Shown: one piece after another, positions 1 to 64,000 of the stretch
How the letters are laid out: every line of letters begins with the position of its first letter
How positions within the stretch are numbered: the first letter of the stretch is position 1
The notes under the pieces: model-generated
Databases searched by the model: none
Told to the model about the DNA's origin: nothing
The model's input: the letters and a program-made list of their open reading frames with translations, nothing else
Source of the DNA: Polyangiaceae bacterium
GTDB taxonomy: Bacteria > Myxococcota_A > Polyangia > Polyangiales > Polyangiaceae
DNA: 64,000 nucleotides
Reading direction: 5' to 3'
Assembly (NCBI GenBank): GCA_013214025.1
Contig: JABSRN010000153.1
Coordinates: forward strand, 7,501 to 71,500
Made by a program: the position numbers and the translations under genes

Positions 1-172
1 CGATCTTGACGTCAAAATCATCCATCTCGCCGGCGTGGTCGACCGTTTCTCCTTGAGCGTCTACCAGAGCTACCGCCCGGGCCCCGCTAACGCGACAGAG
101 CTTTTCCAGGATAGTACGAAAAACGGATTCGTACTCAGCGGCGGACGAGACCGGGCCTGGGTCATCGTTCAT
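1..172 (-). CDS. Roadblock/LC7-domain protein, partial (3' end outside window)
   Basis: An ATG at 170-172 on the minus strand opens a frame with no stop through base 1, giving 57 codons before the window edge. The peptide (start MNDDPGPVSSAAEYESVFRT) contains a helix followed by a strand-turn-strand around ALVDAQGETVDHAG. That is the usual N-terminal pattern of roadblock/LC7 (MglB-like) proteins, which bind small GTPases and control polarity or motility in Myxococcota. It follows the PpiC-type lipoprotein by 39 bp and is probably co-transcribed with it. Only the N-terminal half is visible, so the family call rests on a short stretch. Confidence 0.6.
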   Translation of the reverse strand, partial: MNDDPGPVSSAAEYESVFRTILEKLCRVSGARAVALVDAQGETVDHAGEMDDFDVKI

Positions 173-211
173 TCAGCGTCCCAGCTTCAATCAAAGTCCC
201 CGAAGACTGCG

Positions 212-1168
212 TCAACGAAATCCTGAAGTGACATCGACCATGTCAAGGTAGCCATTCCACGCTCGATCGAAGCTGGGCGGCGACGCTTCACGCGCAGTAG
301 CAAGCGTCTTTTTGAGATCGGTCTCGCTGCGCAAACGCAGGATTTCGGAGCGGAAGTCCTTACGGCGTTTTTCCACGGAGGTCGCTCGCGCCTCGATTCG
401 TTCCGTCAGTACGATGACGTGCAATCCGAATATTGTCTCCACGATGGGGCTGAGGTCGCCGACGTTCTCTATTGCGTGGGCGGCCGCCGCGTAATCGGTA
501 TCAAACTGGCCCGGGGGAGCGCCCGGTCGGGGAGGGTCACTGGGGTCGTAGGTGCGGCCGTCCAGACCCACTGGCGGCAGTGACTGGACGGTAACTGTTA
601 GGTCCCCCGCAGGCACTGTATTGGCCTGAGCGATAAACTGTGCCGGATCTTTCACCCCCTGGAGCGCCGCAAAAATCTTGAGGGCTAGCGCCCGACGCTG
701 CTCGGGAGTGCCCTCTTGAACGACGGCATGGGCTGTACGCACCATCACAGGGCGATCGTAGTCCCACCAATGTCGAGCCGTAGCTTCTGCGAGTTCTTCG
801 GCGGTCGGTTCCCCGCGCCCCAGCGATGCGCGCTGCAGTTCCTCGAGGAGCATTCGACTTTGGGTGGCCCGTCGAACCACCGAAATCGACGCACCATCGC
901 CCCGTCGTTCGAACTCGGACGCGAGCAAGGTATCGGACACTGCGAGCTCTAGAGCCGCACGAGGGCTGATGCCTTGAGCCTTAGCGATTCTGCGCACGGT
1001 GTCGGGCTGGACCGAAATACCACCCACCATGGCTACAGCCGTCGGCGAAACGGGCGCTTGGGTTTGGCCACGGCTAAGATTCGGGCCGTCGCCGCTGGAC
1101 GAACAGCCTAGCAGAAGGCTCACGCACACAGTTCGCGAGGCGTATCGACCGACTTGTCCCCAGCTCAT
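212..1168 (-). CDS. PpiC-type peptidyl-prolyl isomerase lipoprotein
   Basis: The predicted 318-residue protein begins MSWGQVGRYASRTVCVSLLLGC, a signal peptide with an LLGC lipobox (lipidated Cys22). The C-terminal half matches the parvulin/rotamase (PpiC) pattern: VRTAHAVVQ near the start of the domain, and GDLSPIVETIFGLHVIVLTERIEA near its end. Such proteins assist folding of exported proteins in the periplasm. I chose the ATG at 1166-1168 because it starts just before the lipoprotein signal and overlaps the upstream stop as ATGA. The longer open frame upstream (to 1324) lies inside the upstream gene. Parvulin-type is fairly sure; substrate unknown. Confidence 0.75.
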   Translation of the reverse strand: MSWGQVGRYASRTVCVSLLLGCSSSGDGPNLSRGQTQAPVSPTAVAMVGGISVQPDTVRRIAKAQGISPRAALELAVSDTLLASEFERRGDGASISVVRRATQSRMLLEELQRASLGRGEPTAEELAEATARHWWDYDRPVMVRTAHAVVQEGTPEQRRALALKIFAALQGVKDPAQFIAQANTVPAGDLTVTVQSLPPVGLDGRTYDPSDPPRPGAPPGQFDTDYAAAAHAIENVGDLSPIVETIFGLHVIVLTERIEARATSVEKRRKDFRSEILRLRSETDLKKTLATAREASPPSFDRAWNGYLDMVDVTSGFR

Positions 1169-1350
1169 GAGCGCCTCGGCGCGGGACGCAACATGTCGGT
1201 CGATGCGCGCAACAACAAGCCGCCGATCAGTAGCCAGTACATCGCCAGCAAATCGTGGCGGTCGCCGAGAGAAACAACACCCTGGCAAAAGGCGAGCCCC
1301 GCTGCCAACAGCAACATCACACACAAGAGATCGATCATCTTCGAGAACAT
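1165..1350 (-). CDS. Small two-helix membrane protein, unknown function
   Basis: A 61-residue protein starting MFSKMIDLL has two hydrophobic segments, about residues 6-20 and 35-48, separated by a short charged loop (SLGDRHD), and a basic tail. Its TGA overlaps the ATG of the lipoprotein downstream (ATGA), which argues for real translation and coupling. A longer start at 1431 would add 27 residues overlapping the preceding gene. I do not recognise the family. Orientation and spacing place it in one operon with the 1388-2038 membrane protein and the PpiC lipoprotein. Confidence 0.5.
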   Translation of the reverse strand: MFSKMIDLLCVMLLLAAGLAFCQGVVSLGDRHDLLAMYWLLIGGLLLRASTDMLRPAPRRS

Positions 1351-1387
1351 TAGCTTCAACGGGGTCGGCGTCCGAGTAGGCGAGAGC

Positions 1388-2038
1388 TTAGACCAGCTCA
1401 AGAACCATACCCACCATAGCAAGCAAGACAAGCACGGCTATGGATCCGGCGGCTCGGACGAGGCGCTGGCTGGGGGAACCCGCGCTTTGTCGACTTCGAT
1501 GCCCAAGAGCTAGCTCGGCTCCGGCATTCAGAACGCCCAGACCCGCCGCTACGGCCACGGCCTGGGCAAGCAGGGCGGACGCCTTGGGGACGACAGTCCA
1601 CGCAATCCAGCTGGGAGCCAGCGCTACCGCTACCGACAGGGAGAAGACGACGAGGGCTGCCGCGGAAAGTTGTCCTCGGGCAGGCAGTGCCCGAGTTCGC
1701 AGCACCCCCGGCTCATCTTCGGGAACCCGGCCCAAGTCCCTGGCGGAACCCCACCCGAAGGCGTAAATCGCCCACGCCACTGCTCCGAGAGCCGATTTTA
1801 CGGGCTCCACAGACGCTGGGTCGATCCTGGGCCCCAGAAAGAGCCACGTGATCAGCGACATGCCAACGAAGCCGTAAATTCCAGCCCAGCGAGCCACTGT
1901 CGGGCACCGAACGCAGGCCACCGCTCCTGCGATTAAACACACGAGAGCGAGCCCGCCCACAACGCGCACCCCGGAGCTGGCGCCTGCGCCGTAGGCCGGC
2001 AAAGCCACAGTGGATACCCATGCATAGAGCCCGGGCAA
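1388..2038 (-). CDS. Polytopic membrane protein, unknown function
   Basis: A 216-residue very hydrophobic protein with about six predicted helices, around residues 22-42, 48-68, 80-96, 124-145, 150-172 and 195-215. A polar loop with ARDLGRVPEDEPG lies in the middle. No ATG is available near the N terminus: the frame runs from the leucyl aminopeptidase stop, and TTG at 2036-2038 is the best conventional start, about 44 bp after that stop. No family is recognised. It is probably co-transcribed with leucyl aminopeptidase upstream and the small membrane protein downstream. Confidence 0.55.
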   Translation of the reverse strand: MPGLYAWVSTVALPAYGAGASSGVRVVGGLALVCLIAGAVACVRCPTVARWAGIYGFVGMSLITWLFLGPRIDPASVEPVKSALGAVAWAIYAFGWGSARDLGRVPEDEPGVLRTRALPARGQLSAAALVVFSLSVAVALAPSWIAWTVVPKASALLAQAVAVAAGLGVLNAGAELALGHRSRQSAGSPSQRLVRAAGSIAVLVLLAMVGMVLELV

Positions 2039-2082
2039 CAGCAGGTTGACCGGGCCGACGCGGGGCGAATCAGGTAGCCGGG

Positions 2083-3564
2083 TTATGCGGAGCCCTCAAC
2101 CAGTTCGAGGAAGGTCAGCACGGGGTGACCGGTGCCACCCTTCGGATAGGTACCGTTGGGTCGATCGCCCAACACTGGGGCTGCCACGTCACAATGAATC
2201 CACGGTACGTCGCCCACGAACTCTCGCAAGAAGAGGGCCGCTGAGATGCTGCCGCCCCAGCGCTCGCCGGTGTGTCTCAAATCGGCAATGTCGCTCTTGA
2301 GCGAATCCCGCAACTCTTCGAGCAAGGGCATGCGCCAGAAGTTTTCTCCTGCCACCTTGGCCGACTTGTCGAACTCTCGGGCGAGACCCTCTTGGGCTGT
2401 GTAAAAGGCCGAGGTGGTCTTGCCGAGGGCTACGACAACTGCGCCCGTAAGGGTGGCCGCGTCCACAATCAAATCAGGTTTTAGATCCCGGGTGTAAGCG
2501 AGGGCGTCGGCGAGTACTAAGCGACCTTCGGCATCGGTGTTGATAATTTCTACCGTCTTGCCGTCGAGGGATCCGAAGACATCGCCGGGGCGGTAGGCCT
2601 CAGCGTCGGGCATATTTTCGGCGGCTCCGATGATGCCGTGAACCGCTACGTTCGGCGCGACAGCAGCGACTGCCGCCATCAAACCGAGTACGGCGGCGGC
2701 GCCTCCCATATCGCTCTTCATGTCGCCCATGCCGGCGGCGGGTTTGATGCAAAGACCACCGGAATCAAAGGTCAAACCCTTGCCTACGAAGGCTATCGTG
2801 CGTTTGGCCTTTTTCGGTGTGTAGGTCATGTGAATGAAGCGCGGCTCATTGGCGCTGCCCTGGCCGACCGCGTAGTGCAGCTTCATGCCGGCAGCGGCGA
2901 TGCCCTTTTTGTCGAGGACTTTGATCTTGAGCTTGCCTTGTTTGGCGATCTTTTTCGCCAACTGCGCGAGCGCCTCGGGGGTCAGTTCGTTGGGCGGCTC
3001 GTTGACGGCATCCCGCGCGATGCAGACGGCCGCGGCGATCTGTAGGCCCGTGTCGACGGCGCGTTGCTCGGTCTTGTTGGGGCGTCCGCTGGCTTTCACC
3101 ACGGTAACCAATCCGAGGGATTTTTTCGCGGCGCGGTCACCGGTGAAGTATTTGGTGAAGCGGTAAGCACCCAGCGCCAGGCCTTCGGCGATGGCGCGTA
3201 GGCTCTTGCCGTCGACTCCTGCGGGGAGACACAGCGTGATGGCCTCGGTGCTACCAGCAGCTCGCGCCACGACTGCAGCAAAGCGACGAAGGCGGGCGTT
3301 GTTCATTCCGCGCTTCGGACCGAGACCGACCAGCATGATTCGTTTCGCCGGGAGGGCTCCCAGAGTCGGAAGATCGAGCAAGGCGTCTGCTGTGCCGCCA
3401 AACTCGACACGGTCCGCCTCGTCCATCAGAGCGCCGTTGAGCTTCGTGTTGAGAGCCGCAGCCCTCGCTTGTTTCGCTAGTGAACCCTCGTAAACGCCGA
3501 TCACGAGCAGATCGAGCTCCTGCTCGGATGGATCATCTTTGGATAGTTCGACTCGCAATGTCAT
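2083..3564 (-). CDS. pepA: Leucyl aminopeptidase (M17)
   Basis: A 493-residue cytosolic metallo-aminopeptidase that releases N-terminal residues from peptides. The N-terminal M17 domain covers about residues 15-150 and the catalytic domain 175-490. The two-metal site signature is visible: GKGLTFDSGG (261-270), DMKSDMGG (281-288) and NTDAEGRL (342-349). Length and motif order are normal for the family. The ATG is preceded by GGAG at good spacing. The 400 bp upstream carry a GC-rich hairpin (3629-3650) that could lie in its leader. A separate protein with only the M17 N-terminal domain is at 47705-48220. Confidence 0.95.
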   Translation of the reverse strand: MTLRVELSKDDPSEQELDLLVIGVYEGSLAKQARAAALNTKLNGALMDEADRVEFGGTADALLDLPTLGALPAKRIMLVGLGPKRGMNNARLRRFAAVVARAAGSTEAITLCLPAGVDGKSLRAIAEGLALGAYRFTKYFTGDRAAKKSLGLVTVVKASGRPNKTEQRAVDTGLQIAAAVCIARDAVNEPPNELTPEALAQLAKKIAKQGKLKIKVLDKKGIAAAGMKLHYAVGQGSANEPRFIHMTYTPKKAKRTIAFVGKGLTFDSGGLCIKPAAGMGDMKSDMGGAAAVLGLMAAVAAVAPNVAVHGIIGAAENMPDAEAYRPGDVFGSLDGKTVEIINTDAEGRLVLADALAYTRDLKPDLIVDAATLTGAVVVALGKTTSAFYTAQEGLAREFDKSAKVAGENFWRMPLLEELRDSLKSDIADLRHTGERWGGSISAALFLREFVGDVPWIHCDVAAPVLGDRPNGTYPKGGTGHPVLTFLELVEGSA

Positions 3565-3628
3565 AGGACTCCGGATTGCTACGCGGGCCCGGTTGAAGGC
3601 CCACGCGGTTGCGGCAGGTCAGCTGAAT

Positions 3629-3650
3629 CGCCCCCACCCTGATGGGGGCG
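3629..3650. repeat. Inverted repeat, 8-bp arms, 6-nt loop, upstream of pepA
   Basis: The arms CGCCCCCA (3629-3636) and TGGGGGCG (3643-3650) are perfectly complementary around the loop CCCTGA. It lies about 65 bp upstream of the pepA start, with no T-run on either strand, so it looks more like a leader structure or protein site than a Rho-independent terminator. Function is unknown. Confidence 0.6.
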
Positions 3651-3906
3651 CATATTGGCACAGATTCAAGGCCCGCCGCCAAGGTCTCCGGAGCCTCAGC
3701 GAGAGCAAGATCGTGGGGTCCCTACAACCGGATCCGCCATTTTTCTGCTCGCTGCTAGTTTGGATCGGCGTCAGCACGAAGCACCCGGCTGTGCCAACTC
3801 TCATCCGATGCATGGCGCCGGCGGACTAGGGGCGATATTAGGCCAATAGGCTGAACTGCAGGTTAGGGGGATGAGGACAGAGCCGCCGGCCGGTCTATCG
3901 CGACTG

Positions 3907-3952
3907 GCAGGATCGATCCTGCGGCTTCAGGCACCCAGGCAGCGCTGAAGCC
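3907..3952 (-). terminator. Two adjacent inverted repeats after the aldolase gene
   Basis: Reading with the aldolase, a hairpin with arms GGCTTCAG and CTGAAGCC (3945-3952 and 3923-3930, 14-nt loop) begins about 10 bp after the stop. A perfect 16-bp palindrome GCAGGATCGATCCTGC (3907-3922) follows directly. There is no U-tract, so this is a likely 3'-end structure rather than a classical intrinsic terminator. Confidence 0.4.
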
Positions 3953-3961
3953 AGCCTCGAC

Positions 3962-4879
3962 TTAGCCGCCGTAGATGGCCATGACCTTCTTAAGAAGGTC
4001 GACTCCTTCGTCGTGGGGGCGCTGGAAGCTGTTTCGCCCGACGATAGAGCCGAAGCCGCCGCCTTCGTTGATCTGCGCTATCTCCTCAAGCAGAGCGTCA
4101 GTGCCCTTGGCGGCGCCGCCGGAGAAAATCACGATGCGTCGTCCGCCGAAACACGCCTGAGTGCAGTAGCTCACGCGTTGGGCGAGCGTGTCGATGGGGA
4201 TGTTCGCGCTCTCGAAGGCTTTCTTCGCGGCGGCTTGCTCCAAGTGCGCCGTGGGCGGCTTGATCTTGATGATGTGAGCGCCAAGCTGAGCCGCGATGTG
4301 GGCCGCGTAACTGACCACGTCGATAGCGGTCTCGCCCTCTTTGCTGAGACCGCTGCCTCGCGGATAGGACCATACGACGACAGCTAGACCCTTCTCTTTG
4401 GCCTCGATGGTGATCTCTCGGAGATCCTCGAAAATGGCGTTTCGATCGCCGGATCCAGGATAAATCGTGTAGCCGATGGCGCCACAACCGAGACGCAATG
4501 CATCGTCTACCGAGGCCGTGATGGCGGAGCAGGGTTCGACGTCAGCCAAGGAGTCACTGTTGTTCACCTTCAGGATTAGCGGGATCTGACCTGCAAACTC
4601 TGCCGCACCCGCTTCGATGAAACCAAGAGGCGCAGCGTAAGCGTTACAGCCAGCATCGATGGCGAGCTGGTAGTGATAATGCGGGTTGTGACCTTCGAAG
4701 TTCGGACCGAAGGACCGCGCCGGACCATGCTCGAATCCTTGGTCGACCGGTAGAATGACCATTTTTCCGGTGCCGGCTAGGGTACCGGTGGTGAGCAGGC
4801 GGGCGAGCTGGGCTCGGGTACCGGGGGTCTCGGATTGGTACCAGGACAGGATTTCCTTCACACGGGGCGTAAAACTCAT
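3962..4879 (-). CDS. fbaB: Class I fructose-bisphosphate aldolase, DhnA/FbaB type
   Basis: The 305-residue protein interconverts fructose-1,6-bisphosphate and the triose phosphates through a Schiff-base lysine. Visible family features are VILPVDQGFEHGP (41-53), WSYPRGSG (170-177), IIKIKPP (203-209, where Lys205 is the likely Schiff-base residue) and the phosphate-binding end IFSGGAAKG followed by GSIVGRNSFQRP. The start MSFTPRVKEIL at 4877-4879 is preceded by AGAGGA at good distance; an in-frame ATG at 4975 would reach into the divergent leader. It is divergent from fructose-1,6-bisphosphatase, linking two adjacent gluconeogenic steps. Confidence 0.93.
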   Translation of the reverse strand: MSFTPRVKEILSWYQSETPGTRAQLARLLTTGTLAGTGKMVILPVDQGFEHGPARSFGPNFEGHNPHYHYQLAIDAGCNAYAAPLGFIEAGAAEFAGQIPLILKVNNSDSLADVEPCSAITASVDDALRLGCGAIGYTIYPGSGDRNAIFEDLREITIEAKEKGLAVVVWSYPRGSGLSKEGETAIDVVSYAAHIAAQLGAHIIKIKPPTAHLEQAAAKKAFESANIPIDTLAQRVSYCTQACFGGRRIVIFSGGAAKGTDALLEEIAQINEGGGFGSIVGRNSFQRPHDEGVDLLKKVMAIYGG

Positions 4880-5027
4880 AGTTCCTCTAGACGGGATATT
4901 GCTCGGTAGGCGCGCTGCCATCGGCCGGTCTGCTCCGGCGGTGGGCAAGCTAGATCTATATTGATGGCTTCGCAACGGATGCGTCGCCGGGAGCCGTCCA
5001 CAGGCCGCAATGTGCTAGGGAAGGCCC
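4880..5027. promoter_or_regulatory. Shared divergent promoter region of fbaB and fbp
   Basis: This 148-bp stretch separates two divergent genes for successive steps of gluconeogenesis, so both promoters must be here or nearby. The only AT-rich core is around 4952-4965 (includes TATATT), a possible -10 region. I cannot pair it with a convincing -35. Ribosome sites are seen on both sides: AGAGGA before fbaB and GGGAAGG before fbp. Confidence 0.4.
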
Positions 5028-6056
5028 ATGTCCTATGCATCCTGGGCCCCGCCATCTAGCCCCCAACAGGGAGTAAATCTCGAAACCTTCATTCTGGAGG
5101 GCATGTTGGAGACCGAAGGGGCCACCGGTACCTTCACGGCACTGCTGAACCAGATCTGTCTGGCCACCAAGCTGATTACCAGCCGGGTGCGACGGGCGGG
5201 CCTGTCCGACTTGCTGGGTTACACCGGCGAGACCAACGTCCAGGGCGAGCAGGTCCAAAAGCTCGACATTATCGCCAACGATTTGCTGATTAACACTCTG
5301 CGCCGGCAGGGCCACTGCAGCGCTCTGGCTTCCGAAGAGCTGGCGGAACCCGTGGTGTTTCCCCACGCCAGCGGCGGCTACCTGGTCGTGACCGATCCTC
5401 TGGACGGTTCGAGCAACATCGACGTCGACATCTCTATCGGTACGATTTTCGGGGTGTTGCGCCACGACCTCAAGACCGGGCCCCCGACGACCCAAAGCTT
5501 TCTGCAGAAGGGCAGGGATCTGGTGGCTGCCGGTTACGTGATCTACGGCTCGTCCACGGTGCTCGTGCTGACCACCGGAAACGGTGTGCACGGTTTTACG
5601 TGGGATCCGAGCGTCGGCGAGTTTTTCCTCAGCCACAACAATATCCGTACTCCCTCTCGCGGCAACACCTATTCCATCAACGAGGGAAATACCTCCCGTT
5701 GGTCGCCCGGTGTGAAAGCGTGGAACGAGTACATCAAGAGCGTCGATCCCGAGAAAAACCTGCCCTATGGCGCCCGCTACGTCGGGAGCATGGTGGCCGA
5801 CGCCCACCGCACGCTGCTGCGCGGCGGCATGTTTGCGTATCCTGCCGACACCAAGAGCCCTGGCGGAAAACTTCGACTGCTCTACGAGGCCAACCCCTTC
5901 GCAATGATATTTGAGGCCGCCGGCGGTAAGGCAACGAACGGCAACGGCACGAACATTCTCGATATCAAGCCGACGGAGCTGCACATGCGGGTCCCCCTCG
6001 TATTGGGCTCCACCGAAGACGTCGATACCTTCGAGAGCTTCACGAAAAACGAGTAG
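5028..6056 (+). CDS. fbp: Fructose-1,6-bisphosphatase, class I
   Basis: The 342-residue enzyme removes the 1-phosphate from fructose-1,6-bisphosphate, the committed step of gluconeogenesis. The metal-binding signature DPLDGSSN is at 123-130, preceded by the SEE acidic pair near 102-104. The C-terminal half has the substrate-binding stretch YVGSMVADAHRTLLRGGMFAYP. Length is normal for class I FBPase. The ATG has GGGAAGG just upstream. It is divergent from the aldolase at 3962-4879. Confidence 0.95.
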   Translation: MSYASWAPPSSPQQGVNLETFILEGMLETEGATGTFTALLNQICLATKLITSRVRRAGLSDLLGYTGETNVQGEQVQKLDIIANDLLINTLRRQGHCSALASEELAEPVVFPHASGGYLVVTDPLDGSSNIDVDISIGTIFGVLRHDLKTGPPTTQSFLQKGRDLVAAGYVIYGSSTVLVLTTGNGVHGFTWDPSVGEFFLSHNNIRTPSRGNTYSINEGNTSRWSPGVKAWNEYIKSVDPEKNLPYGARYVGSMVADAHRTLLRGGMFAYPADTKSPGGKLRLLYEANPFAMIFEAAGGKATNGNGTNILDIKPTELHMRVPLVLGSTEDVDTFESFTKNE

Positions 6057-6186
6057 CGCCGGATCGACTAGTGCCTGATTCTGCGCTCGGCCGTTGGTAA
6101 ACCGCGTGACTCCGCAAATCCGGGGATTCCGGAGAAGGTCGGCGGTAGGCTTCGCCATCTAGTCGCGGACGGCCTATGCTGAGGGC

Positions 6187-7209
6187 ATGCGCACAATTGC
6201 CGTGGCCACCCTGGCTTGCCTACTCGCTACCCCCAGCCTGGCGTTCGCCCAGTACACGCCAGCGCCGGATCCCAGTGCAGCGCCGGATCCCGGTGCAGCA
6301 CTGGGATCCGCTCAGGGCACGTACCCGGCGCAGCAAGCCGCGCCGCCCCAAGCCGCTCCTCCGTCGCAGCAGGCCCCGCCACCCCAAGCCGCTCCTCCGT
6401 CGCAGCAGGCCCCGCCACCCCAAGGCGCTCCTCCGCCGCAGCAAGGTTACGGGCAACAGCCGCCTCCTGGCGAGCAACCCCCGCCCAATCAAGCCTACGG
6501 CCCGAGCTCTTCGGATCCTCCGCCCCCCGGCGGCTATTCAGGTCGGACCTACGAGCCGCCACCACAGCGGTCCCGGCCTGACGAAGACTCGGGTGGCGGA
6601 GAGCTGCCGGATTTTGCCATCCGTATTGATCCACTGGAGTGGCTCTTCTTGGGGCGGCTCGGAATCGAAATCGAAGTGGAGCTGTTGGATTGGCTGACGG
6701 TGGAGACCGTGCCGGTATTCGTGACCAACAACGAACCCTTTGCGCTCAGTCTGACGAGCAGCCGGGGGGATGTTCTGAGTCAGCACTCCGAGGGTCTCGG
6801 TGCCCTGAGCGGCGCCAGCATCGGTCTCGGGTTCTGGTTGGACGGCACTCCGTTCAAGGGAACCGTTCTTCGCGCGACCCTCACCAACTATACCTACCGC
6901 TACGAGTCGCGGCCCGGCGACGTGCTGGTCGACAGTCTCACCCATACGGAGCGCCATTTTGAAGCCCTGTATGGCGGTTATCGCAAGTGGGGCCACTTCA
7001 CCATCGGCGGAGGCCTCGGCGTTGGTATCGAAATGAACGACGACGAGCGCTGCTTTGATGACGTAGGTCAGGTAAAGACGACGGACTGTGATGGGGGTCT
7101 GGACCTCAAGGTGAACGACACCCCCACGGGTATTGCACCGAGCAACCCCAGAGACATGGCCCACCCGATTTATTTCGCCGGGCGTATCTCGCTCGGCGTG
7201 GTGTTTTGA
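6187..7209 (+). CDS. Secreted Pro/Gln-rich protein with outer-membrane-like C-terminal domain
   Basis: The 340-residue protein begins with a Sec signal peptide (MRTIAVATLACLLATPSLAFAQ, cleavage likely after AFA). A low-complexity Pro/Gln/Ala segment follows, about residues 23-140, partly built from a 12-residue repeat (QAAPPSQQAPPP). The C-terminal 200 residues alternate polar and hydrophobic residues (for example VLRATLTNYTYRYESR, HFTIGGGLGVGIE) and end GRISLGVVF, with a terminal Phe as in outer-membrane beta-barrels. I do not recognise a specific family. A 13-bp inverted repeat lies in codons 27-42. Confidence 0.75.
   Translation: MRTIAVATLACLLATPSLAFAQYTPAPDPSAAPDPGAALGSAQGTYPAQQAAPPQAAPPSQQAPPPQAAPPSQQAPPPQGAPPPQQGYGQQPPPGEQPPPNQAYGPSSSDPPPPGGYSGRTYEPPPQRSRPDEDSGGGELPDFAIRIDPLEWLFLGRLGIEIEVELLDWLTVETVPVFVTNNEPFALSLTSSRGDVLSQHSEGLGALSGASIGLGFWLDGTPFKGTVLRATLTNYTYRYESRPGDVLVDSLTHTERHFEALYGGYRKWGHFTIGGGLGVGIEMNDDERCFDDVGQVKTTDCDGGLDLKVNDTPTGIAPSNPRDMAHPIYFAGRISLGVVF
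6266..6310 (+). repeat. 13-bp inverted repeat inside the 5' part of the coding region
   Basis: The arms CGGATCCCAGTGC (6266-6278) and GCACTGGGATCCG (6298-6310) are perfect reverse complements with a 19-nt spacer. The spacer itself holds a near copy of the left arm (GGATCCCGGTGC). In mRNA this would form a strong stem about 80 nt after the start codon. Confidence 0.7.
6349..6450 (+). repeat. 36-bp tandem repeat encoding a Pro/Gln segment
   Basis: Units at 6349-6384 and 6385-6420 are nearly identical and a third, diverged unit starts at 6421. The period of 36 bp equals 12 codons, so copy-number change would keep the frame. Confidence 0.7.
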
Positions 7210-7301
7210 TCACGCGCTGTTGATTAGCGGTCGCCACCGCGCGTCCTGACGACGGTCCAAAACCAAAGCTTCCAATCACGGCCCCGGACAGAACGTCGTG
7301 A

Positions 7302-8033
7302 CTACCAGTACTTCTCCGTGCTCCAGTGTCCGGGCTTGCGCTGACGATGTTTGCGTAAACCCTTGGCCTTCAACACGGCGGTGGTGTCCTTAATCATTTC
7401 TGGGTTACCGCAGATCATGATGTGACAGCGTTTTTCCTCGAATGAAATGCCGGCTGTTTTTTCGAGGCTGCCGCTTTCGATCAGCGCGGGGATGCGGCCA
7501 TTGAGAAATATCGGGTTCCGCTCCCGACTCAATACCGGGATCCAGGTCAGGGCGCCCCGCGGTACCGCATCGAAATCGGAGCTCAAGTAGGCGAGCTGCT
7601 CGTGCTGACGGACCCCATGAACCATGATGATTCGTTCAAATTTTTCCCACGTTGCCGGATCGCGAATCATCGACACGAAAGGGCCGAGGCCGCTGCCCGT
7701 GGACAGAAACCACATCTCCGGCACAGCCGGGACGAAGCGCAACTGAAATAGCCCCTCGGGCGTGGTCTCTAGACCTAGCTCATCGCCGACCTTGAGCTCG
7801 AACAAGCTGGGACTCAGCGCGCCTCCCTCGACGCGGGTGATGAGAAATTCGCAGTTCTCTCCGGGGGCCGATGCCAAGGAGTAGGGGCGAAACGCCGCGG
7901 TGGACCCTCGCGCCGCGGCGAGGTTAACGAACTGTCCGGGAGCAAAATCGAGGATCTTGTCGAGGGTGATCGAACACAGATCATCGGACCACTGCCGTCT
8001 CGAAAGAAGCTTGGCACTATGAAAACGGGGCAC
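7302..8033 (-). CDS. fpr: Ferredoxin/flavodoxin-NADP+ reductase
   Basis: The 243-residue flavoprotein transfers electrons between NADPH and ferredoxin or flavodoxin. FAD-binding RPYS is at 49-52, the NADP-binding STGSGLGPF motif at 111-119, and CGNPEM at 208-213. The protein ends STEKYW, a C-terminal aromatic typical of bacterial Fpr. The start is GTG at 8031-8033; an in-frame stop lies a few codons upstream, so little room exists for another start. It lies downstream of the HDOD gene with a 180-bp gap, so it may have its own promoter. Confidence 0.92.
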   Translation of the reverse strand: MPRFHSAKLLSRRQWSDDLCSITLDKILDFAPGQFVNLAAARGSTAAFRPYSLASAPGENCEFLITRVEGGALSPSLFELKVGDELGLETTPEGLFQLRFVPAVPEMWFLSTGSGLGPFVSMIRDPATWEKFERIIMVHGVRQHEQLAYLSSDFDAVPRGALTWIPVLSRERNPIFLNGRIPALIESGSLEKTAGISFEEKRCHIMICGNPEMIKDTTAVLKAKGLRKHRQRKPGHWSTEKYW

Positions 8034-8217
8034 GATGGATAACTAGTGGGGTGACGCACGGAGCGCTAGACGAAAGGGCTCTGCAGTGGATAGCGCCTTG
8101 TGGTGGGTGGTGGGCAGCGCTGGTGATGGGCCGCCCGGCGAACCAGGAGCTAGTCTGAAAATACGCCGATGGCTTCTCGGCGGGCATCAACCAGAGAATC
8201 CCAGTTTCGTTCCAGCT

Positions 8218-9126
8218 CTAGGCGCGTACATTCATGTACCCGCAGGCTGCATCCGCTGCGGCTTCGTCGAGAAATTTTTCGTCCAGAATGGGGCTCTTGG
8301 CAATTTGCGTATCCAGTCGGTCGGCAATGCGAATGGCCGCCACCATTAGGCCGATATCGCCACCCTCCTCGTAGGCCCAAGCCGGTTGATGATGCCACGC
8401 GACAATTTTGGTCACGAAGAGCGGCATCTTCCACATGGTCATCACATGACCTCCCAGGACGCCGTGGTCACAGCCGAGACGCTCCCGCTCATTGAGATGC
8501 ACGCGGTCCCAACCTTCATCATCCTCCGGGACACGCGTGTAGTCGAACTCTTCGGTCTGCATGACCAACAGCTTTCCGACGTCGCGCATCAATCCGGCCA
8601 GGAATACCTGTCCGCCGCCCGCCCATCCGGTTTTCTGCGCCATAGTGCGTGAGATCGCAGCCACTCCGACACAATGATCGCGAATGCCGGCGCCGACTTT
8701 ACCACTCTCCTTGAAGAGGCCCAGCACGCCGGTCGCGGAAATCATTTGGTACATCGTGTTCATGCCAAGGCGCACGACCGCCTGATCCACCGTGTCGCAG
8801 TCAACCCCGACTCGGAACAGCGCCGAAGTAGCTAGACGCAGGGTTTTCGCTGCCAGCGCCGGATCTTTTGTCATGGCTTGACTAACTTTCTCCAGCTGAA
8901 CATCTGGGTCCTGGGCCATCTGCATGATCCGCTGGGCGATCGCGGGAAAGGGCGTGAGGCCCCGCACCTTCGCCATGGCGGCAGCGAAACTTTCCGCCGC
9001 ATCGGCCTGCGCTACCTGCAGATCATCGTCGCCGAACCACAGTTCCTCGACAATTCCATCAGAGATTTTCTTCGCTGCGTTGCCCAAACCTAATCCTTGC
9101 GGCACCCGCCAATGCGTGTCGCCCAC
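8218..9126 (-). CDS. HDOD-domain protein
   Basis: A protein of about 290-302 residues with an HDOD domain from roughly residue 50: VRGLTPFPAIAQRIMQM, then QAMTKDPALAAKTLRLATSALF and AGLMRDVGKLLV. HDOD proteins are non-catalytic HD relatives used in bacterial signalling. Here the usual HD of the HDxGK-type motif reads RD, as expected for a non-enzymatic domain. The longest frame starts with GTG at 9126. A TTG at 9085-9087, preceded by AAGGA at 6 nt, would give a start at MGNAAKKISDG and looks better supplied with a ribosome site. Target unknown. Confidence 0.85.
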   Translation of the reverse strand: MGDTHWRVPQGLGLGNAAKKISDGIVEELWFGDDDLQVAQADAAESFAAAMAKVRGLTPFPAIAQRIMQMAQDPDVQLEKVSQAMTKDPALAAKTLRLATSALFRVGVDCDTVDQAVVRLGMNTMYQMISATGVLGLFKESGKVGAGIRDHCVGVAAISRTMAQKTGWAGGGQVFLAGLMRDVGKLLVMQTEEFDYTRVPEDDEGWDRVHLNERERLGCDHGVLGGHVMTMWKMPLFVTKIVAWHHQPAWAYEEGGDIGLMVAAIRIADRLDTQIAKSPILDEKFLDEAAADAACGYMNVRA

Positions 9127-9179
9127 TATGCAGATCGGTCAGCTGTTTCAAAGTTGAAGCGCTGAGTGCCCACAAAATC

Positions 9180-12158
9180 TTGTCGGAAGCTGATTTATCG
9201 GGTCCGACAATCATTCCGGAGGTTGACGAAGCCGGGCCCGTGGGTCAGAAGACTCCAATCCCGGCCCCCAAGTTCCAGAAAACTCCAGAAATGCCTCAGC
9301 TTTTTCGTCATCCCTACGCCGATTTCCTCCAGGACGTGGAGAAACCAACTCGGTACACCGGGGAGGAACACGGTTCGCGCCGTAAAGACTGGGACGACGT
9401 CGGCATCCGAATCTGTCTGGCGTTTCCCGAGATTTACGACATCGGAATGAGCCATCTCGGCTTTCGGATCCTGTACAAACTTCTCAACGACGACTCCCGG
9501 ATCCTGGCGGAACGCTGCTACGCGCCCTGGGTCGATATGCACGAGAAGTTGGTCGAACACGGTCAGCTCTTGCTCTCCCTGGAGAGTGCCCGCCCGCTCC
9601 GCGACTTCGACGTCGTGGGTTTCTCGCTCCAGTTCGAGCTGACTTACACGAACATCCTCAGCATGCTCGATCTCGGAGGGATCCCACTGCGCTCAGCGAA
9701 CCGCGGAGAGAACGACCCCCTGGTGATCGCCGGCGGACCGGTCGCGACCCATGCCGAACCCATCGCCCCCTTCATCGATGCTTTCGTGATTGGCGATGGC
9801 GAGAAACTCGCCGCCGAAATTTGCGTGAGCTGGAAACAGATGCAGACGGACGGCGTCCCGCGGGCCGAGCGCCTGCGACGGCTCGCTGACATGGGCGGGA
9901 TCTACGTGCCCGTTCTGTATGACACCCAGCTGGAATCGGACACGGGATTTGCCGTGGTAGTTAAACCCGACTCAAGCGCGCCTTTCCCTGTAGAGCGACA
10001 CATCGTGCCGAACCTCGATGAGTATCCGTTTCCTGACGATGGACCCGTTGGAGGTCCCGAGGCCATTTTCGATCGCATGAGCATCGAGGTCGCCCGAGGC
10101 TGCACCGAAGGCTGCCGCTTCTGTCAGGCCGGCATGATCTACCGCCCCGTGCGGGAACGGGATCCGAAACAGGTGATCGACACCGTTGAGCGCGCCCTGA
10201 AGAATAGCGGACAGGACGAAGTCAGCTTGACCGCCCTGTCTACCGCCGACGTCAGCTCGATCTCACCGATGATCAAGCGTCTGGTCGAGAAAACCGCACC
10301 GGAACGCGTGAGCCTCGGAGTCGCCTCCTTGCGCGCCTACGGCCTGGCAGACGACTTGCTGGACGACATGCGCCGAGTACGCGCCCAAGGGCTCACCTTT
10401 GCCCCCGAGGCCGGTACCCAGCGCATGCGAGACGTCGTCAACAAGAACGTCACCGAGGCGCAACTCATGGACACCGCTGAGCGCACCTTCTCGCGCGGCT
10501 TCGACAAGATGAAGCTGTATTTCATGATCGGATTGCCGACCGAAGAAGAGGAAGACGTGCGCGGCATCGTCACGGTCGGCAAGAACGCGCTGCGCGTCGG
10601 CAAACGCGTCGGCAAACCTGGACGTGCGAACGTCACTGTCAGCGTGTCAACCCACGTACCCAAGCCGCACACTCCCTTCCAATGGTGCGCCATGGACTCC
10701 CTGGACGACATCCGACAGAAGCAGTCCATGTTGCGGGATGAAGCCCGAGACATGCGAGCGCTCAAGGTGAAGACGCACAACAGCCGCACAAGCGTTCTCG
10801 AAGGCGTATTGGCGCGCGGCGATCGCAGTCTGGCCGATGCCGTTGAACACGCGTACCTCGGCGGTGCCACTTTCGACTCTTGGGAAGAGCGCTCTCGTCT
10901 CGATCTCTGGGAAGCCGCCTTCGAGAAGTTCGGTATCGATCCTGACATTTTCCTGGGAACGATCCCCGTGGGTGCACGCCTGCCCTGGGACCACATCGAC
11001 GTGGGCCTCGAAGAAGGTTTCCTCGCTCGCGAATACAAGAAGGCGCTGCGTAGCCGACTGAGCCCGCCCTGTGGCAAGGCGCTCAAGATGTTCATTCATC
11101 ACACCAACGTCGAAGAGGCCGAAAACGACAAGAAACGCCTCGTTTGTTACGACTGTGGCGTCGCCTGCGACATGGGCAAGATGCGCTCCAAGCGAGTGCT
11201 GTTTCTCAAGGATCTGGGCGCTGAGACGCCGGGGCAACGGGCAGATCTCAGCGCGCGGCCAGAGCTCAGTGGCGCGGCAGATGTCAGCACCCAGCCAGAC
11301 ATAGACCGCGCCGTGCCCCAAGAGGACAAGAACGGGCCAGAACGCTACCGGCCACCCCGACCTGGCAGCCCGCCCGAGCGCTGGCGAATCCGCTTCGAGA
11401 AAACTGGCGCCACCGCTCTACTCGGCCACTTGGATCTCATGCGCGAACTACCGCGAGTGATTCGTCGGAGCGGCGTGCAGATCGCCTACAGCCAAGGCTT
11501 CAAGCCAAAACCCAGTATGTCCTTCGGGCCTGCTTTATCCCTCGGCGTGGCCAGCCTGGGAGAGTATCTTGATATCAAGCTGATTGACGCGCCCTCCGCT
11601 GAACTGTTCGAGGAAGCGCTCAACCGCGTCACCCCAGCAGGCCTGCGAATCACTGGCGTCGCGAAACTGGACGAACGCGATCCAAACGTGAACCGGCTCA
11701 TCAGTGGCGCCCATATCGTCGTGGCCTTCGATCGCAGCTCGATTGCGGAACTAGGTGGACTGGACGAGCTGCAACGCCGGATCGACGAATTTTTGGCGAC
11801 CGAGAGCGTCGAAGTGCTTCGGTCCATCAAGGGTCTCGGGAAGAAGATCGACGTTCGTCATTACGTCGAACGTCTCGAAATCGGCGGTGAGCCCGCTCAA
11901 GCGATCGTGGAGCGCGCCGGCCTGTGTGGCGACATGACTCTGATCGACGCCCAATTACGGATCTCCCAGAACGGTTCTGCGAAAATTTCCGAGCTCGTTC
12001 AATGCCTCACGGGCGACACCAAGTTCCCTCATGTCGCAGTCCGCGTCGAGTTGCTCGCCGGGGACACCACCCCGATGGACTTGGCCGCACACAAGAAGCT
12101 AATCTCGCCGTCAAATAGCGGACAGAGCTCCCCCAAGCCCGACGCCACCGCTCCCTAG
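9180..12158 (+). CDS. B12-binding-domain radical SAM protein fused to DUF2344
   Basis: The 992-residue protein has an N-terminal cobalamin-binding-like region (about 75-290, with AFPEIYDIGMSHLGF). A radical SAM domain follows with the cluster motif CTEGCRFC (Cys308, Cys312, Cys315). Next is a linker with a cysteine pair motif CYDCGVACDMGKM (about 660), then a C-terminal DUF2344 domain starting near 740 (RFEKTGATALLGHLDLMRELPR). This matches the TIGR03960/TIGR03936 fused family, whose function is not established; in other genomes it often sits near rne/rng and ribosomal-protein genes. Start is TTG at 9180 with a weak ribosome site; ATG at 9291 is an alternative. It is divergent from the HDOD gene. 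Confidence 0.88.
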   Translation: MSEADLSGPTIIPEVDEAGPVGQKTPIPAPKFQKTPEMPQLFRHPYADFLQDVEKPTRYTGEEHGSRRKDWDDVGIRICLAFPEIYDIGMSHLGFRILYKLLNDDSRILAERCYAPWVDMHEKLVEHGQLLLSLESARPLRDFDVVGFSLQFELTYTNILSMLDLGGIPLRSANRGENDPLVIAGGPVATHAEPIAPFIDAFVIGDGEKLAAEICVSWKQMQTDGVPRAERLRRLADMGGIYVPVLYDTQLESDTGFAVVVKPDSSAPFPVERHIVPNLDEYPFPDDGPVGGPEAIFDRMSIEVARGCTEGCRFCQAGMIYRPVRERDPKQVIDTVERALKNSGQDEVSLTALSTADVSSISPMIKRLVEKTAPERVSLGVASLRAYGLADDLLDDMRRVRAQGLTFAPEAGTQRMRDVVNKNVTEAQLMDTAERTFSRGFDKMKLYFMIGLPTEEEEDVRGIVTVGKNALRVGKRVGKPGRANVTVSVSTHVPKPHTPFQWCAMDSLDDIRQKQSMLRDEARDMRALKVKTHNSRTSVLEGVLARGDRSLADAVEHAYLGGATFDSWEERSRLDLWEAAFEKFGIDPDIFLGTIPVGARLPWDHIDVGLEEGFLAREYKKALRSRLSPPCGKALKMFIHHTNVEEAENDKKRLVCYDCGVACDMGKMRSKRVLFLKDLGAETPGQRADLSARPELSGAADVSTQPDIDRAVPQEDKNGPERYRPPRPGSPPERWRIRFEKTGATALLGHLDLMRELPRVIRRSGVQIAYSQGFKPKPSMSFGPALSLGVASLGEYLDIKLIDAPSAELFEEALNRVTPAGLRITGVAKLDERDPNVNRLISGAHIVVAFDRSSIAELGGLDELQRRIDEFLATESVEVLRSIKGLGKKIDVRHYVERLEIGGEPAQAIVERAGLCGDMTLIDAQLRISQNGSAKISELVQCLTGDTKFPHVAVRVELLAGDTTPMDLAAHKKLISPSNSGQSSPKPDATAP

Positions 12159-12234
12159 GCTCAGCGCGGGGCGACAGCGAGCCTCCAAGAATGATCACCG
12201 GAGCTGCGGTGGGGGACGTACACTCCAGCACTCG

Positions 12235-13191
12235 GTGAGCCCTGCTAGCCTATTTCCCATTTGTGCCATCGCGCTAAGCGCTGTGGCGTATTTTTTCCCT
12301 GCACCCTTCGCGGGCGCCAGTGGAGCGATCCGTCCTTTGCTCGGCCTGGTGATGCTGAGCATGGGACTGAGCCTGAGCGCCGCGAACTTTCGCGAGGTGC
12401 TCGCCCGCCCCCAAGTGGTGATCGCCGGCACCGTTCTCCAGTTCGGCCTGATGCCTCTGCTGGCCTGGCTCGTTGGGATCAGTCTCGGCCTCGATCCGGC
12501 ACTGCTGATTGGCCTCGTCATCGTCGGCAGCTGTCCCGGCGGCACGGCATCAAACGTCGTCACCTTCCTCGCCCGCGGCGACGTTGCGCTGTCGGTGTCT
12601 TTGACCTGTGTGTCGACACTGCTCAGCGCCGTGGCCACCCCTTTGCTGAGTTGGCTCTATTTGGGGCAGACTGTGGACGTGCCCATCCGCACGATGATGC
12701 TCAGTGTGACGCAGTTAGTGCTGTTGCCAGTGTTACTCGGGACGTGGCTCAACACCCGATACGCAGCCCGCGCAGCCAGAATTCAGCAGCTGCTTCCCCT
12801 GCTCGCCATGACCGGTATCGTCGTCATCATCGCCATCATCATCGCGCTCTCCAAACCCCAGCTCCAGACCATGGGTGGACTCGTCCTGTTGGCGGTCGTG
12901 GTCCACAACAGCTTGGGGCTACTCGCCGGATACGGCGCCGCCACCGCCCTCGGCTTCAACGAAAAAGAGCGCCGCACTCTCGCCATCGAGGTCGGAATGC
13001 AAAACTCGGGGCTCGGCGTCGCACTAGCTAAAGAGAGCTTCGGCGCCCTCAGCGCCTTGCCAGGCGCGATATTTAGTATCTGGCACAACTTGTCGGGCGG
13101 AGCTCTGGCCGCCATTTGGGCGAAAAAGTCCGACTCTAGCCAAGAGCAACACGGCCCATCTGGTGAGCCACCCCCCGCCTCCGTTCCCTGA
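12235..13191 (+). CDS. BASS-family (bile acid:sodium symporter-like) transporter
   Basis: A 318-residue inner-membrane protein with about nine or ten helices. The family signatures are present: CPGGTASNVVTFLARGDVALSV in the crossover region and EVGMQNSGLGVALA toward the C terminus. Bacterial members carry organic anions such as pyruvate, pantoate or sterol-like acids with sodium; the substrate cannot be read from sequence. Start is GTG at 12235. It follows the radical SAM gene by 76 bp and is convergent with ettA, only 5 bp apart. Confidence 0.88.
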   Translation: MSPASLFPICAIALSAVAYFFPAPFAGASGAIRPLLGLVMLSMGLSLSAANFREVLARPQVVIAGTVLQFGLMPLLAWLVGISLGLDPALLIGLVIVGSCPGGTASNVVTFLARGDVALSVSLTCVSTLLSAVATPLLSWLYLGQTVDVPIRTMMLSVTQLVLLPVLLGTWLNTRYAARAARIQQLLPLLAMTGIVVIIAIIIALSKPQLQTMGGLVLLAVVVHNSLGLLAGYGAATALGFNEKERRTLAIEVGMQNSGLGVALAKESFGALSALPGAIFSIWHNLSGGALAAIWAKKSDSSQEQHGPSGEPPPASVP

Positions 13192-13196
13192 GCGGC

Positions 13197-14870
13197 CTAG
13201 CTGTGTAGACGCTTGTACCGCATGCGCGTGGGCCGCCCTGCATCATCGCCTAGTCGCCTCTTTCGATCGGCCTCGTAATCCTCATAGTTTCCCTCGAACC
13301 ACACGACTTGGCTGTTGCCTTCGAAGGCCAGGATGTGCGTCGCAATGCGGTCGAGAAACCAGCGATCATGGCTGATGACCACGACGCATCCAGGGAACTC
13401 AAGCAGCGCCGACTCCAAGGCCCGCAGAGTCTCGACGTCAAGATCGTTGGTGGGTTCATCGAGCAGCAAGAGGTTACCGCCAGTCTTGAGGAGGGTCGCC
13501 AAGTGCACGCGATTCCGTTCCCCGCCAGACAAATTCGAGACGCGTTTTTGCTGATCCGAACCGCGAAAGCCAAACCAAGAACAGTAGGCCCGAGATGCCA
13601 CCTCTCGGGTGCCTAGCAAGACTTTGTCTTGCCCGCCCGAGATCACGTCGTAGACGCTTTTGTCCCCCGTCAAAGCGTCGCGAGACTGATCGACGTAGGA
13701 AACCTTGACGGTATCGCCCACGATAAACTCACCAGCGTCGGGTTTCTGTTCGCCAGTGATCATTCGAAATAGCGTCGTCTTGCCGGCACCATTGCCACCG
13801 ATCACGCCGACAATGCCGCTCTTGGGCAACTTGAAATCCAAGTTGTCGATCAGGAGCTTGTCGCCAAAACCTTTGCTGAGCCCCCTGGCTTCGATCACAA
13901 GATCGCCCAAACGAGGCCCCGGTGGGATGCTGATTGCATGGGGATCGCTAGGCCCGTCTGCGGCCTTCTGGCTCAGGGTGTCGTAGGCTGCTAAGCGCGC
14001 CTTGCTCTTGGCCTGCCGAGCTCGAGCAGAAGACTGAACCCACTCCAATTCTTGCTTCAGTTTTCGTTGGCGCGCGCTTTCTTGTTTTTCCTCGTCAGCG
14101 AGACGCTTGGACTTTTGTTCCAACCACGACGAGTAGTTCCCCTTAAATGGGTAGCCGTGACCGCGATCCAGCTCCAGAATCCACTCCGCGACGTTGTCGA
14201 GGAAGTAACGGTCATGGGTGACCGCGACCACACATCCTTGGTAGTCCGCCAAAAATCCTTCTAACCAACCTACCGATTCCGCATCGAGATGGTTGGTCGG
14301 TTCATCGAGCAGCAGCAGATCGGGCTGACTGAGCAAGAGCTGGCACAGGGCCACCCGGCGTAATTCGCCGCCGCTGAGATGTGCCAGCTTGGCGTCCTTC
14401 GGTGGCAGCCGGAGGGCGTCCATCGCGAACTCCAGCTTCTGATCCAAACTCCACGCGTCCACAGCATCGATCTTGTCTTGGAGCGCGCCTTGTTTCTCGA
14501 GCAGCGCCGCCATCTCGTCGTCATCCATGGGCTCCGCGAACTTGGCGTTCAGTTCGTCGAAACTGGTCAATAGATCTCGAGTCTCGGACACGGCTTGCTC
14601 CACCGCTTCGAGCACGGTGTCCGCCTCGCCTAGTTCCGGCTCCTGAGCGAAGTAGCCCATGGTCGTTCCCTGGCGGCGATTGGCCTCGCCGAGGTACTCC
14701 GTGTCGACGCCCGCCATGATCTTAAGAAGCGAGCTCTTGCCAGACCCGTTGGACCCCAGCACGCCGATCTTCGCGCTCGGGAAGAACGATAAATGGATAT
14801 TCTGTAGGACTTTCTTGTCCGGTGGGTGGACGCGAGAAACATCCGTCATGGTGAAGATGTAGTCAGCCAT
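13197..14870 (-). CDS. ettA: Energy-dependent translational throttle protein EttA (ABC-F)
   Basis: The 557-residue soluble ABC-F ATPase has two nucleotide-binding domains and no membrane segments. The first has Walker [10 protein letters not shown] and signature [15 protein letters not shown] with [16 protein letters not shown]. The second has GGNGAGKTT and [15 protein letters not shown] with [16 protein letters not shown] charged linker (about 245-300) corresponds to the P-site tRNA interaction motif. EttA binds the ribosomal E site and gates early elongation according to ATP/ADP. Length and motif text are typical of EttA rather than Uup or resistance ABC-F proteins. Confidence 0.95.
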
Positions 14871-14946
14871 GAGCGGGTTATCCCTCGCCTAAGCCACAGA
14901 GGGAAGGGCCGCCGGTCTCGGATGAGCGGCGCCCCGAGAGGAGCGC

Positions 14947-15105
14947 TCAGTCCGTGCTGGCGTCAAGCTGGGAGCTGGCTAGGGTGGCGTCTGGACCCGT
15001 GTCAGCCTGGTCTTTCTGATAACGCCGGTTGGCGGCGCTGCAGGCAGTCAACGCTGAGCCCAGCATAAAGACGGAAACGGCCACCAAAATTGCGGATTTT
15101 AACAT
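14947..15105 (-). CDS. Very small lipoprotein (52 residues)
   Basis: The peptide starts MLKSAILVAVSVFMLGSALTAC, a lipoprotein signal with lipobox ALTAC, followed by a short polar tail of about 30 residues (SAANRRYQKDQ...). The ATG at 15103-15105 has AGGGA eight bases upstream, formed partly by the duplicated stop region. No domain is recognised. Its 5' end lies within a 53-bp tandem duplication that also copies the 3' end of the upstream secreted-protein gene. It precedes ettA by 76 bp. Confidence 0.6.
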   Translation of the reverse strand: MLKSAILVAVSVFMLGSALTACSAANRRYQKDQADTGPDATLASSQLDASTD

Positions 15106-15188
15106 CGTTAACGTCCCTAGAATCGACCGTAAAGAACCAAAATTGCGGATTTTAACATCGTCAACGTCCCTAGAATCGACCGTAAAGA
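15083..15188. repeat. 53-bp tandem duplication spanning a gene junction
   Basis: Copy 1 is 15083-15135 and copy 2 is 15136-15188; they differ at one position (T versus C in the CGTYAACG stretch). Each copy contains the last codons and TAG of the upstream secreted protein, the AGGGA ribosome site, and the first codons of the small lipoprotein, all on the minus strand. Confidence 0.9.
15117..15158 (-). CDS. 13-codon chimeric mini-ORF created by the duplication
   Basis: An ATG at 15156-15158 with the same AGGGA site as the real lipoprotein opens a frame reading MLKSAILVLYGRF and then TAG (15117-15119). The first eight residues are the lipoprotein N terminus and the last four are the C terminus of the upstream secreted protein. 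It is the by-product expected from a tandem duplication across the junction. It could act as a translated spacer between the two genes; no function is shown. Confidence 0.4.
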   Translation of the reverse strand: MLKSAILVLYGRF

Positions 15189-16147
15189 CCAGCGGAGCCC
15201 AGACCCACCCAGGGGTGAACCCCGGCTTCGGTCTGCTGCCGCTTCTCGCGGCTCTGCTTGGAAGTTTGTACAAGGATTATTGTCACGCCCACAGCGAGAG
15301 CCGTGGCGCCTGCCGCAGCCAGTCCCGTGGAAGCGTTGAATGCGGCATCTGCTTCATCATCCAGTGCGGCGATTTCAAACTTCTTGCTTTCCCAGCAACG
15401 ACCCGGATCCGGGACACGGCCGTTGATGTCACTCGTTTCGCCACAGATATCGTCCGCATCGGCGCGTTTGGATTCGCCGAGGAAGCCGTAAAATACCGCA
15501 CCGCCCAATACGAGGATGCCACCGCCGATAGCAAAATATGCCGCCGCTGGGACAGCTGAAGCGTCATCCAAATCGAACTCGGTGGTCTGGGGATTTTCCT
15601 TTTGTGCGGGAGCGTCGGGCGACTCCTCCAACGTGAGCAGTACAACTTCTGTCGCGCCCGGAGCCAGGGTCACTCTCGCCGTTGCGACCGTCATGCCTGG
15701 CGCCGTCGCCAAAAACTCATGCTCTCCGCTAGCGATCGGTCGCGCGTGTCCCGCTTCGGATCCCGGTAGCAACCGACCGTCAATCTTGAGCTCCAGCGGT
15801 TTCCCCTTGGCGCCCTTCACCGCGATGGTGACGGTTGCCATTCCCGCCACCTCGGCGGAGTCAGCAGTAGCCGATTCCGAAGGGGTCGCTTCGCCAGGAG
15901 TTGCCTCCGCCAAAGTCGCCGGCACCGTCTCGGACTTCGCCGGCACCGGTTCGCTCGGAGCCGGTTTACTCGGAGCCGGTGCCGACTCGGTCAACGTCGG
16001 AGCCTCCGTCTTCGCGTCAGCCGCCGGTGTCGCGGCGGCGGCTGCCTGAGACAACGCGACACCGGGCTGAAGAAGCAGGGCAACCGACAGAATCGATGAC
16101 AACCCCTGAAGCCAAGGCCTCCGAACGGTGCGCGATGGTGGATGCAT
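15170..16147 (-). CDS. Secreted PEGA-like protein with C-terminal membrane helices
   Basis: The 325-residue protein has a signal peptide (about 1-33, ending ALSQA). An Ala/Pro/Glu/Ser-rich low-complexity segment (about 35-95) comes next, then a beta-sandwich-like domain with VTIAVKGAKGKPLELKIDGR and an EHEFLATAPGMTVATARVTL stretch resembling PEGA repeats. Two hydrophobic helices (about 205-222 and 275-295) follow. It ends LGSAGLYGRF. Start chosen as ATG at 16145-16147, because the upstream extension overlaps the thioesterase gene. Such proteins are common as surface proteins in Myxococcota; function unknown. Confidence 0.7.
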   Translation of the reverse strand: MHPPSRTVRRPWLQGLSSILSVALLLQPGVALSQAAAAATPAADAKTEAPTLTESAPAPSKPAPSEPVPAKSETVPATLAEATPGEATPSESATADSAEVAGMATVTIAVKGAKGKPLELKIDGRLLPGSEAGHARPIASGEHEFLATAPGMTVATARVTLAPGATEVVLLTLEESPDAPAQKENPQTTEFDLDDASAVPAAAYFAIGGGILVLGGAVFYGFLGESKRADADDICGETSDINGRVPDPGRCWESKKFEIAALDDEADAAFNASTGLAAAGATALAVGVTIILVQTSKQSREKRQQTEAGVHPWVGLGSAGLYGRF

Positions 16148-16296
16148 AGTGCAGACTCTACCACAACCCAATGAGCCCGAGGAGGACAGGGCTTTGTCGA
16201 TTCGCTGGCCGGGATCTCCAGATTCCCAACTCGCGCGAAACCGGGCGGGGCTCAAGAACCCCGAGACAGCATGACCCCAAGACAGCCGGGATCTGC

Positions 16297-16737
16297 TCAG
16301 GTGGGATGTACGAGGAAGTGTACGTTCGCCGTAGCCACGGGCTTGCCCCGATCCGCCTGCCAAGCCGTCACCGCCACGTTCACTACGCGTCTCCCGTGCT
16401 TCGTGATGAAGCCCCGAGCGTAGGTATCCACGGGTTTCGCCGACCTCAGGTAGTCCACGGTGATAGTCACGATCTTCGGGAGAGTCTGAATTTCCGTCTC
16501 CCATAGAATTTGAAATATGGCCGTCGATTCTAGAAGCGCCCCGAGAGATCCGCCGTGCAGTGCCGGCAACGAAGGGTTACCGATCAGATCATCGTGGTAG
16601 GCTAACTTGCCGAGCAATTCACCCGTGGCTTGCTCCACCGAAATCCCCATAAATTGGGAGTAGGGGATCAACTCCGGGAGCCTTGAAAACTGCCCGCTGC
16701 GCTTGAGTTCACGCAGGGTGTTCATCGGCTCTGTCAC
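16297..16737 (-). CDS. PaaI-type hotdog-fold thioesterase (second of a pair)
   Basis: The 146-residue protein carries the hotdog thioesterase pattern HDDLIGNPSLPALHGGSLGALLESTA, with the conserved HGG turn, then VTITVDYLRSAKPVDTYARG. These enzymes hydrolyse acyl-CoA thioesters; substrate unknown. The GTG start overlaps the stop of the preceding paralogue as GTGA, suggesting coupled translation. An in-frame ATG four codons later is possible. Confidence 0.82.
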   Translation of the reverse strand: MTEPMNTLRELKRSGQFSRLPELIPYSQFMGISVEQATGELLGKLAYHDDLIGNPSLPALHGGSLGALLESTAIFQILWETEIQTLPKIVTITVDYLRSAKPVDTYARGFITKHGRRVVNVAVTAWQADRGKPVATANVHFLVHPT

Positions 16738-17201
16738 TGGCTTTCCTCCGATTTCGGGGGCCCAGCTTTTGACGAAACTCCGGTCAACATGAACGTCGCA
16801 CTGGAGGCGACGATGGGCGAGTCCTGCTCGCCCTCGTGGTAGGCGATAGACCGGACGAACGCGATGTTGCGAGATATCCGGTAGCAGTCGGCTGTCGCTA
16901 AGACATCCTCGCCGGGGGTCGCGCGCTTGAGATAATCCAGCCGCAGATCCAACGTTGCGATGGGTTGGGGCCCGCCTAGCTTCATGATTACGCTCGCTCC
17001 ACTCGCTGTATCCACCAGGGTGGTGATGGCACCTCCGTGTAGGACACGGGTACTCGGATTTCCGATCAACTTCTCGTTGTAGGGCAGCCGCATCGTCGCT
17101 TGAGCTTCTGCGCGCCCGACCATCGTGATGTCCAGTGCCGCGTTGTGGCGACTCATCTTCATCTCTTTCACGAAGCTACTGTCCCTCGGCCGTTGCCTCA
17201 C
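16734..17201 (-). CDS. PaaI-type hotdog-fold thioesterase (first of a pair)
   Basis: A 155-residue hotdog protein with LPYNEKLIGNPSTRVLHGGA, TTLVDTASGASV and LDLRLDYLKRATPGEDV, the same order of motifs as the neighbour but clearly diverged. The start is GTG at 17199-17201; the N terminus is unusually polar before SRHNAALDITMVG, so an upstream or internal start is possible. With the downstream gene it could form a heteromer, since hotdog enzymes work as dimers or tetramers. Confidence 0.8.
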   Translation of the reverse strand: MRQRPRDSSFVKEMKMSRHNAALDITMVGRAEAQATMRLPYNEKLIGNPSTRVLHGGAITTLVDTASGASVIMKLGGPQPIATLDLRLDYLKRATPGEDVLATADCYRISRNIAFVRSIAYHEGEQDSPIVASSATFMLTGVSSKAGPPKSEESQ

Positions 17202-17261
17202 GGCCAGGCGATATTTGTTCAGGCTCCCGCCGGCTCTCCAGCACCCCCGACCAGCACGGGA

Positions 17262-18191
17262 TTAGAGACCGAAGCGTGCTCGATTGTTCTCTAGAAAATC
17301 GACGTAGAATTCGCTCTCTTCGTAGGCCGGCAATTCTCCGGTCTCCACCGCGACCTCCAAGGCCCGCTTGATCTCGCCAATACGACGTGAAGGTGCCATC
17401 CCGAAGTGGGTCATCATCAACGTGCCCACGCCCTTCGGCAGCGGGGGCCTCACGGCGTCTAGTTTTGCTAACTCAGCGATGCGGCCACCCAACTCATCAA
17501 TTAACGCCACCCCTCGGCGCTTCTTTTCTGGCCGCTTGGTCGTGATGTCCGCTCGCGACAAACACATCAAATCGTCCAGTCCATCGCCCATGTCGCGCGC
17601 AAAGCGCCGAACCGCACTGTCCGTCCACGAACCATCGTATTGGCTCGCCCGTAGGTGGTGGAGGACAAGAAAACGCACCGACGATTTTAAGGCCGGATCC
17701 TGGGAGAACAAGTTCTCCCGGCGATCGGCGCGATCGAACATGCGCGCGCCCACCTCAGCATGACCGAAGAAATGGACTTCACCGTTTGGTCCGAAACTGC
17801 GGGTCTTTACCTTACCGACGTCGTGGTAGAGCGCCGCCCAGCGAACCTCAAGGCGGGCGTCAGCTTGCAACACCACCTGTTTCGTGTGCTTCCACACATC
17901 CTTGTGTCGCCACTCTCCATCGCCGAAACCCACCATTGCGGATACTTCCGGGAACAGCGCCTCGAGAACACCACCGGTCAGAAGCGCGTCAAGCCCTTCG
18001 TCCGGGTGGGGCGCCACCATCACCCGATCTAGAGATTTACGAAGTTCTTCGATACCTAGCGCACGGAGCTCGTCAGCCGACGTCAGCTGGATCGGACGGT
18101 CCGGCTCACCCTGCTCGGCGGCTGAAGCCGCTCGCTCCAGAGCGCTCATGGCCCGGTCCGTATCGACTGGTTTTTCCGATGGCTTGGGCAT
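17262..18191 (-). CDS. HD-domain protein resembling the tRNA nucleotidyltransferase C-terminal half
   Basis: The 309-residue protein starts MPKPSEKPVDT. Around residues 45-110 it has the RNA-binding-like helical region of CCA-adding/poly(A) polymerases (IEELRKSLDRVM...ALLTGGVLEALFPEV). A metal-dependent HD phosphohydrolase domain follows: HKDVWKHTKQVV, ALYHDVGKVKTRS and FFGHAEVGARMF. The N-terminal nucleotidyltransferase head is missing. In bifunctional enzymes the HD part cleaves 2',3'-cyclic phosphates or 2'-phosphates. The longer frame to 18272 has no clear signal. Divergent from the TamB-like gene. Confidence 0.8.
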   Translation of the reverse strand: MPKPSEKPVDTDRAMSALERAASAAEQGEPDRPIQLTSADELRALGIEELRKSLDRVMVAPHPDEGLDALLTGGVLEALFPEVSAMVGFGDGEWRHKDVWKHTKQVVLQADARLEVRWAALYHDVGKVKTRSFGPNGEVHFFGHAEVGARMFDRADRRENLFSQDPALKSSVRFLVLHHLRASQYDGSWTDSAVRRFARDMGDGLDDLMCLSRADITTKRPEKKRRGVALIDELGGRIAELAKLDAVRPPLPKGVGTLMMTHFGMAPSRRIGEIKRALEVAVETGELPAYEESEFYVDFLENNRARFGL

Positions 18192-18371
18192 GAATAGGAA
18201 CCAGCAGGCTGGGCTGCGCCTCGTAACACATTCTGCCTTGCCCGCCGAAACACGCTCCCGAATCTCGTCCAAGCCGCCAAATACTGAACGAACGTCCGAA
18301 AGCGGACGGGGTCGAAGGCACGAAAGCAGGCCGATCTGGGTAGGAAAAGCTACGATCGTCGAACGCCCGAG
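18192..18371. promoter_or_regulatory. Divergent intergenic region between HD gene and tamB-like gene
   Basis: The 180 bp must carry outward promoters for both genes. I find no clear -10/-35 pair and no notable inverted repeat. Confidence 0.3.
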
Positions 18372-21300
18372 ATGCCGAAAGCCAAGGAAAACGCCCTAAT
18401 CCGCGCGCGGATTCGCTTCGAGCTCGGGCAGAGCGTGGCGAGAATTTTGTGTGCTGTTTTTGCACTGCTGGGCGCCCTGCCCCTGGGCGGCGAGATGTTG
18501 GCGCGCACCGAGCGCGTGGAGCGGTGGGCCGAAATGGAGACGGCTCGGACACTGGAGCGTCTGCTGGGCATCGAAGCCAGCTACCGCGTCGAAATGCACG
18601 TCTGGCCACTGCAGGTCGTGCTGCACGATGTGCGCGTCAACTCAAGCGATGGCGGCTCGCCTGCACTGATCACGGATCGCCTCGCCGTGACACCACGATT
18701 GTTCAGCCTGCTCGCCGGTCAACTGGACGTTGGCGACATCGAAATCGACGAACCGCGGGGTCGCCTCGTCTTCGAGTCGGGCGCTCTCACCAACCTGGAC
18801 TACAAACTCCCGGAATCGGATCCCAACAGCGGCAAGCTGACGCGCTCTCCCTTCGCATCCATCAGCGTCACTGACGGCAGTTTCGATGTGAGCATCCATG
18901 GTTTGCGGGTCAAGAGTGGCACGCTCGATCTCGATGTTTTTGCCGACGCAGGACCCAGCTACGAAGTGGCGCTGCGGCTCGGCGCGAGTGAGATCACCGG
19001 CACACGGCCGGGCACTCCCGAAGAAACCGAAGAGGCGACTAACGGGACGTCGGACGACGATGCACCGAGCGCGCTCACGGGAATTTCGGGCAACGACGAT
19101 TCAGCCCCTGCCGAAGAGGGTACGCCGGCCGAGCCGGTCAATTCCAAGTCAGCTCCCACGCCCTCTGCTCGTCTGCCGCTGGTGGACGAGGACATCGTCT
19201 GTCAACTGGATCTACGAGTGCGGGCCGAACCCGGCAGCATCTTAGTACGGCGGCTCTCCCTGATCGGTTACGCCGATCTATCGGGGGACCCCGGATCGCG
19301 CCCGGCCTGTACGCCCGCTTCCTTGGCTACCCAGGCGGTGGAAACAGCCACGCCCGAGTCCGCAGATACGTCCACCACGCTCAGCTGGGATGACGGACCG
19401 GACCGTCCCAATCGTGTGTCCCTGCAACTCTCCCAGCTCCGGGTCGTGCTCGGCGAAGCGGGTCCGACTCTAATTGACGGACACATCACGGCTGAATTGC
19501 CGTCGGAACTTTCGTCCCGATTCAGAGGTCCGGAGTTCACAGGCTGGGTCGCGCTTTCCGGGGCCTTGCGCCACGATTTTAGGCGAAAATTGCCGAATTT
19601 CAGGGGAACTGTCCGCACCGGGCGCCTAAAACTCGGCACCCAGCAGTTGGCGAACGGTGCCCACATCGAACTTCGCTTAGACAACGACAAAATCTCGGCG
19701 ACAAAAATCGTGGCGCGCTACGCAAACGGCGAGGCCGTGATCACGGGGATCTCCCTCGATCCCTTCGCCAGGGGCATTCCGATCTCCGTTAAGCACGCGG
19801 ACTTGGTGGGACTGACCTTCCCCGGATTGATGCGCGACATCGACGTCACTCCCGATACCGTCGTGCGCTGGGATCTGGATCACGTGGTGTTGAAGAGCTT
19901 TCACGGCACTATCTCCCCGCTACAGATTGCGGGCGATCTGAGCGCGGACACATCCGACTTCGAAATTTTCGACCGCGCCTTCTACTCGCCTGCACGACAG
20001 CACATGTTTGGCATCGCGCCCGACGTGTCCTTGGTCGGCCGCTTCAAGGTCACCGGCGACTCTGTTCAGTTCCTGAACATGACCGCCCGCTTCGGCAAAA
20101 GTACGGTCAAGACTTCTGTCTCCATCGGTTTCGACAATCAGCTCTGGGTCAAGGTGGAAGAGGGCACGCAGATCCACCTCGCCGAGACTAGCCCGCTGGT
20201 GACCATCCCCGTTTCCGGGGTACTGGAGATTCAATCCAGTCTGGCGGGACTGGCCAGCAATCCACTAATGACCGGCAATCTCCGAATCAAGAATCTCGTC
20301 TTCGGAGGATTTCCGGTCGGCGACATTGGAAAAGCCAAGCTGAAGTTCGAACCGCTCAAGGTGAATCTAACCGAGCTCGTAGGCAAGGCTGGCAATAGCC
20401 AATACTCCATCGCTAGAGCGCGATTCGACTTCGACACCGCAGCAGCCATCAAACTCGACGCTGTAGTGCGCAGCGAATCCATGGATATCCGGGACTTCTT
20501 CGGAATGTTAAATTTCGAATCCGATCCTCGTTGGAACAGCGTGACCGGCCGCTCCGACCTAAGCGCCAAAATTCAGTACGTTCTGGGCGGGCCGGAAGAT
20601 CCATGCAAAACAGGGAATCTTACGGTGGATGGCGAATTCGACTTCGCTCCCCTCAATATGTTCGGGGAACACTACGACACCGCAGCCCTGCCCTTTCACC
20701 TCGCTTGGCGGGACATCGACGCCGGCAATCGCGGATTCGATCTGGATGTGCCCAGTCTGACGCTCACTAAAGGCAGCGGAACGATGCTGGGGTCGGCGCG
20801 GGTCCGCAGCGGCGGCAAGCTTCAAGCTCACGTCATTGCGACGGGCATTCCGGTCTCCCACATCCAAGCATTGGGTACCATGGCCCAAGGTGTCGATGGC
20901 TATGTGAATGTGGTTGCCGAGGCCGCTGGCACCCTCAACTCGCCGTCCGTCAGCGCGACCGGCAGCATCACGGAACTTCGGGTGGGCCGCAAAACACTTC
21001 CGCCTTCTAGTTTTTCCGGAAGTTTGCGCCCGATCGCGGTCGCCGCGGCCTCGGCGAAGAAGACGGCCTGTGGACAACCCATAGCACCTCCGTTTGATCG
21101 CGCCGACTACGACGCCGACGAGAGCCAGGGCACGTTCCACATGAACGCCAAACTGTATGGCGGGCAGATCCAGTTTCATGATCTGCGAGTGAGTTACCAA
21201 CGCAGGAAGCGCCTCTGGGGCACTATCGATTTTGCTGCGGCAGATCTCGGCGCAGCCCTCGAACTGACCCCTCAGGCAGCCTTGGTCGATCGGGCGACCA

Positions 21301-22976
21301 GCGGTGCGCTCAGCGGTCAGCTGGAGATCGAATCCTTGCCCCTCGATCGAATGGCTCTAGCTAAGGGGCGCGCGAACATATCTGAGATGTGGTTGGACTC
21401 GGCAGGCACACGAATCGAGCTACTCGCCGCAACCCAAGTAGAGCAAGCCCAAGGAACCATCGAGTTCCAGAAGTTGCTCCTCGGGGTCACGCGCGCCGGG
21501 CATCAGGCGAAACTTAACGTCAACGGCTCCCTACTCAAGCTGCACCAGAAGCCTGCCGCCAATCTCGACTTTGCCTTGCACGGCATCAATTTGGCAAGCC
21601 TGACCGCACTGATCCCCGGAGCCGAACGAAGTGCAGGAGTGTTATCCGGACATCTGCATGTGGAAGGTCCACTGACGTCACTCTCCCAGAGCGGCGAGTT
21701 CCGACTGAAGAAGGGCGAAATCGCGATGCGCGGCTTCCCCGCAGCGCTGCGCGACCTAAACATCGTATTGCTAATGCAAAAAGGCGAACTAAAAATCACA
21801 GAGGGTTCCGCGCTCGTCGGCGGCGGTACCCTCACGCTCTCTGGACGGGCCCCCATCCGCAACTCCAAACTCGGTGCCGCGCGCGGGAAGCTAGTTGCCC
21901 GCAACGTGTCGCTGCCGCTGGGGAGTGGACTGCAAATGAACACCCACGCGGATCTCGATTTGAGCTGGCATCCCCAAGCCGAAGGCAACCTGGGCCGGGG
22001 TCCGCTCCCTCGAGTGAGCGGCGTCGTAACACTGCAAAGCTTTGAGTACTCCCGACCTGTGACGATGGCAGCAGACATCTCTTCGCTTGCCGGGCGGGGG
22101 AAACGCACCAGCTTTGAAGCCTACGACCCCGCCAACGATCACGTAGCCTTCCACCTCAACATCCGCGCCGCTAAAACCCTGCGTTTGAATAACAACCTGA
22201 TCGAAGCCGAACTCAAGCTGGCCGAACCGGGACTGCTACTGACCGGTACGGATCAGCGCTTCGGCATGCGGGGCCGGATGGCGATCGTTCAGGGTGGACG
22301 CATTCGCCTACGACGAAATGAATTCGAAATTCAGCAGGGGCACATCCGATTTGACGACCCGACCCGAATCGCCCCCCAGGTGGACGTCACCGCCGTCACC
22401 GAATACCGGCGTTACAACACCGCCGCGAGCACCACGGGTAGCACAGATGGCACCGCATCTAGCGGCAGCGCGACCAGCGGGCTTTGGCGAATCACACTCC
22501 GGGCCCATGGCGATGCGGACAAGCTAAAGATCGACCTCTCCAGCGAACCCAATCTGTCCCAAGACGATATCTTCCTGTTGCTCACGCTCGGTCTGACTCG
22601 CACCGAACTCGAGCAAGCCCAGTCCGCGAGCGTCGGCAGCAGCATGGCTCTCGAAGCGCTCGGCTCGATCACCGGCGCCGACCAAGCCGTCACCAGCGCT
22701 ATCCCCGTCATCGACGAATTTAGCGTCGGCAGCAGGTACTCGTCCAAGTCGGGCCGTACCGAACCCACCGTCACTATCGGAAAGCGCCTGACCGAGCGCA
22801 TCCGGGCCCTTGTGACCAGCAGCGTCAGCGACTCCCGAGAGGTGCGGTCCAACCTGGAGTGGCGGCTCAAGCCGGGCCTCAGCGTGGAGAGCTCCTATGA
22901 CAACGTAAATGATATCTCCAGCTCCGCCCTGGGTAACCTGGGTGCTGACATCCGGTGGCGCCTGGAGTTCGAGTAG
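18372..22976 (+). CDS. tamB: TamB-like translocation/assembly module protein
   Basis: The 1534-residue protein has an N-terminal membrane anchor (about 17-35, VARILCAVFALLGALPLGG), then long repetitive beta-rich AsmA/TamB-type sequence. The typical C-terminal TamB domain (DUF490) runs about 1200-1534. Characteristic text near the end is QDDIFLLLTLGLTRTELEQ, VTIGKRLTERIRALVTSSV and DIRWRLEFE. TamB-class proteins span the periplasm and assist outer-membrane protein assembly or phospholipid transport. An acidic low-complexity loop (about 215-270) and an Ala/Ser/Thr/Gly loop (about 1340-1365) interrupt the repeats. No TamA/BamA gene is adjacent in the window. Confidence 0.88.
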   Translation: MPKAKENALIRARIRFELGQSVARILCAVFALLGALPLGGEMLARTERVERWAEMETARTLERLLGIEASYRVEMHVWPLQVVLHDVRVNSSDGGSPALITDRLAVTPRLFSLLAGQLDVGDIEIDEPRGRLVFESGALTNLDYKLPESDPNSGKLTRSPFASISVTDGSFDVSIHGLRVKSGTLDLDVFADAGPSYEVALRLGASEITGTRPGTPEETEEATNGTSDDDAPSALTGISGNDDSAPAEEGTPAEPVNSKSAPTPSARLPLVDEDIVCQLDLRVRAEPGSILVRRLSLIGYADLSGDPGSRPACTPASLATQAVETATPESADTSTTLSWDDGPDRPNRVSLQLSQLRVVLGEAGPTLIDGHITAELPSELSSRFRGPEFTGWVALSGALRHDFRRKLPNFRGTVRTGRLKLGTQQLANGAHIELRLDNDKISATKIVARYANGEAVITGISLDPFARGIPISVKHADLVGLTFPGLMRDIDVTPDTVVRWDLDHVVLKSFHGTISPLQIAGDLSADTSDFEIFDRAFYSPARQHMFGIAPDVSLVGRFKVTGDSVQFLNMTARFGKSTVKTSVSIGFDNQLWVKVEEGTQIHLAETSPLVTIPVSGVLEIQSSLAGLASNPLMTGNLRIKNLVFGGFPVGDIGKAKLKFEPLKVNLTELVGKAGNSQYSIARARFDFDTAAAIKLDAVVRSESMDIRDFFGMLNFESDPRWNSVTGRSDLSAKIQYVLGGPEDPCKTGNLTVDGEFDFAPLNMFGEHYDTAALPFHLAWRDIDAGNRGFDLDVPSLTLTKGSGTMLGSARVRSGGKLQAHVIATGIPVSHIQALGTMAQGVDGYVNVVAEAAGTLNSPSVSATGSITELRVGRKTLPPSSFSGSLRPIAVAAASAKKTACGQPIAPPFDRADYDADESQGTFHMNAKLYGGQIQFHDLRVSYQRRKRLWGTIDFAAADLGAALELTPQAALVDRATSGALSGQLEIESLPLDRMALAKGRANISEMWLDSAGTRIELLAATQVEQAQGTIEFQKLLLGVTRAGHQAKLNVNGSLLKLHQKPAANLDFALHGINLASLTALIPGAERSAGVLSGHLHVEGPLTSLSQSGEFRLKKGEIAMRGFPAALRDLNIVLLMQKGELKITEGSALVGGGTLTLSGRAPIRNSKLGAARGKLVARNVSLPLGSGLQMNTHADLDLSWHPQAEGNLGRGPLPRVSGVVTLQSFEYSRPVTMAADISSLAGRGKRTSFEAYDPANDHVAFHLNIRAAKTLRLNNNLIEAELKLAEPGLLLTGTDQRFGMRGRMAIVQGGRIRLRRNEFEIQQGHIRFDDPTRIAPQVDVTAVTEYRRYNTAASTTGSTDGTASSGSATSGLWRITLRAHGDADKLKIDLSSEPNLSQDDIFLLLTLGLTRTELEQAQSASVGSSMALEALGSITGADQAVTSAIPVIDEFSVGSRYSSKSGRTEPTVTIGKRLTERIRALVTSSVSDSREVRSNLEWRLKPGLSVESSYDNVNDISSSALGNLGADIRWRLEFE

Positions 22977-23060
22977 ACAACGGGACAACGCGGTGATTTC
23001 CTGCCCCCCGGACCGATTACCCTGGAAGACCTCAGCTCATTAGGGCTAGGGTCCGCCGCC

Positions 23061-23423
23061 GTGAGAGTCCGACTTGCCCGTGAGTACCGTTTCGAAGCGG
23101 CGCATCGATTGCCGAAGGTGCCTGAAGGGCACCGCTGTGCCCGGCTTCACGGTCATAGTTTTCGGGTCGAGCTATTCATTACCGGCGAAGTGGATCCCGA
23201 GAGTGGTTGGCTCATCGATTACTTCGAAATGGACGAGGCCTGGAAGCCGCTGCACGAGCAGCTCGACCACTACTACTTGAACGAAGTGCCGGGGCTGGAG
23301 AACCCGACGAGCGAGAACTTGGCTCACTGGATCTGGACCCGCATGAGCCCGCGGCTGCCACTTTCTCGCGTGACTATCCACGAGACTTGCGACGCCCGTT
23401 GCGAATACGACGGACCCAGCTGA
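23061..23423 (+). CDS. queD: 6-carboxy-5,6,7,8-tetrahydropterin synthase
   Basis: The 120-residue enzyme makes 6-carboxytetrahydropterin from dihydroneopterin triphosphate in queuosine/7-deazaguanine synthesis. Zinc ligands are His15 (FEAAHRLP) and His30/His32 (RLHGHSF); the catalytic Cys is Cys26 (HRCARLHGH). [13 protein letters not shown] and [15 protein letters not shown] are family signatures. Start is GTG. The next pathway enzyme, QueE, is at 58257-58973, so the genes are in the same neighbourhood but not one operon. Confidence 0.93.
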
Positions 23424-23474
23424 AGCTCGGGGGGTCGGTAGCGACTCTTGCTGGCGCCGGAGTTATCGGACGCT

Positions 23475-24146
23475 TCAGAGCGTGGGCATCTCATCACACA
23501 GCGCCCCGCTGGGGCCGCGTGCCTGTCGATTCTCGAATGCGATAGGGCACGGTGCAGGCTCCAGCCATGTCTCGGCGAACTCAAGTGCCAGCGGACTATC
23601 CCACTTGCGCACACCATCGAAGCGCGCGCGGATTATCCCTGCTGGATCGACAAACCAGGTCTCGGGAAACAACTTCGTGCCATAGACATCGGAAACGATT
23701 TTCGCCTCAGGATCCATGAGTGTGATGAAGGGCACCGCATCTCCCCCCAGTACAGACTGAAGAGTGGAACGGATGTCTTCCGCAGACTCATCCGTCGAAA
23801 TAGTCAGCACCACCACATCTCCGCGGCGCTGGACTAGCTCGGCGTATTTCGCCAGTGCCGGCATTTCCTCAAGGCAGGGAGCGCAGGTCTTGGTCCAAAA
23901 ATTCAGAATCACCTCGCGACCGCGAAAATCAGAGAGTTTGACGGGCTTGCCGTCAAGATCCGGCAACTCGAAGTCTGGCGCCTGCCGATTTCTGCCTGCG
24001 TAGTCCGGAGTCATGGCGCACACCGCCGAACATGTCCGGCGGAGTTCCCCGTCACGCCCGGAAGCCACGAAGGAATAGGCAGCAATGGCCGCCACGACCA
24101 CGAAGGCGAGCTGGATGGCTCCGATGGCTTGGGGCTTGGTGTCCAT
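23475..24146 (-). CDS. TlpA/ResA-like membrane-anchored thioredoxin-fold protein
   Basis: A 223-residue protein with an N-terminal membrane anchor (about 9-28) and an extracytoplasmic thioredoxin-fold domain. The redox motif is TKTCAPCLEEMP (CAPC), preceded by APDFELPDLDGKPVKLSDFRGREVILNFW. It probably reduces or oxidises periplasmic disulphides. Extra cysteines occur before the domain (RTCSAVCAM) and in the C-terminal tail (EPAPCPIAF, GALCDEM), which is unusual for TlpA proteins. Divergent from another thioredoxin-like gene. Confidence 0.85.
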   Translation of the reverse strand: MDTKPQAIGAIQLAFVVVAAIAAYSFVASGRDGELRRTCSAVCAMTPDYAGRNRQAPDFELPDLDGKPVKLSDFRGREVILNFWTKTCAPCLEEMPALAKYAELVQRRGDVVVLTISTDESAEDIRSTLQSVLGGDAVPFITLMDPEAKIVSDVYGTKLFPETWFVDPAGIIRARFDGVRKWDSPLALEFAETWLEPAPCPIAFENRQARGPSGALCDEMPTL

Positions 24147-24290
24147 GGGCCTTCTGATAGCACTTTCTCCAGCATCGGGTCAGGAGAGCGCGGCTCCCGT
24201 GCCAAATGCCAGCTTGCCGAAGGCACATTCAGCTATGACTGACACCTCAGCTGGAACTATCGGCTCTCCCACCTCGTATATGCATCGACC
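24147..24290. promoter_or_regulatory. Shared upstream region of two divergent thioredoxin-like genes
   Basis: A 144-bp divergent intergenic stretch. No operator-like palindrome or convincing -10/-35 pair is evident to me. Confidence 0.3.
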
Positions 24291-24851
24291 ATGAGCCCGA
24301 GCGAAACGCCGAAGCCGGAGAGGAGTGCCACCCCTCAAACTCACTCCCGCCGCAGCCGTCTGAAGGCATGGGCTCGGGATCTAGGCTTACTGGCTTTCGT
24401 CTTCTTCGCCATCAGCGCTTGGCAGTCGCGGAATACGGTCGACTCAGGGCAGGCGGCTCCGGATTTTCGCCTTTCCAGCGTCGACGGCAAGCAAGTCCAG
24501 CTCTCGGACTTTCGCGGCCAGCGCGTCTTGCTGCATTTTTGGGCGACCTGGTGTGGCGTGTGTCGAGCCGAGCTCGGCTCCCTCAACGCCCTCCACGACG
24601 GGCTCGGGAGCGACGAAAAACTGCTTACGATCCTGAGCCCAGACTGTTCTCTCGCCGACGCGCGTGCCTTCGTTCAAGAACACGGGATCCGCTATACTGT
24701 GCTGCTCAGCGACCCGTCCACGACCCAGGCTTATCGGCTCCGCAGCTACCCGACGAACTACTATGTAGATGCGCTCGGGCAGATCGATGCGGCAACCGTG
24801 GGCATGTCCAACCGAATCGCTATGGGCACACGACTGCGACTCGCGCGCTAG
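24291..24851 (+). CDS. Membrane-anchored thioredoxin-like protein (redoxin, CGVC)
   Basis: The 186-residue protein has a basic N terminus, a single membrane segment (about 29-46, DLGLLAFVFFAISAW) and a redoxin domain: APDFRLSSVDGKQVQLSDFRGQRVLLHFWATWCGVCRAE. The active-site motif is CGVC, resembling ScsD/TlpA-type suppressor or cytochrome-maturation thioredoxins. It is shorter than its divergent neighbour and lacks that protein's extra cysteines. Probably acts on periplasmic thiols; the partner is unknown. Confidence 0.85.
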   Translation: MSPSETPKPERSATPQTHSRRSRLKAWARDLGLLAFVFFAISAWQSRNTVDSGQAAPDFRLSSVDGKQVQLSDFRGQRVLLHFWATWCGVCRAELGSLNALHDGLGSDEKLLTILSPDCSLADARAFVQEHGIRYTVLLSDPSTTQAYRLRSYPTNYYVDALGQIDAATVGMSNRIAMGTRLRLAR

Positions 24852-25458
24852 CCCAGCCGCCGTGAAGCTCCGCCGCCAACGCGCAGGGTCTGGCAACGCC
24901 AATCCGAGCTCAGAGCCCTAGCTGAGCGCTAACGTGCCGGATTCTCCGGCCACCACATCCCGCCGACAGATGTATGCTCTCATGCTACATGTGTGTCGCG
25001 CTCGTTATTGTACGCGCACACGGCAACAAGCGATGCCCCGCCCCGGGACAGACCGTTCCGTTCCGGGTCGCTCCCGATCGCCGCCCGCTCGCAGCAGCGA
25101 ACCCTTGGCGTCAGGACACAGCCCCAATCCCAACCGCCTATCACGAAGAATCCCCAAAGCGGAAGTCACCGATCCGTTCCGGGTCACGGACAGGCACCAG
25201 CCCGGCCTTGTCTGCGACCCGTTGTCGTGTGGACGCCGTACCAATCCAACACGCGGCGACGCGACAATCACCAAAGCAGAACGGCATTTCCTGATTTGTG
25301 TTGGCTCGGTGTCAACACGGTACAGCCGCGGACAAAATTTATCGAATCGTGTTCAAGCATTCGGCGCCCACGCCGTTCAGCTGAATGTCCCCAACGCCGC
25401 GCCCTCGGTTGATTCCCCTTCCGCCAGGGCAGGGAGCCGGCGTGTTTTTGGTCACCCT
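24852..25458. other. Gene-poor 0.6-kb region before a lipoprotein gene
   Basis: Open frames exist but their translations are Arg/Pro/Ser-rich and not protein-like. The frame open from 24934 continues into the lipoprotein but its first 175 codons look noncoding. A 13-bp direct repeat, TCCGTTCCGGGTC, occurs at 25057-25069 and 25173-25185. A small hairpin (GTGTTG...CAACAC) lies at 25297-25317. No RNA gene is recognised. Confidence 0.45.
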
Positions 25459-26706
25459 ATGGTTGCTAGTGTACAGATGCGCCACAGCTTCGCTGTGCTT
25501 GGATCCCTGCTCGCCCTGATTTGTCTCGGCGGCTGCGGTAACACGCCAACCGATCCAGACCCCGCGTATTCCATAGAATCCCGAACACCAGGAATTGCAG
25601 AACAGCGTTTCGGTAAGTGGATGGAAGGCTCCGTACGGGCCCGGAGCGCGGGCGTCGACGGTCTCTACTACGCCTACTACGATACCGATACCTCCACGCC
25701 CACTCATCTATCGCCGATGATTTCGGCTGAGGTGTTGCGATATCGCCTGGGCCTCGGCGAGATCGCGGCAGCGCGCGAGATAGGCGAAGCCTTACTGCCT
25801 TGGCAGGCTCAAATCAGCGCGGACACCCGACGATCCCGCAACGCCGGAGCCTACCCCTCCGAGATTGCAGCACGCGAAGACGGGAGCTTCGAGGCTCGCT
25901 ACTTGTACGACTCCTACGACAGCCTCGCGGTCGCCGAAGCGCTGCTTGATCTGTTCGATGCTACTTCTGATGTGCGCTACCTCAAATCCGCGGAGCGGGT
26001 CGGCAGCTGGATTCGCGATGTGATGAGCCAGGGTGACACGTTCGCATTGTGGCTGAGCAATCTCGACGCACCCATGAAAGCGGTCACCGACGCAGGGGAT
26101 TTCGACAATCGAATTGCCGTCGGACGCACACTGTTTTTCCTGCCAACACTTCATCGCCTCAGCGAGCGGACGGGAGATGAGAGTTACGCTGCCTTGGCAT
26201 CCCGTGCCGCCACTTGGCTGCTCGACGCGCAAACCCCCAGCGGGGCGTTCTACGACCACTACGATCCCGGCTACCCACCTGTCGCTTTTGATCCCGATCG
26301 ATTTGCTCCCTTTGGTAGCGACGGTTCCGTGGTCGCTGACGATTCCCTCCGAGCAGGTCTTGCCGCATGGCAGCTGGGCTACACCGATGCCGCGGACTCC
26401 CTAGCCGACTGGGTCCCCGATGCCAGCGGCGGTGTGCCGGGCTACCTGAGCCTCGCCAACGGAGGAGAGCACTTTCCGGGGGCGAACATCCCCTACCACG
26501 ACGTGATCTCCAGCTCCTTGCACGCAGCCCTGATTGAACGCAATGGCGGCGATGCCAGCGAAGCGCGAGAGTTTGTTCTCGGTCTGCAGGACGCCGACGG
26601 CGGGTGGCACTGGGGGTGGACCGTCGACGCTCCCGAGGTCGTGGGAACGCTGCAATCGACGCTCACGGGTCTATGGGCCTTCGTCGATCTGCTACCCCAA
26701 GGTTAG
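25459..26706 (+). CDS. Lipoprotein with predicted helical toroid (terpenoid-cyclase/six-hairpin-like) domain
   Basis: A 415-residue protein begins MVASVQMRHSFAVLGSLLAL and continues ICLGGC, a lipobox with Cys26 (Cys20 if the ATG at 25477 is used). The rest is a series of paired helices typical of alpha/alpha toroids: SLAVAEALLDLFDATSDVRYL, RTLFFLPTLHRLSERTGDESY, AALASRAATWLLDAQTPSGAFYDHYDPGYP, and a final QDADGGWHWGW repeat like those of squalene-cyclase/prenyltransferase and glycosidase toroids. Likely an outer-membrane-attached polysaccharide- or peptide-processing protein; no catalytic residues can be assigned. Its stop overlaps the convergent radical SAM stop. Confidence 0.7.
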   Translation: MVASVQMRHSFAVLGSLLALICLGGCGNTPTDPDPAYSIESRTPGIAEQRFGKWMEGSVRARSAGVDGLYYAYYDTDTSTPTHLSPMISAEVLRYRLGLGEIAAAREIGEALLPWQAQISADTRRSRNAGAYPSEIAAREDGSFEARYLYDSYDSLAVAEALLDLFDATSDVRYLKSAERVGSWIRDVMSQGDTFALWLSNLDAPMKAVTDAGDFDNRIAVGRTLFFLPTLHRLSERTGDESYAALASRAATWLLDAQTPSGAFYDHYDPGYPPVAFDPDRFAPFGSDGSVVADDSLRAGLAAWQLGYTDAADSLADWVPDASGGVPGYLSLANGGEHFPGANIPYHDVISSSLHAALIERNGGDASEAREFVLGLQDADGGWHWGWTVDAPEVVGTLQSTLTGLWAFVDLLPQG

Positions 26707-28229
26707 CTGCCGCTGAGCAAGGGCAGTTTTCGCGGAGAGGCGCTGCCGCCGGCTTGTTGGGCTCCATGAACCGAGTAACCCAGGGGTGCAAATGCCTTTC
26801 GGTAGTCAGCGAAGCGGCCACCTGCCTGCACGGCTTCGATCATGGCACGGCCTTCACGAGCGCCGCCTTGTGCCAACACGTACTCTACCCACGCCCACTT
26901 GGCGCTGGTGGAGCGAACATCCGCACGCCCCTTGAGCCCCTTGCGCAGGCGGTCGAGCCGTTTGCTCACCACATCCACGCCCGCATAGGCGTAGCCATCC
27001 AGCGGGGTCTTTCGCTTGGCGCAAAACGGAGCCACGCCGAGGGCAATGGGCACGATTTTAGAGAGCCCCGAGACAAATTCGACACACTCGTCGATATCGG
27101 AATCGTCCTCCTCCGGAAGGCCCACCATCAGGTAAAGCTTGAGGCGTTTCATCTTGTACTTGCGCGCCAACTCGGCGGCGTTCACGTAGTGTTTTTCGTA
27201 GCCCCGGCGCACCACCATCTGGCGCATGCGCTCGCTAGTCCCGTCCAATGCGGTAGTGAGCGTTCGGTAGCCACCCCGGCAGAGGGCTTCGATGAAGGGC
27301 TCCTTCAGTCGGTCGGGACGCAAGCTGGAGAGGCCCACCCCCAGCCCGCGGTCCGCCAACTCGTTCACGATATGGGTTATCTTGGGATGATCGCTGACGG
27401 CGGCGCCTACCAATCCGACCTTCATCACATCCTCGGGGATGGAAGAGAGGATGGTCTCCGCGCTGACCAATCGCATGCCACCGTTAGTGGTCCGGCGCAT
27501 GACGCAGTACTTGCACTCCCGGGAGCAGCCCCGCTCGGCCTCGATCAGAAACATATTCGAAAGCTCCGTATGGGGCGTTCGAATTGCACTGATGGCCGGC
27601 AGCAATGCGAGATCACAGGCCGCCGGATTCCGCGGCTCATAGCCGTTCTTTATCGGCACGTTGATGTGAGGGTGGGCGGCCAGATTGTCCAGCGCCGCAT
27701 CCCGGGTGCTCGCCTGGTGGATCACCTCGATTGCCCAAGGCGTGACTTCCTCGGCCTCGCCCTGAATCACAACATCCGCGAAGGGCATCATCGGCACGGG
27801 GTTCGAAAAGGTCAGGGGACCGCCCGCAATCACGATGGGATCCCCCTCGCGCCGATCCTCCACCAGCAAGGGCACGCGAGCCTCGTCCAACATGCGAATC
27901 ATGCCGGCGATCTCCAACTCGTAGGCCACACTGAACGCAATGATGGGGAAGTCGCCGAGGGGGCGGAGGCTTTCGTAACTGACGGGGACTTCGATTTCGG
28001 TCGTCCCGGCCCGATCCGCGCCGTCCGGCAAGAACACACGCTCGCACATCACCCCAGGCATGGCCTGAATAATCCGGTAGATGCTCTGATAGCCCAACGA
28101 GCTCATGCCCACGGCGTAGGGAGACGGGTATGCCAGCGCGATGCGATGGGGCGCTTGTTTGTCGATGCGGCCGATCTCGTCCGCTAGTCGCGATCGAATC
28201 AGCTCCCGGCTGGCGTTGGAAAGCTTCAC
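26703..28229 (-). CDS. B12-binding-domain radical SAM protein
   Basis: The 508-residue protein has an N-terminal cobalamin-binding-like region (ALAYPSPYAVGMSSLGYQSIYRI, about 31-53) and a radical SAM core with GCSRECKYC (Cys235, Cys239, Cys242). The LKLYLMVGLPEEDDSDIDE stretch lies near 360. It resembles the N-terminal two thirds of the 9180-12158 protein but has no DUF2344 domain, so the two look like distant paralogues. Substrate unknown. It is divergent from glutamate dehydrogenase with only 46 bp between the starts, and its stop overlaps the stop of the convergent lipoprotein. Confidence 0.85.
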   Translation of the reverse strand: MKLSNASRELIRSRLADEIGRIDKQAPHRIALAYPSPYAVGMSSLGYQSIYRIIQAMPGVMCERVFLPDGADRAGTTEIEVPVSYESLRPLGDFPIIAFSVAYELEIAGMIRMLDEARVPLLVEDRREGDPIVIAGGPLTFSNPVPMMPFADVVIQGEAEEVTPWAIEVIHQASTRDAALDNLAAHPHINVPIKNGYEPRNPAACDLALLPAISAIRTPHTELSNMFLIEAERGCSRECKYCVMRRTTNGGMRLVSAETILSSIPEDVMKVGLVGAAVSDHPKITHIVNELADRGLGVGLSSLRPDRLKEPFIEALCRGGYRTLTTALDGTSERMRQMVVRRGYEKHYVNAAELARKYKMKRLKLYLMVGLPEEDDSDIDECVEFVSGLSKIVPIALGVAPFCAKRKTPLDGYAYAGVDVVSKRLDRLRKGLKGRADVRSTSAKWAWVEYVLAQGGAREGRAMIEAVQAGGRFADYRKAFAPLGYSVHGAQQAGGSASPRKLPLLSGS

Positions 28230-28275
28230 AGTTACCGGTACAACTTTAGCTCAGGCTGAACGCAGGGGAGCATCG

Positions 28276-29514
28276 ATGATGGAAAGCGCATACGAAACGA
28301 CGAACCACTTCTTGAAATGTGGCTTCAAGGCGGTCAGCATCGACCCCGTCTACAAGCGGCTGCTACAAACGCCAAGTCGAGAGTTACGTGTCGAAATGAC
28401 GATCCGTCTAGATGACGGCAGACCGGGACACTTCATCGGTTATCGCGTGCAGCATGACAATAGCCGAGGGCCTTTCAAGGGGGGCCTGCGCTACCATCCC
28501 GACGTCAATATCGACGAGGTGCGCTCCCTCGCCAGCCTGATGACCTGGAAAACGGCCTTGATCGACGTGCCCTTCGGCGGAGCCAAGGGGGGCGTTCAGG
28601 TGGATCCGAAGACCCTCAGCATTACCGAACTGGAGCGGCTCACGCGGCGCTTCGTGGACCAAGTGAGCCCACTGATCGGACCCTCAGAGGACATCCCGGC
28701 GCCGGATATGAACACCAACGCCCAGGTGATGAGCTGGTTTTTTGACCAGTACAGCCGGATGCACGGCTACACGCCCGGCATTGTGACCGGCAAACCCATC
28801 AAACTGCATGGATCATTCGGGCGCACGGCGGCCACGGGCAGGGGCTGCATGCTGGCCGCCCGGGAAACCCTCGCGGCGGACGGGAAAAGTCTCAAAGGCT
28901 CTTCCATCGTAATCCAGGGCTTCGGCAACGTCGGCAGCTGGCTGGGCAAGCTCGCAGCCGACCAAGGCGCAAAAATTGTGGCGGTTAGCGACATGAAAGG
29001 CGGCATATTTTGCGGGGACGGCTTCGATATGCCTGCCCTGATTGCGCACCGAGACGAAACGGGCGGCCTGGCGGACTTCCCGGGATCCGAGAAGGTCACC
29101 AATCGCGAGCTACTCGCCATTAAATGTAACGTTTTGGCCCCAGCCGCCCTGGGTCACGTCATCACCGAAAGCGTCGCAAAGGAGCTCCGAGCGGACTATC
29201 TGCTAGAAGGAGCGAACGGTCCTTGCACTATCGCCGGCGATCGAGTGTTAGAGGAACGCAATATCCAGGCTATTCCCGACATTTGGGCCAATGCCGGCGG
29301 CGTGACAGTGAGCTATCTCGAGTGGGTACAAAACACACAACAAATCCAATGGGACGAGGAAGACGTCGACAAGTTTCTGGAGAAGAAGATGGTTCGGGCT
29401 CACCAGGCTCTGCGGCAGACGATGGCGCGCGAAAAAACGACAATGCGTCGGGCGGCGTTCATTCTAGCGATTCAGCGAGTGAAGGAAGCGACGGACATGC
29501 GCGGCTTCGCGTAG
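28276..29514 (+). CDS. gdhA: Glutamate dehydrogenase
   Basis: The 412-residue enzyme interconverts glutamate and 2-oxoglutarate plus ammonium. Seen are the substrate-binding segment GPFKGGLRYHP, the catalytic-lysine loop LIDVPFGGAKGGV, and the dinucleotide-binding GFGNVGSWLGKL. The C terminus ANAGGVTVSYLEWVQN matches the family. Length matches the roughly 410-residue hexameric class; cofactor preference is not clear. The ATG at 28276 has GGGGAG five bases upstream. The next gene's frame overlaps its 3' end. Confidence 0.95.
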   Translation: MMESAYETTNHFLKCGFKAVSIDPVYKRLLQTPSRELRVEMTIRLDDGRPGHFIGYRVQHDNSRGPFKGGLRYHPDVNIDEVRSLASLMTWKTALIDVPFGGAKGGVQVDPKTLSITELERLTRRFVDQVSPLIGPSEDIPAPDMNTNAQVMSWFFDQYSRMHGYTPGIVTGKPIKLHGSFGRTAATGRGCMLAARETLAADGKSLKGSSIVIQGFGNVGSWLGKLAADQGAKIVAVSDMKGGIFCGDGFDMPALIAHRDETGGLADFPGSEKVTNRELLAIKCNVLAPAALGHVITESVAKELRADYLLEGANGPCTIAGDRVLEERNIQAIPDIWANAGGVTVSYLEWVQNTQQIQWDEEDVDKFLEKKMVRAHQALRQTMAREKTTMRRAAFILAIQRVKEATDMRGFA

Positions 29515-31169
29515 CCAAAACGCGCACCCGCAAGCGAAAATCTGTTGCTGCCCGCAAGGCGAAGCAGCTCGGCCTCTCCGCCGACGACGCCAAACCCAAG
29601 CGACGAAAACGTCCCAAGAAGGACAAGAAGCGTTTGCGCGTGCGCTCGACGGACTCCGCGGCAGCGGGCTCCGCCGACGAGGCCGCATCTGTAGCACCCG
29701 ACACAGAGAAGGCTGCCGAGAGAAACGAGCCCGCAGTCGCCGGTGCCGCCCAGTCCGAAAAAAAGGAAAAACGCCGACGGCGCCGGGCCGAGACCGCGAC
29801 CGAAAGCCCGACAGCGAGCGCGGTCAAAAGCCCGATGGCGCGCCCTGCCGAAGTCAGCCCTGCCCCGGAGCGAGTTCGCCGAGAACGGTCCAAGCCGGCC
29901 GAGACCGATCGAATGCACAGCACGGGCTTGCGCTCTTCGAAGAAACCGACTCGCCCGGACCCCTCCGGTCGTCGCGCCCTCTCCCACGTGGGCGGGCGGC
30001 TCGAAATCGAATCGAGCTCGCAGAAAATCGAGGACGCTCTGCGAACAGCGCTGTCCATCGAACCTGACGAAAGCAAGGTCAACGCCCACGTGCATGGCTT
30101 TCACAGTTACCCCGCACGGCTGCACCCCACCACGGCTCGCTCCTTGGTAATGGGACTGAGCGATCCGAAACAAACCGTCCTCGATCCCTTCTGCGGTAGC
30201 GGCACCGTATTGGTGGAGGCGCAAGCCATCGGGCGCCGCGCCCTCGGAGTGGATGCGAACCCCCTCGCCGTGTGGATCGCCCAGACGAAACTCAAGCGTT
30301 CTTCCAATAAGGAAGGCGGGGACCTCTTTCATGCCGCTGAAGGGATCTGCGCGATCGCCGAAGAAAGGCGTCGCAGCAAAACCAAGCCAAGCCGAAAATA
30401 CGGCGACAACGAGCGCGAGTTGTACGCCCCCCACGTATTGCTCGAGCTGGATGGCTTGCGGGTCGGCATCGAACTGTGTCCCGATCGGGAGCACCAGCGC
30501 GATCTGTACATGGTGTTGTCATCTCTGCTTACCAAGCTCAGCAACCGTGCCGGAGATTCCACGGACAAGCGAATCGCAAAACGCATCGCCTCAGGCTACG
30601 CTATCAAGATGTTCAGCGCCCGGACCCGCGAGCTGCTCAAGCGTCGCAAGAGCTACGCGAACAAGATCAACCCTGACAGTCCACCGTCGGCGGTATTCGG
30701 CGGTGACGCGCGCGAGCTCCGTGACATCCACGACGACAGCGTCGATTTGATCGTTAGCTCGCCCCCCTACCCCGGGGTCTACGACTATCTGACGCATCAC
30801 TCGACGCGCCTCAACTGGCTTGGACTCGACGGAACCAAGTTCGCCCGGACCGAGATGGGGTCCCGAAGGCAGATGGCCAAACTCCGTGAAGAAGACGCCA
30901 TCGACATTTGGGAGAGCGATCTGGGGCGTTGTCTGGAGCAAATTCACCGCGTGCTTCGCGTCGGCGGCCGGGCGTGTTTGATCATGGCGGACTCGGCGAT
31001 CCAGAGTCGGGCGATTTTTGCCGATAGCACGCTGTCTAAATTGGCCACCGAAGTCGGGCTGCAAAACGTGGCCCGGGCCTCTCAGGTTCGCCCTCACTTT
31101 CACCGCGACAGCGAGCGAGCCTTCGGTGATGAGCCGCGCCGCGAGCACGTTTTGGTTCTGCAGAAATAG
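29349..31169 (+). CDS. DNA-methyltransferase-like protein with basic N-terminal tail
   Basis: The C-terminal part has the order typical of an orphan SPPY-type DNA methylase: HGFHSYPARLHP, then motif I LDPFCGSGTVLVEA (about 278-291), NPLAVWIAQTK, and motif IV DLIVSSPPYPGVYDYL (about 466-480). RLNWLGLDG and EIHRVLRVGGRACL-type text follow. The preceding 200 residues are Lys/Arg/Ala-rich low complexity (KPKRRKRPKKDKK and similar), as in a nucleic-acid-binding tail. Start is uncertain: ATG at 29349 overlaps gdhA by 166 bp; TTG at 29634 or GTG at 29640 would start inside the basic tail. No restriction enzyme gene is adjacent. An RNA methylase is the main alternative. Confidence 0.72.
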   Translation: MGRGRRRQVSGEEDGSGSPGSAADDGARKNDNASGGVHSSDSASEGSDGHARLRVAKTRTRKRKSVAARKAKQLGLSADDAKPKRRKRPKKDKKRLRVRSTDSAAAGSADEAASVAPDTEKAAERNEPAVAGAAQSEKKEKRRRRRAETATESPTASAVKSPMARPAEVSPAPERVRRERSKPAETDRMHSTGLRSSKKPTRPDPSGRRALSHVGGRLEIESSSQKIEDALRTALSIEPDESKVNAHVHGFHSYPARLHPTTARSLVMGLSDPKQTVLDPFCGSGTVLVEAQAIGRRALGVDANPLAVWIAQTKLKRSSNKEGGDLFHAAEGICAIAEERRRSKTKPSRKYGDNERELYAPHVLLELDGLRVGIELCPDREHQRDLYMVLSSLLTKLSNRAGDSTDKRIAKRIASGYAIKMFSARTRELLKRRKSYANKINPDSPPSAVFGGDARELRDIHDDSVDLIVSSPPYPGVYDYLTHHSTRLNWLGLDGTKFARTEMGSRRQMAKLREEDAIDIWESDLGRCLEQIHRVLRVGGRACLIMADSAIQSRAIFADSTLSKLATEVGLQNVARASQVRPHFHRDSERAFGDEPRREHVLVLQK

Positions 31170-31352
31170 TAGTTGGGGGCCGACCCGAAGCTAATCGACG
31201 GCTCGATCGGTGCCGAAGCCTGGGTTTGGGTGAACATCTGTTTCGCACCCGGCCAAACGAATTGGCCGGACCCCGAGCGCAGCCGGCAATCCCGCCCAAG
31301 ATGCCAAGACACACATTGCGCACGACCAGGCCTCGCCGTACGTGTGCCCTCG

Positions 31353-34300
31353 ATGTCATCCGAGCCGAAGCGCAACCGACTGGCGGGCGAAACTAGCCCC
31401 TACCTGCTCCAACACGCCAGCAATCCCGTGGACTGGTTCCCCTGGGGGCCCGAAGCACTGAACCGTGCCGAGGAGTTGGACCGGCCCATCCTGCTGTCCA
31501 TCGGCTACGCGGCTTGTCACTGGTGCCACGTGATGGAGCGCGAGTCCTTCGAGAACGACGAGATCGCAGCTTTGATGAACCAACACTTCGTTTGCATCAA
31601 GGTCGACCGCGAGGAGCGTCCTGATCTCGATGAAATCTACATGGCCGCCACCGTCGCTATCAGCGGTAGCGGGGGCTGGCCCATGACCGTCTTCTTGACG
31701 CCGGACCAACGACCCTTTTTCGCCGGCACCTACTTTCCGCCAGCCGACATGCCCGGGCGAGCCGGTTTCCCGCAAATCCTGAAGCGGGTGAGTCAACTGT
31801 GGGCCGATGAAGCGGACAAGGTACGCAGTCAAAGCGCGGAGCTCAGCGCGCACATCATCGGACAAAGCACGCCGCCGAGACCTCGGGTGGTGAACGACAG
31901 CGCGCTCACTCAGGCCGTGCAGCAGCTCGCCAGCAGCTACGATTCGCAGTTCGGCGGCTTTGGGCCAGCACCGAAGTTTCCGGCGGCCGCCAGCATTCGT
32001 CTGCTGCTGCGACATAGCCTGCGCACCGGCGACGAGATGGCCCGGGAGATGGCATGCAGCACCTTGAATGCCATGCAGGACGGCGGCATCTACGATCACA
32101 TCGGCGGCGGCTTCGCGCGCTACGCGACGGATCGACACTGGCTAGTCCCGCATTTTGAAAAAATGCTCTACGACAACGCGCAGCTGGTGAGCGCGTACCT
32201 GGAGGCCTACCAACTCACGGCGAACGAAAACTACGCCCGCGTGGCCCGCGAGTGCCTCGACTATGTCATTCGCGATATGCAGTCGGAGCAGGGCGGTTAC
32301 TACTCCGCCACCGATGCAGACAGCGAGGGGGTCGAAGGCAAGTTTTTCGTCTGGACGCCTGCACAGATCCAAGACGTGCTCGGTGAATCCGAAGCCAAAC
32401 GCCTCTGCGCCTATTACGACATCACCGATCGCGGGAACTGGGAGGGAACAAACATCCCCAACACCCCGCGCAGTTATGTGGAGGTCGCAGCGTCCCTCGA
32501 CATCGAGCCTGCTGGCTTGGCGGACTCCGTACGGGAAGGGAAGAAGCTCCTATTTACGGCCCGCAAAGCTCGACCCGCGCCGTTACTCGACGACAAGATC
32601 CTGGTCAGCTGGAATGGGCTGATGATCAGCGCCATGGTTGCAGGCGCTCGTGTTCTGGGTACCACAGCGTATCTAGAGAGCGCTCAAAAGGCCGCCAGCT
32701 TTATTCTGACGCGCATGCGGAAGCCGGATGGCGGACTGTATCGAACGACACGCCACACCGACAAGGGCGACAAGGGCGACAAGGGCGACAACGCTCACTT
32801 AGACGCCTACCTGGAAGACTACGCCTTCCTCGCAGACGGCCTGCTCGATCTCTACGAACTGAGTGGCACGCCCGCCTCTCTCGATAACGCCACGGAAATG
32901 ACCGAGCGCATGCTGCGGGATTTTGCCGACAAGGATGGTGGGGCATTTTACCAAACGGCCACGACTCACGAGACGTTGATCGTTCGTCGTCGAGAGGGCA
33001 GTGACGGAGCCATTCCGAATGCCAACGCTATCGCCGCACGCTGCATTGCGCGACTCTCGTACCATCTGGACAAGCCCGAACTGCGAACCATCGCCGCCCA
33101 GGCGATCCGCGCCTACGGCCGTGTCATCGAAACCGCGCCCCGGGCCTTCGCCAGTTCGCTCATCAGCCTCGATTTTCTCCTGGAATCTCCGACGGAAATC
33201 GTGTTCGTCGGAAATCCCGACAAGGCGGACACTCGCGCCCTCGCCCGGGAGCTGAGCCGACACTATTTGCCGAATCGCGTGGAAGCTCGTATCTCCACCG
33301 GCGAGGAATACCCGCGCTTGCCCCTGCTGGAGAGCAAGACTCTGGTGGACGGTCGCGCCGCGATATATTTGTGTCACGATTTTCGATGCGAAAAACCCAT
33401 CACAGATCCAATGGATCTACGGGCGGCACTGGAGTCGCCGATAGACAGACAGCGAGCGGCTGCGCTCCGGGCGACCGCCGTGAGCGGCCGTGCCACGGCC
33501 GTGGGTACACTCCGACTCAGCCTTCGGCATGAGAAGAGCTATCAGGGACACGGATATGCTGTGCTGGGCACCACTGAACTCCAGGTGAGTCGTGTTGGTA
33601 TCGGAAGTCACCGACTGCACGACGGGAGTAGCGATCACCGACAGACTGTCGATCTCGCCTTGCGAGCGGGGTTGAACCTACTTGATACCGCGGCCAATTA
33701 TACGGATGGACATAGCGAGACCCTATTGGGCGAAGCCCTCGCCGAGAGCTTCGCCAACCAACAACTGAAGCGCGACGAGCTCGTCATCATCAGCAAGTTC
33801 GGCACCCTCCAAGGGTCGGGGCAAAAGCGAGCCAGAGATCGTCTCGGCAAGGGGCGGGAGCTATCGGCGCTATCCCAACGTACCGAGCAGCTATGGCATC
33901 ACCTCGATCCGGTACTCATGAGCGCAGAGCTCACGGAGAGCTTGGGGCGCTTGAACCTGGAAACCCTAGACGGCTTCCTGCTTCAGGATCCCGAACTTTA
34001 TCTATTGGACGCCATCGACAACGGAAGGGACCCAGAAGCCGCCAAGACGGCATTCTACAAACAGCTGGTCCGGCTATTCGGCGCCTTGGAGCGCGAAGTC
34101 GCGCAGGGGCGAATTGGTTTTTACGGCGTCGCCAGCGAAGCCTGGGTGAGGCCACCGAGCGACGCTATCGCGATCGATCTGGGCCGTGTAATGGAAGCGG
34201 CGGTAGCGGCCGGCGGCGAATCGCACCATTTTGCCGTAATCGAAGTCCCACTCAATCTGTTTGAGGCCGGCGCTGTCAACGAACCCAGCGTCGACTCGGG

Positions 34301-35021
34301 GGACGGTAATCTGCAGACAACTCTAGAATTCGCCTTCCAGAAGCAACTCGGCGTCTTGTCCACCCGACCCTTGGACGCCGCACTCCAACACAGCCGCGTT
34401 CGGTTGGTGCAGCCAGCAGCCAGCAGCCATGCGCCCGAACTGCTCGCATCCTGCCAAGTCTTGGAGAAGCTAGAGGCTCAATTCGAAGAAAAATTGTCCC
34501 CCCAGCTAACGGCATTGTCCGGATTCGAGTTCGATCCTGAAACGCTACTTCGATACGCCCCCGAATTCGCTCAGCTCGGCGACGAACTCGAGAGCCTCGA
34601 ACACTGGGAAGAACTGCAAGGCGAGATCCTCGCGCCGCGCGTTCTCGCCCAACTGCAACGCTTCGACCGAGAGTTTCGCGGACCCGCCTCCCAGATCTGG
34701 GAACCCTGGCGGCAGAAATACGTCGGCGCCCTCGACGCTTGCCTCACCGCCTTGGCAGCAGTGGCGACTCGCATCAGCGAGCAACGCTCCCAGAAAATCG
34801 TGGATGCCTTCGCTCGTACGCTGCCCGACGACGGCCGGCGAGTCAGCCTGACCGAGCTCGCCATCTGGAGCGCCCTGAGCTGCGAAGGGGTGACCGCTAC
34901 CCTGCTGGGCATGCGGCGGTCACGGCACGTCTCAGCGGCCATGCAGACGTTGAGCAGGGAGACCAATGAGTCGCTGTCGGACTTGCCGGGCAGCGTTGAC
35001 GGCGACAAGCTGGGCCTCTGA
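31353..35021 (+). CDS. YyaL/DUF255 thioredoxin-domain protein fused to an aldo-keto reductase
   Basis: One uninterrupted 1222-codon frame. Residues 1-695 are a complete YyaL (DUF255/SPATA20-like) protein: [21 protein letters not shown], thioredoxin-like CHWC at 55-58, [24 protein letters not shown], then an alpha/alpha toroid ending [15 protein letters not shown]. After a low-complexity linker (about 695-733), an aldo-keto reductase follows: [45 protein letters not shown], and a C-terminal [14 protein letters not shown]. The AKR Asp, Tyr and Lys are present, but the usual His reads Gln in DGFLLQDPE. An in-frame GTG at 33560 could start the AKR alone. A 9-bp triplet repeat encodes [10 protein letters not shown] near residue 470. 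Confidence 0.85.
32760..32786 (+). repeat. 9-bp tandem repeat (three units) in the YyaL domain
   Basis: The unit GACAAGGGC occurs three times in a row, adding Asp-Lys-Gly triplets to a surface loop of the toroid. A fourth partial unit GACAAC follows. Confidence 0.7.
33485..33501. repeat. Palindrome in the YyaL-AKR linker
   Basis: CGGCCGTG and CACGGCCG flank one C, giving 8-bp perfect arms. It lies in the low-complexity linker between the two domains, a sequence that reads like former intergenic DNA. Confidence 0.6.
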
Positions 35022-35375
35022 AGCGTCGACCGCGGCCGATCGCTAGGTGCTCTGTATGCATGTCACATTTGGCGGGCGCCATCGGACCGGTTCGAGCAAG
35101 CCCGTCGCCCATCGGTAAACTACCGGTCGTCCGTTCCGTTTTGTCCGAATAACTTCCAGGCCCACAAGAATCGGCCCGGCAACCTGCCACAATTCGGGTC
35201 ATTGCCCCGAGTCAATGTAGGTCCGCCATTTTCATTTCGCCGGTCGTTGGGATATAGGGGGGCGATTTTGGACGGCCAGCCACTGCGCTGTGAGTCGTCA
35301 TTTGTCGGGCACCAGTCAGTTTCGCATCGCGATTCAACAGGGTTCGAACGCACTCAAACGGAGAACGAAACAGTC
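35022..35375. other. Upstream region of the membrane pyrophosphatase
   Basis: No convincing gene; the open frame from 35202 into hppA is not protein-like before the ATG at 35376. This must hold the hppA promoter and a possibly long leader. I see no riboswitch-like fold and no clear -10/-35 pair. Confidence 0.4.
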
Positions 35376-37529
35376 ATGGATCCTGTCTTATTTGCAGCCC
35401 CCGCCGCTGGCGTACTGGCGCTGATTTTTGCTTATTGGAAAGCGGGTTGGGTCACCAAACAAGATCCCGGTGAAGGTGAGATGATCGAAATCGCCGACGA
35501 GATCGCCATCGGAGCCATGGCCTTCCTGGGTCGTGAGTACCGAGTGATCGCAATGTTTGTCGCGGGAGTCGCTGCCCTGCTCGCCGCTGCCAATATGAGC
35601 GGTGAGGCACGGAGCCCGTTGATAGCTGTCGCCTTCGTCGGCGGTGCTGCCGCCTCTGCGCTGGCCGGCTTCATCGGCATGAGGGTGGCCACCAAAGCCA
35701 ACGTGCGCACCACTGCCGCTGCCCGACACGGCATCGCCCAAGCCCTCCAGGTCGCCTTCTCCGGCGGCTCGGTCATGGGCATGAGCGTTGTCGGCCTGGC
35801 GCTGCTCGGTCTCGGCGGCTTCTACGTCGCCTTCACCCAGGTAATTTTCAAGGATAGTCTGCTGACCGCTCTCAATGTGCTCACCGGGTTCTCCATGGGC
35901 GCTTCATCGATCGCGCTATTCGCCCGCGTAGGCGGTGGCATCTACACCAAGGCCGCCGATGTCGGCGCCGACTTGGTGGGCAAGGTCGAAGCCGGCCTGC
36001 CAGAAGACGACCCCCGCAACCCAGCTGTCATCGCCGACAACGTCGGTGACAACGTCGGCGATGTAGCCGGCATGGGCGCGGATCTCTTCGAGTCCTTCGT
36101 GGGTGCCATCATTGGTGCCATGATCCTCGGCTTCGGGGCCACTTGCGTAGCCGGTGGGACCGGCGACCTCGGGCCTGTCGTTCTGCCCCTCGCTATTGCA
36201 GCCGCCGGAACCCTCGCCTCCATGCTGGGGACGTTCGTCGTCAAGACCAAAGAGGGCGGAAACCTACAACACGCCCTCGACATGGGTGCTTTCGGCTCCG
36301 CCGGCATCATGGTCGTGGTCACCTTCCTGCTCGCTGACATGTTCTGGCCGGAAGCCGGTACCGCGCTCGCTGGCAAGGAGATGGTTTCGGCCGTGGATGT
36401 CGGCATCGCCACCGTGATCGGTCTCGGCGTCGGCGTCGCTGTGGGCATGATCACCAGCTACTACTGCTCGATGGACAAGCCTCCGGTGAACGCGGTCGCC
36501 GATCAGAGCGAGACGGGCGCTGCCACCAACATCATCGCCGGTCTCGGCCTCGGCATGCAGTCCACGGCCCTGCCGATTCTGGCCATCGCGGCTGGCGTGG
36601 TTGGCTCCGCGCATTTCGCCGGTCTCTACGGCGTCGCCATCGCCGCTCTCGGCATGCTCAGCACCACCGGCATTCAGCTCGCTGTCGACGCCTACGGTCC
36701 CGTCGCGGACAACGCCGGCGGAATCGCCGAGATGAGCAAGCAACCACCCATCGTTCGCGAGCGCACCGACAAGCTGGACGCCGTGGGCAATACCACCGCT
36801 GCCATCGGAAAGGGCTTCGCTATCGGCTCCGCCGCCATGACGGCGCTGGCTCTTTTTGCAGCCTTTGCTCAGCAGGCCAACGTCACCAGCATCGATATCA
36901 CCCAGCCCTTGGTGATGGCCGGCGTGTTCGTCGGCGGCATGTTGCCCTTCTTGTTCTCATCGATGGCAATGAAAGCCGTCGGCGAGGCCGCCATGGAAAT
37001 GATCACCGAGGTTCGCCGTCAGTTCCGCGAGATCGAGGGACTGCTCGAAGGCAAGGTCAAGCCCGACACGGCTCGCTGCGTCGACATCTCCACCCAAGCC
37101 GCCCTCAAGAGCATGATGATGCCCGGCATTCTCGCCGTATCATCCCCCATCGCCTTCGGCTTCCTGCTCGGCCCTGAGGCTCTCGGCGGCATGCTCGCCG
37201 GCGTCACCGTCACCGGTGTTTGCATGGCCATCTTCATGAGCAACGCGGGCGGCGCCTGGGACAACGCAAAGAAGTCCTTCGAAGGCGGCGGTCACACAAC
37301 CCAAAAGGGTGCGCTGCTCGCGAAGGGCACCGACGCCCACAACGCCGCCGTCGTTGGCGACACCGTCGGCGACCCATTCAAGGATACGGCTGGTCCGTCC
37401 TTGAACATCCTCGTGAAGTTGATGAGCGTTGTGGCCCTGGTCATAGCTCCCCTCATCGCTAACGAGGTCGCAGCCCCCGCGGCGGGGGCCCCGGCCCCGG
37501 CCGCGCCCCCTGCAACCGCTGGCAACTAG
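35376..37529 (+). CDS. hppA: Membrane-bound (ion-pumping) inorganic pyrophosphatase
   Basis: The 717-residue integral membrane enzyme couples pyrophosphate hydrolysis to H+ or Na+ export. The active-site signature is clear: [35 protein letters not shown] (about 194-228) and the second acidic cluster [17 protein letters not shown] near the C terminus. About 16 membrane helices are expected. The [10 protein letters not shown] segment (about 471-480) has Ala where K+-independent enzymes have Lys, so the K+-dependent class is likely; that class includes Na+ pumps. The last 20 residues are an Ala/Pro-rich tail beyond the usual end. A strong terminator follows. Confidence 0.95.
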
Positions 37530-37547
37530 TAGCCCCCAGGGGCGTGA

Positions 37548-37581
37548 GAGAGACGGGAACGGTTCGCCGTTCCCGTCTCTC
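37548..37581 (+). terminator. Intrinsic terminator of hppA
   Basis: A perfect 15-bp stem, GAGAGACGGGAACGG with CCGTTCCCGTCTCTC, closes a TTCG tetraloop (37563-37566) and is followed by GTTTGT. It begins 18 bp after the hppA stop. The stable UUCG loop and T-rich tail support Rho-independent termination. Confidence 0.88.
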
Positions 37582-37701
37582 GTTTGTGCCCGCCGCATTG
37601 TGGCCGTCTAAACGTAGGTTCCGCTCCCACCAGTCACTGCGCCCCGGCCACCCTGCGATGGCCGCAGGATAGCGCCCAGGGGAGGCTGTAACCTCGGCGA
37701 C

Positions 37702-37812
37702 ATGAACATCGAGACGGCCACGATCCGCTGACTGCGCGACGCCCTGCTCCAGAGCGGGCGCCGCCCCGCCGCCGGGGTCAGTCCAGCCTTCGAGACGCTG
37801 GCCCGGGAAGGG
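37702..37812 (+). other. Possible interrupted N terminus of the TerB-like gene (in-frame TGA)
   Basis: ATG at 37702 opens in the same frame as the TerB-like gene and reads MNIETATIR, then TGA at 37729-37731. After it come 27 open codons (LRDALLQSGRRPAAGVSP...) that run without a break into the gene at 37813. The stretch reads like protein, so TGA may be a mutation, an error or a readthrough codon. Confidence 0.45.
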
Positions 37813-38250
37813 TTGCTTAGCGAAGAGGAAAGCTCTGCTCTGGCGCGAGTGGATCCCATGGCGGAAACCATGTTCCTCATGATCTCGGCGGACGGCGACG
37901 TCAGCCCGGAAGAACTGGACGCGGACCGCGGTGCGATACGAGGACTCATCGGCGATCTACTGCACACGGGAACCATCAACGTAATGACGGAAAACTACGC
38001 CAAAGCCCGGAAGTCCCAGGGGCGAAACGCTCGACTTAAGCAAATCGCCGAAAACCTAGCGGGCGCTCCCGAAGAAGCCGAAGGAACCGAAGGAGCGTTC
38101 GCCATGGCGGCTGCCGTCGCTCTGGCAGACAACAAGCTTCATGAAGCTGAACATTCCTTCATTCAGCAGCTGGCAGAATGGTTTCAAATCGCGCCGGAAC
38201 GATGCGCCAAGATACTCGACCAGTTGGAGGACGAGCGGCCATCCGCCTAG
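37813..38250 (+). CDS. TerB-like (tellurite-resistance TerB family) protein
   Basis: A 145-residue helical protein from TTG at 37813. The DPMAETMFLMISADGDVSPEELDADR stretch (about 14-40) and AVALADNKLHEAEHSFIQQLAEWFQI (about 100-125) match the paired acidic helices of TerB/DUF533-type proteins, usually near membranes or metal stress. The TTG is weakly supported, since the GGGAAGGG before it is too close. A longer N terminus is open upstream except for one in-frame TGA at 37729. Function not established. Confidence 0.65.
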   Translation: MLSEEESSALARVDPMAETMFLMISADGDVSPEELDADRGAIRGLIGDLLHTGTINVMTENYAKARKSQGRNARLKQIAENLAGAPEEAEGTEGAFAMAAAVALADNKLHEAEHSFIQQLAEWFQIAPERCAKILDQLEDERPSA

Positions 38251-38335
38251 TCGCCCACTGATCCGCTCCCGCTACAGCCCGGCTGGACGCACATCCACCT
38301 AGACACGTCGGAACCGGCGGGTTACGGCCGTCAAC

Positions 38336-39640
38336 GTGAAAATCGCTGTAATTGGGACAGGCTACGTAGGCCTCGTGGCAGGTGCGTGTTTTGCCGATTC
38401 GGGCACCCACGTCACGTGTGTGGACGTCAACCAAGCGCGACTCGATGAGTTGAAGGCGGGGAAGGTTCCGTTCTTCGAACCGGGCCTCGAAGCCATGGTC
38501 ACTCGGAACCACCGAGAACGATTGCATTTCACCACTGATCTAGCCACCGCTCTCAATGGCTGTAGCGTCGCCTTCATCGCGGTGGGCACGCCGCCCAATG
38601 ACGACGGCTCGGCAGATCTATCCCACGTGCTGGACGTAGCCAAAGACGTAGCCCACCTCGCCACCGACGACATCATTCTCGTGCTCAAGAGCACGGTGCC
38701 CCTAGGCACCAATCAGAAGGTCCGAGACGTGGTCAGGGGCTGTGCGCACAAGGTGAGCGTGGTGAGCAATCCAGAGTTCCTCAAAGAAGGCGCTGCCCTC
38801 GGGGATTTCCTTAAACCTGATCGCGTCGTCATCGGAACCGACGACGACCATGCCTTCGAAATGCTGTCCCGCCTCTACGCACCGTTCAATCGCCAGCGAG
38901 ATCGCCTCCAGCGTATGAGTCCGGTCAGCGCAGAAATCGTCAAGTACTCGGCCAACGCATTACTGGCGACCAAGATCTCCTTCATGAACGAGATCGCTCT
39001 GCTCTGTGACCAGGCGGGCGCCGACGTGGAAGACGTTCGGCTAGCGCTGGGATCCGATCGGCGCATTGGCTACGAGTTCTTGTACCCAGGCTTGGGTTTC
39101 GGCGGGAGCTGTTTTCCGAAAGACCTTCGGGCATTGGTGCACACCGCAACAGAGCTCGGCATCAAGCTTCAGGTCACCCAGGCCGCCATCGACGCCAATC
39201 GCGAACCCGTAAAGGCGCTGCTGGGGCATATGGAAAGGGATTTGGGCGCCTTGAAGGGCAAGACCATCGCGGTGTGGGGACTGGCCTTCAAACCGGGAAC
39301 CGACGACGTCCGTGAGGCACCCGCGTTCACGCTCATCGAAGGGTTGCTCAAACGAGGTGCCAAAGTACGCGCGACGGATCCCCAGGCGCTCACCACCGCC
39401 AAGGCGCGATTTGAGTTTCTCGGCATCGAAGGTGTGGAGCTCAACTCGGATTCACTCGCAATTTGCGAGGGAGCTGACGCCCTGGTGCTCGCCACGGAGT
39501 GGAGCGCCTACCGCTCGCCGGACGCCGGTAAACTCGCTCGGCTCATGACCGGGCGTCACATATTCGACGGGCGAAACGCCCTGATTAAAGGCGAACTGGT
39601 CGACGCCGGCTTCATCTATCGCGGCGTCGGTCGAAGCTAG
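38336..39640 (+). CDS. ugd: UDP-glucose 6-dehydrogenase
   Basis: The 434-residue NAD-dependent enzyme oxidises UDP-glucose to UDP-glucuronate for surface polysaccharides. The Rossmann start MKIAVIGTGYVGLVAGACFAD, the middle KYSANALLATKISFMNEIALL, and the catalytic GFGGSCFPKDLRAL (Cys259) are all present. WGLAFKPGTDDVREAP is the C-terminal NAD/UDP domain signature. Start is GTG. The stop shares a CTAG with the convergent flippase-like gene. No other polysaccharide gene is adjacent. Confidence 0.95.
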   Translation: MKIAVIGTGYVGLVAGACFADSGTHVTCVDVNQARLDELKAGKVPFFEPGLEAMVTRNHRERLHFTTDLATALNGCSVAFIAVGTPPNDDGSADLSHVLDVAKDVAHLATDDIILVLKSTVPLGTNQKVRDVVRGCAHKVSVVSNPEFLKEGAALGDFLKPDRVVIGTDDDHAFEMLSRLYAPFNRQRDRLQRMSPVSAEIVKYSANALLATKISFMNEIALLCDQAGADVEDVRLALGSDRRIGYEFLYPGLGFGGSCFPKDLRALVHTATELGIKLQVTQAAIDANREPVKALLGHMERDLGALKGKTIAVWGLAFKPGTDDVREAPAFTLIEGLLKRGAKVRATDPQALTTAKARFEFLGIEGVELNSDSLAICEGADALVLATEWSAYRSPDAGKLARLMTGRHIFDGRNALIKGELVDAGFIYRGVGRS

Positions 39641-40662
39641 CCGCCAGAGGCAGCGGGCTCGCCGTCCACAGCGTCTGCCCTCGCAGCAGACTCCGCATCG
39701 CGCTTGGCCGTTTCTTGATTGAGCAGGCGATGGGCCGACCTCATGAAGAGAGGCGAGACGGTCATCTGCATTATGGTCATGGCCACCGCAAAGGTCAGTG
39801 TCGAGGCCGCCACACTCGCTCGTGCCGTTTCCGGATCTCCCTCGGCAAATTGAGAGAGCAACAACACAGCAACCATGTCGCGAGTGCCCACGCCCTGGGG
39901 CGATATCGGCAGCGCGCTCACAATCATAAGCGGCGGTATCAGGGCGAAGGCATCCCCCGGAGAGATCGAAACGCTAAAGAACCAGAACGACGCCCAAGTG
40001 CCCAGAAACAGCACCAACACGTGAGGCAGCCGACGAATCATCAAGCGGAGATGACCGACCACTCCGACCTCCACCAGCACCTGGGTCGGCGGTAGCTTCA
40101 ACAGGAATGCGGGCTTGCGGTGTATCACGGCAAGATAGATCAGCCCCGCCACTACAACGCTCGCCACCAACGGGGACAGCCAGGGTAGCGTCAAATAGCT
40201 GAAGGGCAGAGCCGCCATCACAAGCAAACAAACACATGCAAAAATGGTGGCATAGGCAACCAGCGTCGCCCCCGCCACTCGCCAGACTGGGGCCCCGTAC
40301 ACTCTGGATACGAAATAGGTGATCCAGGCTTGGCCTAGGTGGTGATTCACAATGCTCGGCAAATACGACGCCGCTCGAATCACGAAGTATTCCCTGAACT
40401 TCACCGGGCACACCGTCATCCGGTACACGAAACTGGTGGCGTAGCAGTCTGCCACGAGTAGGCAGCCCGTAAAACAAACCACGTACAAGAAGTACAATCC
40501 GTAGTTGACGTTGACGATCGCCTCCACAAAATGCTCAAAGTCCAACGTGCTGACGACGATGGAGATGCAAGTTGCCCCTATCGTGAGGGGCAACAGCCGA
40601 CGCCACAGCGGCATTTGGACCGTGGGCGGCCCGGCCAGTTCTTGCGTGGAATCATCGCCCAT
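39637..40662 (-). CDS. Flippase-like membrane protein (LPG-synthase TM / UPF0104 family)
   Basis: The 341-residue inner-membrane protein has about eight helices. The family hallmark near the C-terminal third, PPLMIVSALPISPQGVGTRDMVAVLLLSQF, is the pattern of lysylphosphatidylglycerol-synthase transmembrane/UPF0104 proteins, often called flippases or glycosyltransferase-associated proteins. A short charged tail (AKRDAESAARADAVDGEP) follows. The soluble aminoacyl domain of true MprF is absent. Next to ugd, a role in glycan or lipid export is reasonable but unproven. Confidence 0.75.
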   Translation of the reverse strand: MGDDSTQELAGPPTVQMPLWRRLLPLTIGATCISIVVSTLDFEHFVEAIVNVNYGLYFLYVVCFTGCLLVADCYATSFVYRMTVCPVKFREYFVIRAASYLPSIVNHHLGQAWITYFVSRVYGAPVWRVAGATLVAYATIFACVCLLVMAALPFSYLTLPWLSPLVASVVVAGLIYLAVIHRKPAFLLKLPPTQVLVEVGVVGHLRLMIRRLPHVLVLFLGTWASFWFFSVSISPGDAFALIPPLMIVSALPISPQGVGTRDMVAVLLLSQFAEGDPETARASVAASTLTFAVAMTIMQMTVSPLFMRSAHRLLNQETAKRDAESAARADAVDGEPAASGG

Positions 40663-40750
40663 GAGGAACGTTAGCCTAACAGAGCTCCGGAGGGCGCGAA
40701 GTGTGGGTTCCGAGAAAGGCTGGGAATGTTCCGAGCAGGAGTCGCCCGAT

Positions 40751-42310
40751 CTAGAGGACGAACAGAACGGGGGAATTGGTCGTCACTAACAATGCGTGAT
40801 CCGGCCCCGTGGCGAAGCGCGCTTGGGACCAGTCCACCGACCCCACGTTGACGACGATGATATCTCCGTAGCGGACACCGTCCGAATTCACCAGATGCAC
40901 AGTGGCAGTCGCCGCCACGGTGCTCGCGACCAGCAGCGCACCATCCCGTCCCAGCGCCACCACCGCACGCTTCAGCGCCACACTATAACTGTTGCCTATC
41001 GTGCACCCACCGTCCACGACGGAAAAGAACTGTAGGAAGTACGACAGAGATGCAGTCGTCGACACCATCGCCCCCCGCTCGCCAAGAACGCTGAGGTGAA
41101 CCGGTCCGTTGGGGGTACAAAAGGTACCGGCGGAGCTGACCCCTGGATCGAAACCGTACACGGTGTTGTTGGACGCGTCCGAAAAGGCAACGTCCTGACC
41201 GTCGGACACCAGAGCCTGCAGCCCGAAGGGCGCGTTCGTCTCGTTCACGAAACTAGTGGCGCCGTCCTTGAGCTCTACGGTGACAGCGCCGGCATTGCCG
41301 ACCAACAGACGGTCGCCGGCATGCGCGAGGCTGAAGCCGCTCGCATCGCCCGAAACAGCCAAGCCCGCATCGGCTGCGCAAGTCGAAAGGGTCACGCGGT
41401 ACAGCTTCGAATCGCTGACCACGAAGGCGGTATCGCCACTGGCCGCCACCGCGGAGGGATCCACCGCGCTACCGGGAATGTTACACTCCCTGACGATTGA
41501 TGCGGGACTCAGGGGGTCAAACTCGCGGAGTTTATCGCCCACCAAGACGATGAAATTGTCGGACCCGTAATTCCACGCCGCCGCCGTCGCGCCATCGAGA
41601 TCGACCGTGACATCATCTATCTCGCTGAAGTTTGGCTCTACGGTGGCGGTCAGTGGTGCGATCAGGCGGCAGCTGCTGAACTTGTGATCGAGGATGACTT
41701 TGGCCTCATAGGTGCCCGCCGACTGGTACGGCACCATTTCGTCCGCCTGCACCCGCACGGCATCAATATCGAATTGCACGGACAACCACGCAGGGTGATC
41801 TTCCAAAGAGATATCCCAGTCCTGCCGCTCGTCGCCCCAGTCCACGGAGAAGGTGATGGCGTTCACGGCTAGGGCATCGCCTTCTTTCCCGGACCATTCG
41901 TAGGGGAAGGCGAGGAAAGCCGCGCCCTCTGGACAGCCAGGATCGGTACCCGCGCCTGCTTGGCCTCCGCTGTTGCCACCGACACCCACGCCACCGATGC
42001 CGCCGGCGCTACCGCCGGCTCCGCTCACGCCACCGACAGCCACGCCACCCGTATTCGTTGTCGCTCCCGTGCTGCCGCTTGGCGTCCCCCCGACGCCCAG
42101 TTCACCGCCGAAGCCGGCGTCAAGCTGCAAGCTGCTGTCGCCGGCAGTGGCATCTGCCGTCCCGCCCGTTCCTGTGACGGGTCCGCCCCCACCCGCGACG
42201 AACTCGAAACCTTCCAGGCCGGACTCGCAGCCAACCACTCCGCAGCTCGCCAACCCGCAGACCACAACGGCAGCCCTAAGACTGAGAACGCGGCGCCGGC
42301 TGAAGTTCAT
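40751..42310 (-). CDS. Lipoprotein with Gly/Thr-rich linker and repeat-like domain
   Basis: The 519-residue protein begins MNFSRRRVLSLRAAVVVCGL and has lipobox VVGC (Cys28). Residues about 38-125 are a Gly/Thr/Ser/Ala linker with repeated GTGG/GVGG motifs, typical of Myxococcota surface lipoproteins. A cadherin/Ig-like segment (about 140-240) and a region with recurring short strands (SDSKLYRVTLS, GDRLLVGNAGAVTV, SDGQDVAFSDASNN) suggest a beta-propeller. The ATG at 42308-42310 is chosen at the signal; the longer frame to 42766 is not protein-like. Function unknown. Confidence 0.7.
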   Translation of the reverse strand: MNFSRRRVLSLRAAVVVCGLASCGVVGCESGLEGFEFVAGGGGPVTGTGGTADATAGDSSLQLDAGFGGELGVGGTPSGSTGATTNTGGVAVGGVSGAGGSAGGIGGVGVGGNSGGQAGAGTDPGCPEGAAFLAFPYEWSGKEGDALAVNAITFSVDWGDERQDWDISLEDHPAWLSVQFDIDAVRVQADEMVPYQSAGTYEAKVILDHKFSSCRLIAPLTATVEPNFSEIDDVTVDLDGATAAAWNYGSDNFIVLVGDKLREFDPLSPASIVRECNIPGSAVDPSAVAASGDTAFVVSDSKLYRVTLSTCAADAGLAVSGDASGFSLAHAGDRLLVGNAGAVTVELKDGATSFVNETNAPFGLQALVSDGQDVAFSDASNNTVYGFDPGVSSAGTFCTPNGPVHLSVLGERGAMVSTTASLSYFLQFFSVVDGGCTIGNSYSVALKRAVVALGRDGALLVASTVAATATVHLVNSDGVRYGDIIVVNVGSVDWSQARFATGPDHALLVTTNSPVLFVL

Positions 42311-42496
42311 GGGGTGTACAAGGTTGAAGACGTGCGAGCGTACCGCAAGAGGGAAGTCTGGCCCAGACAGAGCGCATAACGAAGCCGTAATGGAAGTCCG
42401 CCGCTCTCGGTGACCCTCGCCCCATCGAGACGCTGGGGATCTGGTGGCTTGACCCCTACCGCCCTTGCGCCGGGCGCCCCCGCGCCGCACGGTTAA

Positions 42497-44104
42497 GTGA
42501 TGGACAGCCGTGCCCAATCCGACACACACCCACACACCCTTATCCTCCGGAACTGGATCGCCGGAAAACCCGAAACAACCGGGAGTTCGACGGAAAGCCG
42601 GAACCCGGGGGATCGCGACGATATCGTCGCCCTGGCGCCCGTCACCGGACCCGACGATGTCCGGCGCGCCTGCGAGGCCGCCAAGGGTGCCCAGGGGCGC
42701 TGGGCGGCTCGTCCGGCACCCGGGCGCGCCCAGATCCTGGGGCGTCTCGGAAAGCTCCTCACCCAACGCAAGGAAGCGCTCTCGCAGTTCGTCTCAAGAG
42801 AGATGGGAAAGCCGATAAAAGAGGCCCGGGGCAGCGTGCAAGAGGCCATCGACACAGCCGAATTTTTCCAGAGCGAGGGAAGGCGTTTGTACGGACAAAC
42901 CGTGCCCAGCGAGTTGCCGAACAAGGAACTGATGACCTACCGACGCCCCGTCGGTGTGGTCGGCGTGATCACCGCAGGCAATTTTCCGGTCGCCGTTCCA
43001 TCGTGGAAAATCATTCCCGCACTCTTGTGTGGCAACGCTGTCGTTTGGAAACCATCGGATGACGCCCCAGGCACAGCGGCATTGTTTGGCGAGCTGCTGC
43101 GAGCGGCAGGATTGCCTCCTGACCTGGTCTCCATTGTCTACGGCGGAGGAGCAGGCTCTACCGGCGAGCACTTGATCGATCAGGTGGATGCCGGTTTGCT
43201 GCAAAAGATCAGCTTCACCGGTTCCACAGCGGTCGGGCGCAAGATCGGCGAAGTCTGCGGCAGAAACCTCCAACATCCCTCTCTCGAACTCGGGGGCAAA
43301 AACCCACTGGTTGTGCTGGCCGACGCCGATATCGATCTCGCCGTGGACGGCGCGCTTTGGTCGTCGTTTGGCACCGCGGGTCAACGCTGCACCAGTTGCG
43401 GAAACATCATCGTGGATGGCTCGGTGATGGATGAGTTCCGGGAGAAGTTGTTAGCCCGGGCAAAAACCTTACGCATCGGAGATGCGCGTTCGGCAGACAT
43501 CGACTACGGCCCGATGATCAACGCGCGGTTTCTTGACGCATGGAAGGCCCAGCGACAGGTAGGCCTCGACGACGGCGCCAAGTTGCTACTGGACGGTCAC
43601 ACGATCGACAAGAACAGCGACTACACACACTTCAGCGGCAATGCCGAAAAGGGGCACTACGCGACACCTCGTATCTTTGACGCGGTCACCATGAACATGG
43701 CCATAGCCCAGACGGAATGTTTTGGACCGACAGTCAACTTGGTGACTGTGTCCGGAGTCGACGAGGCCATCGCTGCAGCCAACGCTACGCCCTACGGATT
43801 GTCCTCTGCCATCTACACCCAAGACGCCCACCTGATGCATCGCTTCAAGACGGAGATCAGCGCCGGCATGACGAGCATCAACAACTCCACCACAGGGGCA
43901 GAAGCGCATTTGCCCTTCGGTGGAAACGGTTGGAGCGGCAATGGCACGCGCGAGAGCGGTATCTGGGTCATCGACGCCTACACCCAATGGCAGTGCGTCA
44001 ATGTCGATCTCAACGGTCAGCTACAACTGGCCCAGATGGATACGGAGGAGCTGCCGGAGCCCCAGCTCGACGATTGGGACGCTTTAGATTCGTCGGGGAA
44101 GTAG
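42497..44104 (+). CDS. Aldehyde dehydrogenase (NAD(P)-dependent)
   Basis: The 535-residue enzyme has the ALDH fold signatures: PVGVVGVITAGNFPVAVPSWKIIPAL, VVWKPSDDAPGTA, SFTGSTAVGRKIGE, the base Glu in LELGGKNP, and the catalytic Cys in GTAGQRCTSCGN (about residue 298). It oxidises aldehydes to acids; substrate unclear. The segment after the Cys (SADIDYGPMINARFLDAW) and TQTECFGPTV-like text suggest the broad ALDH family rather than a named enzyme. Start GTG at 42497, or ATG one codon later. Convergent with the ArsA-type gene, 5 bp between stops. Confidence 0.88.
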   Translation: MMDSRAQSDTHPHTLILRNWIAGKPETTGSSTESRNPGDRDDIVALAPVTGPDDVRRACEAAKGAQGRWAARPAPGRAQILGRLGKLLTQRKEALSQFVSREMGKPIKEARGSVQEAIDTAEFFQSEGRRLYGQTVPSELPNKELMTYRRPVGVVGVITAGNFPVAVPSWKIIPALLCGNAVVWKPSDDAPGTAALFGELLRAAGLPPDLVSIVYGGGAGSTGEHLIDQVDAGLLQKISFTGSTAVGRKIGEVCGRNLQHPSLELGGKNPLVVLADADIDLAVDGALWSSFGTAGQRCTSCGNIIVDGSVMDEFREKLLARAKTLRIGDARSADIDYGPMINARFLDAWKAQRQVGLDDGAKLLLDGHTIDKNSDYTHFSGNAEKGHYATPRIFDAVTMNMAIAQTECFGPTVNLVTVSGVDEAIAAANATPYGLSSAIYTQDAHLMHRFKTEISAGMTSINNSTTGAEAHLPFGGNGWSGNGTRESGIWVIDAYTQWQCVNVDLNGQLQLAQMDTEELPEPQLDDWDALDSSGK

Positions 44105-44109
44105 CTTCG

Positions 44110-45048
44110 TCAGGAAAGCAGCGCCGCCTTCAAGCGGCTCAGAGCGCCCGTGTCCAGAGCGCTGCTAATGAACGGCAACTCACGCGCGTCGCGATCAACC
44201 GTGGCCAACAGGCGATCGATGCACATGCCTTGGACTTGCTCGCGGCGTGCCCGACGTCGAGCGAGCTCGAGCGGTCCCAAGGAGTCCCCGCTGAGTCCCG
44301 TCAAGGCGCTGGCATCCGCGGAACTGAACAGTTTCGGTATCACTTGATTGATTACCAGACCACAACACGGCAGTCCCAGCTCGCCGGTGATGGCTCGCTG
44401 TAGCTCAACGGTCTCGTTGGTTGGCATCTCTTCGGGCAGGGTGACGAGCAAGACCCCAGCTTGCACGGGGTCACAAAGCATTTCCCACGCGGCTTGCGCG
44501 TCGGTGCGGAGGATGCCCGCCGGTACGGAGTCCACGATCACCTTCGGGACTTGCAACATTTCGAGGGCGTGACCCGTCGCAGGCGCATCGAAGAGCACCA
44601 CATCAAAGCGATTGATCTTGCCCGTCTTCTCGGTCGAATGAAACCACGCTTTACCCAACATCGCCCACTGACGAAGGCCGGGCACGGCAGCGAAGAAGTT
44701 CTTTGCGTAACGATTTCCGAAGACCGCGTCGTTGAGCACTCGGCTTTTGAGCTTCATCAAGCCGTACTCGCGTAGACACGCGTCCGGCACGAGGCGCACT
44801 CCCCAAACCCCCGGGCGCAGCTCGCGTACAGTGTCATCCAGTGGTTTCCCGCTTTCGGGATCCATCGCCAATGATTGGCCGAGTTGCGCCTGCCCGTCAC
44901 AACTCGTCACTAGGACACGCTTCCCCCGCTCCGCCAGTCCCATCGCCAGGGCAGCGGTAACCGTCGTCTTGCCCACGCCACCCTTACCGGTTATGAAGAG
45001 GAAGCGCTGGTCGTCGATAGTCATAATTTCGGGGGGGCTCTCATTCAT
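44110..45048 (-). CDS. ArsA-type P-loop ATPase (anion-transport ATPase-like)
   Basis: The 312-residue protein has the deviant Walker A GKGGVGKTTV at 21-30 and the downstream signatures VVLFDAPATGHALEML and LVTLPEEMPTNETVEL of the ArsA/GET3 family. Myxococcota carry such ATPases unrelated to arsenic; roles in membrane-protein or surface processes are suspected. Start is uncertain: ATG at 45046-45048 or ATG at 45022-45024. The frame to 45243 adds an unlikely Trp/Gly-rich head. No arsenic gene is nearby. Confidence 0.78.
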   Translation of the reverse strand: MNESPPEIMTIDDQRFLFITGKGGVGKTTVTAALAMGLAERGKRVLVTSCDGQAQLGQSLAMDPESGKPLDDTVRELRPGVWGVRLVPDACLREYGLMKLKSRVLNDAVFGNRYAKNFFAAVPGLRQWAMLGKAWFHSTEKTGKINRFDVVLFDAPATGHALEMLQVPKVIVDSVPAGILRTDAQAAWEMLCDPVQAGVLLVTLPEEMPTNETVELQRAITGELGLPCCGLVINQVIPKLFSSADASALTGLSGDSLGPLELARRRARREQVQGMCIDRLLATVDRDARELPFISSALDTGALSRLKAALLS

Positions 45049-45310
45049 ACGACGAAGCCCCGCACCCGCCAAAGTCCCGCGAGCAAAAGCCGGGAGACCC
45101 AGCCCCCCCACGGCAGCTGCCCAACAAAATGCGTGTTTTGCCGCCCCAGACGCTCCCGAAACCGTCCCATCCAGCGCTTCCGAAACCTGGTCCGGCCATC
45201 GCCCGAGCCAGCCGCGGGCCCACGGCCCTAGTAGCCGAGACACCCGCGTCTGGGACTGCTAACTCGGCAGTTGTTCTCCCAGCTCACCCCTCGGATAAAA
45301 AACCCCGAAA

Positions 45311-46993
45311 ATGCGTTTCGCTCTGATTCAAATGAACCCCACGATCGGGGACCTCGACGCCAACGCCGAGCGCTTAATCGATTTCGCTGTCCGGGCCCGA
45401 GAGCAGGGCGTCAGCCTTGCCATTGCGCCAGAGCTGTGTGTCACGGGCTACCCGCCGAAGGATCTCTTGGACCGGCCCGCCTTCGTCCGGCGCGCCAGCG
45501 AAGTAACGAACCGCATCGTCGACCAGATCCCGGATGGCTTGACGCTCATCTTCGGCACTCTCGGCACACCCGATGATTCGGTGACGGATGCCCAGACAAC
45601 CGACGCGCGGGCACGACTCAGTAACGATGCCGTGATCGCCCAGCGCGGTCGTGTTCAGCAACGGATTTCCAAGTGCCTTTTGCCCAGCTACGACGTGTTC
45701 GACGAGACGCGCTATTTCGTACCCGCCGCACCGCCAGGCACCATCGACATCGACGGCTCTCGGATTTGCGTGACCATCTGTGAAGATCTGTGGGGGCAAA
45801 GTGATGCCCTTCGCGGGCGCTACAAGATCGATCCCCTCACGAAGCTTGCCGCAGACACAGAACTGATCGTCAATCTGTCCGCCAGCCCCTTCACGATGCA
45901 AAAGTTCGAACAACGTTCGGAACTGTTCTCGCAAATCGCCCTACAGTGCTCCGTCCCCATAGCTATGGTCAACCAAGTCGGTGCCAACGACGAACTCTTG
46001 TTTGATGGTCGGAGCGGCGTCTGGACAGCCAATGGCGAGCGCCACTCCACCGCGAATAGCTTCGAAGAACAGTTGCTCATCTGTGATCTGAGCGCCCCGC
46101 CCAGCACCCCGCGAGCGGTAGAGACCGACATCGACGAAGAGGTGTATCAGGGCCTGGTATGCGGCGTCCGGGACTACGCGCGAAAATGTGGTTTCACCCG
46201 TGTCGTACTGGGGCTCAGTGGCGGAATCGACTCAGCGCTGACCGCAACCATTGCGGCTGACGCCTTGGGTCCGGACCGCGTGCTCGGCGTTGCCATGCCC
46301 ACACGATATTCCTCCGCGGGCTCTGTGCACGATGCCCGCGCGTTGTCGGAAAATCTTGGCTTGCAGTTCCGGATCGTGGACATCGATCCAATGTTTCAGT
46401 CCTACCTGGATAGCCTGAAGTCGACCCTCGACGAACTCCAGGCAGCCACCGAGAACGACACGACCTTAGAGAACATCCAGGCGCGGATCCGGGGGGCGAC
46501 CGTAATGGCGATCTCCAACCGTACGGGCGCTCTCGTGTTGACGACGGGCAACAAAAGCGAATTGGCTGTCGGCTACTGCACGCTATACGGCGACATGGTG
46601 GGCGGTCTCGCCGTCATCAGTGACATCCCCAAGACTCAAGTGTACCGGCTCTCCCGTCTGGTGAACCGACAGCGAATACGCATCCCTGTCTCCAGCATCG
46701 AGAAACCCCCGTCCGCCGAACTCCGGCTCGACCAAGTGGACCAAGACTCGCTCCCCGCCTACGAAGTCTTGGACGCCCTCCTTGAGCTACTCGTGGAGGA
46801 AAGGCTCGGAGTCGATGAGATCCTGGCGCGGGGTTTCGATGCGGACGTGGTTGAGCGCATCGTGCACCTAATACGAATCAATGAATACAAGCGTCGGCAA
46901 GCCGCGCCGGGGCTTATCGTCAGTCACAAAGCCTTCGGCCCGGGCCGGCGTATGCCTATCGCCCATCGCTACACCGAGAAGGTACCCCGATGA
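45311..46993 (+). CDS. nadE: Glutamine-dependent NAD+ synthetase
   Basis: The 560-residue fused enzyme has an N-terminal nitrilase-type amidase that releases ammonia from glutamine and a C-terminal ATP-dependent NAD synthetase. The amidase triad is in place: Glu in IAPELCVTGYP, Lys in ISKCLLPSYDVFDE, Cys in VTICEDLWGQ. The synthetase has the ATP loop LGLSGGIDSALT and the SNRTGALVLTTGNKSELAVGYCTLYGDM segment. It completes NAD synthesis in the cytosol. Its TGA overlaps the ATG of a lipoprotein gene (ATGA). Confidence 0.95.
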   Translation: MRFALIQMNPTIGDLDANAERLIDFAVRAREQGVSLAIAPELCVTGYPPKDLLDRPAFVRRASEVTNRIVDQIPDGLTLIFGTLGTPDDSVTDAQTTDARARLSNDAVIAQRGRVQQRISKCLLPSYDVFDETRYFVPAAPPGTIDIDGSRICVTICEDLWGQSDALRGRYKIDPLTKLAADTELIVNLSASPFTMQKFEQRSELFSQIALQCSVPIAMVNQVGANDELLFDGRSGVWTANGERHSTANSFEEQLLICDLSAPPSTPRAVETDIDEEVYQGLVCGVRDYARKCGFTRVVLGLSGGIDSALTATIAADALGPDRVLGVAMPTRYSSAGSVHDARALSENLGLQFRIVDIDPMFQSYLDSLKSTLDELQAATENDTTLENIQARIRGATVMAISNRTGALVLTTGNKSELAVGYCTLYGDMVGGLAVISDIPKTQVYRLSRLVNRQRIRIPVSSIEKPPSAELRLDQVDQDSLPAYEVLDALLELLVEERLGVDEILARGFDADVVERIVHLIRINEYKRRQAAPGLIVSHKAFGPGRRMPIAHRYTEKVPR

Positions 46994-47697
46994 TTCTCAA
47001 GAATGTTTCGCGCTCGCGCAGTGCCCTGCCGCTGGCATTGTTGGGGACCCAACTCGCCTCCGTTGCTTGCGACAAGGGGCCATCCAGCCAGGACTCAGTC
47101 AGCCACAACTCGGTCAGTTCAGCTCTCGCCCCCCCGAGCGTTGCGCCCTCCAGCCAGGCCTCTGGAGTCGAGAACACCGTGGTTTTCGAGGGCGTGCCGG
47201 TAGCCGAGGGGCCCCGGCTCGCGATCCTGCCGGGCCAGGGTGTCGGTCCGATTCGCATCGGTGCCAATGCCGCGACCATCGCTCGACTCATGAAGAAGCC
47301 ATGCCAGTACGTGGACAAGGCCGTGTGCCGCTACTCCGGTCGAGCCGTGGAGTTTTTCTTCGATGAGAAGGGCATGACCCGTCATATCCATCTGCACCGT
47401 GCACGCCGCCGCTTGGGCCCCGAGGGAGTGATGTTCGGTCAGTTCAACGGTAACTTCCCTTCTAGTGCGGAATTCCCCCTGCGCAGCCGAATCCGTTTCG
47501 GCATGCTCGCCGCGGGCGTGGTGGAACTGATGGGACCCCCCACAGAGATCCTCAAAGAATGGCCGCCGGAGACGCGAAACCACCCCTCGGCTCACGCGGT
47601 CGTCAGCGTCGTCGCCTACCCGGGCATGTGGCTGGAATACGACAAGCTGGAATCCGGCAGCATGGTGCTGAGCGGAATCATCCTGAAGAAGGACTAG
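46990..47697 (+). CDS. Lipoprotein, unknown function, coupled to nadE
   Basis: The 235-residue protein has a lipoprotein signal ending ASVAC (Cys27), a Ser-rich linker (28-65), and a compact domain with VGPIRIGANAATIARLMKKPC, VCRYSGRAVEFFFDEKGMTRHIHLH and WLEYDKLESGSMVLSGIIL. No family is recognised. The ATG overlaps the nadE stop (ATGA), which supports translational coupling although the products act in different compartments. Confidence 0.65.
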   Translation: MILKNVSRSRSALPLALLGTQLASVACDKGPSSQDSVSHNSVSSALAPPSVAPSSQASGVENTVVFEGVPVAEGPRLAILPGQGVGPIRIGANAATIARLMKKPCQYVDKAVCRYSGRAVEFFFDEKGMTRHIHLHRARRRLGPEGVMFGQFNGNFPSSAEFPLRSRIRFGMLAAGVVELMGPPTEILKEWPPETRNHPSAHAVVSVVAYPGMWLEYDKLESGSMVLSGIILKKD

Positions 47698-47704
47698 CCG
47701 CCGC

Positions 47705-48220
47705 TTATCGCCGGATGCGGCGACGTTCCTGAATCATCTGGGCGGTGATGGCGCGCTGGGCTAGGGCCGGCTCGACCAGCGTCCACAGGTCGTGATCCCG
47801 CTCGGTGCCCGCCATCTCGAGAAGGACGTCCGCTGCGCGCTCCGGGGCGATGGCATCCCAGTAGCGTCCTGGTAACTCCACCACCGCTGTGCGAGCGCGC
47901 AGTCCGCGCAAAGTTTGGAGCATCGAGCCCGTGACCTCCCGGAAGCGCTGCTCATCGAAGGCACCGCTCTTTCCCACACCAAAGAGCAGAACCTTGTCGA
48001 AGGATAACTTCGGCTTTCCAGGCAGCAACAGCACTTCCCCCAAACGACCCGTGGCATAGCCGGAAACAATCATGCGGCTGATGCGTCCCGCCAAGCGCCA
48101 ATCCACCATCGCCGCCACGCCCCTGGGGGGCCGCTCGCCCTCACTGAGAGTCGCTACTAGGACTTCTGTGCCCAGCTTGTCGAGCTGTCGCAGGCCGGGG
48201 GTCGTGAAGCGTAGTTCCAC
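47705..48220 (-). CDS. Stand-alone leucyl aminopeptidase N-terminal (M17_N-like) domain
   Basis: The 171-residue protein resembles the N-terminal domain of M17 aminopeptidases: MELRFTTPGLRQLDKLGTEVLVATLSEG at the start, then FDKVLLFGVGKSGAFDEQRFREVTGSMLQTLRGLRARTAVVELPGR. The metal-binding catalytic domain (NTDAEGRL-type motif) is absent. It is 12 bp after nusB and seems to be the last gene of the riboflavin-nusB operon. A complete M17 enzyme is at 2083-3564. Confidence 0.65.
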   Translation of the reverse strand: MELRFTTPGLRQLDKLGTEVLVATLSEGERPPRGVAAMVDWRLAGRISRMIVSGYATGRLGEVLLLPGKPKLSFDKVLLFGVGKSGAFDEQRFREVTGSMLQTLRGLRARTAVVELPGRYWDAIAPERAADVLLEMAGTERDHDLWTLVEPALAQRAITAQMIQERRRIRR

Positions 48221-48232
48221 GGGATCGCCAAA

Positions 48233-48646
48233 CTAACTCTTGCAGCCGCTGTTCTCGGCGATCCGATCCAGCACACCGTTGATGAAGGCGCCGCTGGTCT
48301 CGCTGCCATATTGCTTGGCAACATTGACGGCTTCATCAATGACCACGGCTCGGGGCACATCCGAACGCTTGAGCAGCTCCCAGCTGCCGAGTCGTAATAC
48401 GTTTCTATCCACCCGGGTCATGCGTTCCAGCCGCCAATGCTCGCTCGCTTGACGGATCACGGTGTCCAGCTCGTCGAGGCAGGCGTCCACACCTCGGGTG
48501 ATGTCATCGGCATAGGCGCGGTCTTCAGGATCCCCCGGGAACTCCCGCCAAAAATCGCTGATGACGCTGTCGCAACCGTTCTCGCTCAACTCGAGCGCGA
48601 ACAACATCTGCAGGGCAGCATCGCGAGCAGTACTTCGGGCACCCAT
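48233..48646 (-). CDS. nusB: Transcription antitermination factor NusB
   Basis: The 137-residue helical RNA-binding protein has the family signatures STARDAALQMLFALELSENG at the start, MTRVDRNVLRLGSWELL in the middle, and VIDEAVNVAKQYGSETSGAFINGVLDRIA at the end. With NusE/S10 it binds boxA RNA in rRNA leaders. It sits 14 bp after ribH, the order common in many bacteria. Confidence 0.95.
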   Translation of the reverse strand: MGARSTARDAALQMLFALELSENGCDSVISDFWREFPGDPEDRAYADDITRGVDACLDELDTVIRQASEHWRLERMTRVDRNVLRLGSWELLKRSDVPRAVVIDEAVNVAKQYGSETSGAFINGVLDRIAENSGCKS

Positions 48647-48660
48647 GAAAGAATCGCAGA

Positions 48661-49167
48661 CTAGAGCTTGGCTTGGGTCAGTGCCGCGTCCAAGCTCACC
48701 ATTTCGATGGCGGCGACCGCGGCGTCAAAGCCCTTGTTGCCGGCCTTCGTGCCGGAGCGCTCCACAGCCTGTTCGATGGTATCGCAGGTCAGTACACCGA
48801 AGGTCACCACTGTGCCGAACTCGGCCGCAACCTGGGCGACTCCCTTAGAAACTTCACCGGCTACGTACTCGAAGTGAGGCGTGCCGCCTCGGATGACCGC
48901 GCCCAAAGCGATAATGGCGTCGAACTTTTCGCTGCTCGCCAAGCGTTGGCACACCAGCGGCACCTCCCAAGCGCCCGGCACGTGCACGATAGTGATATTG
49001 CCGGGGCTGACCCCGTGCCGCTTCAAGGCGTCGGTCGCACCGCTTACCAGTGACTCCACAACGAAACTGTTGAACCGAGTCGCCACCAACGCAAATCGCG
49101 TCTTGGGATCGACGACCAGCTGACCTTCGAAGCGGGTGATTTCGTTAGACGACTTTTTTGCTGCCAT
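48661..49167 (-). CDS. ribH: 6,7-dimethyl-8-ribityllumazine synthase
   Basis: The 168-residue enzyme condenses the pyrimidinedione with dihydroxybutanone phosphate to lumazine. Conserved text includes [33 protein letters not shown] (His general base), [14 protein letters not shown] and [13 protein letters not shown]. An N-terminal extension of about 15 residues precedes the core. It follows the ribBA-like gene by 56 bp. Confidence 0.95.
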
Positions 49168-49223
49168 AGGAGTGCTTCTAGCTAGGGGGCTGATTGCGGT
49201 CTCGCCGAGAGCCCGCAGAGTGT

Positions 49224-50420
49224 TCAGGATTTGCCGGCCCGGAATTTGGGGCCCAGCGCGATGGTGTCGACCACTTCCAAACCATAACCTTGGATGCCGG
49301 CGATCTTGCGGCGACTGTTACTTAATAAGCGGATCTGGTGCAATCCGAGCTCTCGCAGCACCTGAGCCCCTTGGCCAAATCCCCGCAAAGCACCCCGATG
49401 AGGAGGCTCAAGCTTCTTGGCGTCGCGAGTCGCGTCCACGGAGCTCTTTTCCGAGGCGTCGCGGAAATTTTCCAACTCGCCCTTCAAGTCTCCCGCGGGC
49501 GGCAAGTACACCACCACTCCGGCCTCTTCCTTCTCGATGATCTCGATGGCCTCGCGCAGATTGGCGCCGCCCTCTTCCCGGGTAGACGTGAAAGTGTCCG
49601 CGATCACGGCTCCTCGATGCATGCGCACCAGAGGGGCTTCCTGGGACGAGGGATCACCGTGCACCAAGGCCAAGAATTCACTGCTGTCGATGGTGGACGA
49701 ATAAACGATAGCTTTCCACTCCGTGCCGGTGTGATCCAGAACCACGGGGCGCTCGTACACGCGGCGCACTAGCTGCTCGGTCTGCAAACGGTAGCGAATG
49801 AGATCGGCCACCGTAATAATGCGGAGCCCGTGGGCTTTCCCGAACACTTCGAGATCCGGCATGCGCGCCATGGTGCCGTCCTCTTTCATGATCTCGCAGA
49901 TCACTCCGGAGGGATTGCAGCCCGCGAGGCGAGCCAAATCGACCGACCCCTCGGTCTGCCCGGTGCGCACCAAGACGCCCCCCCGACGAGCCTTCAGCGG
50001 AAATACGTGGCCCGGAGTGACGATATCTTCCGGGCGGGCGTCGGGACTGACCGCTGCCTGAATGGTGCGTGCACGATCGGCGGCGCTGATGCCCGTGGTC
50101 ACGCCGTGGCGTGCTTCGATGCTGAGCGTGAAAGCGGTACCCAGCGGCGGTCCCCCGCGCCATTTGGGCAGTGCCATCATCGGCAACTCCAAACGTTCGA
50201 CTTGCTCTTCGGTCATCGTCAAGCAGATCAACCCGCGGCCATGAATGGCCATGAAATTCACCATGTCTGCCGTGACCCGCTCCGCGGCAAAAACGAGATC
50301 GCCCTCGTTCTCCCGGTCCTCGTCATCCACCAGAATCACCATCTTGCCCGATCGAATGTCGTCGATGGCGTCTTGTACTCGGCCAAGCAGGGCCGGATCG
50401 ATGTCGAGATTGGGACTCAT
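49224..50420 (-). CDS. ribB: 3,4-dihydroxy-2-butanone-4-phosphate synthase with degenerate GTP cyclohydrolase II domain
   Basis: The 398-residue protein has a complete N-terminal DHBP synthase: [17 protein letters not shown] (31-47), [14 protein letters not shown], and [14 protein letters not shown]. The C-terminal part (about 206-398) aligns to GTP cyclohydrolase II but lacks its Zn-binding Cys cluster: where ECLTGDVFGSRRCDCG is expected, the text reads [17 protein letters not shown]. The EGRGIG loop reads PPAGDLKG. The [33 protein letters not shown] end is kept. So the RibB half should be active and the RibA half probably inactive or regulatory. Confidence 0.9.
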
Positions 50421-50473
50421 AAATACGTGGTTTCCTTATAAGGGGGAGCGCTGCCTTAGCACGACCAGCAGGC

Positions 50474-51163
50474 TTAGGCGAAGCCGCGCCGAGCCAACAG
50501 CTCGCCAAAGGGCTCCGTCTTTGGCTCGGAAGCTCCAGAACGGGACGCCTCGGCACCAATTCGCTCCGAGGCGGAACGGCCTGTGACCTCCGCGTGGCGA
50601 GCCGCGTAGCGCGCCAACAGATCCACCTCGATGTTTAGCAGTCCGCCCACTTGCAGGCCGCCCAGGTTCGTCACCGATTGGGTATGGGGGATGAGCATTA
50701 CGCTGAAGCGCTCATCCGACACGGCATTCACCGTCAGGCTCACCCCGTCGAGGCACACGGAGCCTTTCACTGCGATGAAGGCCAGAAGCGCTCTGGGTGC
50801 TTCAATGGTCAGCTCCAGCGCATCACCGCTGGAACGAAGCTCAATAATTTTCGCAACACCGTCCACATGACCACTCACCAAATGGCCGCCGAGGCGGTCG
50901 CCCACGCGCAGGGACCGCTCCAGGTTGAGCGACGCTCCTGCTCGCAGGCCGCCCAGGGCAGTCTTGGCGAGGGTTTCCGACGAGACGGTCGCGTCAAAAA
51001 AACCCGGCCGGAGCCCGTCCACAGTCAAACAGACGCCATTGACCGCGATCGATTCACCCATCTCGATGCCCGAAAATCCGCAGCAGACGCTCAGGCGCTC
51101 ACCTGGGCCCATGACCTGCCGATGGGTCAATTCGCCGACAGCTTCCACCAGGCCAGTAAACAT
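50474..51163 (-). CDS. ribE: Riboflavin synthase, alpha subunit
   Basis: The 229-residue enzyme dismutates lumazine to riboflavin. Two lumazine-binding domains are visible: [12 protein letters not shown] with [13 protein letters not shown], and [14 protein letters not shown] with [13 protein letters not shown]. About 30 extra C-terminal residues extend past the family end ([16 protein letters not shown]...). It is the first gene of ribE - ribBA - ribH - nusB - M17_N. I see no FMN-riboswitch sequence in the 230 bp upstream; ribD is not in the window. Confidence 0.93.
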
Positions 51164-51390
51164 GAAGCGGGCATAGCATTAGCCGCCGCGGATAGGGCCT
51201 GGACACGCTTGCAGCAATGCTCACAAATGGGCGACCTCCACGGGAAAAGGCCCCGTTGCTGCCCTGCGGCATCGGCTCGATCCGCAAAATTGCCGATCCG
51301 CTCTGGGCAGCCGGGGACGCCACCAGGCGACCACCGCTTCCCCCCGATCCCGGACTTGCGACAGGGGCCGTCAGCGGGCAACCTAGGCTG

Positions 51391-51987
51391 GTGAGGACAG
51401 GGGTTCGAATCACGCTGATCGCAGCAGCCATTGCGGCTTTGCCCGCCTGTGGGCCGAGCTTTGAATCGCTGCACGAGAGCAATGTGCGCTTTGAACATTG
51501 TCATCGCCTCGACTTCGATCCGCGGGTCACAAATTCTCATCGCTCGCGATGCTGGAACACCTGGGTCGGTACCTACATCTACGGGCAAACTTCGGATCGC
51601 GTGCAGTATGCCAAGCGTCGGCTGGGTGAACTGGGACGAACCGACGGAACCGATTCGTTGTTGGCTCGAGTCCAGCACCCTCTGGGTTCGGCCGGCCGCA
51701 AGCTGCTGAGCCCGATTGACTCTCACGCCCCCCCGCCCTCCGTGGAGCCCAACGCCGCCGCCGAGGTGCCAAGCGAGGAGGCCCAAATCGACACAGGCCA
51801 AAGCGACACCGGGGACACCGAGCCGAACGTCCCCCCAGGCGACGCCAGCCGGGCCGCGGAAGATCTCTGCAGCGATCGCTGTCAAAAGCAGCGGACTTCT
51901 TGCCGAACCAGCTGCGCCAGCGCCGACGGCGCTTGCCGAGCTTGCGGCAAGGACTACCGCGGGTGTATGCGGCGTTGCTTCCCGTAG
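51391..51987 (+). CDS. Lipoprotein with regularly spaced cysteine motif
   Basis: From GTG at 51391 the 198-residue protein has a signal ending ALPAC (Cys20). A short domain with paired Cys/Trp (RFEHCHRLDFD, SRCWNTWVGTYIYG) and an acidic Pro/Glu/Asp segment (about 105-160) follow. The C terminus has eight cysteines as four close pairs: C-x3-C, C-x3-C, C-x2-C, C-x3-C, each separated by six residues. No family recognised; the pattern suggests a metal-binding or disulphide-stapled helical hairpin. Confidence 0.6.
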   Translation: MRTGVRITLIAAAIAALPACGPSFESLHESNVRFEHCHRLDFDPRVTNSHRSRCWNTWVGTYIYGQTSDRVQYAKRRLGELGRTDGTDSLLARVQHPLGSAGRKLLSPIDSHAPPPSVEPNAAAEVPSEEAQIDTGQSDTGDTEPNVPPGDASRAAEDLCSDRCQKQRTSCRTSCASADGACRACGKDYRGCMRRCFP

Positions 51988-52150
51988 ACCCCTGGATCCC
52001 CTGGAATCGCGCTTTTTGTTGGCCGCGTCGGCCAAACCTCTTACACCAAGACTTCAATCGACGCCGATGAACCCCCACGATCTCGCGAATCCCCGCCGGT
52101 CCCCCGCCGGACCCAATTCCAACCCACGTAGTCCGGGGGCGCCGCGCATC

Positions 52151-53299
52151 ATGCGTCCGGAACGCGCCCGGCTCCAAGATTGCGTTCGACCCACCCGCGC
52201 CGAAATCGATCTATCCAAGCTGCGGCACAATCTCGGCGTCCTCCGCCGAGCGAGCCGTTCCCCCGTGTGGGGAGTGTTGAAAGCAGATGCCTACGGGCAC
52301 GGAGCGAAGCCCCTTGCCCGAACGCTCGAACGCGCGGGTATCGCAGGTATCTGCGTCGCGCTATTGGAAGAAGCCATCGAGCTTCGTGACGCTGGCATTC
52401 GCACACCCATACTGGTGATGGGCGGATTCTACGGCGGAGCCTGGAGCAAGCTGCTCGAGCATCAATTGACACCGGTGCTTTTCGACCCCGCCCAAATCGA
52501 AGCCCTCGCCGAGGAGGTTCGTTTCACTGGCGCATCTCCCATGTCCGTGCACATCAAGATCGATACCGGCATGGCCCGGCTCGGCGCGACAAGCAGCCAA
52601 GCCCACGATCTTGGCGCCACCTTGCTTCGCCATCCTGAAGTGAAGCTCGAAGGCTTGATGACTCATTTCGCCTGCGCCGACACCAGTGTCGAATCCATCG
52701 GTCAGCAACTCAACGAATTCGACGTGGTCACGGCCAAACTGACCGCCCTCGGGCTGGAAGCTCCCATCCGTCACGCGGCCAACTCGGCGGCAGTATTTCG
52801 CAGCGAACGGTCCCACTTGAACATGACCCGACCGGGCATCGCGCTGTTTGGGGTTGAGCCCGCCGCCGGCATGGCCGCCCAGTTAAAGCCTGTAATGAAG
52901 GTGCGCAGCGAGTTCTCCGCCCTTCGCGAAATCCGTGAAGGGAACAGCGTCGGCTATGGCGCCAGCTGGACAGCGAAACGAACTAGCCGAATCGGAACTC
53001 TTCCGATCGGCTACGCCGACGGTCTCCCTCGCTCTCTGAGCAACCGCGGGCACGTATTGGTTCGCGGGAAACGCGCTCCCATCGTGGGTACCGTCAGCAT
53101 GGACATGACGATGATCGACGTGACCGAAATCGAAAACGTAGGGATGGCCGACGAGGTGGTTGTGCTCGGCGAGCAAACGGGGCCGCTCGGCTCTGATGAA
53201 ATCACTGCCCGGGAGATTGCCGATCACTCGGGCACCATCGCCTGGGAAATCCTCACCAATATTTCTCGCCGAGTCCCGCGCTTCCTCCGAGAGCCCTAG
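52151..53299 (+). CDS. alr: Alanine racemase
   Basis: The 382-residue PLP enzyme makes D-alanine for peptidoglycan. The PLP lysine is Lys44 in VWGVLKADAYGHGA. Other signatures are VHIKIDTGMARLG, LEGLMTHFACAD, RHAANSAAVF, and the opposite-subunit tyrosine in SVGYGASW. The usual CMD near the C terminus reads GTVSMDMTMIDV. ATG at 52151 places the fold start correctly (RPTRAEIDLSKLRHN); ATG at 52067 would add a Pro/Ser-rich head. Its end includes the first copy of a short tandem repeat. Confidence 0.93.
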   Translation: MRPERARLQDCVRPTRAEIDLSKLRHNLGVLRRASRSPVWGVLKADAYGHGAKPLARTLERAGIAGICVALLEEAIELRDAGIRTPILVMGGFYGGAWSKLLEHQLTPVLFDPAQIEALAEEVRFTGASPMSVHIKIDTGMARLGATSSQAHDLGATLLRHPEVKLEGLMTHFACADTSVESIGQQLNEFDVVTAKLTALGLEAPIRHAANSAAVFRSERSHLNMTRPGIALFGVEPAAGMAAQLKPVMKVRSEFSALREIREGNSVGYGASWTAKRTSRIGTLPIGYADGLPRSLSNRGHVLVRGKRAPIVGTVSMDMTMIDVTEIENVGMADEVVVLGEQTGPLGSDEITAREIADHSGTIAWEILTNISRRVPRFLREP

Positions 53300-53338
53300 C
53301 CTTCGTCGAGAGCCCGGGCCTTCGTCGAGAGCCCGGGC
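53281..53338. repeat. 19-bp tandem repeat at the convergent alr / lipoprotein junction
   Basis: Two identical 19-bp units at 53301-53319 and 53320-53338 follow a diverged unit at 53281-53300, which is the last codons and stop of alr. Each unit contains the palindrome GCCCGGGC. The three fill most of the 46 bp between convergent stops. Confidence 0.75.
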
Positions 53339-53345
53339 CAGCCAG

Positions 53346-56207
53346 CTAGATGGGGCCGATGGGCGCCGCACCCTGCGGTAGTGACTCTGCCGCTTTCAGC
53401 TGCTTCGCTGCGTCCTGCGGACGACCCAATTGGCTGAGCAATTTCGCGAGCAATCGATGAACTTCTGCCTTCTCGGCGACGTCGCCACGGCACAACAGAG
53501 CACTCTCCCACTCAAACAGGGCCTCCCGCCTTCGCCCCAAGCTCTCAAGCGCAGTACCGTACAGACGATGGGTGCTCATACCTTCCATGTCTAGGTACAC
53601 TGCGGCTTCACCGAGCGAAGCGGCTTCTTGAGGGCGCTTCGCCTCCAACAGCAATGCCATGAGCGTCCGATAGGAGACGGCGTCGCTTTGATCGATCTTC
53701 ACTAGTTTGCTCAGTAGCGAGATGGCCTCCGTCTTGTCCTTCTTGGCCGTCGCCAACTGAGCCAAGGACCGAAGGGGCCTTTCCGCTAGAGGGTCGAAGA
53801 TATGGGCCGACCGCCACGCCAGCACAGCAACGGACTGCTGTTTGCGCTGCTGGGCGATCTCCGCGCGCATCATCTGAACCAGAAATCCATCGGCACCGCT
53901 TGCCAGCAATTTCTCCAATTCAACACCGGCCTGTTTGGCGTTCTTTTCCCGCACCTGGATCAACACCCGAATCCACAATGCGTCGGGATCCCTGGGCGCC
54001 AGCTTGAGCAGCTTCGACGCCGTGAGCTCGGCCAACGTCAGCTTGGTGGCGCGCACCGCCGCCAGCGCCAGAGCTCTCAGCAACTTCTTGTCCTGGGGCG
54101 AAGCCTGGGATGCGGCCTTTGCCACTTTCAGTTCCGGAGCCCGATCCAGAGGAACAAACTGTCCCTCGAAACGTTTGGTTCGTTCTCGCATATAGGCACG
54201 AAACTGAGTATCAATCTGGTCAAGACTCTGTCCCAGAGCTTGCTGGCAGACCTCGGCGGTAGGCAAACCCTGACCCCACAAGGTCATCATGCGAGAGAGC
54301 TTCTTGGGGCCGTGGCTTTCCCCTAGCATCTTCACCACGACGCTGGCTGTGTAGTACGCCGTCGCGACATCCGCCATATCGTCAGCATGCGTAAAAGCCC
54401 GGTTTAAATCGCGCAGATGAGGCACACGCCCTTGGAGGAGCGCCCGATACAATGGCAAGTCGAGCTCCCTACGCCACTCCGGACGGGCGATGATCGTCTC
54501 GTACTCTGCAAGGCCTTCTGTGAACCAGCGCGGCACGTGATGAAGTGATTGCTGAATGTGGAATACGTGGGCAAGCTCGTGCCACAAGGTCATGCCGAGA
54601 TTGAAGGTCTCAGTGGCTGGACTCATGCTGGCGACCGTGCGCCCGAAACACACACCTTGAATGGCTGTATGGGGCAAGCCCGAAGTCCGCACCGCAAAGC
54701 TCTCTCGCTTCGCGTACAGTTCGATATAAGTCGGGTTCTTGGGTCGGAAATTATAACGCTCCACAAAACGATCGAAGGCCTGGTTGAGCATCTTCGGTAC
54801 GTATCGTTCGAGGATGGCCCGCTCTTTTCGGTGATAGCGAAAGTGGAAACGCCGTCCCGCCACGCTCTCGTATTCCTTGGCGATCACTTTTTCATAGAGG
54901 TTCAACGTGTTGAACACTCGCGTATTAAATGGATCTCGCGAGAATGCTCGGCCCAAGGCTCGAAGACCATCCGCCTCCGCACCCGAACGGATCAGGTTGA
55001 CGCCAAGCTTCGCGTAGGCATGAGCATCCGTCGAATCAACGAACACCGCCTCCCGCATGAGTTCGACAATTTTTTCGTATCTGTGCTCCCACTCCGCGTA
55101 TTCCCCCACAATCTGAAACAGGCGTGAGTAGTTTGGCGATAGCATGAGCACATGAGCTTTGGCGACTTCGAATCCCTCGGGATCATCCGCTAGAAAACGA
55201 ATGGCCGCCTTCATACTCAGCAGCTCTAGGTTCTTCGGCTCCCAGCGGAGCCCATCATCCGCGTGAGCATCCGCTTTATTGATATCCAAGTCTCGAAGGG
55301 CCAGGCCCGCCAACACGAGATGCCCACGCGCCAACTTCGGATTGGTGCTTAGGGCTCGCGACACTAAGGCTTCCGCTTGATCAAATCTCAGCGCCTGAAT
55401 TAGCCGGATCTGCGCCAGATACACCAGCGCCTCGGGGTGCTCCGGGGCGCGTTTCAGTAGATCATTAACGACCTCTTCCGCATGCCCGGGATCGTGCTTG
55501 TCCAGGAAGAGCTCGGCGCGCCATAGCAGGACTCGGGCGGGAGCATCCGACACCAGCTCGGCGCGATTGAAGGCGTCGTTGGCGTCCTCGGGACTCTTGA
55601 GCAAGAACGCCGCGCGCCCCACTCGCGCCAATCCCAACGCGTCCGAGTCTTTCAGCTGGTCGTCGTTGAACTCGTCCACCAGAGTCATCAAGAGCTTCTG
55701 GCCGCTATGGCGATGACCGCGTAGCAACTCCAGTTCCCCCAGCCCGAGGCGAGCTGAGCGAAGCGCATCGGGCGTGGCGGTTTCGGACGCCACGACGGCT
55801 TCAAGCAATGATGCCGCCTCGTCGATTTGCCCGCGACGAGACAGCACACCCGCGAGGATGAGCTGCGCCTCCGGATGTTTCCCATGGGCTGCCAACGCCG
55901 ACTCGGCAAGCTTCCCCCGACCCGTTGCCACCAACACCCGAGCCAGCCCGACATCCGCTGGCGCTCCCGCCGCTACCAGATGACGATACTGGCGCTCCGC
56001 CAAAGCGTACTGGCTCTTGCGGAACGCGGTCTCGGCAGATTGCAAGGAGACCACTGCCGGCGCTGCAGGCTCGCGCGCCGTCGAAAAGGGGGACGGTCCC
56101 GACGCCGGTAGCCCTCCGGCAGCGGGCGAGCAAGACGAGCTGGCACAGACCAGAGCCCCCAGCAGCGCCGGTGAAAGCAGCTTCGAGACTCTCACTTGGG
56201 ACTCCAC
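53346..56207 (-). CDS. TPR-rich lipoprotein with peptidase MA-like zinc metallopeptidase domain
   Basis: The 953-residue protein starts with a signal (about 1-26, CASSSC; Cys21 or Cys26 lipidated). About 400 residues of TPR-like helix pairs follow. A gluzincin-type domain comes next with WHELAHVFHIQQ (about 541-552) and WFTEGLAEYE, the HExxH plus downstream Glu arrangement of the peptidase MA-like family. More TPR repeats run to the C terminus. Probably outer-membrane or periplasmic protein processing or scaffolding. GTG start at 56205-56207; another GTG five codons later is possible. The start overlaps the previous gene's end by 16 bp. Confidence 0.85.
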   Translation of the reverse strand: MESQVRVSKLLSPALLGALVCASSSCSPAAGGLPASGPSPFSTAREPAAPAVVSLQSAETAFRKSQYALAERQYRHLVAAGAPADVGLARVLVATGRGKLAESALAAHGKHPEAQLILAGVLSRRGQIDEAASLLEAVVASETATPDALRSARLGLGELELLRGHRHSGQKLLMTLVDEFNDDQLKDSDALGLARVGRAAFLLKSPEDANDAFNRAELVSDAPARVLLWRAELFLDKHDPGHAEEVVNDLLKRAPEHPEALVYLAQIRLIQALRFDQAEALVSRALSTNPKLARGHLVLAGLALRDLDINKADAHADDGLRWEPKNLELLSMKAAIRFLADDPEGFEVAKAHVLMLSPNYSRLFQIVGEYAEWEHRYEKIVELMREAVFVDSTDAHAYAKLGVNLIRSGAEADGLRALGRAFSRDPFNTRVFNTLNLYEKVIAKEYESVAGRRFHFRYHRKERAILERYVPKMLNQAFDRFVERYNFRPKNPTYIELYAKRESFAVRTSGLPHTAIQGVCFGRTVASMSPATETFNLGMTLWHELAHVFHIQQSLHHVPRWFTEGLAEYETIIARPEWRRELDLPLYRALLQGRVPHLRDLNRAFTHADDMADVATAYYTASVVVKMLGESHGPKKLSRMMTLWGQGLPTAEVCQQALGQSLDQIDTQFRAYMRERTKRFEGQFVPLDRAPELKVAKAASQASPQDKKLLRALALAAVRATKLTLAELTASKLLKLAPRDPDALWIRVLIQVREKNAKQAGVELEKLLASGADGFLVQMMRAEIAQQRKQQSVAVLAWRSAHIFDPLAERPLRSLAQLATAKKDKTEAISLLSKLVKIDQSDAVSYRTLMALLLEAKRPQEAASLGEAAVYLDMEGMSTHRLYGTALESLGRRREALFEWESALLCRGDVAEKAEVHRLLAKLLSQLGRPQDAAKQLKAAESLPQGAAPIGPI

Positions 56208-56983
56208 CGCAGGCTAACGGGGGAGCCCAGCGCATCGCCATAGTTGCGGCGAGCGCTGGCGTCTCTGGAAACGATTTCTAAGGTGCCGAAGGAGTTCACC
56301 AAAGTGCCCGACGCACCGACCTCCAACTGGCCGTAGGTCTCAACAAGAGAAAAAGCGTGTTCCCCAAGGTGCAGTCCGAGGTTCGCACGCTCTTCGGCGG
56401 CGCGGGCTGGCAGTTCGATGTTGGTGATCAAGTTGCCGAAATGGTCGACGCAGACAATGTGGCCATCCACCCGACCCGGCGACGTCACGGTCTCGCTGAG
56501 TCGCGGCGCAACGATGTTTTGCGCAATCTCTCCCAGCTCACTCGGTTGGCGTTGAGCCGACGCCAGTTCGGCGGCCAGAGGGGCGAACAATTCACGCCCA
56601 TGAAATGTCGAACTCAAGGTCGGGTAAGCTAGCGCCGGCACGTCAACCCGGCGCGTAACAGCGTCCGCAGACGAGCGCAGGCTATGGGACAGTAAGCCGT
56701 TGTCCGGCACCAGGAAGACATGACCGTGCGCCTCGTGCACCAAGACCGCCCGGTCGGTGCCCACTCCTGGATCGATCACAGCGATGTGCACCGTGCCCCG
56801 TGGGAACCACGCGTAGGCCCGCTCCAGCCAGTAGCTGGCCCAGCGAATGTCCTGGGGAGGCACGCCGTGGCTCACATCCACGATGCGAACATCAGATGCG
56901 CGGGAATAGATGACGCCCTTCATCACACCAACGTAGGGGTCGCTCAGCCCAAAATCAGTCAGCAGGGTGATCAGCGCCGGCAC
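56192..56983 (-). CDS. SAM hydroxide adenosyltransferase (DUF62 family)
   Basis: The 263-residue protein shows the SAM-chlorinase/fluorinase-like fold but of the hydroxide-adding type, which splits S-adenosylmethionine to adenosine and methionine. Seen: LLTDFGLSDPYVGVMKG, VIDPGVGTDRAVLV, FLVPDNGLLS, FHGRELFAPLAAEL and VDHFGNLITNI. GTG at 56981-56983 with GGAGAGG upstream is the best start; the longer frame to 57088 overlaps the upstream gene. Its end overlaps the TPR lipoprotein start. Confidence 0.88.
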   Translation of the reverse strand: MPALITLLTDFGLSDPYVGVMKGVIYSRASDVRIVDVSHGVPPQDIRWASYWLERAYAWFPRGTVHIAVIDPGVGTDRAVLVHEAHGHVFLVPDNGLLSHSLRSSADAVTRRVDVPALAYPTLSSTFHGRELFAPLAAELASAQRQPSELGEIAQNIVAPRLSETVTSPGRVDGHIVCVDHFGNLITNIELPARAAEERANLGLHLGEHAFSLVETYGQLEVGASGTLVNSFGTLEIVSRDASARRNYGDALGSPVSLRWSPK

Positions 56984-56988
56984 GAGGG

Positions 56989-57282
56989 TTAACGCCTCTC
57001 CACCTTGTCGCGCCACCGCGTAATGCGCCGAGGCCAACCCGAAGACTGCTGATCTCGCCACGCCCCGCGCAGCAGGCTCCGGAGCCAATCAGTCACCCAT
57101 TCTGGCATGGGCGCCGTCTGCTCCGGGCTGAACTCGACCTCGACCTTGCCGTCCGCTTTGGCTACTTGGGCGACGCCCTGCCAGCCGTGCTCTGCCGACT
57201 GAATGTCGATCAGGTAACGTGCATCTTCCTCGACGCTGTCGAGACGAAGCTCGGCGCGCATTCCGCTATTTGGGCTCTCCAC
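56989..57282 (-). CDS. Small hypothetical protein (97 residues)
   Basis: A hydrophilic protein from GTG at 57280-57282 with alternating strands (MRAELRLDSVEEDARYLIDIQS, GKVEVEFSPE) and a basic Trp-rich helical end (WVTDWLRSLLRGAWRDQ). No family recognised. Its stop is 5 bp before the DUF62 start, so it is likely co-transcribed. Confidence 0.55.
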   Translation of the reverse strand: MESPNSGMRAELRLDSVEEDARYLIDIQSAEHGWQGVAQVAKADGKVEVEFSPEQTAPMPEWVTDWLRSLLRGAWRDQQSSGWPRRITRWRDKVERR

Positions 57283-57365
57283 CTACCCACCATAGCGCGT
57301 GATGGGAGATTGGCGAAAACGATCCTAGCCTTCCAGGCCGCGACCACCACGATTTGAGCACGGGA

Positions 57366-58124
57366 TCAGGACATCACGTCGTCAAGGTCAACGCCGGCTT
57401 CCTCGAGAGCCTTTCGCTGGACCTTACAAAGGGACGCTACGCCCTCCATGCCCAGATCGATCAGTCCGTCCATATCGCTACGCGGAACCGCTTCGCCCTC
57501 GGCGGTGCCCTGAATTTCGACTACGCCCTCCCGGCCGGTCCCGACCAGATTGAGATCCACGCGCGCGGTGCTGTCTTCGGCGTAACACAAGTCCAAGGCG
57601 TACTGCCCGTCGACATGACCCACACTGATGGCCGCCACCTGATCGCGGACAGTACCCGACTTCAAGCTACCCGCCACCTTCAGCTTCGACAGCGCCATGG
57701 CCATCGCCACAAATCCGCCGGTTACAGATGCCGTGCGAGTCCCGCCATCTGCCTCCAAGACGTCGCAGTCGATGGTGATGCTGCGTTCGCCAAATTTGTC
57801 GAGATCGATGGCTGCCCGCAGGCTCCTGCCGATCAATCTCTCAATCTCTTTGGCGCGACCACCGATTGAGCCCCGTCTACCGTCGCGATTCTCGCGGCGC
57901 TTCGGATTGCAACGCGGATGCATTTGGTACTCAGCCGTGAGCCAACCCTTGCCTCGACCTACCAAAAATTTCGGCACGCTGCTGTCTACGCTGGCGGTGC
58001 AGAGCACCACCGTACCGCCAGCGGAGTACAGCACTGAGCCCTCCGCTAAACGGTGAAAACCCGGCGTCATGGTGACAGGGCGATGAACGCGGAGATCCCT
58101 TCCGGACCGTTTTTCGAGACTCAT
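57366..58124 (-). CDS. rph: Ribonuclease PH
   Basis: The 252-residue phosphorolytic 3'-5' exoribonuclease trims tRNA 3' ends. It starts MSLEKRSGRDLRVHRPVT and has GSVLYSAGGTVVLCTASVD, GWLTAEYQMHPR, RSLRAAIDLDKFGERSITIDCDVLEADGGTRTASVTGGFVA and DLCYAEDSTARVDLNLV. Length is normal and the order complete. Divergent from queE. Confidence 0.95.
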   Translation of the reverse strand: MSLEKRSGRDLRVHRPVTMTPGFHRLAEGSVLYSAGGTVVLCTASVDSSVPKFLVGRGKGWLTAEYQMHPRCNPKRRENRDGRRGSIGGRAKEIERLIGRSLRAAIDLDKFGERSITIDCDVLEADGGTRTASVTGGFVAMAMALSKLKVAGSLKSGTVRDQVAAISVGHVDGQYALDLCYAEDSTARVDLNLVGTGREGVVEIQGTAEGEAVPRSDMDGLIDLGMEGVASLCKVQRKALEEAGVDLDDVMS

Positions 58125-58256
58125 GGGCGTCTTGTAACACGACGGGGCCATCCTGGACGGGCGTTCCGCGGTTTCGCCAAGACGGGACAGCCGATGCGCT
58201 GATTCGTTGCGACCGCGTGCCGGCTCCAGTAGCCATGGCGGCATCCGAGCCCGGCC

Positions 58257-58973
58257 ATGTCCTCCGCCCCCGATGAGTTGAAACTGAAGATCTCCGAGAT
58301 CTTTGCCAGTGTACAAGGCGAGGGCCGAAGCGCTGGGGCCGACGCTGTTTTTCTCCGACTCGCGATGTGCAACCTGCGCTGCGATTGGTGTGATACGCGC
58401 TACAGCTGGGATTTCGCCAATTTTCGCTACGACGACGAGGTCGACGAACTCGACATTTCGGCCGTCGAAGCTCAGCTGACCGCCACCGACTCGCCTCCGG
58501 GATCGCACTTGGTCATCACCGGCGGGGAGCCCTTGCTTCAGCAACCCGCCCTCGAAGCACTGCTGGCCCGGCTCGATTCCGAGCTCTTCGTCGAGCTCGA
58601 GACCAACGGCACGCTCGCGCCGTCCGAAGCTATCGCCACCCGGGTCAATCAGTTTAACGTGTCGCCGAAGCTCGACAATTCCAAAGAGCCCGAACGCCGC
58701 CGGCTCATTTCGTCGTCGCTGGATGCCCTACGGAGGACAGACAAAGCGTGGCTAAAACTGGTCGTCGAAGGCGAGCAAGAGCACGACGAGATCGAGACCC
58801 TCGTCAGCCGATTCGATTGGCCCAAGGAACGTGTGTTGCTGATGCCTCAGGCAGCGCAACGATCGGTGCTAGAGCGGCGGGCGCCCCAGGTGCAACAACT
58901 CGCTCGGAGTCTAGGACTCGGCTACTCGCCGCGGCTCCACATCGAACGCTGGGGCGGGCGGCGCGGCGTCTAA
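58257..58973 (+). CDS. queE: 7-carboxy-7-deazaguanine synthase
   Basis: The 238-residue radical SAM enzyme rearranges 6-carboxytetrahydropterin to CDG in queuosine synthesis. The N terminus KISEIFASVQGEGRSAG is typical. The cluster motif is CNLRCDWC (Cys38, Cys42, Cys45), followed by DTRYSWDF. HLVITGGEPLLQQPALEALL binds SAM. The last steps of the pathway (QueC, QueF) are not in the window; QueD is 35 kb away. Confidence 0.94.
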   Translation: MSSAPDELKLKISEIFASVQGEGRSAGADAVFLRLAMCNLRCDWCDTRYSWDFANFRYDDEVDELDISAVEAQLTATDSPPGSHLVITGGEPLLQQPALEALLARLDSELFVELETNGTLAPSEAIATRVNQFNVSPKLDNSKEPERRRLISSSLDALRRTDKAWLKLVVEGEQEHDEIETLVSRFDWPKERVLLMPQAAQRSVLERRAPQVQQLARSLGLGYSPRLHIERWGGRRGV

Positions 58974-58981
58974 ACGGAAGC

Positions 58982-61315
58982 TCAATGGCCCCACACGGTG
59001 AGCGCGGCGGCAGTCTCGTCGTCCAGATCGGCGCTCTCCCGCCCGACCAAACGAGCCGGCTTGCTCCGCGCAACGCTCAGTTGCCCAAACGTACGGGTCC
59101 ACATCGCGGACGACGTGAGCGGACGCTCTTGCAGTAGGTCCGTCGCACAAGCAGGATCCACGTCCAGGCGACACAGAGCAGGGACCGCGCCAAAGTAGCC
59201 GCTGAGCAGCCAGGAGCCGAGCCGGGTAGAGTAGCGGTTGCCCAGGGTGGCGCTCAACCAACGGCCCGCCAACGGTGTCACCCCCGCCGCGACGGCCGCC
59301 AAGTCCAGACCCCGCATCCGCCGCGGCGTCTTCAGTCCCAGAGCCGCCAAGATGGTCGTGGGTAGATCCAGCGGTGTCACCCAACTGCGCGATCGGCTGG
59401 CCACCAGGCGTTTTCCAGGAAACTTTACGAAGAGGGGCGACAGCAGATGGTCCTCGCCTAGGCTGGGTGCCGGCGCGTGGGGGATCGCAGGCGGATCGCC
59501 CATGGGCACGTCACCGGCGAAGATGAACAGCGTATGGTCCCATTCTCCGCTCTCCTTAAGCGACCGTACAAGCCGCCCCAGCTCCAGATCCTGTTTCTCC
59601 AACGACGCTCCGGCCAGCGCGTGCAGCCGTTCCCAGTCGCGTGTCTGCAGCCGCCGCAACGAACGCCGCCGGCGTTTGCGTACCTTGGAGAGCGCCAGAG
59701 CGCCCCGTCGAGCACCCAGTACGCCGCCGTATCCCTCCGGGGGCAATTCCTGAACTTCCTTACGGGTCAGGTCCCACGGGGGATGAGACCCGCGAAGATG
59801 AAGCACCAGAAGCCGCCGCTGTTCAGGCTCGGACGCGATTTGTGCCTGCAGCCATTCTAATCCAAGACGAATCGGTTCTGTTGCCGGCACATCCTGCACG
59901 GGCGAAATGCTCTCAAACGCGTCCCAGCCGGTGTCGAAACCGAAGGCTTCGAAGGACGGGGGCACGGCGGTGAACATCGCGGTGCGACCGCTCGCCTCCT
60001 TGACGATGGAATTGAGCGTTTGAATCGCCGCGGGCAGCCGGGCCTCGGGATCCTCCAAGCCATGACTGCCCGGGGGCAAGCCACTGAGAATGCTCGCCAC
60101 CACGGCTGACGTCACTGTGGTCGGTTGCCGGTAGTTCTCGAACACCACGGCGCTGCGAGAAAGCACCGCTAGGGCGGGGAAACGTTTCGCTTGGCCCCAG
60201 GGCGGGAGATTGTCGCGATCCAAGCCAGCGGCCAGCACCAGCACCACGGTTCGCGCCGGATTATCGGGCAACTTGGGGGGACGACGCTGCAGCTCAGGAT
60301 TTCCGAACGCCACCCGACCCGATCGTCGGCTCTGACGTGCCCGAAACTCCAGGTACACAAGCTTGCCAGCATATTTCGACAGATCGATATCCACACGATC
60401 CCAATCCTTGGGGTCCGGCTTGGGTACGTCACGTTCGTCGAGCAATACGTTGTAGTCACCGTCGGCGATCAACGAAATCTCCGCTCGTCCACCGCCCTCG
60501 CCCCAGTAGCCGAGCGCCACTTTCAGATGTGTGCCGGGCTCGATCATCACGGGGCATCGCACCGCCCCCGGCCCTTTGAGCACGAAGGAGCGCTCCGCCA
60601 CCTTGTTCAACACCACGTCGTTCAGAATATTTCCGGCTGTCGGTGCGGAGAAGGTTTCGACCGAGCGTTGGGAGGGTCCGATTCGTACCCAATCCACCTC
60701 GGCGTAGGGCGTGTGCTCAGCTGTGGGACGACCTCGCATCCGCAAGGTCAGAGTGTGACGCCCAGGAGCGAGTGTTTTCTTCAGCGTCCGAAAGTTCAAC
60801 ACTGCCGGAGCGCTGGACTTCAACTTACCGACACCGGCCAGCTCTTGGTCGACATAAACCCACAGCCGGTCACTGCGTCCACCTTTCGCACGAATCGTGA
60901 CTTGCGCCGCTTCTAGCTCTGAGTGAATCCAAAAATCGTATCGAATGCGACGGACAAAAAGCTGTGCAAAAGTCGTACCCGCGACCTCCCGCGTCTCGAC
61001 GCCGTCAAAAGGCCCCAGAGAAAAACCTCGATGACGCTGGGCGGATCGGGCACCGAAATCCAAGCTCACTCCGCGGTGGAAGACTTGGCAATTGGCTAAG
61101 TCGTCGAGAAAAGAGAAACGCTCCACCGCTTGGTTGACGGCTGCGCTGGGGTCTACGGTGGGGGGCGTCGCCTGAGAGGCTGAGGGTTCAGATTTTTTTT
61201 TGCAGCCCGTCTGAACGAAACAGAGCGCCAACACGCACAATATCAGCCAGCCGCCGCGATCAGCGGCCAGGGCAATCGAGCGACTCCGGAAAATCAACCG
61301 GGAAGCCACGAGCAC
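58982..61315 (-). CDS. Sulfatase/alkaline-phosphatase-fold lipoprotein without the formylglycine Cys
   Basis: The 777-residue protein begins with a signal ending FVQTGC (Cys38). The N-terminal half (about 60-340) is beta-rich and may bind carbohydrate. The C-terminal half is a sulfatase-type alkaline-phosphatase fold: TVVLVLAAGLDRDNLPPWG, FENYRQPTTVTSAVVASILSGLPPGSHGLED, SGEWDHTLFIFAGD, TPLDLPTTILAALGL. In active sulfatases the LTGLPPGSHG block is preceded by CxPxR; here it reads TTVTSAVV, so formylglycine cannot form. It may be a phosphoryl-transfer relative, a binding protein or inactive. Confidence 0.75.
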   Translation of the reverse strand: MLVASRLIFRSRSIALAADRGGWLILCVLALCFVQTGCKKKSEPSASQATPPTVDPSAAVNQAVERFSFLDDLANCQVFHRGVSLDFGARSAQRHRGFSLGPFDGVETREVAGTTFAQLFVRRIRYDFWIHSELEAAQVTIRAKGGRSDRLWVYVDQELAGVGKLKSSAPAVLNFRTLKKTLAPGRHTLTLRMRGRPTAEHTPYAEVDWVRIGPSQRSVETFSAPTAGNILNDVVLNKVAERSFVLKGPGAVRCPVMIEPGTHLKVALGYWGEGGGRAEISLIADGDYNVLLDERDVPKPDPKDWDRVDIDLSKYAGKLVYLEFRARQSRRSGRVAFGNPELQRRPPKLPDNPARTVVLVLAAGLDRDNLPPWGQAKRFPALAVLSRSAVVFENYRQPTTVTSAVVASILSGLPPGSHGLEDPEARLPAAIQTLNSIVKEASGRTAMFTAVPPSFEAFGFDTGWDAFESISPVQDVPATEPIRLGLEWLQAQIASEPEQRRLLVLHLRGSHPPWDLTRKEVQELPPEGYGGVLGARRGALALSKVRKRRRRSLRRLQTRDWERLHALAGASLEKQDLELGRLVRSLKESGEWDHTLFIFAGDVPMGDPPAIPHAPAPSLGEDHLLSPLFVKFPGKRLVASRSRSWVTPLDLPTTILAALGLKTPRRMRGLDLAAVAAGVTPLAGRWLSATLGNRYSTRLGSWLLSGYFGAVPALCRLDVDPACATDLLQERPLTSSAMWTRTFGQLSVARSKPARLVGRESADLDDETAAALTVWGH

Positions 61316-61340
61316 GGCCTTCCCGGGTAATCGCTGCGAA

Positions 61341-64000
61341 TCATTTCGCCGGCGGGACTACCAGATCCACCCGAGTGCGTCGCCCAGCTTGGATATCGAT
61401 GCCCTCCGTGACTTCCGCCCCACCCAGCTCGATCCGAAGGTTCGTAGTGCCCGGCAGCAACTGCAGCTGGCGGCGAGGCCCGCGACCCACGAAACGACCA
61501 TCCAGGTAAATCATGTGCCGATCGCCAGTAGATATCTCCAGCAGGCCCTTTCCGGGCGGGACGGCCATTCCCACTGGCAAGGGGCGATCGCTGGTGCGAA
61601 ACGAAAGGGCTTTGGATTCCGCCCGAGCAGTTCGCTTCTGCGCCACAGGATCCGAAGGCGCCTCATCGGCCTCCGCCACGGTCTGCTCGGTCCGATCCGT
61701 CTCGGACTCGGTATCCGCGGCCGGCTCGTCATCGTCGACGGCGCTCTCGGCGGTGGTTGGCACGTCCGTCAAAGCGCTACGGATCAGCCGTGTGCCGCCA
61801 AAACTGATGACCAACGCGGCCGCCAGGGCGGCGGCGAAACCCAACTTTTTCCCCAAGCTGGGGGCACCTTCGGACACCGGCAGCAATTCGTCTTCGCCGC
61901 TAGCGCCGAGCTCGTCGCGCAGGGATCTCAAGCGCGCGGGCTCGGGAGCAACAACTCGGGTGTCCTCGTCGTCCCCTGCAGAAGCGGGCACGGGCTCAAC
62001 ATCAGCCAACCCAGAAGCGGGCACTTTTTTCGGAAACTGGATCGACTTGGTCTCGGCGATGATCCCGCCGCTCTGTTTGGGCGGGGACTCCACAGCATCC
62101 TCGGTAGTTTTCGGGGACGCCTCGGCAGCATTCGGGGAGGCACTGGAAATTTGGGCCGCCTCGACCCCGCCGCCGAACAATGTCGAGGCGAGCGCGTCCG
62201 CTTCCGCTTCCGGCTGCACGGGCTTGGGAGGCGGGGGCGCTGGAGACACGGCGTTCTCCCTCTTCTCTGGCGCCTGGCTCTTGTCGGCGGACATTCCAGG
62301 AAAATCAAACTGATCGAGCGCGGCCAGCGCGGAATCCGGATCCACCAGATCCCCGAGGGATGGCGGGGGCGCTGGAGTCCCGCGCAAAGTGTCCGGGGGC
62401 TTCTGAACCCCCCCGAGAGTCGCCGAGAAGGGCTTCGGCGGGGGCTTGGCGACCCGCGACACTGTTCCCAATTCTCCCAGAGCGGACGCTGGCCTGCGGG
62501 GCTGAGGGCGCGGAATGGGAGACACCTCGGGGACCTCTGCATCGTCAACCACCAGTGGCTTGGCTGTACCGATGAGAGTTTGGGTGAAGCGCTTCTGACC
62601 GCCGGACGTCGAAGCCTGTTGGCGTGCCGCAGGCGCAGGCGCAGGCGCAGGCGCAGGCGCCTCGCCCATCATGGAACCAAGCACCGCGTCGGACAGGTTG
62701 GCGACGGGCTCAGCCGGCTTCGCTGGGGCGGGGCCAGTCGGTTCGGTCGGAGAGCGCCGCACGGCCACCAATTTTTTCCCACCGACGGCGGAGTCGTCAT
62801 CGGCCGTTGACTGCGGCGCGCTAGGGCTAGCGCTAGCGGCAGCGCCGTCGTCAACAGGAGGGGCGGTAGGGGGAGCCGCTTCTTCAGCGGGAGCTTCCGC
62901 CGGCTCGCTCTGGGATGCCGAAGACGGCTCAGCGGTCTCCGGCGGAAGCTCCTCGGCGGCATCACTCGCCGCAGGGGCTGACTCAACTGGGAGCGGCGCG
63001 GCTGACTCGGCTAGGGGCAGCTCCGCAACCGGCGCAGACTCTGAGGGCGAGTCGACAGAAGCTTCGGAATCTACCCCCGCGCTGGCAGTAGAAACTTGAG
63101 CCTGCCCTGCCGTCTCCGCTTCCAGCCGCTCTCCAAAGGTATCGGCGGGCGCTGTTTCCACCTCCGGGACTCCGCCCGTCGCTGCGGTAACCACCGGGGG
63201 CTCCGCTGTCGCGAATTGGCTCGCCGGCAGCTCATCGGAACCTGCCGGCGCGGGCGGCGCTAGCGGAATAGCGGAAGAGGGCGGCATAACAGGTGTACCG
63301 CTAACCGCAGGCGGCAAGGGAGCCGACTGAGCGTCCACCGTGCGAACCTCCGCGGGCACGGGCTCCACGACAGCTGGTGCGGCTGAAGGTCGCGCGACTA
63401 CCGCCACACCGTCGGGACGCGTCATCTCGGTAGAAGCAAGGTTGACCTCGGGTTCGTGATCTTTTGCCACCACAGCGACGGGTGCCGCCGGACTCTCCGG
63501 TTTGGGCTCGACCGGGGGAAGCACCTTAGAACTCTGCGCACTCTGGGCATCTGCCGTAAGCTGCACCTCCGCAGGCGGCTCTGTCGACACAGCGGGGGGC
63601 CCGACACGGTTCTCCGCGGCCGTATTTTTAGACTGGCCGAGGCCCGTTCTGGGAAGCCTTGTGTCGATGGCCGGCAAGAGCTCGGGATCCCCCGCGCGAA
63701 GTTTTTCCAGCGCCGCCGCCAGCAGATCGCGACCGTCTCGGTCCAGCACGCTGCGTACGGTTCCGTGAATCACCAGATCGGTCAAGGCGCGATCCAAAAG
63801 CCCGGGAGTCACCCGTCCGGCCAGTAGCAGTTCACCGGGGGACTCACCGCGGCTCAGCATAACCGTGAGGCGCTGAATGTCCTCTGGCGAACTGTCGAGG
63901 TAAGGCGCCATCGCTTCGGTATCGATGGTCACGCTCCCCACATCGATCAAGCGCTCTGACGAAAGTGCCGCCGCCGCCGCCCGCGCTCGCAGAACCGGTG
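61341..64000 (-). CDS. Large membrane protein with disordered Ala/Pro/Glu region and PEGA-like end (partial)
   Basis: The frame is open from the window end: before a TTG at 63950 there are 16 more open codons (PVLRARAAAAALSSER), so the true start lies outside. Visible parts, in order, are a helical domain (TEAMAPYLDSSPEDIQRL...VTPGLLDRALTDLVIHG) resembling the DUF4388/PATAN-associated type, then about 550 residues of Ala/Pro/Glu/Ser low complexity. A membrane helix (LGFAAALAAALVISFGG) and a C-terminal PEGA-like domain (ISTGDRHMIYLDGRFVGRGP) complete it. The layout suggests a sensor or scaffold anchored in the inner membrane; no enzyme motif is seen. Confidence 0.72.
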   Translation of the reverse strand, partial: PVLRARAAAAALSSERLIDVGSVTIDTEAMAPYLDSSPEDIQRLTVMLSRGESPGELLLAGRVTPGLLDRALTDLVIHGTVRSVLDRDGRDLLAAALEKLRAGDPELLPAIDTRLPRTGLGQSKNTAAENRVGPPAVSTEPPAEVQLTADAQSAQSSKVLPPVEPKPESPAAPVAVVAKDHEPEVNLASTEMTRPDGVAVVARPSAAPAVVEPVPAEVRTVDAQSAPLPPAVSGTPVMPPSSAIPLAPPAPAGSDELPASQFATAEPPVVTAATGGVPEVETAPADTFGERLEAETAGQAQVSTASAGVDSEASVDSPSESAPVAELPLAESAAPLPVESAPAASDAAEELPPETAEPSSASQSEPAEAPAEEAAPPTAPPVDDGAAASASPSAPQSTADDDSAVGGKKLVAVRRSPTEPTGPAPAKPAEPVANLSDAVLGSMMGEAPAPAPAPAPAARQQASTSGGQKRFTQTLIGTAKPLVVDDAEVPEVSPIPRPQPRRPASALGELGTVSRVAKPPPKPFSATLGGVQKPPDTLRGTPAPPPSLGDLVDPDSALAALDQFDFPGMSADKSQAPEKRENAVSPAPPPPKPVQPEAEADALASTLFGGGVEAAQISSASPNAAEASPKTTEDAVESPPKQSGGIIAETKSIQFPKKVPASGLADVEPVPASAGDDEDTRVVAPEPARLRSLRDELGASGEDELLPVSEGAPSLGKKLGFAAALAAALVISFGGTRLIRSALTDVPTTAESAVDDDEPAADTESETDRTEQTVAEADEAPSDPVAQKRTARAESKALSFRTSDRPLPVGMAVPPGKGLLEISTGDRHMIYLDGRFVGRGPRRQLQLLPGTTNLRIELGGAEVTEGIDIQAGRRTRVDLVVPPAK
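62629..62662. repeat. Hexanucleotide tandem repeat in the disordered region
   Basis: The 6-bp unit GCAGGC is repeated about five times, encoding Ala-Pro pairs on the minus strand. Unit loss or gain would keep the frame, so length variation among strains is expected. Confidence 0.65.

Follow-up and report, generated by a model that had tools for sequence, protein, structure and literature searches.

A 53-bp tandem duplication across the junction of a secreted-protein gene and a small lipoprotein gene in a Polyangiaceae genome

Two head-to-tail copies of a 53-bp unit lie on the minus strand of the window, by which we mean the whole 64,000-nucleotide stretch of Polyangiaceae DNA analysed, at the point where a gene for a secreted protein gives way to one for a small lipoprotein. 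The best explanation, to which we assign a probability of about 0.77, is that two co-directed genes underwent an ordinary, near-neutral short tandem duplication where they adjoin, and that the chimeric reading frame formed between the copies is incidental. The type of mutation is ordinary and its effect is small at most. The 53 bp spanning the gene junction were probably copied by replication slippage, or by end-joining of sites close to each other. After such an event the upstream gene would still have its own stop, in the outer copy, and the downstream gene would retain its start, in the inner copy. Because each gene keeps one whole end, the change would be near-neutral although 53 is not a multiple of three. 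The features concerned are collected in Table 1.

Table 1. Features at and around the duplicated gene junction, in window positions
Feature	Positions	Strand	Remarks
Secreted protein, 325 aa	16147-15170	minus	stop 15172-15170; ends PWVGLGSAGLYGRF
Outer copy	15188-15136	minus	the secreted-protein gene's own last codons and stop, then the spacer and an additional start codon
Chimeric mini-ORF	15158-15117	minus	MLKSAILVLYGRF-stop; read from sequence, predicted frame only
Inner copy	15135-15083	minus	duplicated C-terminal codons and stop (the mini-ORF end), spacer, true lipoprotein start
Small lipoprotein, 52 aa	15105-14947	minus	LTAC lipobox, judged by eye
EttA, ABC-F protein	14870-13197	minus	downstream neighbour

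Structure of the duplicated unit

The copies are identical at 52 of 53 positions, a match far above chance on which TRF and a repeat search agree. They are adjacent and direct, highly alike, and bounded on both sides by single-copy sequence, as is characteristic of a short tandem duplication. Read on the minus strand, the outer copy is TCTTTACGGTCGATTCTAGGGACGTTGACGATGTTAAAATCCGCAATTTTGGT, and the inner copy is the same except that it reads TTAACG; the sole mismatch, at the 27th base, is G in the outer copy and A in the inner one, and falls in the non-coding spacer. From 5' to 3' on this strand, each copy comprises (T) CTT TAC GGT CGA TTC TAG, which encodes LYGRF-stop and represents the last five codons of the secreted-protein gene, an 11-nt stop-to-ATG spacer with a Shine-Dalgarno-like site (GGACGTTGACG or GGACGTTAACG), and ATG TTA AAA TCC GCA ATT TTG GT, the first codons of the lipoprotein gene. 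A first-pass annotation of this DNA had described two 53-bp copies, one base apart, that hold the end of a secreted-protein gene, a ribosome site and the start of a lipoprotein gene, and this description is confirmed by TRF, the repeat search and the sequence itself. Its placement of the lipoprotein start about 11 bp further on likewise agrees with the stop-to-ATG distance of 11 nt in both copies; it did not mention that all of these features are on the minus strand.

Outer and inner copy meet at TTTTGGTTCTTTACGG. The tetranucleotide TGGT stands at both ends of the unit, yet there is one extra T at the junction, which, as the letters read, breaks a simple slippage model and leaves an exact junction apparently devoid of microhomology. 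Short breakpoint homology is typical of slippage, though not obligatory.

The unit is AT-rich, with 41% G+C as compared to 62% in the window. This composition, together with the near identity of the copies, would suit a binding site or other regulatory repeat retained for its DNA or RNA sequence. Such a role is highly improbable, as the gene ends and the ribosome site fully account for the unit, no promoter-like site was found at the repeat, the duplicated region has no Rfam match and an ordinary fold energy (z -0.84), and the repeat occurs at one locus in its genome. A regulatory RNA at the repeat was dismissed on the same fold energy and the same Rfam result.

Genes on either side

Gene order on the minus strand is two thioesterase-family genes, the secreted protein, the duplicated stretch, the lipoprotein and EttA. 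The secreted protein has an alanine/proline-rich stretch after its signal peptide, followed by a conserved C-terminal part; no Pfam or NCBIfam family matches it above cut-off. Relatives were found across the bacterial family and order, with a match in 68 of 97 genomes, and the protein family is a large one, with several copies per genome within this bacterial family. Directly before the stop, most relatives have the motif PWVGxxSAGxxGxF, found conserved among some 20 family members. As the relatives share this C-terminal motif, the outer copy carries the authentic end of the secreted-protein gene.

The lipoprotein begins in the inner copy and retains a normal signal peptide and lipobox. Across 182 further genomes of the order, no relatives of it were found, and neither the lipoprotein nor EttA stands beside the secreted-protein relatives at any of the relative loci read. 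Both flanking genes are intact despite the duplication. A 108-aa ORF with a TTG start in the lipoprotein frame was also considered and dismissed, the extension overlapping the conserved C terminus of the secreted protein in another frame.

The chimeric frame and translation of the lipoprotein

The ATG of the outer copy reads MLKSAILV and then continues across the junction as LYGRF-stop, for a total of 13 codons. The 13-residue fusion of the lipoprotein N terminus to the secreted-protein C terminus that the initial reading proposed is therefore present as a frame in the sequence. The stop of the inner copy is in frame with the start of the outer copy, a frame agreement that is a one-in-three event, and the mini-ORF appears to be a chance by-product of the duplication. 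The extra start differs in phase by two bases from the true lipoprotein start and is therefore unable to lengthen the lipoprotein; an N-terminally extended form is ruled out, since 53 is not a multiple of three and a stop closes the frame after 13 codons.

With the second copy in place, 64 nt separate the secreted-protein stop from the lipoprotein start, against 11 in a single-copy arrangement. In E. coli, reinitiation depends strongly on distance, falling by 40-80% at +14 nt and being nearly gone at +38 nt (PMC10666635). Given this steep dependence, any direct coupling that existed between the two genes would be lost across the 64-nt gap. In the same work, reinitiation in E. coli needed no more of the upstream gene than its final 15 nt (PMC10666635), and the mini-ORF, which repeats the 11-nt arrangement, could therefore serve as a relay. 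Ribosomes that use it would go from the secreted protein to the mini-ORF and from there to the lipoprotein across two 11-nt gaps, so that any coupling would be relayed. The mini-ORF would then be at most a neutral relay, with little or no effect expected.

The further suggestion that the extra start could alter translation of the lipoprotein finds no support. The mean unpaired probability predicted at the lipoprotein start is 0.43 with the outer copy and 0.41 without it, and the mini-ORF stop lies 11 nt from the lipoprotein start, just as the secreted-protein stop would in a single-copy arrangement. An attenuator, in which RNA structure gates the downstream gene, is not indicated either, as evidenced by the ordinary fold, the unchanged accessibility and the want of an Rfam match.

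It might still be argued that the mini-ORF controls the lipoprotein level, acting as a functional leader or an attenuating minicistron, given that its Shine-Dalgarno-like site and start are the same as those of the lipoprotein and its stop is so close upstream. We regard this as very unlikely: the peptide is the exact chance product of two gene ends, and accessibility of the lipoprotein start is predicted to be unchanged. Both the lipoprotein and the 53-mer are absent from all relatives searched. Just as doubtful is the proposal that a fresh duplication gave rise to a minicistron of 13 codons that is translated and relays or tunes lipoprotein translation, a snapshot of the birth of a leader ORF. 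Were the mini-ORF translated, it would show a leader ORF arising in one step; nothing at the locus indicates any activity.

Relatives and age of the duplication

GTDB contigs searched with the secreted protein returned no near relative having the locus, and those searched with a 41-base core pattern of the repeat gave no match. A DNA search of 108 genomes of the family returned trivial matches of 31-60 bases elsewhere and nothing more. No single-copy ancestral state was found among the relatives searched, and we infer the direction of change, a duplication and not an old two-copy state. A recent origin is plausible, given one difference in 53 bp.

Comparison with known systems

The locus resembles short spontaneous bacterial tandem duplications in having two near-identical head-to-tail copies of some tens of bases, no mobile element and intact flanks. 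It differs from them in spanning a gene junction and so yielding a 13-codon hybrid frame, and in that simple microhomology is not seen at its breakpoint. Searches of the literature found no direct precedent for a duplication at a gene junction in which a ribosome site is copied. With termination-reinitiation coupled pairs (PMC10666635) it shares co-directed genes, a short stop-to-start distance and a Shine-Dalgarno-like site at the stop codon; unlike those pairs, the genes here stand at +11 nt with no overlap, and a relay frame of 14 codons is inserted. With +11 nt in place of an overlap, coupling is expected to be weak.

Base rate of comparable duplications and the quality of the assembly

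About 1.6 Mb of the draft genome (5.77 Mb, 184 contigs) was scanned for tandem copies to give a base rate. Most tandem arrays in this sample have a period that is a multiple of three. Coding repeats are expected to have such periods. The few exceptions have units of 53, 83, 65, 76, 29 and 28 bp. To illustrate, an 83-bp two-copy duplication with one T/C mismatch occurs on the same contig as the window (C61:110400-110565), and its unit apparently holds the last codons and stop of one ORF together with a start codon. A 65-bp tandem duplication (C10:16062-16184) covers the final codons, including the stop, of an amino-acid-kinase gene with an argB-like ending. The remaining exceptions are a cluster of exact 29- and 76-bp tandem units, partly inverted relative to each other (C97:100806-101112), and a 28-bp array that lies terminally on contig C10. 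Short two-copy duplications, of 123 bp and 78 bp, also occur in two genomes of the family that are assembled in few contigs. Frame-breaking duplications occur where they are harmless, at gene ends, and form the expected class of survivors, of which the 53-bp junction is a clean example.

The same survey bears on whether the second copy is real. Two contig ends carrying the alleles of one single-base variant might have been abutted rather than merged, such that one locus is displayed twice. The mismatch does fall at the exact middle of the unit, flanked on either side by 26 matching bases, a coincidence of about 1 in 53 (~2%) for a random substitution, and 53 equals 2k-1 at k = 27, as would be expected of a single-base bubble, k = 27 being hypothetical for this assembly; the number of contigs also marks the genome as a draft. 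We nevertheless consider an artefact unlikely. The ~1.6 Mb scanned holds no further two-copy duplication of 53 bp and none with a central mismatch, the mismatches in the 83-bp and 65-bp duplications are off centre, and at the single assembly gap seen 100 N stand in place of abutted ends. Moreover, a de Bruijn path through the junction would require reads that cross it, as there is no k-1 overlap there. The 100-N gap is located inside a 30-bp repeat array on contig C1 (8677-9026 of the scanned stretch).
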